This document shows, one piece after another, positions 1-38,325 of a stretch of DNA of 38,325 nucleotides; position 1 is the first letter of the stretch, and each line of letters begins with the position of its first letter. The notes beneath the pieces are model-generated. The model made no database searches. It was not told the DNA's origin and saw nothing but the letters and a program-made list of their open reading frames with translations. Source of the DNA: Candidatus Neomarinimicrobiota bacterium (GTDB taxonomy: Bacteria > Fidelibacterota > SORT01); the NCBI GenBank assembly GCA_022573815.1, contig JACZTG010000022.1, positions 1 through 38,325 of the forward strand, written 5' to 3'. A program made the position numbers and the translations under genes.

Positions 1-1489
<1,489 letters not shown>

Positions 1490-1565
1490 CTTCTTTTTAG
1501 TTGTTTCAATCGTATGTATCTACTCTTAAAACAGATTTCTCAATTAATTTTAATAGATTTAAGCG

Positions 1566-1685
1566 TTCCCGGTGGCTATTGCGGAGGGGCCACACCTCTT
1601 CCCATTCCGAACAGAGTAGTTAAGCCCTCCAGCGCTGATGGTACTGCCCCGGTAGCGGGGTGGAAGAGTAAGTCGTCGCCGGGTC
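1566..1685 (+). rRNA. rrf: 5S ribosomal RNA
   Basis: A segment of about 120 nt begins with tcccggtggc and ends with gtcgccggg, so its two ends pair as helix I. It contains the conserved 5S core ccattccgaacagag (near 1600-1616) and the loop E/helix IV region ending ggtagcggggtgg. It lies about 75 nt after the 23S end, the normal 16S-23S-5S order, and just before a terminator. No tRNA gene is visible in the 23S-5S spacer. The boundaries are good to a few bases. Confidence 0.95.
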
Positions 1686-1693
1686 TTTTTATC

Positions 1694-1726
1694 AAAAGGT
1701 CTCACTAATAGTGAGACCTTTTTTTC
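1694..1726 (+). terminator. Rho-independent terminator of the rRNA operon
   Basis: A perfect 13-bp stem, aaaaggtctcact (1694-1706) with agtgagacctttt (1710-1722), closes a 3-nt loop and runs straight into a T tract. It begins 9 nt after the 5S gene, as expected for the end of an rRNA operon. Confidence 0.95.
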
Positions 1727-1918
1727 TTGCTAACAATCTGTGATTCGAGTATATTCTCTCTTAAGGTGTAAGGATTGGAATATGCTTGAAAAGTGACGCA
1801 AAACACATTAAACAGGAACTTTTATTGATTATATTTAGTTCTCATTACGTATAGTATAGAAATAACGGGACTTTTAGAAAGTAATAAATTTAAATCATAT
1901 AAAATAGAAGGAGCGCTT
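1727..1918 (+). promoter_or_regulatory. Intergenic spacer, probable promoter region for the FN3/FecR/barrel/cyclase genes
   Basis: This is an AT-rich, gene-free spacer between the rRNA terminator and the first protein gene, so a new promoter must lie here. The best match I see is ttgatt at 1825-1830 with tatagt at 1850-1855, but the spacing of 19 is long and the match is weak. A good Shine-Dalgarno, agaaggag, sits at 1906-1913, six bases before the ATG at 1919. Confidence 0.4.
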
Positions 1919-3124
1919 ATGAGAATTGATACGAACTCTTTCAAAATATTCCTTATAGTCGCCATAACATTTTTATTTACCCAGAATTCCTTTGGGCAGG
2001 TAACTGTAAGAGTTGACGAACAAATCTCTCCGGATAATATTGTTATTTTTTATGTCGGTGATTTTGATTTAAAAGATGCGTCAAGTAATCCGCTGATTTT
2101 TCAATATAGAATTTCGGCTGATGCGTATCCTGTAGAAGTTGTTATGCGACTCCAAATGAATGCCACGGTGCCTTCATTGAGTTTGTCAAACGAGCAGATT
2201 CTATTCGCGTTAACAGATCCATTCACAATCACGGCGCCAATTACTATTTCCAATAGAGTTATAGACGAGAGTACCGAGGAAATTATTGACGAAGCTGGAA
2301 ATGTGGTAAATTTCAGTGTAGCTCGAACAGAGCAACTTGATGCGGGTACACAGGATGAACTTGTAGACGCGGTTACGCGAAGTGGTAAGCTTCCAGCCGG
2401 AGTTTACACTTTTGAGTTGCTTGTGACAAGTACGGATGCCAGCGATCCGTCAACTATATACAGTTTCGAGAATCCGAAGATAATAGAAATATCAAATCCG
2501 ACGACTCTTGACCTAATAGCGCCGGGTGGTTCTCTTTCGGAAGAATTAGAAATATTCACTCTGTTTCCGATTTTTCAATGGGAATCACAGGGATGCGAAT
2601 ATTTTATACGGCTAAGTGAATATGATCCTACGGTACACAGCTCTGTTGAAGAAGCATTAAATGATATTTCAAATTTACCTTTCCCGGATGACGGTGGCTA
2701 TTTTGGCGGTGATGATGGAGAAGGATTACAAAGCACTACATTGCAGTATCCCCTCACAGGAGCCAAAGAGCTGGAATATGGAAAGTATTATGCCTGGTCG
2801 GTGAGAAAAATATGTGAAACAACTGCCGGTCCTGAAATACGCAACAGTGATATTTATGTATTCCGTGTTGCGAATCTTGCGGGAGATGCCGATGCAGGTC
2901 CAGCAGCCGGGGGAGTGATTACAGATCCTGTTATATCAGCGCTACAAACTATTATCGGAGATGCATTTGACGGCCTGTTCTCAGGAGACGGTGAGTTAGC
3001 AGGATTTGTACAGGTATCCAATATTGTACTTAACGGAGAAGCTGCAGCGGCAGAAGCTGTAACGGAACTTGCCGAGAAAATGTTGAGCGGAGAAATAACC
3101 GCAGTTCAGATTGAAATTGAATAG
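1919..3124 (+). CDS. Exported FN3-like protein of unknown function
   Basis: This is a 401-residue protein that I cannot assign to a named family. Residues 1-26 form a signal peptide (hydrophobic run around 8-22, likely cut before Q27), so it is periplasmic or surface exposed. Residues about 200-318 look like a fibronectin-III/Ig-like beta sandwich: a PIFQW strand, then EYFIRLSEYD, and a YYAWSVRKI strand near 291-299. It carries only two cysteines in the mature part (C227 and C300). The last 80 residues are small and alanine/glycine rich, with no sorting signal I recognise. The start is supported by the Shine-Dalgarno agaaggag. It heads a four-gene same-strand set with a FecR protein, an outer-membrane barrel and a CHASE2 cyclase, suggesting a role as an envelope partner. 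The gene call is secure; the function is unknown. Confidence 0.85.
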   Translation: MRIDTNSFKIFLIVAITFLFTQNSFGQVTVRVDEQISPDNIVIFYVGDFDLKDASSNPLIFQYRISADAYPVEVVMRLQMNATVPSLSLSNEQILFALTDPFTITAPITISNRVIDESTEEIIDEAGNVVNFSVARTEQLDAGTQDELVDAVTRSGKLPAGVYTFELLVTSTDASDPSTIYSFENPKIIEISNPTTLDLIAPGGSLSEELEIFTLFPIFQWESQGCEYFIRLSEYDPTVHSSVEEALNDISNLPFPDDGGYFGGDDGEGLQSTTLQYPLTGAKELEYGKYYAWSVRKICETTAGPEIRNSDIYVFRVANLAGDADAGPAAGGVITDPVISALQTIIGDAFDGLFSGDGELAGFVQVSNIVLNGEAAAAEAVTELAEKMLSGEITAVQIEIE

Positions 3125-3146
3125 ACTGACCGTTAAGGAGAAAAAA

Positions 3147-3833
3147 ATGCATAATCGATATTTTAAATTTTTGATAATTTCAATTTTGTCGCTGTTTGTT
3201 CATAGTTCTCTATTCGCACAAGGTGACGGTGTAGCTGTAACTGCAAAAATTAAGGGTAAGACCGAGCATAAACCCGCCGGCGGAAGCTATCAGTCGGATT
3301 TAAAACGTGGAACACTCATAAGGGATCGAGCTTGGGTTAGAACTAAAGATGACGGTTACTTAGCGCTGATGTTCATCGATGACAAATCCCTGCTGAAGCT
3401 GAGAGAAAATTCCGAATTAGAGATTCGCGCCGATAGATCAGCAGGAGGGTTAAACAAATCAATACGGATGAGCTTTGGAAAAGTAAAGGCAGAGATTTCG
3501 CCGCAAAGGAGCGGTGAATTTATTATTTCCACGCCCACATCTGTTGCTTCCGTGAAAGGGACGATATTCTGGATTATTTCCACACCTGAAGGAGATCAAT
3601 TCATAGGAATTGAAGGAACAGTAGAAGTTACCAATAACGAAAGTGGCCAAACTGTTACAGTAACGGCAGGACAAACGGCCACATCGAATCCTGATGGAAG
3701 CATAGACGTGCAGCCCACACCTGAGGGTGGCGTACCTGAAGACCCGGGCGCGACAGAGGACGAAGGCAATCAATTACGTATTCGTCTGGAAAATGCTGAT
3801 GGTGAAACTAAAGAAATCATTATAAACTACTGA
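3147..3833 (+). CDS. Periplasmic stand-alone FecR-domain protein
   Basis: This 228-residue protein has a signal peptide (1-24, cut after LFA) and a FecR domain at about residues 55-180. The family signature is clear: a FIDDKSLLKL strand pair near 77-86, then TPTSVASVKGT (129-139) and GTVEVTN (157-163). It lacks the N-terminal cytoplasmic anti-sigma part and the membrane helix of TonB-type FecR, so it is a free periplasmic form. Such forms are often encoded beside CHASE2 cyclases and outer-membrane proteins. The C-terminal 45 residues are acidic and proline rich. The ATG at 3147 is chosen because taaggag lies 7 nt upstream and the signal peptide then starts at once. An in-frame ATG at 3111 would overlap the previous gene and add an unlikely leader. 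Confidence 0.85.
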   Translation: MHNRYFKFLIISILSLFVHSSLFAQGDGVAVTAKIKGKTEHKPAGGSYQSDLKRGTLIRDRAWVRTKDDGYLALMFIDDKSLLKLRENSELEIRADRSAGGLNKSIRMSFGKVKAEISPQRSGEFIISTPTSVASVKGTIFWIISTPEGDQFIGIEGTVEVTNNESGQTVTVTAGQTATSNPDGSIDVQPTPEGGVPEDPGATEDEGNQLRIRLENADGETKEIIINY

Positions 3834-3855
3834 TTCGTTAATAATAATTTTTAAA

Positions 3856-3902
3856 TGTATTCCGGGGTAGTTGTATAAAGTAAATGACTACCCCGGAATA
3901 CA
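3856..3902. repeat. Perfect 16-bp inverted repeat between the FecR and barrel genes
   Basis: The arm tgtattccggggtagt (3856-3871) and its exact complement at 3887-3902 enclose a 15-nt AT-rich loop. There is no T tract after either arm, so it is not an ordinary intrinsic terminator. It lies 22 nt after the FecR stop and 21 nt before the barrel start. It could be an mRNA-stabilising or attenuating hairpin, or a dyad protein-binding site. Confidence 0.85.
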
Positions 3903-3923
3903 AATGTTTGTGAGGGAGAAATA

Positions 3924-6746
3924 ATGTCTATTAATTCTTATTTTAAAGGAATTATCACTTTACTCGTATTTTCACCGGTGTTGGTACTTGCTCAGGGGAA
4001 AGTGCTTCATGCGCCTCCTGCGGGAGTGGAGGTTGGAAGAGATGTAGAAATAATTGCCTCTATCGAGAGTCAGGGGGAGGCTCTTTCCGATGTAAAATTA
4101 CTTTACAGAGAAAGAGGAACACGATCTTATAATGAGATCAGCATGATAGAATCTTCAGGTTTATATTCGGCAATAATACCCGGAAGTGATGTATCTGATG
4201 CCGGATTAGAATATCTGATAATTGCTGAATTGATAAGCGGTGGTCAGATAGCTTTTCCTGAAATTGACCCATACGAACAACCGATTTATTTAGTTACTTT
4301 GTTAGAAAAGACGAGTGAAGCAGTTGAAGCAGCCAGAGCTCAGGGAGCGGTTGAAGGCTCCAATATGGTTATATTGAGTCCTGATGTGAATTCACGCGTC
4401 AGGGCGGAAGAAACATTAATTGCAGTATCGCTATTCTATACAGAGAATCTTGATTTATCTACAGTTAAAGTATTTTTAAATGGGATAGATATTTCAGATA
4501 ATACCGTTATTTCTGAAGATCTAATCACATATGCGCCGGAAAAAATTAATGCCGGATTAAAAACTGTAATTATCGAAGCATCAGATCTGTTCGGGGAGGC
4601 GCTGAAACCGCTACAATGGGATTTTAGTGTAGTAAGTAATAAGGTAAGAACTGAAAGTAGATTTAAAATTAGTGGAAAAGGTTTCGTTGATACTCGAAGT
4701 GATAAGATCAAGGGACAGACAGATGATGTTTCAACATCCCGCGTTTCTTTCAGAGGAAACTACGATTTTTTGAAATTTAGAGGATTAGCGTATATCACTT
4801 CAAAAGAAGACAAATTTCTTCAACCGAAAAACAGATATATGTTTGCATTGAACACTAATTGGCTAACAATGAATTTCGGAGATATAAATCCGAATATCAC
4901 ACCTCTCACTATATCCGGAAAAAGAATTCGCGGAGTAGAGGGAAATCTATTACTCGGATTTTTTAATTTGCACACAGTTTACGGTGAATTGGAACGCGAG
5001 ATTCCCTCAGATATAAACCTCATAACAGAACCGTTGACAGTGGATGTAAATGGAGATGGAGAGTATTCGGCATCTGACGGAGATGAGTTTACAGATTTGA
5101 ACGGCGATGGTTCGCGAGACAAAGCGGGTGATATATTAAGAACGGGAACATTTCGCAGGACTCTGTTCGCAATAAGGCCGAGTTTCGGCCCGAGTAAGAA
5201 CCTTCAATGGGGTCTCACATTTGCGAGGGCGCGCGATGATTCGTTAATCGCTATGAACATAGAGGATAGAGCCGATCCTTCACTTTTGCCGGGTCGTCCT
5301 TCGAGGTTCGATTACACGAATAGCGACGGCGAGGAGATATTTATTGATATTGGAAAAACTCCTCAAGATAATATGATAATTGGAAGTGATTTGTTTCTCG
5401 GGTTTAATAATCGTCGAATCGTTCTTGAAGGTGAGGTGGCGCTGAGCTTACTTGCCAGAGACATAACAGATGGACCGTTCACAAAAGTCGGTCTTGATAC
5501 TTTATTGGACAACGACCAGGGATTTGGATTTATTGATGCGGAGCTATTTACCGATTCGAACGGAAACGGTGTTTACGATTTGGGCGAGCCGTTTACGGAT
5601 GATAATAATGATAATATATGGAACGACCGCAGGCGTAAAGATCCGCCCGACGGCCAAATCGGTGGAGTGGATATACCATTTGATCCCAAAGACCTTGAGA
5701 AATTATTCATCCTCAACCAATCGGTTATTCCGTTAGATCCTTCAGGGCTTAACTCCCTTTCCTATAACGCAGGGATAAAATTCAGTTATCTAAAACAATT
5801 TATTCGGGCGAGGTACCGCTTCGTGGGAGCTGAATTTAACTCACTGGCAAATCCGTTTATACGAAAAGATATTAAGGGATTTGATATATCCGACAGGATA
5901 CGGCTGCTTTCAAATAAGATGATTGTAAATGTCAGGTATGAAAGACTGGAAAACAATCTTTCCGATGATAAGTTAAACACAACGGTTACAACTTCCTTTG
6001 ACGGCGGGCTGTCAATTTATCCGGGAAAAGATCTGCCGCGTATCAGTCTGAACATCCGTGATTATGAACGCGATAACAGTATTGATACCACAGGATTTAA
6101 CAGTTTCGGGATATTCGAGGATAAGAGAGAACTTACTTCAACGATTACATCTACATTTTCGATCAGTTACGATGCCAGTGCTTTCGGGGTAAAGCATACT
6201 ATTAATTTGAACATCTCGAATTCTGAAAAAACTGACGATTTCGAAGATGACAGGTTAAGAGAAGTATTCATTGATTTAGATGGCGATGGTATATTTGATC
6301 CGGGTGAGGAAACCTTTACGGATTTAAATGGCGATAACGCTTATTCTTCATTCGTCTCATCAAATTTTACTTCAACGCAAATATCGGTTGTAGTGAATAC
6401 AAAATATGATCTTCCGCTTAAAACTCAATTACAGTTTCTCCAAAACAATAATGAGACTTCAGGTCAACCACAATTCACATATACGGTATTATCTGTTGGC
6501 GGAGAATACTTGATGCTCAATAAAAAACTGACGCTTAATGGAGCATTGAAACGTTCGAGTACCACAGGAGGTATCGAATTTAGGGAAAACCGGATTAGTG
6601 TGGGAGCACGATATAAAATCGGGAAAAAGCAGTCAATTTTAGCTAAAGCGGATTTTTCCTCACGAACCGAGAATGCCACTGAGACTACTCAGGAAAAGAA
6701 ATTTAATGATACAATATTCAGAGCGCGGTATTCTCTGTCTTTTTAA
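3924..6746 (+). CDS. Large outer-membrane beta-barrel protein with Ig-like N-terminus and calcium-loop-like repeats
   Basis: This is a 940-residue exported protein of no named family. It has a signal peptide (1-23, cut after VLA). Two Ig-like beta domains follow at about 30-125 and 145-235, and then a long region rich in alternating polar and apolar strands (245-940) ending in a typical barrel signal, RARYSLSF, with a terminal phenylalanine. Three insertions resemble paired EF-hand/dockerin calcium loops: residues 374-399 (DVNGDGEY and DLNGDGSRD), 543-568 (DSNGNGVYDLGE and DDNNDNIWND) and 783-806 (DLDGDGIFDPGE and DLNGDN). They probably sit in extracellular loops or plug regions. The start has a strong Shine-Dalgarno, gagggaga. 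Its position between FecR and CHASE2-cyclase genes suggests a surface sensor or channel. The barrel assignment is by pattern and is fairly firm. Confidence 0.85.
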   Translation: MSINSYFKGIITLLVFSPVLVLAQGKVLHAPPAGVEVGRDVEIIASIESQGEALSDVKLLYRERGTRSYNEISMIESSGLYSAIIPGSDVSDAGLEYLIIAELISGGQIAFPEIDPYEQPIYLVTLLEKTSEAVEAARAQGAVEGSNMVILSPDVNSRVRAEETLIAVSLFYTENLDLSTVKVFLNGIDISDNTVISEDLITYAPEKINAGLKTVIIEASDLFGEALKPLQWDFSVVSNKVRTESRFKISGKGFVDTRSDKIKGQTDDVSTSRVSFRGNYDFLKFRGLAYITSKEDKFLQPKNRYMFALNTNWLTMNFGDINPNITPLTISGKRIRGVEGNLLLGFFNLHTVYGELEREIPSDINLITEPLTVDVNGDGEYSASDGDEFTDLNGDGSRDKAGDILRTGTFRRTLFAIRPSFGPSKNLQWGLTFARARDDSLIAMNIEDRADPSLLPGRPSRFDYTNSDGEEIFIDIGKTPQDNMIIGSDLFLGFNNRRIVLEGEVALSLLARDITDGPFTKVGLDTLLDNDQGFGFIDAELFTDSNGNGVYDLGEPFTDDNNDNIWNDRRRKDPPDGQIGGVDIPFDPKDLEKLFILNQSVIPLDPSGLNSLSYNAGIKFSYLKQFIRARYRFVGAEFNSLANPFIRKDIKGFDISDRIRLLSNKMIVNVRYERLENNLSDDKLNTTVTTSFDGGLSIYPGKDLPRISLNIRDYERDNSIDTTGFNSFGIFEDKRELTSTITSTFSISYDASAFGVKHTINLNISNSEKTDDFEDDRLREVFIDLDGDGIFDPGEETFTDLNGDNAYSSFVSSNFTSTQISVVVNTKYDLPLKTQLQFLQNNNETSGQPQFTYTVLSVGGEYLMLNKKLTLNGALKRSSTTGGIEFRENRISVGARYKIGKKQSILAKADFSSRTENATETTQEKKFNDTIFRARYSLSF

Positions 6747-6766
6747 GTAAAGAAACTAATATAAAT

Positions 6767-6785
6767 CCTGCAATTTAAAAGCAGG
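6767..6785 (+). promoter_or_regulatory. Small hairpin overlapping the cyclase ribosome binding site
   Basis: cctgc (6767-6771) can pair with gcagg (6781-6785) around a 9-nt A/T loop. The gcagg arm is the only Shine-Dalgarno-like sequence upstream of the TTG start at 6794 (8-nt spacing). A 5-bp GC-rich stem could limit translation of the cyclase. The pairing is seen in the sequence; the regulatory role is inferred. Confidence 0.35.
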
Positions 6786-6793
6786 CAAAAGTT

Positions 6794-9127
6794 TTGATTC
6801 TACCCAAAATAGAGACTAAAAAAACAATTGTAGGCCTTGTTATCACATTAGCAGGGCTTTTGGTCGTTCTGGCACTTCGATTTACCGGTACCCTTGAATC
6901 AGCTGAATTAAGTTTGATAGATTTTCGATTTTTGACACGGGGGCCATTAAGCGGTATTACGGCAATAAATCCGATAGATAAAGACAGTATGGACGTAGTG
7001 ATAGTATCGCTGGATGATGAATCATGGCGGTTGATTCCCTATAAATGGCCTTATCCGAGAGAGATATGGGCAAGAACAGTGAGAAACCTGACAAGGGCAG
7101 GGGCTTCGGTATTAGTATTTGATATTGAATTTGACACCGAAGACAGAAAGTCCGCCTATGGCGATTCTCTGTTCGCAGAGGCGATAATGAATGCTCATAG
7201 CCAGGGGGTAGATGTGGTTCTGGCTGCAAAATATGTGGAAGAAAAAACCAGAATCCCCCCCGATTATATTAATTATCCGATTCAAAGATTACTTGATGCC
7301 GGCTCGGAAACCGGTCTGATCGGAGAAGTGAAAGACCCTGACGGCGTTACACGAAATGCATTATTATTTTCTATAATAACAAATGATTCAATCCCACATC
7401 TTTCACTGCCCTTAAAGGCAATTAAGAGTCATCTCAAGATTTCTGATGACACAAAATTAGTCCCAAAGGATACAGGTTGGGAATACGGAGGCCTGAATAT
7501 TCTGAGCCACAAAAGAAAAATTAATACATTTATGGTAAATTATTATGGGCCGCCTTCAAATGCCGGTCCCCCGCCGCCATTGGGACCATGGAGAACATTC
7601 AACAGGTATCCGCTGTCATCAGTACTTGACGACAACGAGTTTACACTGAAAGACCCGTTGGAAGACGTGGACTGGATGGATGTTTTTTTTGAAGATGGAT
7701 TTATGGCATCTATCGGTATGGGTCAGGAAAGTCCTTTTAAGGACAAGATAGTTATAATCGGCGTGGCGGTTGAAACCGTTTTGGATTTGAAGGAGACACC
7801 ATACTATAACTATTTCGGCATTCAGCAGCTTATGCCCGGTATGGAGACTCATGCCCATGCCATCCAAACAATTCTTGACGAGAATTACATACGGGAGATT
7901 GGAGTTGAGACAGAAATAATATGGCTTATAATTCTTAGTCTAATCGGATATGTTTTTCTTATGTGGCTCGGACCGGTTATAGGAGGAATCGTTCTGTTTT
8001 TACTTGGTGCATTATATGCAGATATAAGTATCGGAATGTTTTTCGGAGATTATCTTTGGATTATTAAAAAATCTCTTGATCTGGCGTTGACAGACGGATT
8101 TCTTGAAAGAATTGGAAATCCACAAATCATTGGTACCCCCGCAATGGGCTCCTCTGTAATAGTGCCTGTAGTCGCTCCGATATTGGGACTTTTGCTGACA
8201 TACGGTGGAAACATTTTGTTTCAGTTCATCATCGAACAGCGGGAGAAACGTAAAATTAATAATATGTTCTCAACTTATGTCAGTCCTAAAGTCCTTGAAC
8301 ATCTGCAAGACAATCCTGAAGCGTTCGGACTATCAGGTAAAAAGATGGCAGCTACAATGTTTTTTTCTGATGTAGCAAACTTTACTTCTATAAGCGAGAA
8401 TTTGTCAGCTGAAAATCTTGCGGTTGTACTTAACAGGTACCTTTCGCCTATGACAGAAATTTTGATGGAATACGATGGTTATGTGGACAAGTATGAAGGA
8501 GACGCAATTATGTGTGATTTCGGAGTGCCCATGCCGGACCCTGATCATGCCTGGAAAGCGTGTTTCGCCGCAATCGATTCGCAGAAGCGATTAGTTACCC
8601 TGCGGGAAGAGATAAAAGATGAATTCGATGTGGAAATATTCGTACGGATGGGAGTGAATTCCGGTGACGTGAGCGCTGGAAATATGGGTTCTGCGCAACG
8701 ATTTCAATACACGGTCATGGGGGACGCTGTAAATCAAGCATCACGGTTTGAAGGTGCCAACAAACAATATGATTCTGAAATTATGATAGGCGAATCAACT
8801 TATGCATTGGTGAAAGAATTAGTTGAAGTTAGACCTTTAGATAAATTAGTAGTTAAGGGAAAGGTAATTCCCATTGAAGTTTACGAGCTTCTTGCGAAAA
8901 AGGGTGAATTATCCGATGAAATGAGTAAAGTCAGTTTATTCTATACCGAAGGTATGGAGTTATATTGGAAAAAAGAGTGGCATTCGGCGCTTGAAAAATT
9001 CAAAGAAGCATTGAATATAAAGGAAAACGATGGCCCCTCCCTTACTTATGTGAAAAGATGTGAGGCATTCAAAGAATCCCCGCCGCCGGATGATTGGCAG
9101 GGCGAATTTGTAATGACTACAAAGTAA
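6794..9127 (+). CDS. CHASE2-domain class III adenylate cyclase
   Basis: This 777-residue membrane enzyme makes cAMP from ATP. In order it has an N-terminal membrane helix (about 11-29), a periplasmic CHASE2 sensor (about 35-370), transmembrane helices at about 374-415 and 453-480, a cytoplasmic linker, the cyclase homology domain (about 515-690), and a short TPR-like tail ending in the W-x-G element usual for this subfamily. Catalytic residues are all present: metal-binding D526 (FFSD) and D570 (EGD), adenine-selecting K566 and T640, and transition-state N647 and R651. K plus T at the purine sites points to ATP rather than GTP. It starts at TTG with a weak ribosome site partly in a hairpin. 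It follows FecR and barrel genes, whose products could signal to CHASE2. Confidence 0.95.
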   Translation: MILPKIETKKTIVGLVITLAGLLVVLALRFTGTLESAELSLIDFRFLTRGPLSGITAINPIDKDSMDVVIVSLDDESWRLIPYKWPYPREIWARTVRNLTRAGASVLVFDIEFDTEDRKSAYGDSLFAEAIMNAHSQGVDVVLAAKYVEEKTRIPPDYINYPIQRLLDAGSETGLIGEVKDPDGVTRNALLFSIITNDSIPHLSLPLKAIKSHLKISDDTKLVPKDTGWEYGGLNILSHKRKINTFMVNYYGPPSNAGPPPPLGPWRTFNRYPLSSVLDDNEFTLKDPLEDVDWMDVFFEDGFMASIGMGQESPFKDKIVIIGVAVETVLDLKETPYYNYFGIQQLMPGMETHAHAIQTILDENYIREIGVETEIIWLIILSLIGYVFLMWLGPVIGGIVLFLLGALYADISIGMFFGDYLWIIKKSLDLALTDGFLERIGNPQIIGTPAMGSSVIVPVVAPILGLLLTYGGNILFQFIIEQREKRKINNMFSTYVSPKVLEHLQDNPEAFGLSGKKMAATMFFSDVANFTSISENLSAENLAVVLNRYLSPMTEILMEYDGYVDKYEGDAIMCDFGVPMPDPDHAWKACFAAIDSQKRLVTLREEIKDEFDVEIFVRMGVNSGDVSAGNMGSAQRFQYTVMGDAVNQASRFEGANKQYDSEIMIGESTYALVKELVEVRPLDKLVVKGKVIPIEVYELLAKKGELSDEMSKVSLFYTEGMELYWKKEWHSALEKFKEALNIKENDGPSLTYVKRCEAFKESPPPDDWQGEFVMTTK

Positions 9128-9273
9128 TTCCTTCCAAAAGAAACTCAAAACAGTGATATAAACAGTTCTTAAAAATATGTATAGCGTCGGAGTCTTCGAA
9201 AATAGTTGACTGATGGGCTCTGAATCTTTACTTTTAAAAGCTTAACTTTATAAAAAAGGAATTTATTCAGATA
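9128..9273 (+). promoter_or_regulatory. Spacer before porX, possible weak promoter
   Basis: This 146-nt AT-rich spacer has no terminator hairpin that I can see. ttgact at 9206-9211 is a good -35 element, and tacttt at 9229-9234 would be a poor -10 at 17-nt spacing. An aaagga ribosome site at 9255-9260 is rather far from the ATG at 9274. Read-through from the cyclase gene is possible. Confidence 0.3.
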
Positions 9274-10836
9274 ATGACACGCGGCAAAATACTGTGGGCT
9301 GATGATGAGATAGATCTTCTTCAACCTCACCTGATGTATCTCCAAGAAAGGGGCTATGACGTAACCGGTGTAACAAATGGTGACGATGCAATAGAACTTG
9401 TTGCAGAAGATAATTTTGATATCGTACTCCTTGATCAAATGATGAGTGGAAGAGACGGACTTTCCACTCTTGAAGAGATGAAAAAAATCTCTCCGAACTT
9501 ACCAATAATAATGATTACGAAGCATGAAGAAGAGAGTATTATGGAGGAAGCAATAGCCGGAAAAATCACGGACTATTTAACTAAGCCGGTGAATCCAAGC
9601 CAGATTTTAATGGCTTGCAAAAAGATTTTAGAAACATCCAAGATTTCTTCCGAACGGTTATCAAGAGATCATATAAACGAATTTCGGGTTATCAATGAAA
9701 TGTTAAATATGAATCCGACCAAGGACGAGTGGATTGATATTCATGTAAAAATATCTGAGATGGAGGTGGAGCTTGATTCTAACAGCGATTCGAGTTTAGG
9801 ATTTATGCTTGCTGACTTGAAAAAGGAATGTAATACTCTCTTTTTTAAGTTTGTGACTGAAAATTACTCCAAATGGGTAAATGATGACAGGACTGACAGT
9901 CCTACCCTATCAACGGATATTATATCGAGATACGCATATCCCCTACTGAAAGAAGGAAAGGAAGTAGTCTTTTTGCTAATCGACTGTATGAGACTTGACC
10001 AATGGTTTTCAATCGAAAAATATTTATACGAATATTTTAATATGTCAGTAGAATATTCATATTCTATACTCCCTACGGCAACTCCATTTTCAAGAAACTC
10101 GATTTTCAGCGGGCTATTTCCGAAAGAATTATCAGAAAAATATTCTGATATATGGAGAAAAGCGTGGGAGGATGAAGGGTCAATGAATAGGCATGAAGAT
10201 CTATATTTAGAGGAGCAGCTCAAAAGATTAAAAATCGATCTTAAGCCTGCATTGAAATATGCGAAAGTGCTAACGGCAATCGAGGGAAAAGCTATCGAGA
10301 AGCAGATTCCAACTTATGTGGGTGTGCCGTTCATTAGCCTTGTCGTAAATTTTGTTGATATTCTCACACATACGCGGTCCGAATCGGATATAATTAAAGA
10401 AATTGCTCCCGATGAATCAGGATTCAGATCTATCACCCGCTCATGGTTTGAAAATTCGTGGCTTTTTCAAGCGTTGAAGAAATTTTCTGAAATGGGAAAA
10501 ACAGTAATTTTAACAACAGACCACGGAAGCATTAAGGTAACTCGGGGTACTAAAGTGATCGGTGACCGAGAAACATCCACGGGGCTAAGATACAAATATG
10601 GCAGGAGTCTGAAAAGTGAGGAGAAGGAAACGTATTTCTTGAAGAACCCGCATGATTGGAAACTTCCATTAAAGGGTGTCAATACGAACTTCATTTTCTC
10701 GAAGAGTGATTACTTTTTCCTATATCCGACAAATTATAATAAATATTTAAATTATTACAAGGATACGTTTCAACATGGCGGGATATCGCTTGAGGAGATG
10801 ATATTACCCGTTGTGACCTTAGAACCGAAAAAATGA
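9274..10836 (+). CDS. porX: PorX-like response regulator with C-terminal PglZ (alkaline phosphatase superfamily) domain
   Basis: This 520-residue protein has a receiver domain (1-120) with acidic pocket D10/D11, phospho-acceptor D54 (VLLD), T82 and K104. A helical linker follows (about 125-215), then a PglZ-type domain (about 228-520) with metal-site motifs LLID (D237), PTATPF with nucleophile candidate T268 or T270, TTDHGS (D416, H417) and QHGG (H501). This is the layout of Bacteroidota PorX, which in Porphyromonas gingivalis controls type IX secretion and has a phosphodiesterase domain acting on cyclic oligonucleotides. All key residues look intact. It overlaps tsaE by 4 bp, a pairing also common in Bacteroidota. 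No cognate histidine kinase or type IX gene is in the window, so the role in this organism is inferred. Confidence 0.92.
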   Translation: MTRGKILWADDEIDLLQPHLMYLQERGYDVTGVTNGDDAIELVAEDNFDIVLLDQMMSGRDGLSTLEEMKKISPNLPIIMITKHEEESIMEEAIAGKITDYLTKPVNPSQILMACKKILETSKISSERLSRDHINEFRVINEMLNMNPTKDEWIDIHVKISEMEVELDSNSDSSLGFMLADLKKECNTLFFKFVTENYSKWVNDDRTDSPTLSTDIISRYAYPLLKEGKEVVFLLIDCMRLDQWFSIEKYLYEYFNMSVEYSYSILPTATPFSRNSIFSGLFPKELSEKYSDIWRKAWEDEGSMNRHEDLYLEEQLKRLKIDLKPALKYAKVLTAIEGKAIEKQIPTYVGVPFISLVVNFVDILTHTRSESDIIKEIAPDESGFRSITRSWFENSWLFQALKKFSEMGKTVILTTDHGSIKVTRGTKVIGDRETSTGLRYKYGRSLKSEEKETYFLKNPHDWKLPLKGVNTNFIFSKSDYFFLYPTNYNKYLNYYKDTFQHGGISLEEMILPVVTLEPKK

Positions 10837-11300
10837 CATTAGAATTGGATATAACCGTTAGCGAGAAAATAATTAATACTCACAGCGCTGAAGAAACTAT
10901 CAAAGAAGGCAAGATTTTAGGTTCGGGGCTGAGAAGCGGAGATGTGGTTGCTCTCATAGGTGATTTGGGAGCAGGTAAAACGGTGTTCACGCAAGGAATA
11001 TGTGCGGCATTGAGCAGTAACAATTCAGTAATAAGTCCTACTTTCACGATAGTAAACGAATACGATGGTTTGCATAAGATATTTCATTTTGATGCTTATC
11101 GGATTGAGAGTCAAAAGGATTTTATCTCCATCGGATTCGAGGATTATCTTTTGGAAGAAGGGATTTGTATTATTGAATGGGCGGACAAGATAAAGGAATT
11201 GCTTCCAGAACGAACTATATGGGTAAAATTTTATCATAATGAGATTGAGGAAAATCAGAGGGAACTGCGGATTAAATTTCCTGAGGAAGATATAAATTGA
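10833..11300 (+). CDS. tsaE: tRNA t6A biosynthesis ATPase TsaE
   Basis: This 155-residue P-loop ATPase works with TsaB and TsaD to make threonylcarbamoyl-adenosine at position 37 of ANN-decoding tRNAs. The Walker A motif GDLGAGKT lies near residues 44-51, followed by the family's SPTFTIVNEY (around 67-76) and HFDAYR (around 83-88) motifs, with a conserved IIEWADK near 113-119. Its length is normal. The start ATG overlaps the porX stop (ATGA), and its own stop overlaps the tsaB TTG start (TTGA), so the three are probably translationally coupled. Confidence 0.96.
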   Translation: MTLELDITVSEKIINTHSAEETIKEGKILGSGLRSGDVVALIGDLGAGKTVFTQGICAALSSNNSVISPTFTIVNEYDGLHKIFHFDAYRIESQKDFISIGFEDYLLEEGICIIEWADKIKELLPERTIWVKFYHNEIEENQRELRIKFPEEDIN

Positions 11301-11977
11301 AATTACTGGCTATTGATACTTCTTCCACCCAATGCAGCGTAGCCGTGATTAAGGATGGCTTGATATTGAATTCTTCTGCTGAAGATTCAAATCATAAACA
11401 TTCCACGGCTCTTGCAACAATGGCAAAAGGTGCCCTGATAGACAGTGGAATTGAGTTAGCTGATATTGACGGAATAGCGGTTGCCATCGGACCCGGTTCG
11501 CTCACGGGTTTACGGGTAGGTCTCGCTTTTGCAAAGGGTCTTTGTATGGCAGCATCATTAAAGATAGTGGCTGTGCCTACACTTGATGCGATGTCGCGCG
11601 CTGTTAAAGGAGAACACAGTTACGTAATGCCGATAATCAGGGCGAAAAAGGGATTCTTGCATACAGCGCTGTATGAAAATGGTAAATTGAAAGAGATTGA
11701 ACCTTATAAACTCACCGCTGACGAAAATCTTTCGACTGAGATTTTTAGCAAAACAATATTAGTTGGAGATGACGCTGTTATTGAAAGTGTCTCTCAATTC
11801 ACTAATGCGTATGAAATAATGAAGAGTTCAAGTTTACACCCTGTGGCGGAAGGAGTTGCACTGATTGGTGAAAAGATGTTAAAACGGGGGAAAAGCTCGG
11901 AGCTCTCTAAATTAGAACCGGATTATAAAATGGAATTTAAGGCAGTAAAATGGATACCCGAAGCGATATCAATATAA
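11297..11977 (+). CDS. tsaB: tRNA t6A biosynthesis protein TsaB
   Basis: This 226-residue ASKHA-fold protein is the TsaD partner in t6A synthesis. The N-terminus LLAIDTSSTQCSVA and the IGPGSLTGLRVG motif (around 68-79) are diagnostic. It uses a TTG start that overlaps the tsaE stop by 4 bp, and there is no better start nearby. Its 3' end overlaps rimI by 28 bp. TsaD itself is not in the window. Confidence 0.95.
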   Translation: MKLLAIDTSSTQCSVAVIKDGLILNSSAEDSNHKHSTALATMAKGALIDSGIELADIDGIAVAIGPGSLTGLRVGLAFAKGLCMAASLKIVAVPTLDAMSRAVKGEHSYVMPIIRAKKGFLHTALYENGKLKEIEPYKLTADENLSTEIFSKTILVGDDAVIESVSQFTNAYEIMKSSSLHPVAEGVALIGEKMLKRGKSSELSKLEPDYKMEFKAVKWIPEAISI

Positions 11978-12408
11978 GGTTTATGTCCGAGGAGGACTTA
12001 AGCTGGGTTACAGAGGTTGAAAACCGCTGTTTTCCGGATCCGTGGTTAACAGAAGCTTTCGAGGCGGAGATCAATCAAAACGATTTTTCTAAGCCGATTG
12101 TCGCCTTACTCGGAGATAAAAGGGTCGGATACGCCGTGCCCAGATATATTGCAGATGAACTTGAAATAACGAATTTTGCTGTTGATCCCGATTTTAGAAG
12201 GATGAATGTCGGTTCAATGATGCTGGGAAGGATATTAAGTGATGGAGAGAAGAGGGATGTAAAATATGGCTATCTTGAGGTGAGGGTAGGAAACCTGGCA
12301 GCGATAAAATTGTATAAAAAATTCGGGTTTAATGAAGTCGGATTAAGAAAGAATTATTATTCCGGAATCAATACAGATGCGATTATTATGATGAAAAATT
12401 TTAGTTAA
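11950..12408 (+). CDS. rimI: Ribosomal-protein-alanine N-acetyltransferase RimI (GNAT family)
   Basis: This 152-residue GNAT protein is predicted to acetylate the N-terminal alanine of ribosomal protein S18. The acceptor region ENRCFPDPW (near 24-32), the acetyl-CoA loop region RRMNVGSMML (near 82-91) and the C-terminal LYKKFGF-x-EVG-x-RKNYY pattern are typical of RimI. The ATG at 11950 is chosen because the first beta strand (residues 7-12) would be lost with the ATG at 11983. The tsaE-tsaB-rimI order is common in bacteria, and the close overlap suggests coupling. Confidence 0.92.
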   Translation: MDTRSDINIRFMSEEDLSWVTEVENRCFPDPWLTEAFEAEINQNDFSKPIVALLGDKRVGYAVPRYIADELEITNFAVDPDFRRMNVGSMMLGRILSDGEKRDVKYGYLEVRVGNLAAIKLYKKFGFNEVGLRKNYYSGINTDAIIMMKNFS

Positions 12409-12427
12409 AGATTAAAAAGGAATAAAA

Positions 12428-13270
12428 TTGAGTTGGTTTAAGAGAGTACAAAAAGGGTTACATACTTCTCAGAAACGGGAAATGCCTGACAATCTTTGGA
12501 TTAAGTGCAAAGGATGCGGAGAAATTTTATATCGAAAAGAATTGGAAAAAGGGCTCTATGTCTGTCCAAAGTGCGGGTATCATTTTAGGACGGGAAGCCT
12601 ATCGTACATACCGATTCTCGCTGATGAAAATAGTTACACTGAAATATCCCCGAATATGACGTCCTCCGACCCACTCGGGTTTAAAACTACAAAAAAATAT
12701 TCGGATCAGATAAAGGAAGCAAAAAAACGTACCGGGTTGGCAGACGCATGCAGGGTAGGTTACGCCAGAATTGATAATTATCCTGTGGTATTGGGTGTAA
12801 TGGATTTCGGATTCATAGGGGGGAGCATGGGTTCGGTTGTGGGTGAAAAGGTCGCCCGGGGAATTGATGCGGCGCGCGAGAATAACTGTCCGATAATATT
12901 GGTAAGCAGTTCAGGAGGCGCACGGATGCAGGAGGGGATTCTTTCGCTAATGCAAATGGCAAAAACAAGTGTGAAATTAGGTCTGATTTCTAAAAAAGGT
13001 CCGTTATTCATATCAATCGTCACCGATCCAACTACGGGCGGAGTTACAGCGAGTTTCGCAATGTTGGGAGATGTAATTATTGCCGAACCGGGAGCGCAAA
13101 TAGGATTCGCGGGTCAAAGAGTGATAAAACAAACTATCGGACAAGACTTACCCGAGGGATTTCAAAGAGCCGAATTTCTTATGGAAAAAGGTTTCGTGGA
13201 TATGATAGTTGAGCGGAAGAATATGAAAGCTGAAGTATCCAAAATCATAAGATTTTTTCATAATGACTAA
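12428..13270 (+). CDS. accD: Acetyl-CoA carboxylase carboxyltransferase subunit beta
   Basis: This 280-residue subunit helps transfer carboxyl from biotin to acetyl-CoA, giving malonyl-CoA for fatty-acid synthesis. The four-cysteine zinc ribbon of AccD is present (C27, C30, C46, C49), followed by the crotonase-like carboxyltransferase core with SSSGGARMQEG and DPTTGGVTASFA. It starts at TTG, preceded by taaaaagg. The accA partner is not nearby, which is common. It overlaps surE by 8 bp. Confidence 0.97.
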   Translation: MSWFKRVQKGLHTSQKREMPDNLWIKCKGCGEILYRKELEKGLYVCPKCGYHFRTGSLSYIPILADENSYTEISPNMTSSDPLGFKTTKKYSDQIKEAKKRTGLADACRVGYARIDNYPVVLGVMDFGFIGGSMGSVVGEKVARGIDAARENNCPIILVSSSGGARMQEGILSLMQMAKTSVKLGLISKKGPLFISIVTDPTTGGVTASFAMLGDVIIAEPGAQIGFAGQRVIKQTIGQDLPEGFQRAEFLMEKGFVDMIVERKNMKAEVSKIIRFFHND

Positions 13271-14024
13271 GATACTGCTGACGAACGACGATGGTATAAA
13301 TGCTCCGGGTCTATATGCTCTGTATGAATCAATTCGGGCATTAGGAGATGTGACAGTCGTGGCGCCTGAAACGGAAATGAGCGCGGTGGGCCATGCTATC
13401 ACACTGACTGATCCCTTGAGGGTGGCAAAAATTGATAAACGCGGAGAGTTCTTCGGATATTCTGTAAGCGGCACACCTGCAGACTGTGTAAAAATCGCTG
13501 TTTGGGCGCTTTTGGAAGAAATGCCTGACTTAGTTATTTCAGGAATAAATCTTGGGAATAATACCGGTATCAGCATTATCTACTCGGGAACGGTGAGCGC
13601 CGCCACCGAAGGCACAATACTTGAAATTCCCTCTATTGCAATTTCACTCGTTGCCTTTAAAAATCCTGATTTCACATATGCGGCAAAGTTCGCAAAGAAA
13701 ATAGCGGGCATCGTTCTTGAAAAAGGATTACCTGTGGGCACATTGCTTAATGTCAATGTACCGAATGTGAAGGAAGAGGAAATCAAAGGCGTTCTTGTCA
13801 CACGCCAGGGGAAGGCGGCATATCGAGAGTACTTTGATAAGAGAACCGATCCGTGGGGCAGATCATATTACTGGATGGCAGGTGAAAAGGTAGAATTAGA
13901 GGAAGAGGAATCGGTTGACGATACTGCCTTAAAAAATAATCAAGTTTCTATCACGCCGATACAATTCGATCTGACGGATTATGCAAATCTTGAATTATTG
14001 AAAAGCTGGAACGTTTCTAAATGA
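13263..14024 (+). CDS. surE: 5'-nucleotidase SurE
   Basis: This 253-residue, metal-dependent survival protein dephosphorylates nucleoside 5'- and 3'-monophosphates. The N-terminal LLTNDDGINAPG gives metal ligands D9 and D10. SGTPADCV and SGINLGNNTG supply the remaining conserved active-site elements. Its length is normal. The ATG lies inside the accD end, and the stop overlaps the guaA start (ATGA), so it is probably coupled on both sides. Confidence 0.96.
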   Translation: MTKILLTNDDGINAPGLYALYESIRALGDVTVVAPETEMSAVGHAITLTDPLRVAKIDKRGEFFGYSVSGTPADCVKIAVWALLEEMPDLVISGINLGNNTGISIIYSGTVSAATEGTILEIPSIAISLVAFKNPDFTYAAKFAKKIAGIVLEKGLPVGTLLNVNVPNVKEEEIKGVLVTRQGKAAYREYFDKRTDPWGRSYYWMAGEKVELEEEESVDDTALKNNQVSITPIQFDLTDYANLELLKSWNVSK

Positions 14025-15562
14025 AAGGACACAACACTGTAGTTGTTCTCGATTTTGGTTCGCAATACACCCAGCTCATTGCAAGACGAGTCAGAGAGGA
14101 AGGCGTTTATTCTGAAATTTTGCCATACAATGCTTCTATTGATGAAATCCGACAGTTATCACCTAAGGCGTTAATTCTGTCCGGGGGTCCTTCGAGCGTA
14201 TATGAAAAGGAAGCCCCAATAGCGTCTCGTGATATACTGGATTTGGGAATACCCGTTCTTGGTATTTGTTACGGGTTGCAGCTTTTAGGACAATTTTATG
14301 GCGTTAATATTGAATCTTCGGATAAAAAAGAATACGGACGCTCAGAACTGATAATAGATGAAGATGATCCGCTTTTTTCAGGTTTTAACGGCAGCTCCAC
14401 CGTCTGGATGAGTCATGGTGACAAAATCGAAAACCTTCCTGAAGGATTTCGAAAGCTCGGACACACGGAAAATTCTGAATTTGCGGCTATCAGACATAAC
14501 ACAAAAGAAATATATGGAATTCAGTTTCACCCTGAAGTAGCGCATACTGAGAATGGAAAAAAGCTGCTTCATAATTTCGTCAGAAATATCTCTAAAATTT
14601 CAGGTGATTGGACGCCGAAGACTTTTGTCAAAGAGTCGGTTCAGCATATTAGAGAAGCAGTAGGAGAAAATAAAGTTTTATGCGCAGTTAGCGGTGGCGT
14701 GGATTCTACTGTTATGGCTGTGCTGCTGGACAAAGCAATCGGTAAACGCGCAACATTTGTGTTTATAGACACAGGACTTCTGAGACTCAACGAAGCCAAA
14801 AATAATATGAAGATGTTTGGCGAAATATTGGATATCGATGTGCAGCTATTTGACAGAAGTGAACAGTTTCTGACGGCACTTGCGGGAATCAGCGACCCGG
14901 AAACCAAGCGTAAGATAATCGGAAAGACTTTTATAGATGTATTTAGTGAGATAACCGAGAACCTTGGCGAGCATAAGTTCCTTGCGCAGGGAACATTATA
15001 TCCTGACATAATCGAAAGTAAGCCGGTATACGGACCCTCAGAGACTATTAAATCTCACCACAATGTGGGTGGTCTGCCCGATGATATGGATTTTGAATTA
15101 GTAGAACCGCTAAAGGAATTATTTAAAGACGAAGTCAGAAATGTCGGTAGAGAAATTGGAATATCTGAGGTAGCCATCGGAAAGCATCCGTTTCCTGGCC
15201 CCGGATTGGCTGTCAGATGCCCGGGTGAAGTGACTGAAGAGAAGTTGGATCTCATAAGACGGTCTGACGATATATTCATAAGTGAGCTACAAAAATCCGG
15301 AAATTATGATAAAGTATGGCAAGCATTTACTGTTCTGTTGCCGGTTAAGAGTGTGGGAGTAATGGGAGATAAACGAACCTATTCGAATGCTATCGCATTA
15401 AGAGCGGTAACAAGTGTTGACGGTATGACCGCTGATTGGGGTCATCTGCCATATGACCTTCTCGGAAAAGTATCAGATAAGATAATTAACGAAATTGACG
15501 GCATAAATCGAGTTGTGTATGACATTAGTTCTAAGCCGCCGGCAACAATTGAATGGGAGTGA
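14021..15562 (+). CDS. guaA: GMP synthase (glutamine-hydrolysing)
   Basis: This 513-residue enzyme converts XMP to GMP with ATP and glutamine. The class I glutamine amidotransferase domain (about 1-190) has nucleophile C83 in GICYG, with H170 and E172 in QFHPE. The ATP pyrophosphatase domain follows, with P-loop SGGVDST at 224-230, and then the C-terminal dimerisation domain with the conserved KPPATIEWE end. It is full length with all catalytic residues present. Confidence 0.98.
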   Translation: MKGHNTVVVLDFGSQYTQLIARRVREEGVYSEILPYNASIDEIRQLSPKALILSGGPSSVYEKEAPIASRDILDLGIPVLGICYGLQLLGQFYGVNIESSDKKEYGRSELIIDEDDPLFSGFNGSSTVWMSHGDKIENLPEGFRKLGHTENSEFAAIRHNTKEIYGIQFHPEVAHTENGKKLLHNFVRNISKISGDWTPKTFVKESVQHIREAVGENKVLCAVSGGVDSTVMAVLLDKAIGKRATFVFIDTGLLRLNEAKNNMKMFGEILDIDVQLFDRSEQFLTALAGISDPETKRKIIGKTFIDVFSEITENLGEHKFLAQGTLYPDIIESKPVYGPSETIKSHHNVGGLPDDMDFELVEPLKELFKDEVRNVGREIGISEVAIGKHPFPGPGLAVRCPGEVTEEKLDLIRRSDDIFISELQKSGNYDKVWQAFTVLLPVKSVGVMGDKRTYSNAIALRAVTSVDGMTADWGHLPYDLLGKVSDKIINEIDGINRVVYDISSKPPATIEWE

Positions 15563-15572
15563 TTGAGTAGAT

Positions 15573-17399
15573 ATGTGCGGTATAGTCGGATACGTAGGTA
15601 ATAAAAATGGAATTCCTATTGTGATGAACGGATTGAGGAGACTCGAATATCGAGGATATGACTCAGCGGGGATAGCAGTTCAATCCAATGGAAAACTTAT
15701 TATTTCCAAACATAAGGGTAAAATGGAAGTTCTTGACCGTGCGATTATAAAAAGTAAGCTTACCGGAAATGTTGTAATCGGTCATACGAGATGGGCGACA
15801 CATGGCGCCCCAAATAAGCTGAATGCACATCCCCATTTAAGTTCAAGCAAGAATATTGCTCTTGTACATAATGGGATAGTCGAAAATTATCATTCACTGC
15901 GAACATTTTTAAAGAAAAAGAAATTTAGTTTTAAAACCGAAACCGACACAGAAGTACTCGTTAACCTCATAGAATTCTTTTATAAAGGCAACCTTGAAGA
16001 AGCGGTGGCGAAAGCGGTAAACAAAGTAGTCGGGGCTTATGCAATCAGTGTCATAGCCAATGATAATCCCGGAAAGATAATTGCCGCGCGATTCGGTCCT
16101 CCGCTAATTATCGGATTGGGAGAGAATGAACAGTATGTAGCATCTGATGTGGCTGCAATCCTTGAGTTTACCAAAGACGTAATTTATTTAGATGACGGTG
16201 AGATCGCGATAGTGACCGGCAGCGGAGTTAAAATAATTGACAAAAATAATCTGCCTGTGGACAAGGAAATAACACAAATTCTGTGGGACCTTGATAAGAT
16301 TGAAAAAGGCGGGTATAAACACTTTATGCTAAAAGAAATTCACGAGCAATCTGATACTATCAGAGATTCCATAAGAGGAAGATTTGATGTTGCTAACGGC
16401 ACAGCGCTGCTTGGAGGATTACGAGACTTTCTGCCGCAGATACTGGCGGCATCAAACCTTTATATTACAGCCTGTGGAACATCATATCATGCTGCGATGA
16501 TCGGGGAAAATTTGATAGAAAGTCTTGCCGGAATACCGGCTGAAGTTGAATATGCATCGGAATTCAGGTACAAAGATCCTATCATTGATGAAGAGACTGT
16601 GGTGATAGCGATAAGTCAGTCCGGTGAGACAGCCGATACTCTGGCTGCCGTAAAAATGGCTAAGAAAAAAGGAGCCACAGTTCTCGGCATATGTAATGTG
16701 GTGAGCAGCTCAATCGCGAGAGAGACAGACGGAGGCGTTTACATTCATGCCGGTCCGGAAATCGGAGTTGCTTCAACTAAAGCGTTCACGGCTCAGGTGG
16801 CAGTATTAACCCTTTTGGCTCAGGCACTCGGCCGATTGACCGGGATGAGTTTAGCAGAAGGTAAAATATTCGTGAAGGATATGAACAGTATCCCGGATTT
16901 AGCGAAAATTGTTCTCGACTCATCAGATCACATAAAAAAAATCGCAAGAAAATTCAAAAATGCTGATAATTTTCTATATCTTGGCAGGGGTTTTAATTAT
17001 CCTGTGGCGTTAGAAGGTGCGTTAAAGCTCAAAGAAATATCTTATATTCACGCCGAAGGCTATCCGGCGGCTGAGATAAAACACGGTCCTATCGCATTAA
17101 TTGATGAGAAGATGCCTGTAGTATTTATCGCTCCCCAGGATAGTACTTATGAAAAAGTGCTGAGCAATATGGAGCAGGTAAAAGCCAGGAAGGGTTCTAT
17201 TATAGCGATTGCTACCGAAGGCGACAAAAAGATAAAAAAAATAGCGGACTGGGTTATCAGTATACCGAAAGTGAAAAGCTATTTGTTACCAATTATGACT
17301 GTTATTCCGCTTCAGCTATTGGCATATCATATAGCTGTGTTAAGGGGTTGTAATGTTGATCAACCAAGAAATTTAGCAAAAAGCGTAACGGTAGAATGA
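15573..17399 (+). CDS. glmS: Glutamine-fructose-6-phosphate aminotransferase (isomerising)
   Basis: This 608-residue enzyme makes glucosamine-6-phosphate for peptidoglycan and lipopolysaccharide. Catalytic C2 follows the start directly (MCGIVGY). The amidotransferase domain runs to about 240 with RLEYRGYDSAG and GHTRWATHG. Two SIS domains follow (about 280-600) with SQSGETADT, and the C-terminus DQPRNLAKSVTVE is the standard one. There is no glmS ribozyme, since the gap to guaA is only 10 nt. It overlaps the next gene by 4 bp. Confidence 0.98.
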   Translation: MCGIVGYVGNKNGIPIVMNGLRRLEYRGYDSAGIAVQSNGKLIISKHKGKMEVLDRAIIKSKLTGNVVIGHTRWATHGAPNKLNAHPHLSSSKNIALVHNGIVENYHSLRTFLKKKKFSFKTETDTEVLVNLIEFFYKGNLEEAVAKAVNKVVGAYAISVIANDNPGKIIAARFGPPLIIGLGENEQYVASDVAAILEFTKDVIYLDDGEIAIVTGSGVKIIDKNNLPVDKEITQILWDLDKIEKGGYKHFMLKEIHEQSDTIRDSIRGRFDVANGTALLGGLRDFLPQILAASNLYITACGTSYHAAMIGENLIESLAGIPAEVEYASEFRYKDPIIDEETVVIAISQSGETADTLAAVKMAKKKGATVLGICNVVSSSIARETDGGVYIHAGPEIGVASTKAFTAQVAVLTLLAQALGRLTGMSLAEGKIFVKDMNSIPDLAKIVLDSSDHIKKIARKFKNADNFLYLGRGFNYPVALEGALKLKEISYIHAEGYPAAEIKHGPIALIDEKMPVVFIAPQDSTYEKVLSNMEQVKARKGSIIAIATEGDKKIKKIADWVISIPKVKSYLLPIMTVIPLQLLAYHIAVLRGCNVDQPRNLAKSVTVE

Positions 17400-19282
17400 T
17401 TATGAACAACAATTATCGAACTCTTATCCTCGCATCATTACTGTTATTTACTACATTTACCGTCACTTTTGCTCAAAGCGGAATTGATGCTCTCGCAGTC
17501 GAAAGTCTTGCAAAGAATGCTGTGGAGCAGTACAAAAGGGGAGATTATAATCAAGCGCTTCAAATTTTGGAAGAGCTGCACAAGATTAGATTTGAATATC
17601 AGAGTAATAAAGTTGTCCACTTTATGCTTGGTAAAACATTATATAAATTAAAAAAATATAAAAGAGCCAAATCTATACAAAAAGACTTTCTGCTGAACTA
17701 TCCGTATGACATATTGGCGGATTTTGTTCGCCACAATCTTGGTGAAATTTATTACCGGCTTGGCGAGTACCCTAAAGCTATGAGAGAATTTTTAACAGTT
17801 GCAGTTGTGGCAAAGAACGCTCCACTGCGTTCTAAGGGTCTTACGTTAGCGGGTCATATTTTGGAAAGCAAAGTCACTCTGGACGATATGCGGAAGCAGA
17901 GAAATCAGACCGTAAATATAATCGAGAAAGCGTTTTTAACGCTGAAGCTGTCTGAAAATCTGTACATGCGCGGCGCGGGAGACCTGGCGAAAGCGGAAGC
18001 GAGAGATTTTCTCTCGGAATATAAAAATCCTCCGTTTAAGGAAGAAATAAAGAGGATAAGCAAAGGTAAGTTCTATGAAAGAGACGGGTCGGTTACGATA
18101 GGAGTGCTGCTTCCCTTAACCGGCGAGCACTCGGAAAACGGATTGAATATCCTCAGAGGAATAAAGACCGCTTATGATGAGCAGCCGGAGGAAGTCAGGA
18201 AAAATATTAAATTGACCATAATCGACAACGAATCGGATCAGGTAAAAACTGTTAGGTCAATGATACGGTTTGCCGAGGACCCTTCAATACTTACGGTTAT
18301 AGGACCGATGATCTCCGAAAACGCTACCGCCGCCGCCGCCGTAGCGAACAGTTATGGGTTGCCGATGATATCACCCACAGCTACAAAAGAAGGAATTTCC
18401 GGGTTGGGTTCATATTCCTTTCAGGCAAATTCTGATTTGACCGTTAGAGGAAGAGCGTTAGCAACATTCGCGGTAGATTCATTAGGTTTAAAGCGGATAG
18501 CAATTCTTTCGCCTGCCGACAAATATGGAAAGGAAATGACGGATAGTTTCGCGTATGAATTTGATAAATTAGGAGGAGAGATAGTAGCGCAAAGCTGGTA
18601 TTATGGAGTTCCGGAGGATCTGCGGTTACAATTCAGTCAGTTCAGGCGAATTGGATTCAGATTAAAAGAAGAACTCTTTCCAACTGAAACGCCACCCGAC
18701 TCAGCTGATATTCTTGCAGACTCCACCCTTGCCGATTCGTTAATAATGGTAATGCTTGCAGAACTGTCAAGACCTCCTGAAGAGGTAGACTCAAGTAAAA
18801 TAATTCTCGATGTGATTGATGGTTTTTATCTTCCTATACAGTTCGGCGAGATAAAGTACATAGCGCCGCAGTTTGCGTTTTGGAACTTTAAAACACAGAT
18901 ATTAGGCGGACAAAATTGGTATGATGAGGAACTGCTGAATGACAGAGACATTTCAAGATACCTGGACGGAACAATATTCAGCTCTGACATTTATCGCGGA
19001 TCAGGAAACGAAGAATTATCAGCTTTTCAAACGAAATATAACGAATTGTATGGAGAGGAACCTTATAGAACGGATATTTTCGGTTACGACTGTTTAACTC
19101 TTGTGCTTGATATAGTAAACCAAAAGGTAAGTACGCGAAATCGGTTTATAGAAAAACTAAATAGTGTAAGTGATTACAAAGGAGTAGCAGGAAGTATAGA
19201 TTTCACGGGGGAATCCAAAAGGGTAAACGATTTCATACACATTCTTAAGTTTGAAAATAAAACTATAGAAAAAATAAACTGA
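17396..19282 (+). CDS. Exported TPR plus periplasmic-binding-fold protein (LpoA-like layout)
   Basis: This 628-residue protein has a signal peptide (about 1-26, cut after TFA), TPR-like helical repeats (about 35-145) and a type I periplasmic binding domain (about 233-628). The binding domain opens with TIGVLLPLTGEHSENG and contains GPMISENATAAA. It resembles Leu/Ile/Val-type ABC substrate-binding proteins, but no permease or ATPase gene is near. TPR followed by this fold is also the layout of LpoA, the outer-membrane activator of PBP1A. Unlike LpoA it has no lipobox cysteine. A negatively charged insert of about 60 residues lies near 430-490. The start overlaps the glmS stop (ATGA); an ATG six bases later is equally possible. 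The role, ligand sensing or peptidoglycan-synthase regulation, is open. Confidence 0.85.
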   Translation: MIMNNNYRTLILASLLLFTTFTVTFAQSGIDALAVESLAKNAVEQYKRGDYNQALQILEELHKIRFEYQSNKVVHFMLGKTLYKLKKYKRAKSIQKDFLLNYPYDILADFVRHNLGEIYYRLGEYPKAMREFLTVAVVAKNAPLRSKGLTLAGHILESKVTLDDMRKQRNQTVNIIEKAFLTLKLSENLYMRGAGDLAKAEARDFLSEYKNPPFKEEIKRISKGKFYERDGSVTIGVLLPLTGEHSENGLNILRGIKTAYDEQPEEVRKNIKLTIIDNESDQVKTVRSMIRFAEDPSILTVIGPMISENATAAAAVANSYGLPMISPTATKEGISGLGSYSFQANSDLTVRGRALATFAVDSLGLKRIAILSPADKYGKEMTDSFAYEFDKLGGEIVAQSWYYGVPEDLRLQFSQFRRIGFRLKEELFPTETPPDSADILADSTLADSLIMVMLAELSRPPEEVDSSKIILDVIDGFYLPIQFGEIKYIAPQFAFWNFKTQILGGQNWYDEELLNDRDISRYLDGTIFSSDIYRGSGNEELSAFQTKYNELYGEEPYRTDIFGYDCLTLVLDIVNQKVSTRNRFIEKLNSVSDYKGVAGSIDFTGESKRVNDFIHILKFENKTIEKIN

Positions 19283-19292
19283 CCTTTCGGCA

Positions 19293-20063
19293 ATGCCCTT
19301 TTCAACATCCGGAAATATTCGTTTCTGGGAATTCAATATTTTCAAAGATCGCAAAGAGATTAGATGCGTTTTCAGCACAAGGCATAGCAAGAATTTCGGC
19401 GATACGCGCGATTCGGGAAATTTTAATTTGGGATTCACGGTTTCTGCTGATCATGAGAATGTAAATGAGAACAGAACGGTTTTTCTTGAAGAATCGGGAG
19501 GAAATAAAGAAAGCAGGGCCATCGGAAAACAGGTTCATTCTCTGAATGTGCGTAATATAGACATTGCCGGAGTGTATGAAGAAACCGATGGTATGTTGAC
19601 AAAGACCAAAGGGCTTTCGCTTATAGTAAGCGTTGCTGATTGTTTACCTATTTTTCTCTACGACCCTGAAAATGGCGCCATAGGCACTGTGCACAGTGGT
19701 TGGAAGGGAACAAAAGGGGGGATTCTTACAAACGCTATAAATCTGATGAGCGATTCTTTTGGTACTTCTCCTTCTAATTTGCTGTGCGCAGTTGGGCCGT
19801 CAATTGAAAGCGCTTGTTATGAAGTCGGAGAGGAAGTGGCGACTCAATTCGATGACGAATTTCTAAAAGATTCCGGTGAAGGTAAATATCAGCTGGATTT
19901 AAAAGCTGCGAATGTAGCTCAGATGTTGGCCGCTGGAGTGCTATCCGGTAATATTGAGGTCAGCGACATTTGTAACAGGTGTGATGCAGATAATTTCTTT
20001 TCACATCGACGGGAAGGCGAAAAATCAGGACGGATGTGGGGTCTTATTCGATTGGAATCCTAA
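19293..20063 (+). CDS. pgeF: Purine nucleoside phosphorylase / peptidoglycan editing factor PgeF (YfiH, laccase-domain)
   Basis: This 256-residue protein belongs to the family formerly called polyphenol oxidase. Members are reported to remove mis-incorporated L-serine from muropeptide precursors and to act on purine nucleosides. The three metal ligands are in place: H82 (KQVHS), C117 (ADCLP) and H134 (VHSGWKGT). The length is normal. The ATG at 19293 has no strong ribosome site and lies 10 nt after the previous gene. Its place beside uppP and glmS fits a peptidoglycan role. Confidence 0.92.
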   Translation: MPFSTSGNIRFWEFNIFKDRKEIRCVFSTRHSKNFGDTRDSGNFNLGFTVSADHENVNENRTVFLEESGGNKESRAIGKQVHSLNVRNIDIAGVYEETDGMLTKTKGLSLIVSVADCLPIFLYDPENGAIGTVHSGWKGTKGGILTNAINLMSDSFGTSPSNLLCAVGPSIESACYEVGEEVATQFDDEFLKDSGEGKYQLDLKAANVAQMLAAGVLSGNIEVSDICNRCDADNFFSHRREGEKSGRMWGLIRLES

Positions 20064-20141
20064 CTGCCGATTTGCCTCATTAGTCCTTGCTAATAGTGCA
20101 GATTGCCGATAAATTCAGTTTTCAATTTAAGGATAAATTTA

Positions 20142-20951
20142 TTGACTATATTTGAAGCCTTATGGCTCGGCATTTTACAAGGGCTAACAGAATTTCTACC
20201 TGTCAGCAGTTCAGGACATCTTGTAATAGCACAGGCTGTAGCCGGAATTAAAAATCAGGGTATGGCGTTTGAAATTTATGTGCATTTCGGTACTCTACTG
20301 AGCATACTGGTGATATTTCGTAATGATTTGAGCGAAATGCTCGCATCAATTATCAGAAAATTAAAAAGTCCGGGATCTATTATTTCCGGCTATAAAGATG
20401 ATAAAGATTACCGGTTGCTCATTTTGCTCTTATTGGCAACCATTCCCGCAGGCGTCATCGGATTGTTATTTAAGGATTTTTTCGAGGCGGCGTTCAGCGA
20501 TGTGAATTTTGTAGGTTTCGCACTCATTCTCACAGGATTTATACTTTTTGTGTCTAAATTTGCCGTAAACAGGAACAAGGATGTGGACGGAAAAAGAGCT
20601 TTGATAATAGGATTTGCACAGGCGATTGCCATCTTTCCCGGTATATCTCGATCCGGTACAAGTATCAGCGCGGCAATGTTAACCGGCGTTTCCGGAGAAA
20701 AAGCTGCGCGTTTTTCGTTTCTGCTTGCCATACCGGCTATTGCGGGGGCAACACTGTTGCAGCTGTTGGATGTGGCTTCTTCCGGCCCCGGAAATATCAG
20801 CTATACGATAGCCGGTGTAGGAGTAGTTTCGTCTTTTATCACAGGCACAATAGCAATCTCCTTGCTGATGGGAGTGATGAGGAAAGGAAAAATGCATTAT
20901 TTCGCCGGATACTGTATTGCCGTGGGATTAGCAACGATATATTTTTTATAA
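20142..20951 (+). CDS. uppP: Undecaprenyl-diphosphatase UppP (BacA)
   Basis: This membrane enzyme of about 269 residues recycles undecaprenyl pyrophosphate, the lipid carrier for peptidoglycan and surface glycans. The two family motifs are clear: LTEFLPVSSSGH near the start and FPGISRSGTS in the middle. There are about seven or eight membrane helices. The TTG at 20142 is chosen over the in-frame TTG at 20103 because aagga lies 8 nt upstream and the protein then begins directly with the first helix (TIFEALWLGILQGL), giving the usual length. Confidence 0.95.
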   Translation: MTIFEALWLGILQGLTEFLPVSSSGHLVIAQAVAGIKNQGMAFEIYVHFGTLLSILVIFRNDLSEMLASIIRKLKSPGSIISGYKDDKDYRLLILLLLATIPAGVIGLLFKDFFEAAFSDVNFVGFALILTGFILFVSKFAVNRNKDVDGKRALIIGFAQAIAIFPGISRSGTSISAAMLTGVSGEKAARFSFLLAIPAIAGATLLQLLDVASSGPGNISYTIAGVGVVSSFITGTIAISLLMGVMRKGKMHYFAGYCIAVGLATIYFL

Positions 20952-20967
20952 ATAAAATGGAGAGTCG

Positions 20968-22431
20968 TTGAGTAAGCAGCAGGAAATGTTCAGTTCAAGA
21001 TGGGCTTTGATCCTGGCATCATTAGGTATGGCGATAGGAGCGGGCAATATATGGAGATTCCCGAGGATTGCGGCTCAAAACGGTGGAGGTTCGTTCCTGA
21101 TACCCTGGATAGTTTTTCTCTTTCTCTGGTCAATCCCGCTGATCATAATGGAATACGCTATGGGCAGGAGTTCCCGAAAGGGAGTCATCGGTTCTTTCAT
21201 CCATATTATGGGACCAAAGTTCGCATGGATGGGCGCATTTGTGGGTTGGTGTACGATGGGGATAATGTTTTACTATTCCGTAGTGACGGGCTGGAGCCTC
21301 AGGTATTTTGTAGCATCGTTGACCGGCGGTTTGAAAGGTCTTGACCATGCCGCAGAATGGAGCGCTTATACTTCTTCCGGATACGGACCTGTATTTTATC
21401 ATTTTATCGCAATGTCAATCGGTTCCTATGTAATTTTCAAGGGAATTAAAGGCGGGATCGAAAAAACCAATAAAATAGTTGTTCCTCTTTTGTTTGTGCT
21501 TTTGATAATAGCCGCCGGAAGAGCGCTGACACTCCCCGGAGCCACCGAGGGTCTAAATTATCTGTTCAGTGTTGATTTCGAGAAGCTCACTGATTACAGG
21601 ATATGGCTCGAAGGGTTATCGCAATCCGCATGGTCAACAGGCGCAGCGTGGGGATTGCTGATGACGTACGCGGTTTATATGAATAAAAGAGAGGATATTG
21701 TATTAAATTCGTTTATTGCGGGATTTGGAAATAACGCCGCGTCCCTTTTAGCTGCGTTGGCAGTAATTCCTACTGTGTTCGCATTATCGGGTTCCGCCGC
21801 AGTCGCAATGGATTCTCTCGGGGCAGGTAATACAGGTCTGACTTTTATCGTAATACCCCAGTTATTTGAGAAAATGCCGGGTGGAGCGTTTTTTGAATCG
21901 CTGTTTTTTTTAGCGTTATCACTGGCTGCATTCTCCTCACTTCTTGCGATGATAGAAATGTCAACCAGGATTTTTATGGATATGGGTTTAGACCGGACGA
22001 AGGCGATAACCGTGATAGGAATAGGCGGATTTTTACTCGGTATTCCTTCGGCTATCTCTTTAGGGTTTTTCAATAATCAGGATTGGGTTTGGGGAATGGG
22101 ATTGATGGTAAGCGGATTGTTCGTCGCGCTGGCCGGAATTAAATATGGAGTGGATAAATTTCGAGACGAATTGGTCAATGTGGAAGGTAACGATGTGAGA
22201 GCGGGGAAGTGGTTTTCCATCATTATCAAATGGCTTATTCCGGTGGAATTTTCTGTTATGATCGGATGGTGGTTTTGGCGTTCCGCAACCGAATTCGATC
22301 CGGATGCGATTTGGAATCCGTTCCACACATATAATATTGGGACTACCATCGCTCAGTGGCTTATTGTAATAGTCATTTTTTTAGGGTTTAATAAACTACT
22401 CGTCCGGCTTAACTCCAATGAGGACGCATAG
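20968..22431 (+). CDS. Sodium-dependent NSS-family amino-acid transporter (MetP-like)
   Basis: This 487-residue integral membrane protein has the LeuT fold and about 12 helices. The sodium/substrate-site motif GAGNIWRFP near residues 22-30, followed by NGGGSFL, is characteristic of the SNF/NSS family. It starts at TTG with ggag 5 nt upstream. It is followed one base later by a 40-residue single-helix protein matching the MetS small subunit pattern. A methionine/alanine importer of the MetPS type is therefore the likeliest function, although the substrate cannot be read from the sequence. Confidence 0.94.
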   Translation: MSKQQEMFSSRWALILASLGMAIGAGNIWRFPRIAAQNGGGSFLIPWIVFLFLWSIPLIIMEYAMGRSSRKGVIGSFIHIMGPKFAWMGAFVGWCTMGIMFYYSVVTGWSLRYFVASLTGGLKGLDHAAEWSAYTSSGYGPVFYHFIAMSIGSYVIFKGIKGGIEKTNKIVVPLLFVLLIIAAGRALTLPGATEGLNYLFSVDFEKLTDYRIWLEGLSQSAWSTGAAWGLLMTYAVYMNKREDIVLNSFIAGFGNNAASLLAALAVIPTVFALSGSAAVAMDSLGAGNTGLTFIVIPQLFEKMPGGAFFESLFFLALSLAAFSSLLAMIEMSTRIFMDMGLDRTKAITVIGIGGFLLGIPSAISLGFFNNQDWVWGMGLMVSGLFVALAGIKYGVDKFRDELVNVEGNDVRAGKWFSIIIKWLIPVEFSVMIGWWFWRSATEFDPDAIWNPFHTYNIGTTIAQWLIVIVIFLGFNKLLVRLNSNEDA

Positions 22432-22432
22432 A

Positions 22433-22555
22433 ATGAGAATGGAAACGCTTATAATGATGGTATTATTTCTTGGATTCGTTTGGGGTGGATTCATATTCTG
22501 TATTAGCCTTGCTATCAAGAAAAATAAAGCGAAAAGAGGTATGTTAGAGGAATAA
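22433..22555 (+). CDS. MetS-like small subunit of NSS transporter
   Basis: This 40-residue protein has one membrane helix: a short N-terminus, LIMMVLFLGFVWGGFIF, and then a basic tail, AIKKNKAKRG. The I-x-MMV...WGG...K pattern is that of the methionine/alanine import NSS small subunits (MetS in Corynebacterium, needed for MetP activity). It starts one base after the transporter stop, and its TAA overlaps the holA ATG by one base (taatg). This strict packing supports real translation. It is easily missed because of its length. Confidence 0.8.
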   Translation: MRMETLIMMVLFLGFVWGGFIFCISLAIKKNKAKRGMLEE

Positions 22556-23586
22556 TGACAGCAGCGCAAAATAAATCAAAAGATTCTATTATGCCTTATA
22601 ATGCCGCTGAAAAATCACTTGGCGTCGGCAATATAAAGCCATTATATCTTTTAGCGGGGAGAAAGCTCTGGGTAGATGCGTACCTTCGTGATAAATTTAT
22701 CAAAAAAGTAAGAGAAGTGTTCCTTGGAGATGATTCAGGGGTACAATCTCTTGAAATATTTCATGTAGGAGCGGATAAACCGGAAGTAATAATAAATGCT
22801 TTGGCGACATCGAGTTTATTCTCTGAAAAAAAACTGATTTTGATTCATGACATTCAGCGGTTGAGCGATGAAGGGATAAAGAAAATAGGCCAATATGCCG
22901 CATCGCCAATTCCCGAGAACTGCTTAATATTGATTTCTATGAATTTTGACGCTCGCAGGAAATGGTATAATTCACTTAAGAGTAAGGTGTTTGCCGTAAA
23001 GATCGAGACTCCTTTCGATAATCAAATACCTTCATGGATTTCTTCATTTGCCCGTCAAAGAGGGAAAAATATTTCAGCGGACGCATCCCGACTTTTTGGG
23101 GAATATACAGGAAGCAGTTTAATGCTGCTTGATATGGAGATGGAGAAACTCTCGCTATTTATCGGTGATAAAAAAGATATTGATGAAGATGATGTGAAGG
23201 ACGTCATCGGGTTTTCAAAACAATTATCTCCATTCGACCTTGAAAAGTATCTTTCTAAAAAAGATTTGCACTGGTCTCTAAAGGCATTAAACGATATGCT
23301 CGACAGAGGAGAAAACGCTCCGTCTATTTCGATTCAGATATTTAATTTTCTGATGACCGTGCTGATTGCGAAAGATGATGGAGCAGAACCATCTGCAAGA
23401 TGGTCGCCACGAGAAGAACTAAAGAAAGAAGCGGTTCGCAATTGGTCAAGAGAAGAACTTCTTAAGGGCATTGAATTGGTCAAGGAAGCCGATTTCAAAA
23501 CCAAACAAACCAATTTTTCAAATGGTGTGATTTTTTCTGAACTGGCAGTTCGATTATTAAGCGGAGAAGGTGTCTCAGTTGTCTGA
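22555..23586 (+). CDS. holA: DNA polymerase III subunit delta
   Basis: This 343-residue clamp-loader subunit opens the beta sliding clamp. The N-terminal IKPLYLLAGRKLWVDAYL corresponds to the family's degenerate P-loop region, and SSLFSEKKLILIHD (around 84-97) is the typical second motif. The C-terminal part is the helical collar domain. The start overlaps the preceding stop by one base, with gagg just upstream; an ATG at 22591 is an alternative. The 3' end overlaps the sigma factor gene. Confidence 0.92.
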   Translation: MTAAQNKSKDSIMPYNAAEKSLGVGNIKPLYLLAGRKLWVDAYLRDKFIKKVREVFLGDDSGVQSLEIFHVGADKPEVIINALATSSLFSEKKLILIHDIQRLSDEGIKKIGQYAASPIPENCLILISMNFDARRKWYNSLKSKVFAVKIETPFDNQIPSWISSFARQRGKNISADASRLFGEYTGSSLMLLDMEMEKLSLFIGDKKDIDEDDVKDVIGFSKQLSPFDLEKYLSKKDLHWSLKALNDMLDRGENAPSISIQIFNFLMTVLIAKDDGAEPSARWSPREELKKEAVRNWSREELLKGIELVKEADFKTKQTNFSNGVIFSELAVRLLSGEGVSVV

Positions 23587-24154
23587 AGGGAAAAAATATA
23601 CAGATGAAGACCTGATAGCGAGGTTTCAGAATGGGGATGAATACGCCTTTGACGAGATAGTCAACAGATATAAAGACCGATTATTAAACTTTGTATTCAG
23701 ATTTATCGGACAAATAGACGAGTCGGAAGATATTGTGCAGGATACTTTTTTAAAAGTGTATAAGAATAAGAATTCTTATGAGAATATAGCCCGATTTTCC
23801 ACATGGATATATACGATAGCGGGCAATCTTGCAAAGACAGAACTTCGGAAAAGGAAGAGACGGCGGATTTTTTCTATCTCGAAAATGGGCATTGACGACA
23901 AGGAATTTGAACTTCCGTCAACGGCCAGAACTCCTGAAGAAAATACTGAAAGTACATTTAACGAAAAATTAATTCAAAATGCAATTCAGAAACTGCCGGA
24001 TAAATTTCGAACCGTGATAATTCTTCGAGATATTCAGGAACTTTCTTACGATGAGATTAGTAAGATAATAGGAGTACCGCTCGGAACAATAAAGTCCCGT
24101 GTGAACAGAGCCAGATTGAAACTCAGGGGACTCCTGAAAGATTTTAAGGATTAA
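23579..24154 (+). CDS. ECF (sigma-E-type) RNA polymerase sigma factor
   Basis: This sigma factor of about 191 residues has regions 2 and 4 only. Region 2 contains FDEIVNRYKDRLLNF, EDIVQDTFLKVY and the promoter-melting FSTWIYTIAGN. Region 4 contains LPDKFRTVIILRDI and the helix-turn-helix LSYDEISKIIGVPLGTIKSR. I prefer the TTG at 23579 because ggagaagg lies 8 nt upstream; a GTG at 23570 would overlap that ribosome site. Both starts lie inside the end of holA. The next gene is its likely anti-sigma factor. Confidence 0.95.
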   Translation: MSEGKKYTDEDLIARFQNGDEYAFDEIVNRYKDRLLNFVFRFIGQIDESEDIVQDTFLKVYKNKNSYENIARFSTWIYTIAGNLAKTELRKRKRRRIFSISKMGIDDKEFELPSTARTPEENTESTFNEKLIQNAIQKLPDKFRTVIILRDIQELSYDEISKIIGVPLGTIKSRVNRARLKLRGLLKDFKD

Positions 24155-24222
24155 GAAGAAATCAGAGGATGCTGGAAGTAAATTCAAGGAACAATAATCT
24201 AACCTAAGGAGAATGCCTATCG

Positions 24223-24753
24223 ATGCATTGTAACGATTACCGCAATAATTTAACAAGCTACTTAGAAAACGAATTATCCACTGAAGAAAAAAAAGCAACT
24301 CTTGCTCATGAAAAAGATTGCGTGGAATGTTCAAGTTTCAAAAAGGAATACCAGGAAGTAATCAGCAGTCTCAGCAAACTCGCTAAAGTCAAAACCTCTC
24401 CCAACTTTGAGAAGATTCTCTATCAGAAGTTGGAAGACCTGTCGCAAGAATCACTCATCAGTAAGATTGGTGAAATGATTATTCCTTCCTCAATAGGGAT
24501 CAGGACAGTTGCAGTCGGCTTTGCTGCGGTACTATTGGTGCTTTCAGGTTCATATCTTTTCTATAATAGCTCTTTCAGCGGCGGTGGAGACGGGATGCCC
24601 GTTCTTTCAAGCCCCGGCTTTATCGAGAAGAAAGTGGTAGAATCATCTACGGAAACTAAAGATGAAGACAAAGATGTGAAGTCTGTTGAGAGTGAAAAGA
24701 CAGATGAAGAAGAGGAAATGAACTCTACTGAGACGGAGTCTATTCAGAAGTAG
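24223..24753 (+). CDS. Membrane anti-sigma factor with zinc-binding (zf-HC2/ZAS) domain
   Basis: This 176-residue protein has an N-terminal zinc anti-sigma domain with C3, H29, C33 and C36 (H-x3-C-x2-C), a single membrane helix at about 91-113, and a periplasmic part of about 60 residues ending in a strongly acidic tail. It should hold the upstream sigma factor inactive at the membrane until an envelope signal arrives. Its Shine-Dalgarno aaggag is at 24206-24211. The 68-nt gap to the sigma gene shows no terminator, so the two are probably co-transcribed. Confidence 0.9.
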   Translation: MHCNDYRNNLTSYLENELSTEEKKATLAHEKDCVECSSFKKEYQEVISSLSKLAKVKTSPNFEKILYQKLEDLSQESLISKIGEMIIPSSIGIRTVAVGFAAVLLVLSGSYLFYNSSFSGGGDGMPVLSSPGFIEKKVVESSTETKDEDKDVKSVESEKTDEEEEMNSTETESIQK

Positions 24754-24829
24754 CACGTTTTTTAAGTCCTTATAGCTTTTTGTAAGTTTATCGGATAAGT
24801 GCGAGCCGCTTACCGTTCTCCAAACCTTA

Positions 24830-24857
24830 TTGACATTCCGACCCGTTAGTTTATATT
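24830..24857 (+). promoter_or_regulatory. Sigma70-type promoter for the GGDEF gene
   Basis: A perfect -35 hexamer ttgaca (24830-24835) is followed after 16 nt by tatatt (24852-24857), five of six matches to the -10 consensus. Transcription would begin near 24864, about 28 nt before the TTG start at 24892. It lies in the 138-nt spacer after the anti-sigma gene. This is the best promoter match I see in the window. Confidence 0.65.
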
Positions 24858-24891
24858 AACACTCAATAAACTTTTTAATATAGGTTCTGAA

Positions 24892-26625
24892 TTGTTCATA
24901 TCAAGCGTAGGATTTGCCTCTAAAAAACAGAGTATTTCTTCTATCGCTGTCAGCGTTTTACTCTTAATTTCGCTATCAGTTCTATATTTTTTGCCTGACA
25001 ATCAAGCAAATTTGCTGTACAAGCTATTACGCCCTTTTTTAGCTTTTCTAATCATCGTTTTTACGGCCATCCTTACATATCGGTCTTCGCAGATAAGGTT
25101 ACGCTCTGAGATAGAATCAAAGGATATTAAAAATAACCTATCCGCATTGCGTTTAAGGCCTGAAGAGGTGGACTTATCATCGGTTCCCATTTATGCAGCA
25201 GAAAAGGAATATAAAAATTATATAGAAACTTTTTTAGGAGCTGTGGGTGATACATTTGTTGCAAGAGCGGCAGCTTTTTATATGGGAGGTTCAAGGATAA
25301 AGCTTCAGTCAGCTGTTCCTGCCGACGAAGCGCAGGAATTTTATAACGAGCTTTCAATGGGTGATGGAATAGTCAGTAAAGTTTTGCAATCCGAAAAAAC
25401 TATCCTTGTCAAAAGTTTTAATGATATTGAAGAAAATGTCGATTATCTGAAAGATCCGCTCTCTGTGAAATCTTTTCTCGGTACGCCTGTGTTTTATAAC
25501 GAAAAGTCTATGGGTGTCTTATTTGTGGACAGTAGAGCAGAAGATTCATTTGGAGAATCGGATAAGAGACTTATAGAAAGTTTTGCCGTCATCATAGAAA
25601 AGACGGTGATACAACTTGATTCTATCTTCAATCTTCAAAACAGACTAACGCTCATTTCAGAACTCTATCGTTTCTTTCTTTCGATTCAGCGCGCTCAAAG
25701 ATTCGACCAAGTTTATAAGAATGTCGCGCATACATGTAAAAGTCTAATAAAGTATGATGCATTGACCATATCATTATTGGATGAAGACAGTTCTGATAAA
25801 CTAATAATTAAATTCAGAAGCGGAGCGGAAGACAAGTATGCTGAAGACTTTGAATATTCGATTAACGAGGGTATGAATGGACTGGTATTCAAAAAGAACT
25901 CGCCGATAATTGTACCCGAAACAGAAGAAGGCGGATACTTTAAGCCGCGGTTCGAGAATGATGAAGAATCCACCGGTAATTTTCACTCTTATATTGGAAC
26001 TCCCATCTACTCAGGGAAAAATGTATTGGGAGTCATTGGGCTAGATAGCAAAAGCCCGGCAAATTATTCGAATACAGATAAAGCGATACTGACAAGTTTG
26101 GGTGCGGTAATGGGTTTAGCGCTTTCGCGGCTGACGCTCCTTAAGGAAAAGAGTTCCAATACTTTGACAGATGAGCTGACAGGATTGCAAAATATTAAGT
26201 TTTTCAGGATGTTTATCGAAAATGTGATATTGAGAGCTGAAAGATATGATGAAACGTTCACAGTATTAATAATTGATGTCCACAAATTTGGTAAGATAAA
26301 TAAGAGGTATGGTGATAAAGCAGGTGATATTCTGCTTAAAGAAATCGGGGAAAAGCTCGGTCAGGAAATTAGAAGTTCTGATATAGTTAGCCGATATGGC
26401 GGAGATGAATTCGGCATTGTCCTTTTGGATTACAAGCAAAAAGCAGTAGATGCTTTTACGAATCGGATTCAGGAATTAATTAGAACAATGGTATTTGAAT
26501 ATAATAATGAATCTATTACATTAAAGATTGATTTAGGGAGTGCGAGTTATCCCAAAAACGGGGAAACAGCAGATGAGTTAATATCAATTGCTGATAAAGA
26601 TATGATTAAAAATAAAAGTTTATAA
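24892..26625 (+). CDS. Membrane GAF-GGDEF diguanylate cyclase
   Basis: This 577-residue protein has two N-terminal membrane helices (about 16-35 and 46-63), two GAF-like sensor domains (about 105-245 and 255-412) and a C-terminal GGDEF domain (about 425-575) that makes cyclic di-GMP. The active-site loop is intact (RYGGDEF, GGDEF at 503-507). The inhibitory I-site RSSD (494-497) is at the right distance, five residues before GG, so feedback inhibition by product is expected. DELTGLQN precedes the domain as usual. It starts at TTG with only a weak ribosome site. It is probably its own transcription unit, with the zinc-ribbon gene behind it. Confidence 0.94.
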   Translation: MFISSVGFASKKQSISSIAVSVLLLISLSVLYFLPDNQANLLYKLLRPFLAFLIIVFTAILTYRSSQIRLRSEIESKDIKNNLSALRLRPEEVDLSSVPIYAAEKEYKNYIETFLGAVGDTFVARAAAFYMGGSRIKLQSAVPADEAQEFYNELSMGDGIVSKVLQSEKTILVKSFNDIEENVDYLKDPLSVKSFLGTPVFYNEKSMGVLFVDSRAEDSFGESDKRLIESFAVIIEKTVIQLDSIFNLQNRLTLISELYRFFLSIQRAQRFDQVYKNVAHTCKSLIKYDALTISLLDEDSSDKLIIKFRSGAEDKYAEDFEYSINEGMNGLVFKKNSPIIVPETEEGGYFKPRFENDEESTGNFHSYIGTPIYSGKNVLGVIGLDSKSPANYSNTDKAILTSLGAVMGLALSRLTLLKEKSSNTLTDELTGLQNIKFFRMFIENVILRAERYDETFTVLIIDVHKFGKINKRYGDKAGDILLKEIGEKLGQEIRSSDIVSRYGGDEFGIVLLDYKQKAVDAFTNRIQELIRTMVFEYNNESITLKIDLGSASYPKNGETADELISIADKDMIKNKSL

Positions 26626-26640
26626 AATGGAGTTTGATAA

Positions 26641-26835
26641 ATGGCTAAGGATAGAAGTTTTGCTTCAAAGACGGCGAAGATTGGAGATGAAGGTGAAACA
26701 TGTCCGGTGTGTGGAACGGTGTATACGAATTTGAGGCATGTAGCAACATCGAAATCTGAAAAATCAGATGCATGGAAATTTAATAAAAAGATGGTAAAAG
26801 TTTGTAGCTGTAATGAAAAACAAATCTACGGTTAA
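26641..26835 (+). CDS. Small zinc-ribbon protein of unknown function
   Basis: This 64-residue protein has two cysteine pairs, C21-x2-C24 (TCPVCG) and C55-x-C57 (VCSCN), likely holding one zinc ion. About ten basic residues are spread through it. No family name is recognised. The ATG has ggag at the usual distance and lies 15 nt behind the GGDEF gene. Nucleic-acid binding or a structural role is possible. It ends 5 nt from the converging minus-strand gene with no terminator hairpin between them. Confidence 0.75.
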   Translation: MAKDRSFASKTAKIGDEGETCPVCGTVYTNLRHVATSKSEKSDAWKFNKKMVKVCSCNEKQIYG

Positions 26836-26840
26836 ATAGG

Positions 26841-27671
26841 TTATTCAGAATTACTATTAACTGATTTTTCCTTATTCTTCTCCTGAATATGATTAATAAT
26901 TAATTTAATAGATTTTAATTCGTTCATTTTTTTATGAAATTCACTTACTGTTAACGAATCCATCATATTTAATTTAGTGTAATCTATAAGAATATTTAAA
27001 TTTTCGGTTATTTGTATCGGAGGTATATCTACAAGAGTCTCTCCAATTATTACAATTTCAGATTTCTTTCGTAAATTCGCAATTTGAGGAGTCGGTGAAA
27101 CAATAACTACCGGATCAAAATCTATCACAACCTGAATTTTATCCGATTCAATGAGCCCGGGTGTTTCTGCGGATACTTTCAAATCCGTCAAATATTCTGA
27201 GTGAAGAAAACGTTGGTAATATTCTTCCTGAAAGATAGTTAGGTTATTTATCTTGACGGCGATGGAATCCAATATTACCGCAAGTTCTTCGGGAGATTCT
27301 TCGATAAAACTTGATGTTGCCCGGGCTCTTTTAAGGGCCCTGATGATTTCTTTGGTACTCTTGCTGATATCGGGGTTTTTTCTCATTCTCATATTTAGAA
27401 TCGACGAGGCTATATCTTCAATTTCATCAGGAGCTATTTCTCCTTCCATCACCAAATCCGAAAATTCCTTAAACTCTAACTTCGCCTCTCTCCTTGCATC
27501 ATTGTCTTCTATACTGGCAGAAAGGATCTCTCCCAATTTTTCTATAGATATATCTATAAGGGAGAAATTTTTGATTTCAACTGAAGAGCCGGAATCAAGA
27601 AATTTATAAACGAGTAATGTAGCGCCAACTGCGACTACAATTTTTATCAGTGTCCAAAAGTTATCGTTCAT
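26841..27671 (-). CDS. Membrane-anchored hypothetical protein (only minus-strand gene)
   Basis: This 276-residue protein is not recognised. It has one N-terminal membrane helix (about 5-22), then an acidic, largely helical region (about 35-150) rich in E, K and R. A more beta-like C-terminal part (about 165-245) contains IQVVIDFDPVVIVSPTPQI. The C-terminal end is lysine/glutamate rich. Topology with the bulk outside or inside cannot be told: the N-terminus is short and nearly neutral. It converges on the zinc-ribbon gene and diverges from the TPR gene, so it is transcribed alone. Confidence 0.75.
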   Translation of the reverse strand: MNDNFWTLIKIVVAVGATLLVYKFLDSGSSVEIKNFSLIDISIEKLGEILSASIEDNDARREAKLEFKEFSDLVMEGEIAPDEIEDIASSILNMRMRKNPDISKSTKEIIRALKRARATSSFIEESPEELAVILDSIAVKINNLTIFQEEYYQRFLHSEYLTDLKVSAETPGLIESDKIQVVIDFDPVVIVSPTPQIANLRKKSEIVIIGETLVDIPPIQITENLNILIDYTKLNMMDSLTVSEFHKKMNELKSIKLIINHIQEKNKEKSVNSNSE

Positions 27672-27810
27672 ACATGATTTTCCGGGTATATAAATTGGTA
27701 AATCAAAATTTATTGAATTGTTATATTAACAAATAAAATATTAGCTAAAATATAGTATCTCTGCAAGCTTTATTCGGCCATATAGTTTTCTCTTGTAACA
27801 TTAGGGGAGC
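27672..27810. promoter_or_regulatory. Divergent AT-rich intergenic region
   Basis: This 139-nt region separates divergent genes, so promoters for both strands are expected. It is strongly A/T rich, with several tattaa/tataat-like strings (for example tatagt at 27751-27756), but I cannot pick one -35/-10 pair with confidence. Confidence 0.35.
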
Positions 27811-29433
27811 GTGAATAAGTTTAAGGCGATTATGAGAAAAAATAATACATTATTATTGCTGATATTGGTTTTCATAGGGGTTTATGGAACCCAATGCTCG
27901 AAAGCAACGAAGAAAACACCTGAAAATCGTACCTCTGTCGTTGAAAAAGAAAAAGAATATAATCCAATGGCGATAGATCACTTTATGGAGGGATCTATTC
28001 TTGATTTACAGGATAAATACGAAGCCGCTATAAAGGAATATGAATTAGCATTAAAATATGATTCCACTTCCGCGACAATATACCTGGCTCTGTCTGAAGA
28101 TTACACAAGAATTTCTAATTACCAAAAGGCGATAAAAGCTTCAAAAAAAGCTATCGAGTTAGAGCCGGAAAACACTGAAGCTATTGGCATAATTGCCAGG
28201 ATATATTTCGTGACGGAAAAATACTCTCTTGCCGCAGGTTGGTATGAGAAGCTGGTGGAGATAAAGAGCGATGATATTCAATCATGGTATCAGCTCGCCG
28301 AATCACTGGAAAGAGCAGGAAAAAGGGCCGATGCCGCCAAAGCGTATGAAAAACTTTATTCGAAAAATTCTTCAGAAGGTGAAGCGCTGCTACGGGCGGG
28401 GGATCTTTATGAAAAACTTGGAAATGAATCAAAGTCCATTGATCTTTACATAAAATATTACAATTCATTTCCTAATAATCAGGCACTCCGGAGAAAATTG
28501 TCGGAGTATTATATTAATAAAGGGAATTTCGAACAAGCGAAGAAACTTTATGAAGACCGCCTGTTGGAAAACAAAAATGATCTTCCCGCAAGGATTTCAA
28601 TTGGCGATTTATACTGGCAGGAAGGGAAGTTAGAAGAGGCTAAAACACTTTTTCAGAGCCTTTTACCTGAACACGAAAATGAGTGGAGAATTTATTTTTA
28701 CCTCGGAAACATTTACGCTGAGGAAGAAAATTATGAAATATCAGAAACTTATTTGAAAAAATTAATCGAAACTGCTCCTCAAATGTCTGTAGGATATTCC
28801 AATCTTGGGAGAGTGTATCTCATTCAAAATAAAAATCATGAGGCTGTTAGAGTTTTAGCTGAAGGAGAAAAAAAAGCTCCTAAAAGCTGGACGAATTTAT
28901 ATTTGTTAGGCTCCGCCTATACTCAAGTAGAAGACTATAAAAGAGCTGAGACGGCTCTTGAAGGAGCTATACGATTTCGCCCTGATGATACAGCAACTCA
29001 AACTCTTCTTGCTTCAGTCTATGATAATCTTAAAAAATATGACAAATCCGACGACTTGCATTTGCGAATACTCAGCTTAGACCCGCAGAACACGACAATA
29101 TTAAACAATTACGCGTATAGCCTGTCGGTGAGGGGAATCAAACTTAAAAAAGCGTTGAAAATGGCGTTAGTTGCGGTAGAAAAAACTCCCCGTAATCCCG
29201 CTTATCTTGATACGCTCGGTTGGATTTATTTTAAAATCGGAAACTTGGATAAAGCATTGGAGTACGTAAATAAATCAGTTGAAAAAGATTCTACAAACTC
29301 CGAGGTATTAGAACATCTGGGAGATATTTACAAGGATATAGGTGAGGACGATAAAGCAAAATATTACTATCAAAAGGCAATGGACACGGAGGAATTTGAA
29401 TCTACTACAATAGAAAAAGATATTGCCGAGTAA
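27811..29433 (+). CDS. Exported TPR-repeat protein
   Basis: This 540-residue protein is made almost wholly of tetratricopeptide repeats (about 55-520, roughly twelve to thirteen units with W/Y-x-x-LG-x-x-Y and A-x-x-x-Y patterns). Repeats of this kind bind partner proteins. The N-terminus has a membrane/signal segment (about 13-26) followed by C29 in YGTQC. This is not a standard lipobox, so lipoprotein status is doubtful. GTG at 27811 has aggggag only two bases away; an ATG at 27832 with aagg five bases upstream gives a neater signal peptide and may be the true start. It is followed after 19 nt by a DUF4292-like lipoprotein, so the two may form an envelope assembly unit. Confidence 0.88.
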   Translation: MNKFKAIMRKNNTLLLLILVFIGVYGTQCSKATKKTPENRTSVVEKEKEYNPMAIDHFMEGSILDLQDKYEAAIKEYELALKYDSTSATIYLALSEDYTRISNYQKAIKASKKAIELEPENTEAIGIIARIYFVTEKYSLAAGWYEKLVEIKSDDIQSWYQLAESLERAGKRADAAKAYEKLYSKNSSEGEALLRAGDLYEKLGNESKSIDLYIKYYNSFPNNQALRRKLSEYYINKGNFEQAKKLYEDRLLENKNDLPARISIGDLYWQEGKLEEAKTLFQSLLPEHENEWRIYFYLGNIYAEEENYEISETYLKKLIETAPQMSVGYSNLGRVYLIQNKNHEAVRVLAEGEKKAPKSWTNLYLLGSAYTQVEDYKRAETALEGAIRFRPDDTATQTLLASVYDNLKKYDKSDDLHLRILSLDPQNTTILNNYAYSLSVRGIKLKKALKMALVAVEKTPRNPAYLDTLGWIYFKIGNLDKALEYVNKSVEKDSTNSEVLEHLGDIYKDIGEDDKAKYYYQKAMDTEEFESTTIEKDIAE

Positions 29434-29452
29434 CATTTACTCATAACTTATA

Positions 29453-30196
29453 GTGACTATTAACCTACGTTTACTATTTATTACAACATTTTTAGCCCTT
29501 CTAAGCGGTTGCGGTTTATTGTCAACAACGAAGACATTGCCCGAATCAAATTTGGCGGTAGAGGACCTGATACTCGCGTTAAATGAAAATAAAGAAAAAT
29601 TAAAATCGATGGAAGCGGAGGCGAGAATAGCGATTGATATAAGAGATATGGCGCAAGTAGGGAAGAACTATATAAAGATAAAAATGCCGTCATACATAGA
29701 AATGAGCATCAGGGGACCGTTGGGAATTCCGATTTCGGAAATGAAAATTGACAGCAGCTATTATATTCTAAAAAACTATCTGCGAAATGAAACATTCGAA
29801 GGGAATCCTCAAAGTTTTTCTTTTTCAGGAATATCTTTCAGGGAAGGAATAAATGAATTTATTGAGGTTGTGACCGGATTAGTGACGATTTCCGAATTGG
29901 AAGCAAAAAATATAAAAAACTTCAAAATTGACGGAAAATCTTATTATTTTGAAACTTCGATTAACGGCGTTACTAAATTTAATTGGATAGATAAAGAGAA
30001 GCTGATTCTTACGAAACAAATAGTTACGTATTCGGAAGAGAATTATAAAATAGAGAAGCGATTCGAAGAATTTCAAATTATCAACGGAATAACCCTCCCA
30101 AGAATAATACATTTTATCAGCGATGAGATAGGAGGTGCGATATCTATGGAGTATATTGACACCAGAATCAACATTATCGAAGAGATGATACCTTGA
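29453..30196 (+). CDS. DUF4292-like outer-membrane lipoprotein
   Basis: This 247-residue lipoprotein has signal peptide 1-19 and a canonical lipobox, LLSGC, with C20. The mature part resembles DUF4292, a family with a LolA/LolB-like half-barrel found in Bacteroidota and relatives. Recognisable traits are an N-terminal KLKSMEAEARI strand, a YIKIKMPSYIEMSIRGPLG stretch and a C-terminal run of beta strands. A lipoprotein-carrier or envelope-biogenesis role is plausible but unproven. It starts at GTG; its stop overlaps the following glycosyltransferase TTG by 4 bp (TTGA). Confidence 0.8.
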   Translation: MTINLRLLFITTFLALLSGCGLLSTTKTLPESNLAVEDLILALNENKEKLKSMEAEARIAIDIRDMAQVGKNYIKIKMPSYIEMSIRGPLGIPISEMKIDSSYYILKNYLRNETFEGNPQSFSFSGISFREGINEFIEVVTGLVTISELEAKNIKNFKIDGKSYYFETSINGVTKFNWIDKEKLILTKQIVTYSEENYKIEKRFEEFQIINGITLPRIIHFISDEIGGAISMEYIDTRINIIEEMIP

Positions 30197-31143
30197 ATAA
30201 CTCAAATATCAAATTATCCGTAGTTGTTCCCCTGTATAATGAAGAAGAATCTATTCCCCAGCTCGCTTCAGAGATTCGTGATGCCGTAGAAAAACTTTCG
30301 CTTGAGTACGAGCTGATTTTCATTGATGACGGCAGCAGGGACGGCTCTTTCAAACAGATAACGACGCTCGCTTCTTCTGATTCTCGAATAAAGTGTTTAC
30401 GATTCAGGCGAAATTACGGAAAGGCGGCAGCCCTCTCGGAGGGCTTCAGAGTGGCCAACGGGCAAATGGTTGTCACTATGGACTCTGATCTTCAGGATGA
30501 TCCCTCTGAAATAGGCGCCCTTATGAATAAGATTAATGAGGGATTTGATGTTGTCTCCGGTTGGAAAAAAAGCAGGAAAGACCCGTGGACTAAAAAAGTG
30601 CCGAGTAAACTTTTCAATCTTGTGACAAGGATAATGTCAGGAGTTCGGATTCATGATTTTAATTGCGGATTGAAAATCTATAAGGCGGACGTAATAAAGA
30701 CAATAAACATATATGGCGAAATGCACAGATATATTCCCGTACTTGCAAAAATGGCGGGATTTAGTGTGACTGAAATTGTTGTAAATCATAGAGCTCGATT
30801 ATACGGGAATACAAAATTCGGAGCAGGTCGCTTCCTAAAAGGCTTCCTTGATCTTGTTACAGTAATATTCCTCGGCAAATACAATAGAAATCCGCTTCAT
30901 TTTTTCGGAAAAATCGGCGCTATTCTTTTCACCGGAGGATTGATTATCAATTCATACTTGACAATTCAATGGCTTGGGGGAATTTGGATTGGAAACAGGC
31001 CGATCTTATTTCTCGGTGTTCTTCTGATGATAGTTGGAATCCAATTTATCTCCTTAGGCCTCTTGGCGGAGATGATCACTTCAAGGGGAAATGAGTCAAA
31101 TTATTCTATATCGGAAAGAATCGGATTCGACGATGAAAATTGA
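30193..31143 (+). CDS. Family 2 glycosyltransferase, polyprenyl-phosphate sugar type (DPM1/GtrB-like)
   Basis: This 316-residue enzyme has a cytoplasmic GT-A domain: VVPLYNEEES near the start, DDGSRDGS, and the metal-binding MDSDLQDDP. Two C-terminal membrane helices lie at about 238-258 and 272-297. This layout moves a sugar from a nucleotide donor to a polyprenyl phosphate for later transfer in the periplasm. It starts at TTG overlapping the lipoprotein stop. It is the first gene of the surface-glycan cluster. Confidence 0.92.
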   Translation: MNNSNIKLSVVVPLYNEEESIPQLASEIRDAVEKLSLEYELIFIDDGSRDGSFKQITTLASSDSRIKCLRFRRNYGKAAALSEGFRVANGQMVVTMDSDLQDDPSEIGALMNKINEGFDVVSGWKKSRKDPWTKKVPSKLFNLVTRIMSGVRIHDFNCGLKIYKADVIKTINIYGEMHRYIPVLAKMAGFSVTEIVVNHRARLYGNTKFGAGRFLKGFLDLVTVIFLGKYNRNPLHFFGKIGAILFTGGLIINSYLTIQWLGGIWIGNRPILFLGVLLMIVGIQFISLGLLAEMITSRGNESNYSISERIGFDDEN

Positions 31144-31189
31144 TATATACATATCGGAGAGCCTCTAAGACCCGCTTGAGGGGTTTGCA

Positions 31190-32305
31190 ATGAATATTAT
31201 ACTCGTCGGTCCGGCACACCCTTACAGGGGTGGAATATCTCATTATAACACACGCCTACACAGGGCTATGGTCAAAAGGGGGCATAATGTTTCAATCGTT
31301 AATTTTAAGCGGATGTATCCTGATATATTTTTCCCCGGTAAGACTCAATTCGACGAATCAGATAGCGCTTTTAATGTTCCATCAGAAAGATTGATTGACA
31401 CGGTTAATCCGTTTTCATGGATTAAGGCGGCAAAGTATATAAAATCTCAAAATCCTGATGCTGTGATATTTCATTGGTGGCAACCTTTTTTCGGTATATG
31501 TTTCGGCGCAATAATGCGTATGTTGAGCAATATTTCAGCTAAGAAAATGTTTATCTGTCATAATGTTCTGCCACACGAAAGCTCTTTCATTGATAATTTA
31601 TTGAGTAAAACGGCATTCTCCAAAGTAGATAGGTTTATCGTGCATTCAGAGGAAGATAGAATAAATCTTCTGGATATATACCCCGATGCCGTAGCAGTGA
31701 AAAATTTTCATCCTATAATTGATTTATTTGAAAATGGCGATATTTCGACGGTAAATGCGAATAGTAATCTAAATAAATCCCACCAAATATTGTTTTTCGG
31801 GTATGTCAGAAAATATAAGGGTTTAGAATATCTGCTTAAAGCTATGCCGAAAATGTTAAAAGAATTAGATATAACGCTGACCGTTGCAGGGGAATTTTAC
31901 GATGAAAAGAAATTCTATCTGGATTTAATAGAAGAATTGGGAATATCTAAATACGTGAAAGTTATTGACGAATACATTCCCAATGAAAAAGTAGGAGATT
32001 ATTTTGCGAATACCGACCTTGTAGTCATACCTTACATTACGGCGACTCAAAGCGGTATTGTACAGATCGCATATAATTTTAATCTGCCTGTAGTTGTAAC
32101 GAGAGTTGGAGGTTTACCGGAAGTAGTGAAAGATGGAGAGACAGGATACATCGTGGAACCGGGCTCGGCGTCCGCGGTGGCAGACGCGGTGTTGGATTAT
32201 TTCAATAATGCGCGCGGTGATTCTTTCAGGAGTAACGTTATAGAACACAAAAAACTTTTTTCGTGGGAAAATTTGGTTAAATCCATAGAGAGCTTGATAC
32301 AATGA
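31190..32305 (+). CDS. Family 4 glycosyltransferase
   Basis: This 371-residue GT-B enzyme has an N-terminal donor/acceptor loop, HPYRGGISHYN, and a C-terminal domain with LFFGYVRKYKGLEYLL (about 203-218), the SGIVQIAYNFNLPVVVTRVGGLPEVV motif and EPGSASAVADAV typical of GT4 retaining transferases. It has a gaggggt ribosome site. Its stop overlaps the next gene by 4 bp (ATGA). The sugar substrate cannot be read from the sequence. Confidence 0.92.
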   Translation: MNIILVGPAHPYRGGISHYNTRLHRAMVKRGHNVSIVNFKRMYPDIFFPGKTQFDESDSAFNVPSERLIDTVNPFSWIKAAKYIKSQNPDAVIFHWWQPFFGICFGAIMRMLSNISAKKMFICHNVLPHESSFIDNLLSKTAFSKVDRFIVHSEEDRINLLDIYPDAVAVKNFHPIIDLFENGDISTVNANSNLNKSHQILFFGYVRKYKGLEYLLKAMPKMLKELDITLTVAGEFYDEKKFYLDLIEELGISKYVKVIDEYIPNEKVGDYFANTDLVVIPYITATQSGIVQIAYNFNLPVVVTRVGGLPEVVKDGETGYIVEPGSASAVADAVLDYFNNARGDSFRSNVIEHKKLFSWENLVKSIESLIQ

Positions 32306-33156
32306 ACGAATATTTGAGTCGGCCTCTTGTTCAGATTATAATTCTCAATTGGAATGGCAAAGATGACACTATAGAATGTCTCCGCAGTTTATCTAAAATC
32401 AACTACAGGAATAAAATAATAACCGTAGTTGATAATGCCTCTACCGACGGTTCTTTCGAGGCTATAAAAGGAGAATTTCCAACTCTGAATTTTATTCAAA
32501 ATGACGGTAACCTTAGGTATGCGGGCGGAAATAATGCAGCAATAAAGAATGAATTAAAAGGTGAAGCTTCTCTATTTCTTATTATGAATAACGATACTAT
32601 AGTTAAAGATAATTTTTTGGATTTTCTCGTTAAAACTGCCGAATCGGATCAGCATATTGGAATCGTAGTCCCTAAGATTTATTATTATGATGATATGGGT
32701 AAGATCTGGTATGCGGGAGGATTTGTAAATTTCTTTACCGGAAATATATATCACCGCGGCCTGAGGAAAACTGACACCGTGGGTTTTGACGAGGGCGGAG
32801 AAGTAGATTATGCCACAGGATGTTGTATGCTGGTTAAAAGGGCCGTATTTGAGGAGATTGGTTTGTTTGACGAAGCGTATCTTTATACGGAAGATGTGGA
32901 TTTTTGTTTTAGGGCACGAAAGGCAGGTTACAAAGTGGTGTTTGAACCTCAGTCCTTTATCTGGCACAAGATTACGTCCGCATACAGCATTTCGTTTAAA
33001 ATCTATAGTAGAATAAAAAGTAATTTCCGTTTTTTCAGGTTCTACGCTAAATGGTATCACTGGTTAACGATACCGGTAATGGTATTTCTACGGGCAATTC
33101 AGTTCGTTATCGGTAGATTGATAATGTTCAGCGTCAGGAGAATCAAGGCAATTTGA
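32302..33156 (+). CDS. Family 2 glycosyltransferase, rhamnosyltransferase (WbbL)-like
   Basis: This 284-residue GT-A enzyme has IIILNWNGKDDTIECL near the start, VVDNASTDGSFE, MNNDTIV as the metal-binding motif, GCCMLVKRAVFEEIGLFDE and the acidic YTEDVDFCFRARKAGY region. The pattern is that of WbbL-like rhamnosyl/galactosyl transferases in O-antigen and capsule clusters. A hydrophobic stretch near 251-270 may tether it to the membrane. It is coupled to the preceding gene by ATGA. Confidence 0.92.
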   Translation: MNEYLSRPLVQIIILNWNGKDDTIECLRSLSKINYRNKIITVVDNASTDGSFEAIKGEFPTLNFIQNDGNLRYAGGNNAAIKNELKGEASLFLIMNNDTIVKDNFLDFLVKTAESDQHIGIVVPKIYYYDDMGKIWYAGGFVNFFTGNIYHRGLRKTDTVGFDEGGEVDYATGCCMLVKRAVFEEIGLFDEAYLYTEDVDFCFRARKAGYKVVFEPQSFIWHKITSAYSISFKIYSRIKSNFRFFRFYAKWYHWLTIPVMVFLRAIQFVIGRLIMFSVRRIKAI

Positions 33157-33201
33157 TAAGGGCTTTTGGATATTAAAAAAACAGCGGTGGAGCAAACAAT
33201 A

Positions 33202-34854
33202 ATGTCTGATAAGAAGAAAGTAATTCTCATTGGTCTTGATGGAGGTACTTTCGATATAATGATGCCGTATATACAGGATGGCAGCATGCCGACACTGAAA
33301 TCCTTGATTGACGAGGGTGTCCATGGAATCCTTAAGAGCACTTTTCCTCCACTTACTTGTCCGGCATGGTTTAGTTTCTCCACAGGCAAGAATCCGGGCA
33401 AACTCGGAATGTTTAATTTCTACAGATTGGAGAAAAGCAGCTACGATATTAGGCGATTCGACAATCGAGATGTTGAGAACGAAAACGAATTATGGGACAT
33501 ACTGAACTCTTACGGATACACTACCGGCATATTCAATAATCCTGTGGCGTTTCCGCCGAAATCGGTTGACGGCTTTATGGTATCGGGATTTCTTGCTCCA
33601 TCCACACATTCAAATTTTACTCATCCGAAAAATCTTAAAGATGACTTGGACAGGGTAACGGGTGGTTATGAAATTGACGCAGACCAGGGAGACAGGTATC
33701 GCGTGGAGGACGTCGTCGAAAATTGTCATCGCCTGCTGTATAAACGTACCAAAGCGATAAAATATTTGCTCGATGAAAAGATGCAGGACTTTATGATGTT
33801 TGTTTATACAGGGTCAGACAGGATGTCTCACCAATTAATAAATAAGATGTATTCGGACGATGAAAATGAGTCCCGATGGGCAAAAGAAGAGCTGAAAAAG
33901 TATTTTTCAGCTCTTGATGGGGAAATAGGCGAAGTTTTAGATTCCGTAAAGAATGAGGATTACACGCTTTATCTGATGTCAGATCATGGATTTCATCGTC
34001 GGGATAAAGGATTCTACCTGAATCAGTGGCTGATTAATGAGGGGTATCTGGTTTTAAAGAATCCGAACTCGATTCTCGGGAAAATCGGTATCACTCAAAA
34101 GGGTATTGCCTCCGTCCTTGATAAATTCGGTATGAAGAATTTTGTGAGGGGTATAGTGCCGAAATTTCTCGAAAAACGGGTACCTGTCGGAGTCATAGAA
34201 GGTAGTGGTAAAGCGATAATGGACCTTATTCAAACAGGAGGTATCCACTGGCAAAAGACGAAGGCGATTGCTATTCCGGGCGGTATTTACATTAACACCG
34301 TTGACAGACCGGAAGGGATTGTCTCACCGGAAGATTATGATGCTTTAAGGAAAGAAATAGCGGATAAGCTACGGAATATTTCTGATCCGCGTGACGGCTC
34401 CGCTCTTGAAGTGGAAATTCTCTTACGTGAAGATATTTATTCCGGCGAATATGTGTCAAACGCTCCTGACATCCAATTTATCTTAGGAAACTACGAATGG
34501 GGCGAAATACGTAATATCCCCCCTGATGGAAGACTTTTCGATCCTCTTGAAACCGCCCACCATGACGATAAGGGTATCTTTATCGCTCATGGGAACGGGA
34601 TTCGCAAAGGAATTAAAATTGATAATGCAAATATAACTGATTTAGCTCCAACAATATTGTCATCGTTCGGAATCAAAGCGCCTGATGATATGGATGGAAA
34701 AATTTTGCAGGATATTTTTGAAACGCCTCCTGTTTTCTCCAACGATGAGCGAAATGTGTCAGCGCAAGATCTTCGAAAGGAATCGAAAGGATATACTCCT
34801 GAGGAAGAAAAAGCGATTGAAGAGAGGTTGAGAGGTTTAGGCTATGTCGATTAA
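33202..34854 (+). CDS. Alkaline-phosphatase-superfamily phosphodiesterase/phosphotransferase in glycan cluster
   Basis: This 550-residue protein of the nucleotide pyrophosphatase/phosphodiesterase group has VILIGLDGGTFD (metal ligand D13), then PPLTCPAW with T52 as likely nucleophile, FSTGKNPGKLGMFNF, and a second metal site, LMSDHGFHRR. A third histidine cluster (AHHDDKG) lies near the C-terminus. No signal peptide is visible, so it probably acts in the cytoplasm, unlike most secreted relatives. Members often sit in surface-polysaccharide clusters, but their substrate is not established. The ATG at 33202 has ggag 9 nt upstream; an upstream TTG at 33166 would add 12 unconserved-looking residues. 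Confidence 0.88.
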   Translation: MSDKKKVILIGLDGGTFDIMMPYIQDGSMPTLKSLIDEGVHGILKSTFPPLTCPAWFSFSTGKNPGKLGMFNFYRLEKSSYDIRRFDNRDVENENELWDILNSYGYTTGIFNNPVAFPPKSVDGFMVSGFLAPSTHSNFTHPKNLKDDLDRVTGGYEIDADQGDRYRVEDVVENCHRLLYKRTKAIKYLLDEKMQDFMMFVYTGSDRMSHQLINKMYSDDENESRWAKEELKKYFSALDGEIGEVLDSVKNEDYTLYLMSDHGFHRRDKGFYLNQWLINEGYLVLKNPNSILGKIGITQKGIASVLDKFGMKNFVRGIVPKFLEKRVPVGVIEGSGKAIMDLIQTGGIHWQKTKAIAIPGGIYINTVDRPEGIVSPEDYDALRKEIADKLRNISDPRDGSALEVEILLREDIYSGEYVSNAPDIQFILGNYEWGEIRNIPPDGRLFDPLETAHHDDKGIFIAHGNGIRKGIKIDNANITDLAPTILSSFGIKAPDDMDGKILQDIFETPPVFSNDERNVSAQDLRKESKGYTPEEEKAIEERLRGLGYVD

Positions 34855-34898
34855 TAAAACTTTGAATTTTCTTTTTTGCACAATTTAAATAGACTTGT

Positions 34899-36221
34899 AT
34901 GTTTAGGGTAGAAAAGCATCTCACTAAAGGTCTTTGGGCGGCGGGTTCTCAGGCTCTCCAATTATCGTATGGAATAGTCGCTATATTATTAATAGTAAGG
35001 ACTCTCCCATCGGAAGAATTCGGATCATACATTTTATCTCAGGGAATAGTCAGAATCATAGTTATGATTGGTGGAGCGCTTGTATATCGCCATATGGTTC
35101 GTGAATTATCCGTGGAAGATTGGGACCCGAAAATACCAATCAATGCTTTTGCTCTTTCATTTCTTTTTAATCTGGCTGCTATAGTGCCGTTTATATTGTT
35201 CAGTAAACTGCTATCCGAATTACTTAATACGCCTCTCCTTGCTACTCTGCTTCCAATTGCCATACCTCTTCAACTGGCGGGAGAATTTTTAAAAAATTTT
35301 GCTCAGAGGCTTATCATATCAAGTAGAAATACGAAAAGATTATTTATTCTGAATAGCGTGTATTTTATAATTCTTTCAGTTGGATTAGTCTATCTGAACT
35401 CAGGGCAAGAGGGTATCAGCGCTGTTCAGGTTATATATCTAATGGCGATTGCAGGATTCTCCTCAGCTGCGGTGGGTGGACTGCTGAATAGGGAAATATT
35501 GAAGCGAAGTAAGGCAGTCCTCTCTTTCTCCCATCAGAAAAGAGCATTGAATTACGGAAAATACAGTGTGGGATCGGCTACGGCGAATACGGTGGCAAAT
35601 AATATAGATTCATATATTATAGCGTATCTAATGGGTCCAATTCAGGTTGCTTGGTATAATTCCGCAAAAGTTGTCATCAGATTTTATCAGATTATTTCTC
35701 AGATGATGGATATTACGGTTTTCCCTTATGGCTCGAAATTGGTACAGGAAGGGAGGATGGAAGATTTAAAGGCGTTATATGAAAAAATTCTCTGCTTCCT
35801 ATATCTGATACTCCTGCCGATGAATATTGTAGCCATATTATTTGCAAAACCGATGTTTGAATTAATATACGGTGGTCGTTATGAAGGAGCTTATTTGATC
35901 TTGCAGCTGCTGATCTTAGGAGCCACAATATCTCCTACAGTTTCTTTAAACGTTTTTATGTTCTTTTCTCTTGATAAACCGAGAACAGTACTCTTCGGGA
36001 GAATTATTAATGTTATAGTGGTGGCGGTTGTGGGGTTTTTACTGACGTCCAAGATGCGTCCGGAAGGAATGGCGCTGGCATTTATTCTTGGAATGTTAAT
36101 TCAAGGCGTTTATTTGAGTATAAGAATTAAGAAAATACTGCCTATAACCATCAGCAGTGTTGCCGGACGGGTGAAAGACATATATCCTTTTATTAAAGGT
36201 CTGTCAAACAAACGACTTTGA
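34899..36221 (+). CDS. Polysaccharide flippase (Wzx/MATE-like)
   Basis: This 440-residue membrane protein has about 12 helices. It fits the polysaccharide biosynthesis (Wzx/RfbX) group: an amphipathic N-terminus with GLWAAGSQALQLSYG, an RTLPSEEFGSYILSQGI first loop, and YSVGSATANTVANNIDSYIIAYLMGP in the middle helix. It should flip polyprenyl-linked sugar units across the inner membrane. No clear ribosome site precedes the ATG. No Wzy polymerase is seen in the window. Confidence 0.9.
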   Translation: MFRVEKHLTKGLWAAGSQALQLSYGIVAILLIVRTLPSEEFGSYILSQGIVRIIVMIGGALVYRHMVRELSVEDWDPKIPINAFALSFLFNLAAIVPFILFSKLLSELLNTPLLATLLPIAIPLQLAGEFLKNFAQRLIISSRNTKRLFILNSVYFIILSVGLVYLNSGQEGISAVQVIYLMAIAGFSSAAVGGLLNREILKRSKAVLSFSHQKRALNYGKYSVGSATANTVANNIDSYIIAYLMGPIQVAWYNSAKVVIRFYQIISQMMDITVFPYGSKLVQEGRMEDLKALYEKILCFLYLILLPMNIVAILFAKPMFELIYGGRYEGAYLILQLLILGATISPTVSLNVFMFFSLDKPRTVLFGRIINVIVVAVVGFLLTSKMRPEGMALAFILGMLIQGVYLSIRIKKILPITISSVAGRVKDIYPFIKGLSNKRL

Positions 36222-36408
36222 TTGGTTAATTGGCTTTAAATATCTATTGAAGATTCTTATTGATGTCGGCTCTTGAGTGATAATGGGTCATCCAACCGAG
36301 CTCCCGAAATACCAGAATAAGTGTTTGCATATATTTTGTGTTATCCCGACATTAATTAGGCAATACCTTGAATTAATTTACTGTTAGCGTATTTTATCAT
36401 GGAGAAAA
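36222..36408 (+). other. Intergenic spacer before the methyltransferase gene
   Basis: This 187-nt spacer has no coding signal. ttgaat at 36368-36373 and tatttt at 36390-36395 (16-nt spacing) could be a weak promoter very near the ATG at 36409. ggag at 36401-36404 is the ribosome site. No terminator hairpin is seen after the flippase gene. Confidence 0.4.
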
Positions 36409-37212
36409 ATGTTAGACTTGCTCATAAAAGCCATTAAAAATCCTCAAAGAGCGCTTGAGAAAACCTGGAATTTCGTGAGAAGAACGCAGCATCGGGGATA
36501 CTGTTCTATCTGCGGAATTGAAACGACTATGTATAAATACGGAGATAACCTTAAAGAAACATTTAAGTGTAATAGATGTGGAGGGATAGCGCGAAACAGG
36601 CATCTTGCGGCTGTGTTATGCAAAACATTTGATATTGATAAACCATATTCAATGAAAAAGTTTATGGAGAAATCAAAATCTCTCAATATCTTCGAAGCAC
36701 AGGCGAGAGGTCCATTAAACGATCATCTTAAAGCGCTAAAAGGTTATGTCTGTTCTGAATATTATCCCGATATTCAGCCGGGAAATTACACACGGGACAA
36801 GGTCAGGTGTGAGGATCTGCAAAAACTCACTTTTAACGACGAGACATTTGATTTAGTAATAACTCAGACAGTTTTCGAACACATATTAGAGCCTGACTTA
36901 GCCTGGAAAGAAATTGCCAGAGTACTAAAACCGTCAGGTTATCATATATTCAGTATCCCATTTCAGAATTCCCCCATCACCGAAAGCCGGGTAAAAATTG
37001 ATAATGGAGAAGAAATCTTTATCAAACCTAAAGTTTACCATAAAGACGGAGTGCGAAAATCATTAGTTTACACTGATTTTGGATTAGATTTGCTCGATCA
37101 TCTTAAAGATTTCGGGTTTTCGACAAAATTGTATTCTGCCGATGATCTGGATTCCGATTATCATAAAATTTATAGGGGCTATATCTTTGTTTCTCAAAAA
37201 GATAGTCAATAG
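36409..37212 (+). CDS. SAM-dependent methyltransferase with N-terminal zinc ribbon
   Basis: This 267-residue protein has an N-terminal two-pair zinc ribbon (C32, C35, C54, C57) followed by R-x-R, and then a class I methyltransferase domain. The post-motif region is clear: FDLVITQTVFEHI, then IARVLKPSGYHIFSIPF. The usual glycine-rich SAM motif I is poorly kept (NIFEAQARGPLNDHL), although CSEYYPD gives an acidic residue after strand 2. Similar zinc-ribbon methyltransferases occur in surface-glycan clusters. The target, probably a sugar hydroxyl, is inferred. Confidence 0.85.
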   Translation: MLDLLIKAIKNPQRALEKTWNFVRRTQHRGYCSICGIETTMYKYGDNLKETFKCNRCGGIARNRHLAAVLCKTFDIDKPYSMKKFMEKSKSLNIFEAQARGPLNDHLKALKGYVCSEYYPDIQPGNYTRDKVRCEDLQKLTFNDETFDLVITQTVFEHILEPDLAWKEIARVLKPSGYHIFSIPFQNSPITESRVKIDNGEEIFIKPKVYHKDGVRKSLVYTDFGLDLLDHLKDFGFSTKLYSADDLDSDYHKIYRGYIFVSQKDSQ

Positions 37213-37229
37213 AAATATTAATAAAATAA

Positions 37230-37532
37230 AGCGGTACGGAAAATACGATAGCGAGCTTTTTCATTGTTTTAGCATTAGCAAACAGAACCAAAAAAATAAA
37301 AAAAGTTAACGATTTGAACCCTGAAACTATCAATGCAATAAGAGGTTACAACAGATTTGATATTGAGCTTTATAGTTTTGTCCCTCGGCTATTTGATGAG
37401 AAGGCAGCTGCGGCTGGAGATGATTTTACGAAAGATTTAAATAAGTTTACTAAACGAAACAGGGTAATCGGCGGACTGTACTTTCGCCAAAGGGTTGCAA
37501 GATTGTTTAATTGTATTTCCCGGTCTAAATAA
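37230..37532 (+). pseudogene. 3' fragment of a sulfotransferase gene
   Basis: The frame encodes NRTKKIKKVNDLNPETI followed by RGYNRFDIELYSFVPRLFDEK. The order N-R-T-K, DL-x-PETI, N-R-F-D-x-ELY is the C-terminal end of sulfotransferase family proteins. The P-loop (PAPS-binding) start and core are absent: the frame has no plausible start and the upstream gene ends at 37212. I read it as a truncated remnant, perhaps of a gene that once sulfated the surface glycan. The family call rests on pattern memory and the left edge is approximate. Confidence 0.5.
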
Positions 37533-37807
37533 TAGTATAAGAGATTTCTGAAGAACTTATCCGGAACTCGTTTTCCATATTTGATAATCAAATCCTTTAT
37601 TGTATATGATACGTGGCTTATATAATTATTTTGAGTAAATTATCAGTGCATTCTAAATACTTAACTTGTAATATAACAGGTGGCGTAGCCATTGATGGCT
37701 GGTCATCTCCGATATAATTAGTAAAAATAAGGCCGCGAATATTTTATAATGTAAGGGCTTAATCAGTATCATAAAACAGGGATGGAGGCTGGTCAACTGA
37801 GCAAGGT
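37533..37807. other. Gene-free stretch between the two decayed genes
   Basis: This is 275 nt of AT-rich sequence with no coding frame that resembles a protein family, no terminator hairpin and no clear promoter. A 9-nt string ggctggtca occurs twice, but I see no terminal inverted repeats or transposase fragment. It probably holds eroded sequence between the sulfotransferase remnant and the TylF-like gene. Confidence 0.4.
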
Positions 37808-38325
37808 ATGAGAAAATTTCTATCACGGTCTTTGAAAAGGATAATTTTACCACTTAGAAGATTATTGGCAAGATTAATGCTCAATGAGGAGGATACCATA
37901 TTCTGGAAAGCAGCGATATTCATATCACGGAATGAAATAAAAGGTGATTATTTAGAGTTCGGGGTTTTCAAAGGTCACTCATCGTGAAGGCATATAAAGC
38001 CTTCCGACGAGCATTTAACAGTCACACACGATGGGAAAGTGAAAGAGATTTCGGCACGAGACGTAAGTTATGGAAAGGTATGCGATTCATCGCGTTTGAC
38101 TCCTTTAAAGGATTGCCGGAAGCCACAGGTATAGACACAAAAACCGATTTATTTTACGGGGGAAGTATTCAAATTCCAAAGAAAATTTCTTGAAGTATAT
38201 TAAAGGCGAGGGTATTCAGGAAGGAAGGGTGGAAATCATACAGGGCTGGTTTGAGGAGACGCTTAACAATAAAACCATCGGGAAATATAATCTAAATCAT
38301 GCGGCAATTGTACATATTGATTCCG
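37808..38325 (+). pseudogene. TylF/MycF-family O-methyltransferase gene with two frameshifts, cut by window end
   Basis: Three successive frames join into one TylF-type methyltransferase. Frame one starts at the ATG at 37808 and runs through IKGDYLEFGVFKGHS (SAM motif I) to a stop at 37985-37987. Frame two resumes at about 37984 with VKAYKAFRRAF and includes FIAFDSFKGLPEATGID. Frame three starts at about 38168 with KYSNSKENFLKYI and continues with RVEIIQGWFEETL and AAIVHIDS to the window edge. One added base near 37982 (tcatcg to tcattcg) would give the expected GHSFVKAYK, and one added G in the five-G run at 38158-38162 would give FYGGKYS. Both are therefore apparent single-base deletions: real decay or assembly errors. 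A neighbouring sulfotransferase remnant favours decay. Confidence 0.75.

Follow-up and report, generated by a model that had tools for sequence, protein, structure and literature searches.

How might an event at the outer membrane reach the periplasmic CHASE2 domain of an adenylate cyclase? The question is raised by four consecutive genes in the window, the 38,325-bp stretch of contig JACZTG010000022.1 (assembly GCA_022573815.1, “Candidatus Neomarinimicrobiota”) that was analyzed here as a whole. A first-pass annotation had proposed that a surface barrel, a free FecR-domain protein, and a secreted FN3-like partner feed a cAMP-making CHASE2 cyclase, and it knew of no described system with this barrel and this FN3-like protein.

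Gene content and setting of the module

All four open reading frames are open on the forward strand within positions 1919 to 9127, and Pfam matches for FecR, CHASE2, and Guanylate_cyc support the genes as real and bear out the corresponding domain calls (Table 1). An rRNA operon precedes the module in all nine Marinimicrobia loci tested. The terminator-like hairpin directly 3′ of the 5S gene has the longest stem in the region, where the consensus scan found terminator-like sites in numbers no higher than in shuffled sequences. The original delimitation of four genes was sound but overlooked that the cluster continues into porX, tsaE, and tsaB.

Table 1. Features of the module and its surroundings (window positions)
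Feature	Position	Strand	Evidence or remark
End of rRNA operon: 23S (1-1490) and 5S (1568-1684)	1..1684	+	Rfam; directly upstream of module
Terminator-like hairpin, 13 pairs plus T-run, between rRNA operon and module	1694..1722	+	Consensus scan
FN3/DUF928-like secreted beta-sandwich protein, 401 aa, signal peptide	1919..3124	+	Model and homologs
Free periplasmic FecR-domain protein, 228 aa, signal peptide	3147..3833	+	Pfam FecR 4.3e-11
Outer-membrane beta-barrel, 940 aa, signal peptide	3924..6746	+	AlphaFold2 model
Span with three low-confidence Asp-rich loops, DxDxDG-type repeats, inside barrel gene	5019..6344	+	pLDDT mostly <50
CHASE2/class III adenylate cyclase, 777 aa	6794..9127	+	Pfam CHASE2 3.6e-40, Guanylate_cyc 7.3e-24
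CHASE2 periplasmic sensor domain	6857..7951	+	PF05226
PorX: receiver plus PglZ/alkaline-phosphatase-type phosphodiesterase, T9SS response regulator	9274..10836	+	NCBIfam NF052313, 677 bits
tsaE and tsaB, after porX in conserved downstream block	10833..11977	+	Order common to most Marinimicrobia loci

Residues D526, K566, D570, D644, N647, and R651 of the cyclase are kept in 126 to 128 of 129 sequences; judged from these residues, the enzyme is catalytically complete and should make cAMP. Its C terminus carries a weak TPR match and a conserved tail, P..W.G...MTTK. A whole-genome PF05226 search of the source genome returned this one CHASE2 match only, and the same genome has six class III cyclase matches in all and nine cNMP-binding matches. 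For the FecR protein, the ATG at 3147, which follows AAGGAG, was preferred as the start over a TTG at 3111.

The barrel call was upheld by an AlphaFold2 model (pLDDT 79) with ∼26 long strands over residues 247 to 940, preceded by two N-terminal Ig-like beta-sandwich domains (approximately residues 25 to 125 and 150 to 238). The barrel family comprises 46 members and matched no Pfam family. Acidic residues are in excess in the Asp-rich loops (residues ∼366 to 402, 529 to 578, and 781 to 807). The calcium-loop-like inserts described earlier are present in this barrel; they do not belong to a conserved core and are largely lineage specific, with DxDxDG motifs found mainly in the window's own family and sporadically elsewhere. 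Because 31 of the 46 barrels have no such motif, we rejected calcium loops as a defining feature.

Support for the FN3-like call came from outside Pfam's reading of the window protein, which matched no family: the model is a multidomain beta-sandwich, and long homologs match fn3 (3.9e-13) and DUF928 (9.3e-9). In several phyla, homologs are encoded 5′ of the FecR and barrel genes. Sequence searches of the PDB with the FN3 and barrel families returned only weak Ig-type matches. CHAT, DUF928, CHASE2, and FecR are associated in cyanobacteria, an association for which our literature search returned nothing; the DUF928 match in a giant FN3 homolog agrees with it, as does a Calditrichota locus (L223) in which TPR-CHAT adjoins the barrel-cyclase pair.

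Conservation of the gene order across phyla

Of 53 Marinimicrobia loci, 43 have FN3, FecR, barrel, and cyclase in this order on the same strand, and 3 further loci begin at FecR. The intervening gaps have medians of −0.5, 27, and 16.5 bp (the barrel-cyclase gap in the window is 47 bp). The order recurs in KSB1, Cloacimonadota, and the Bacteroidota-type G111 phylum; the phyla that share it consist mainly of uncultured bacteria. At an E value of ≤1e-10, the barrel family was detected in 9/9 Calditrichota, 76/82 KSB1, 90/118 Cloacimonadota, and 65/198 G111-phylum genomes, and matches fell below 1e-40 in ∼52 KSB1, ∼88 Cloacimonadota, and ∼55 G111-phylum genomes. A scan of named genomes used a 19-row alignment, the full 46-row alignment having no usable conserved stretch. 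The Calditrichota mostly have the barrel and cyclase alone, and the pair stays adjacent even without FecR and FN3.

It had been set down beforehand that the module would lose its footing if the four genes were not neighbors in related genomes. They proved to be neighbors: with one order shared by several phyla, the association goes far beyond chance, and we rejected a chance neighborhood.

Relation to described FecR and CHASE2 systems

The suggestion that nothing comparable had been described was only partly right. In Sinorhizobium meliloti, cAMP production by the CHASE2 cyclase CyaK requires NsrA, a FecR-containing outer-membrane barrel encoded beside it (PMC7529298, PMC13001267), so a system of the same kind exists, and it is the barrel family and the FN3/DUF928-like partner that are new. 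The module resembles NsrA-CyaK/CyaD1/CyaD2 in its periplasmic FecR, outer-membrane barrel, and CHASE2 class III cyclase immediately downstream, and its FecR and the corresponding NsrA domain are homologous (hhalign 97.5%, E 8.7e-12). Whereas NsrA joins FecR, TPR repeats, and barrel in one 1,190-aa protein, the module has FecR and barrel as separate genes, Ig-like domains in place of the TPR part, and an added FN3/DUF928-like protein. Membership of one barrel family was unsupported (hhalign probability 0.1, no better than the reversed control); the barrel thus has no detectable relation to that of NsrA, which therefore supports the logic of the module and not its descent. A complete CHASE2-cyclase, an adjacent NsrA-homologous FecR, and a barrel immediately upstream of the cyclase place the module among systems of the NsrA-CyaK kind, but without barrel homology or a single FecR-TPR-barrel polypeptide it falls outside the NsrA family proper.

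Other described systems share fewer parts. In Campylobacterota, the CHASE2 cyclase cluster includes an outer-membrane protein with a FecR domain, together with a TPR protein and a cAMP phosphodiesterase (PMC9239204), whereas the module has an adjacent PglZ-type PorX instead, and no dedicated cAMP phosphodiesterase was found among its conserved genes. The MtxA locus of magnetotactic bacteria likewise places a secreted FN3-like Ig-domain protein beside a CHASE2 adenylate cyclase; MtxA has TPR repeats, and the accessible part of that report does not describe a FecR-barrel pair (PMC4439547). One member of the FN3 family gave a weak MtxA_IG-like match (E 0.13). As in FecA-FecR-FecI, a FecR-type periplasmic domain occurs together with an outer-membrane barrel, but the module FecR starts with a signal peptide and lacks an anti-sigma part. 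In Pfam, the barrel protein matched neither a TonB-dependent receptor family nor a plug family, and the conserved cluster contains no sigma factor gene, an ECF sigma gene lying far away at 23570 to 24154.

A proposed relay, its alternatives, and PorX

Taken together, these results make it reasonably probable that the products of the four genes form a trans-envelope receptor coupled to an adenylate cyclase, as first proposed. The order kept across phyla, the spread of the barrel family, the barrel-cyclase adjacency in Calditrichota, the intact catalytic set, the FecR-NsrA homology and NsrA-CyaK analog, the Campylobacterota clusters, and the nine cNMP-binding matches support such a relay; triads without a cyclase, the other class III cyclases in the genome, and the unrelated NsrA barrel count against it. 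We infer the protein contacts, the direction of signaling, and the signal itself as follows. The barrel would span the outer membrane, its loops exposed at the surface and its two Ig-like domains facing the periplasm. In that compartment it would cooperate with two secreted proteins, the free FecR and the FN3/DUF928-like protein. These two might relay a change in the barrel, caused by ligand binding or envelope disturbance, to the CHASE2 domain in the periplasm; this domain would switch the cytoplasmic cyclase, and cAMP may then act on Crp-type receptors.

The FN3-FecR-barrel triad could instead be a transport, secretion, or surface-assembly device of its own, with the cyclase, where there is one, reporting its state instead of an external ligand, or simply regulating it; we regard this as possible although unlikely. 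Of the 53 loci in the Marinimicrobia set, 7 are triads without any cyclase, as are at least 16 among the 73 named loci, some of them truncated by contig ends; the flanks of such triads vary. Some genomes hold a triad plus a full module, and the triad may therefore have its own job. Two cyclase-less variants carry giant 1,555- to 1,584-aa FN3/Ig-repeat proteins. Distance correlations corrected for the tsa genes, which are descriptive only and do not separate cofunction from vertical descent, were higher for FecR-barrel (0.75) and FN3-barrel (0.70) than for barrel-cyclase (0.45). However, the triads have neither a transporter partner nor a conserved cargo gene beside them, the barrel stays with the cyclase where FecR and FN3 are absent, and NsrA, the analog, is a receptor (PMC7529298). 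Cyclase-less triads were searched for a conserved neighbor that could serve as an alternative output, and none was found; a receiver-domain gene lies near two such triads (L149 and L156) and is not general.

A further reading, compatible with a trans-envelope receptor, makes the module a sensory input to PorX, whose phosphodiesterase domain would sense or destroy cAMP or a derived nucleotide and so tune type IX secretion (T9SS). In most Marinimicrobia loci long enough to show it, the next gene downstream is porX, and KSB1 loci (L151, L230, and L232) and one Cloacimonadota locus (L184) have it no more than ∼9 kb from the module. The encoded protein resembles the PorX of PorXY as a full-length ortholog, with receiver D54 and metal/catalytic residues D237, T270, D362, H366, D416, H417, and H501 in 73/73 sequences, and the T9SS translocon protein SprA was found in 98/100 relatives. 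PorX hydrolyzes cyclic and linear oligoadenylates, and in P. gingivalis its zinc-induced conformation counts more for T9SS than does its catalytic activity (PMC11320123); the literature searched described neither cAMP hydrolysis by PorX nor a cyclase module beside it. P. gingivalis PorX works with PorY from a separate locus (PMC10951265). Against such an input, some genomes encode PorX but lack the module, porX lies elsewhere in several module-bearing genomes, and the 146-bp cyclase-porX gap may contain a separate porX promoter. We hold this connection to be rather doubtful. Equally speculative is its broadest form, a trans-envelope receptor cassette of ancestral origin that is spread over the FCB superphylum and would control cAMP and, via the adjacent PorX, type IX secretion.

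An MtrB-type electron-conduit sheath or large porin with incidental cyclase adjacency, suggested by the ∼26 strands and the top Foldseek match of the barrel model (Mtr complex barrel 6r2q_B, TM-score 0.50 by target), is highly improbable and was rejected: the fold match is weak, the five proteins contain no CXXCH heme motif, the barrel profile has no MtrB sequence match in the PDB, and the conserved order is with FecR and CHASE2 instead.

Read as a trans-envelope receptor, the module appears to be a widespread, apparently undescribed variant of CHASE2/FecR/outer-membrane-barrel cAMP signaling, a relay type known from a plant symbiont, with NsrA-CyaK the only genetically studied example found in the literature searched. 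FecR, CHASE2 cyclases, and outer-membrane barrels recur together in distant bacteria, and here the same logic is seen with a different barrel family and periplasmic partner, and the gene order is kept across at least four phyla. Most of the Calditrichota, KSB1, Cloacimonadota, and Marinimicrobia genomes sampled contain it. Experimental work on these groups is very sparse, and the module offers a defined gene set for asking how outer-membrane events reach the CHASE2 domain. The position of the cyclase directly 5′ of PorX in Marinimicrobia makes a link between cAMP and T9SS testable; if true, cyclic-nucleotide signaling would be an unrecognized T9SS input outside the classical Bacteroidetes.

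Gene order and the porX neighbor

The four genes that the first-pass annotation grouped into one module, encoding an FN3-like protein, a FecR-domain protein, an outer-membrane barrel, and a CHASE2 cyclase, are adjacent in related genomes. Barrel and FN3-protein matches occurred in 76 and 64 of 100 relatives, respectively. Among 53 Marinimicrobia loci, each examined in full, the order FN3-FecR-barrel-cyclase was intact in 43, 31 of which run on into porX; three begin at FecR, and seven carry the FN3-FecR-barrel triad without the cyclase. Given median internal gaps of -0.5, 27, and 16.5 bp in Marinimicrobia loci, the module looks like an operon. The source genome is 2.39 Mb and 96% complete, and the window is its contig C22.

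Features of the window
Feature	Position	Strand	Remarks
23S rRNA	1-1490		window start falls inside rRNA operon
5S rRNA	1568-1684		rRNA operon end
Strong terminator-like hairpin	1694-1722		directly after 5S, before module
Secreted FN3-like protein	1919-3124	+	401 aa
FecR-domain protein	3147 (best start)-3833	+	
Barrel	3924-6746	+	940 aa
CHASE2 cyclase	6794-9127	+	777 aa
porX	9274-10836	+	type IX secretion response regulator, 677 bits against NCBI model
tsaE, tsaB			3' of porX
Second alkaline-phosphatase-superfamily protein	33166-34854		Type I phosphodiesterase, 1e-36; among glycosyltransferase genes

An rRNA operon lies directly 5' of the module in all nine Marinimicrobia loci tested (L064, L077, L079, L087, L097, L099, L109, L110, and L113), which probably explains why many metagenome contigs start just before the FN3 gene. 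Record L181 (MED636), titled Flammeovirgaceae, shows the Marinimicrobia-type gene order in full, as far as porX-tsaE-tsaB, and is therefore probably mistitled; L182, titled Flavobacteriaceae, holds solely a divergent FN3 gene and barrel.

The original four-gene extent stands but left out the next gene, porX, which follows the cyclase in 34/53 Marinimicrobia loci and is also near the module in KSB1 (L151, L230, and L232) and Cloacimonadota (L184). The cyclase-porX gap (median, 141 bp) is wider than those inside the module, and porX may have its own promoter. All receiver and phosphodiesterase residues of PorX are kept in 73/73 sequences, and the type IX translocon protein SprA occurs in 98/100 genomes of the phylum. 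The link is not obligatory, because porX is present in some genomes without the module and lies away from it in some genomes having both. PorX of P. gingivalis hydrolyzes cyclic and linear oligoadenylates (PMC11320123); the literature searched reported no action on cAMP. The protein encoded 5' of one cyclase-less triad (L095:6088-8805) carries a sorting tail for type IX secretion (Por_Secre_tail, 1.3e-4; CHU_C, 1.3e-5).

Encoded proteins

The cyclase combines CHASE2 (3.6e-40) and class III catalytic (7.3e-24) Pfam domains. Six positions, which we take from established class III knowledge to be metal binding (D526 and D570), adenine selecting (K566 and D644), and transition-state stabilizing (N647 and R651), are kept in 126 to 128 of 129 homologues from several phyla; given this match, the enzyme should make cAMP. 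Nine cNMP-binding matches in the genome are candidate Crp-type receptors.

The 401-aa first protein had no Pfam match above cutoff and is predicted to form beta-sandwiches (pLDDT, 83). Giant homologues (1,555 to 1,584 aa) in cyclase-less clusters repeat its domain, and one matches fn3 (3.9e-13) and DUF928 (9.3e-9), making the FN3-like label a fair one. Two triads without cyclase, L069:2338-10898 (1,584 aa) and L076:3988-12469 (1,555 aa), have such enlarged proteins with repeated fn3/DUF928/Ig_Rha78A-type domains. FecR is a free secreted protein with a signal peptide (Pfam FecR, 4.3e-11).

The barrel model, built from a 46-sequence alignment (pLDDT, 79), has ∼26 long predicted strands across residues 247 to 940, preceded by two predicted beta-sandwich domains. 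Its closest structural match is the Mtr complex barrel (6r2q_B; TM-score by target, 0.50), and others include TonB-dependent receptors and ushers. The calcium-loop-like inserts noted earlier are present as DxDxDG repeats in low-confidence loops but are mainly confined to the window's own barrel family.

Occurrence in other phyla

The cluster also occurs in KSB1 (L158), Cloacimonadota (L180, L184, and L186), and a Spirochaetes-titled record (L185), and without cyclase in Calditrichaeota (L164). At E ≤ 1e-10, a cutoff that takes in some weak or Ig-domain-only matches, the barrel profile matched 9/9 Calditrichota, 76/82 KSB1, and 90/118 Cloacimonadota genomes and 65/198 from the Bacteroidota-type phylum represented by genome G111, a phylum identified only by way of one Flavobacteriaceae-titled record. 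Matches below 1e-40, read from tables, numbered ∼52 for KSB1, ∼88 for Cloacimonadota, and ∼55 for the G111 phylum. Among 40 of the profile-matched loci examined outside Marinimicrobia, the complete order was found in 16/20 G111-phylum, 7/8 KSB1, and 6/6 Cloacimonadota loci; one further locus in each of the first two had all but the FN3 call. Calditrichota loci mostly retain barrel and cyclase alone. At L223:2957-5419 (Calditrichota), a secreted TPR-CHAT (caspase-like) protein directly 5' of barrel-cyclase replaces FN3 and FecR, and L225 (Calditrichota) encodes a similar 818-aa protein. An 817-aa protein with carboxypeptidase-regulatory and DUF5686 domains is encoded 5' of the FN3 gene at L202:908-3361, and most of L201 to L208 have a similar-sized gene there.

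Relation to known receptors and proposed signaling

By analogy, the best precedent is the Sinorhizobium meliloti outer-membrane barrel NsrA, which is required for signaling via the CHASE2 cyclase CyaK or CyaD1/D2 (PMC7529298 and PMC13001267). In the retrieved locus, NsrA is a single FecR-TPR-barrel chain encoded directly 5' of cyaK. Profile comparison showed its FecR domain to be homologous to the module FecR (97.5%, 8.7e-12) but detected no relation between the barrels. We therefore rejected NsrA family membership and conclude that the module is an apparently undescribed variant of known CHASE2/FecR/barrel signaling. Campylobacterota CHASE2 clusters (PMC9239204) are related in logic, as is the MtxA locus (PMC4439547).

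The occurrence of triads lacking a cyclase shows that the receptor part can stand by itself. Such triads may signal to a cyclase whose gene lies elsewhere, in the way that NsrA serves several, or may do a different job. At L149:5964-9630 and L156, the genes after the cyclase-less triad encode a stand-alone receiver domain, a metallo-beta-lactamase-fold protein, and a GAF-HD protein, which may provide a different signaling output. Distance correlations among module genes are compatible with co-function and shared descent alike.

The complete module is most likely a trans-envelope receptor signaling to cAMP, for which we infer the protein contacts, direction, and outside signal. The barrel would act as receptor at the outside, its Ig-like domains, FecR, and the FN3 protein would form a periplasmic relay, and CHASE2 in the inner membrane would receive the signal, with cAMP as the output and the Crp-type receptors as candidate targets.
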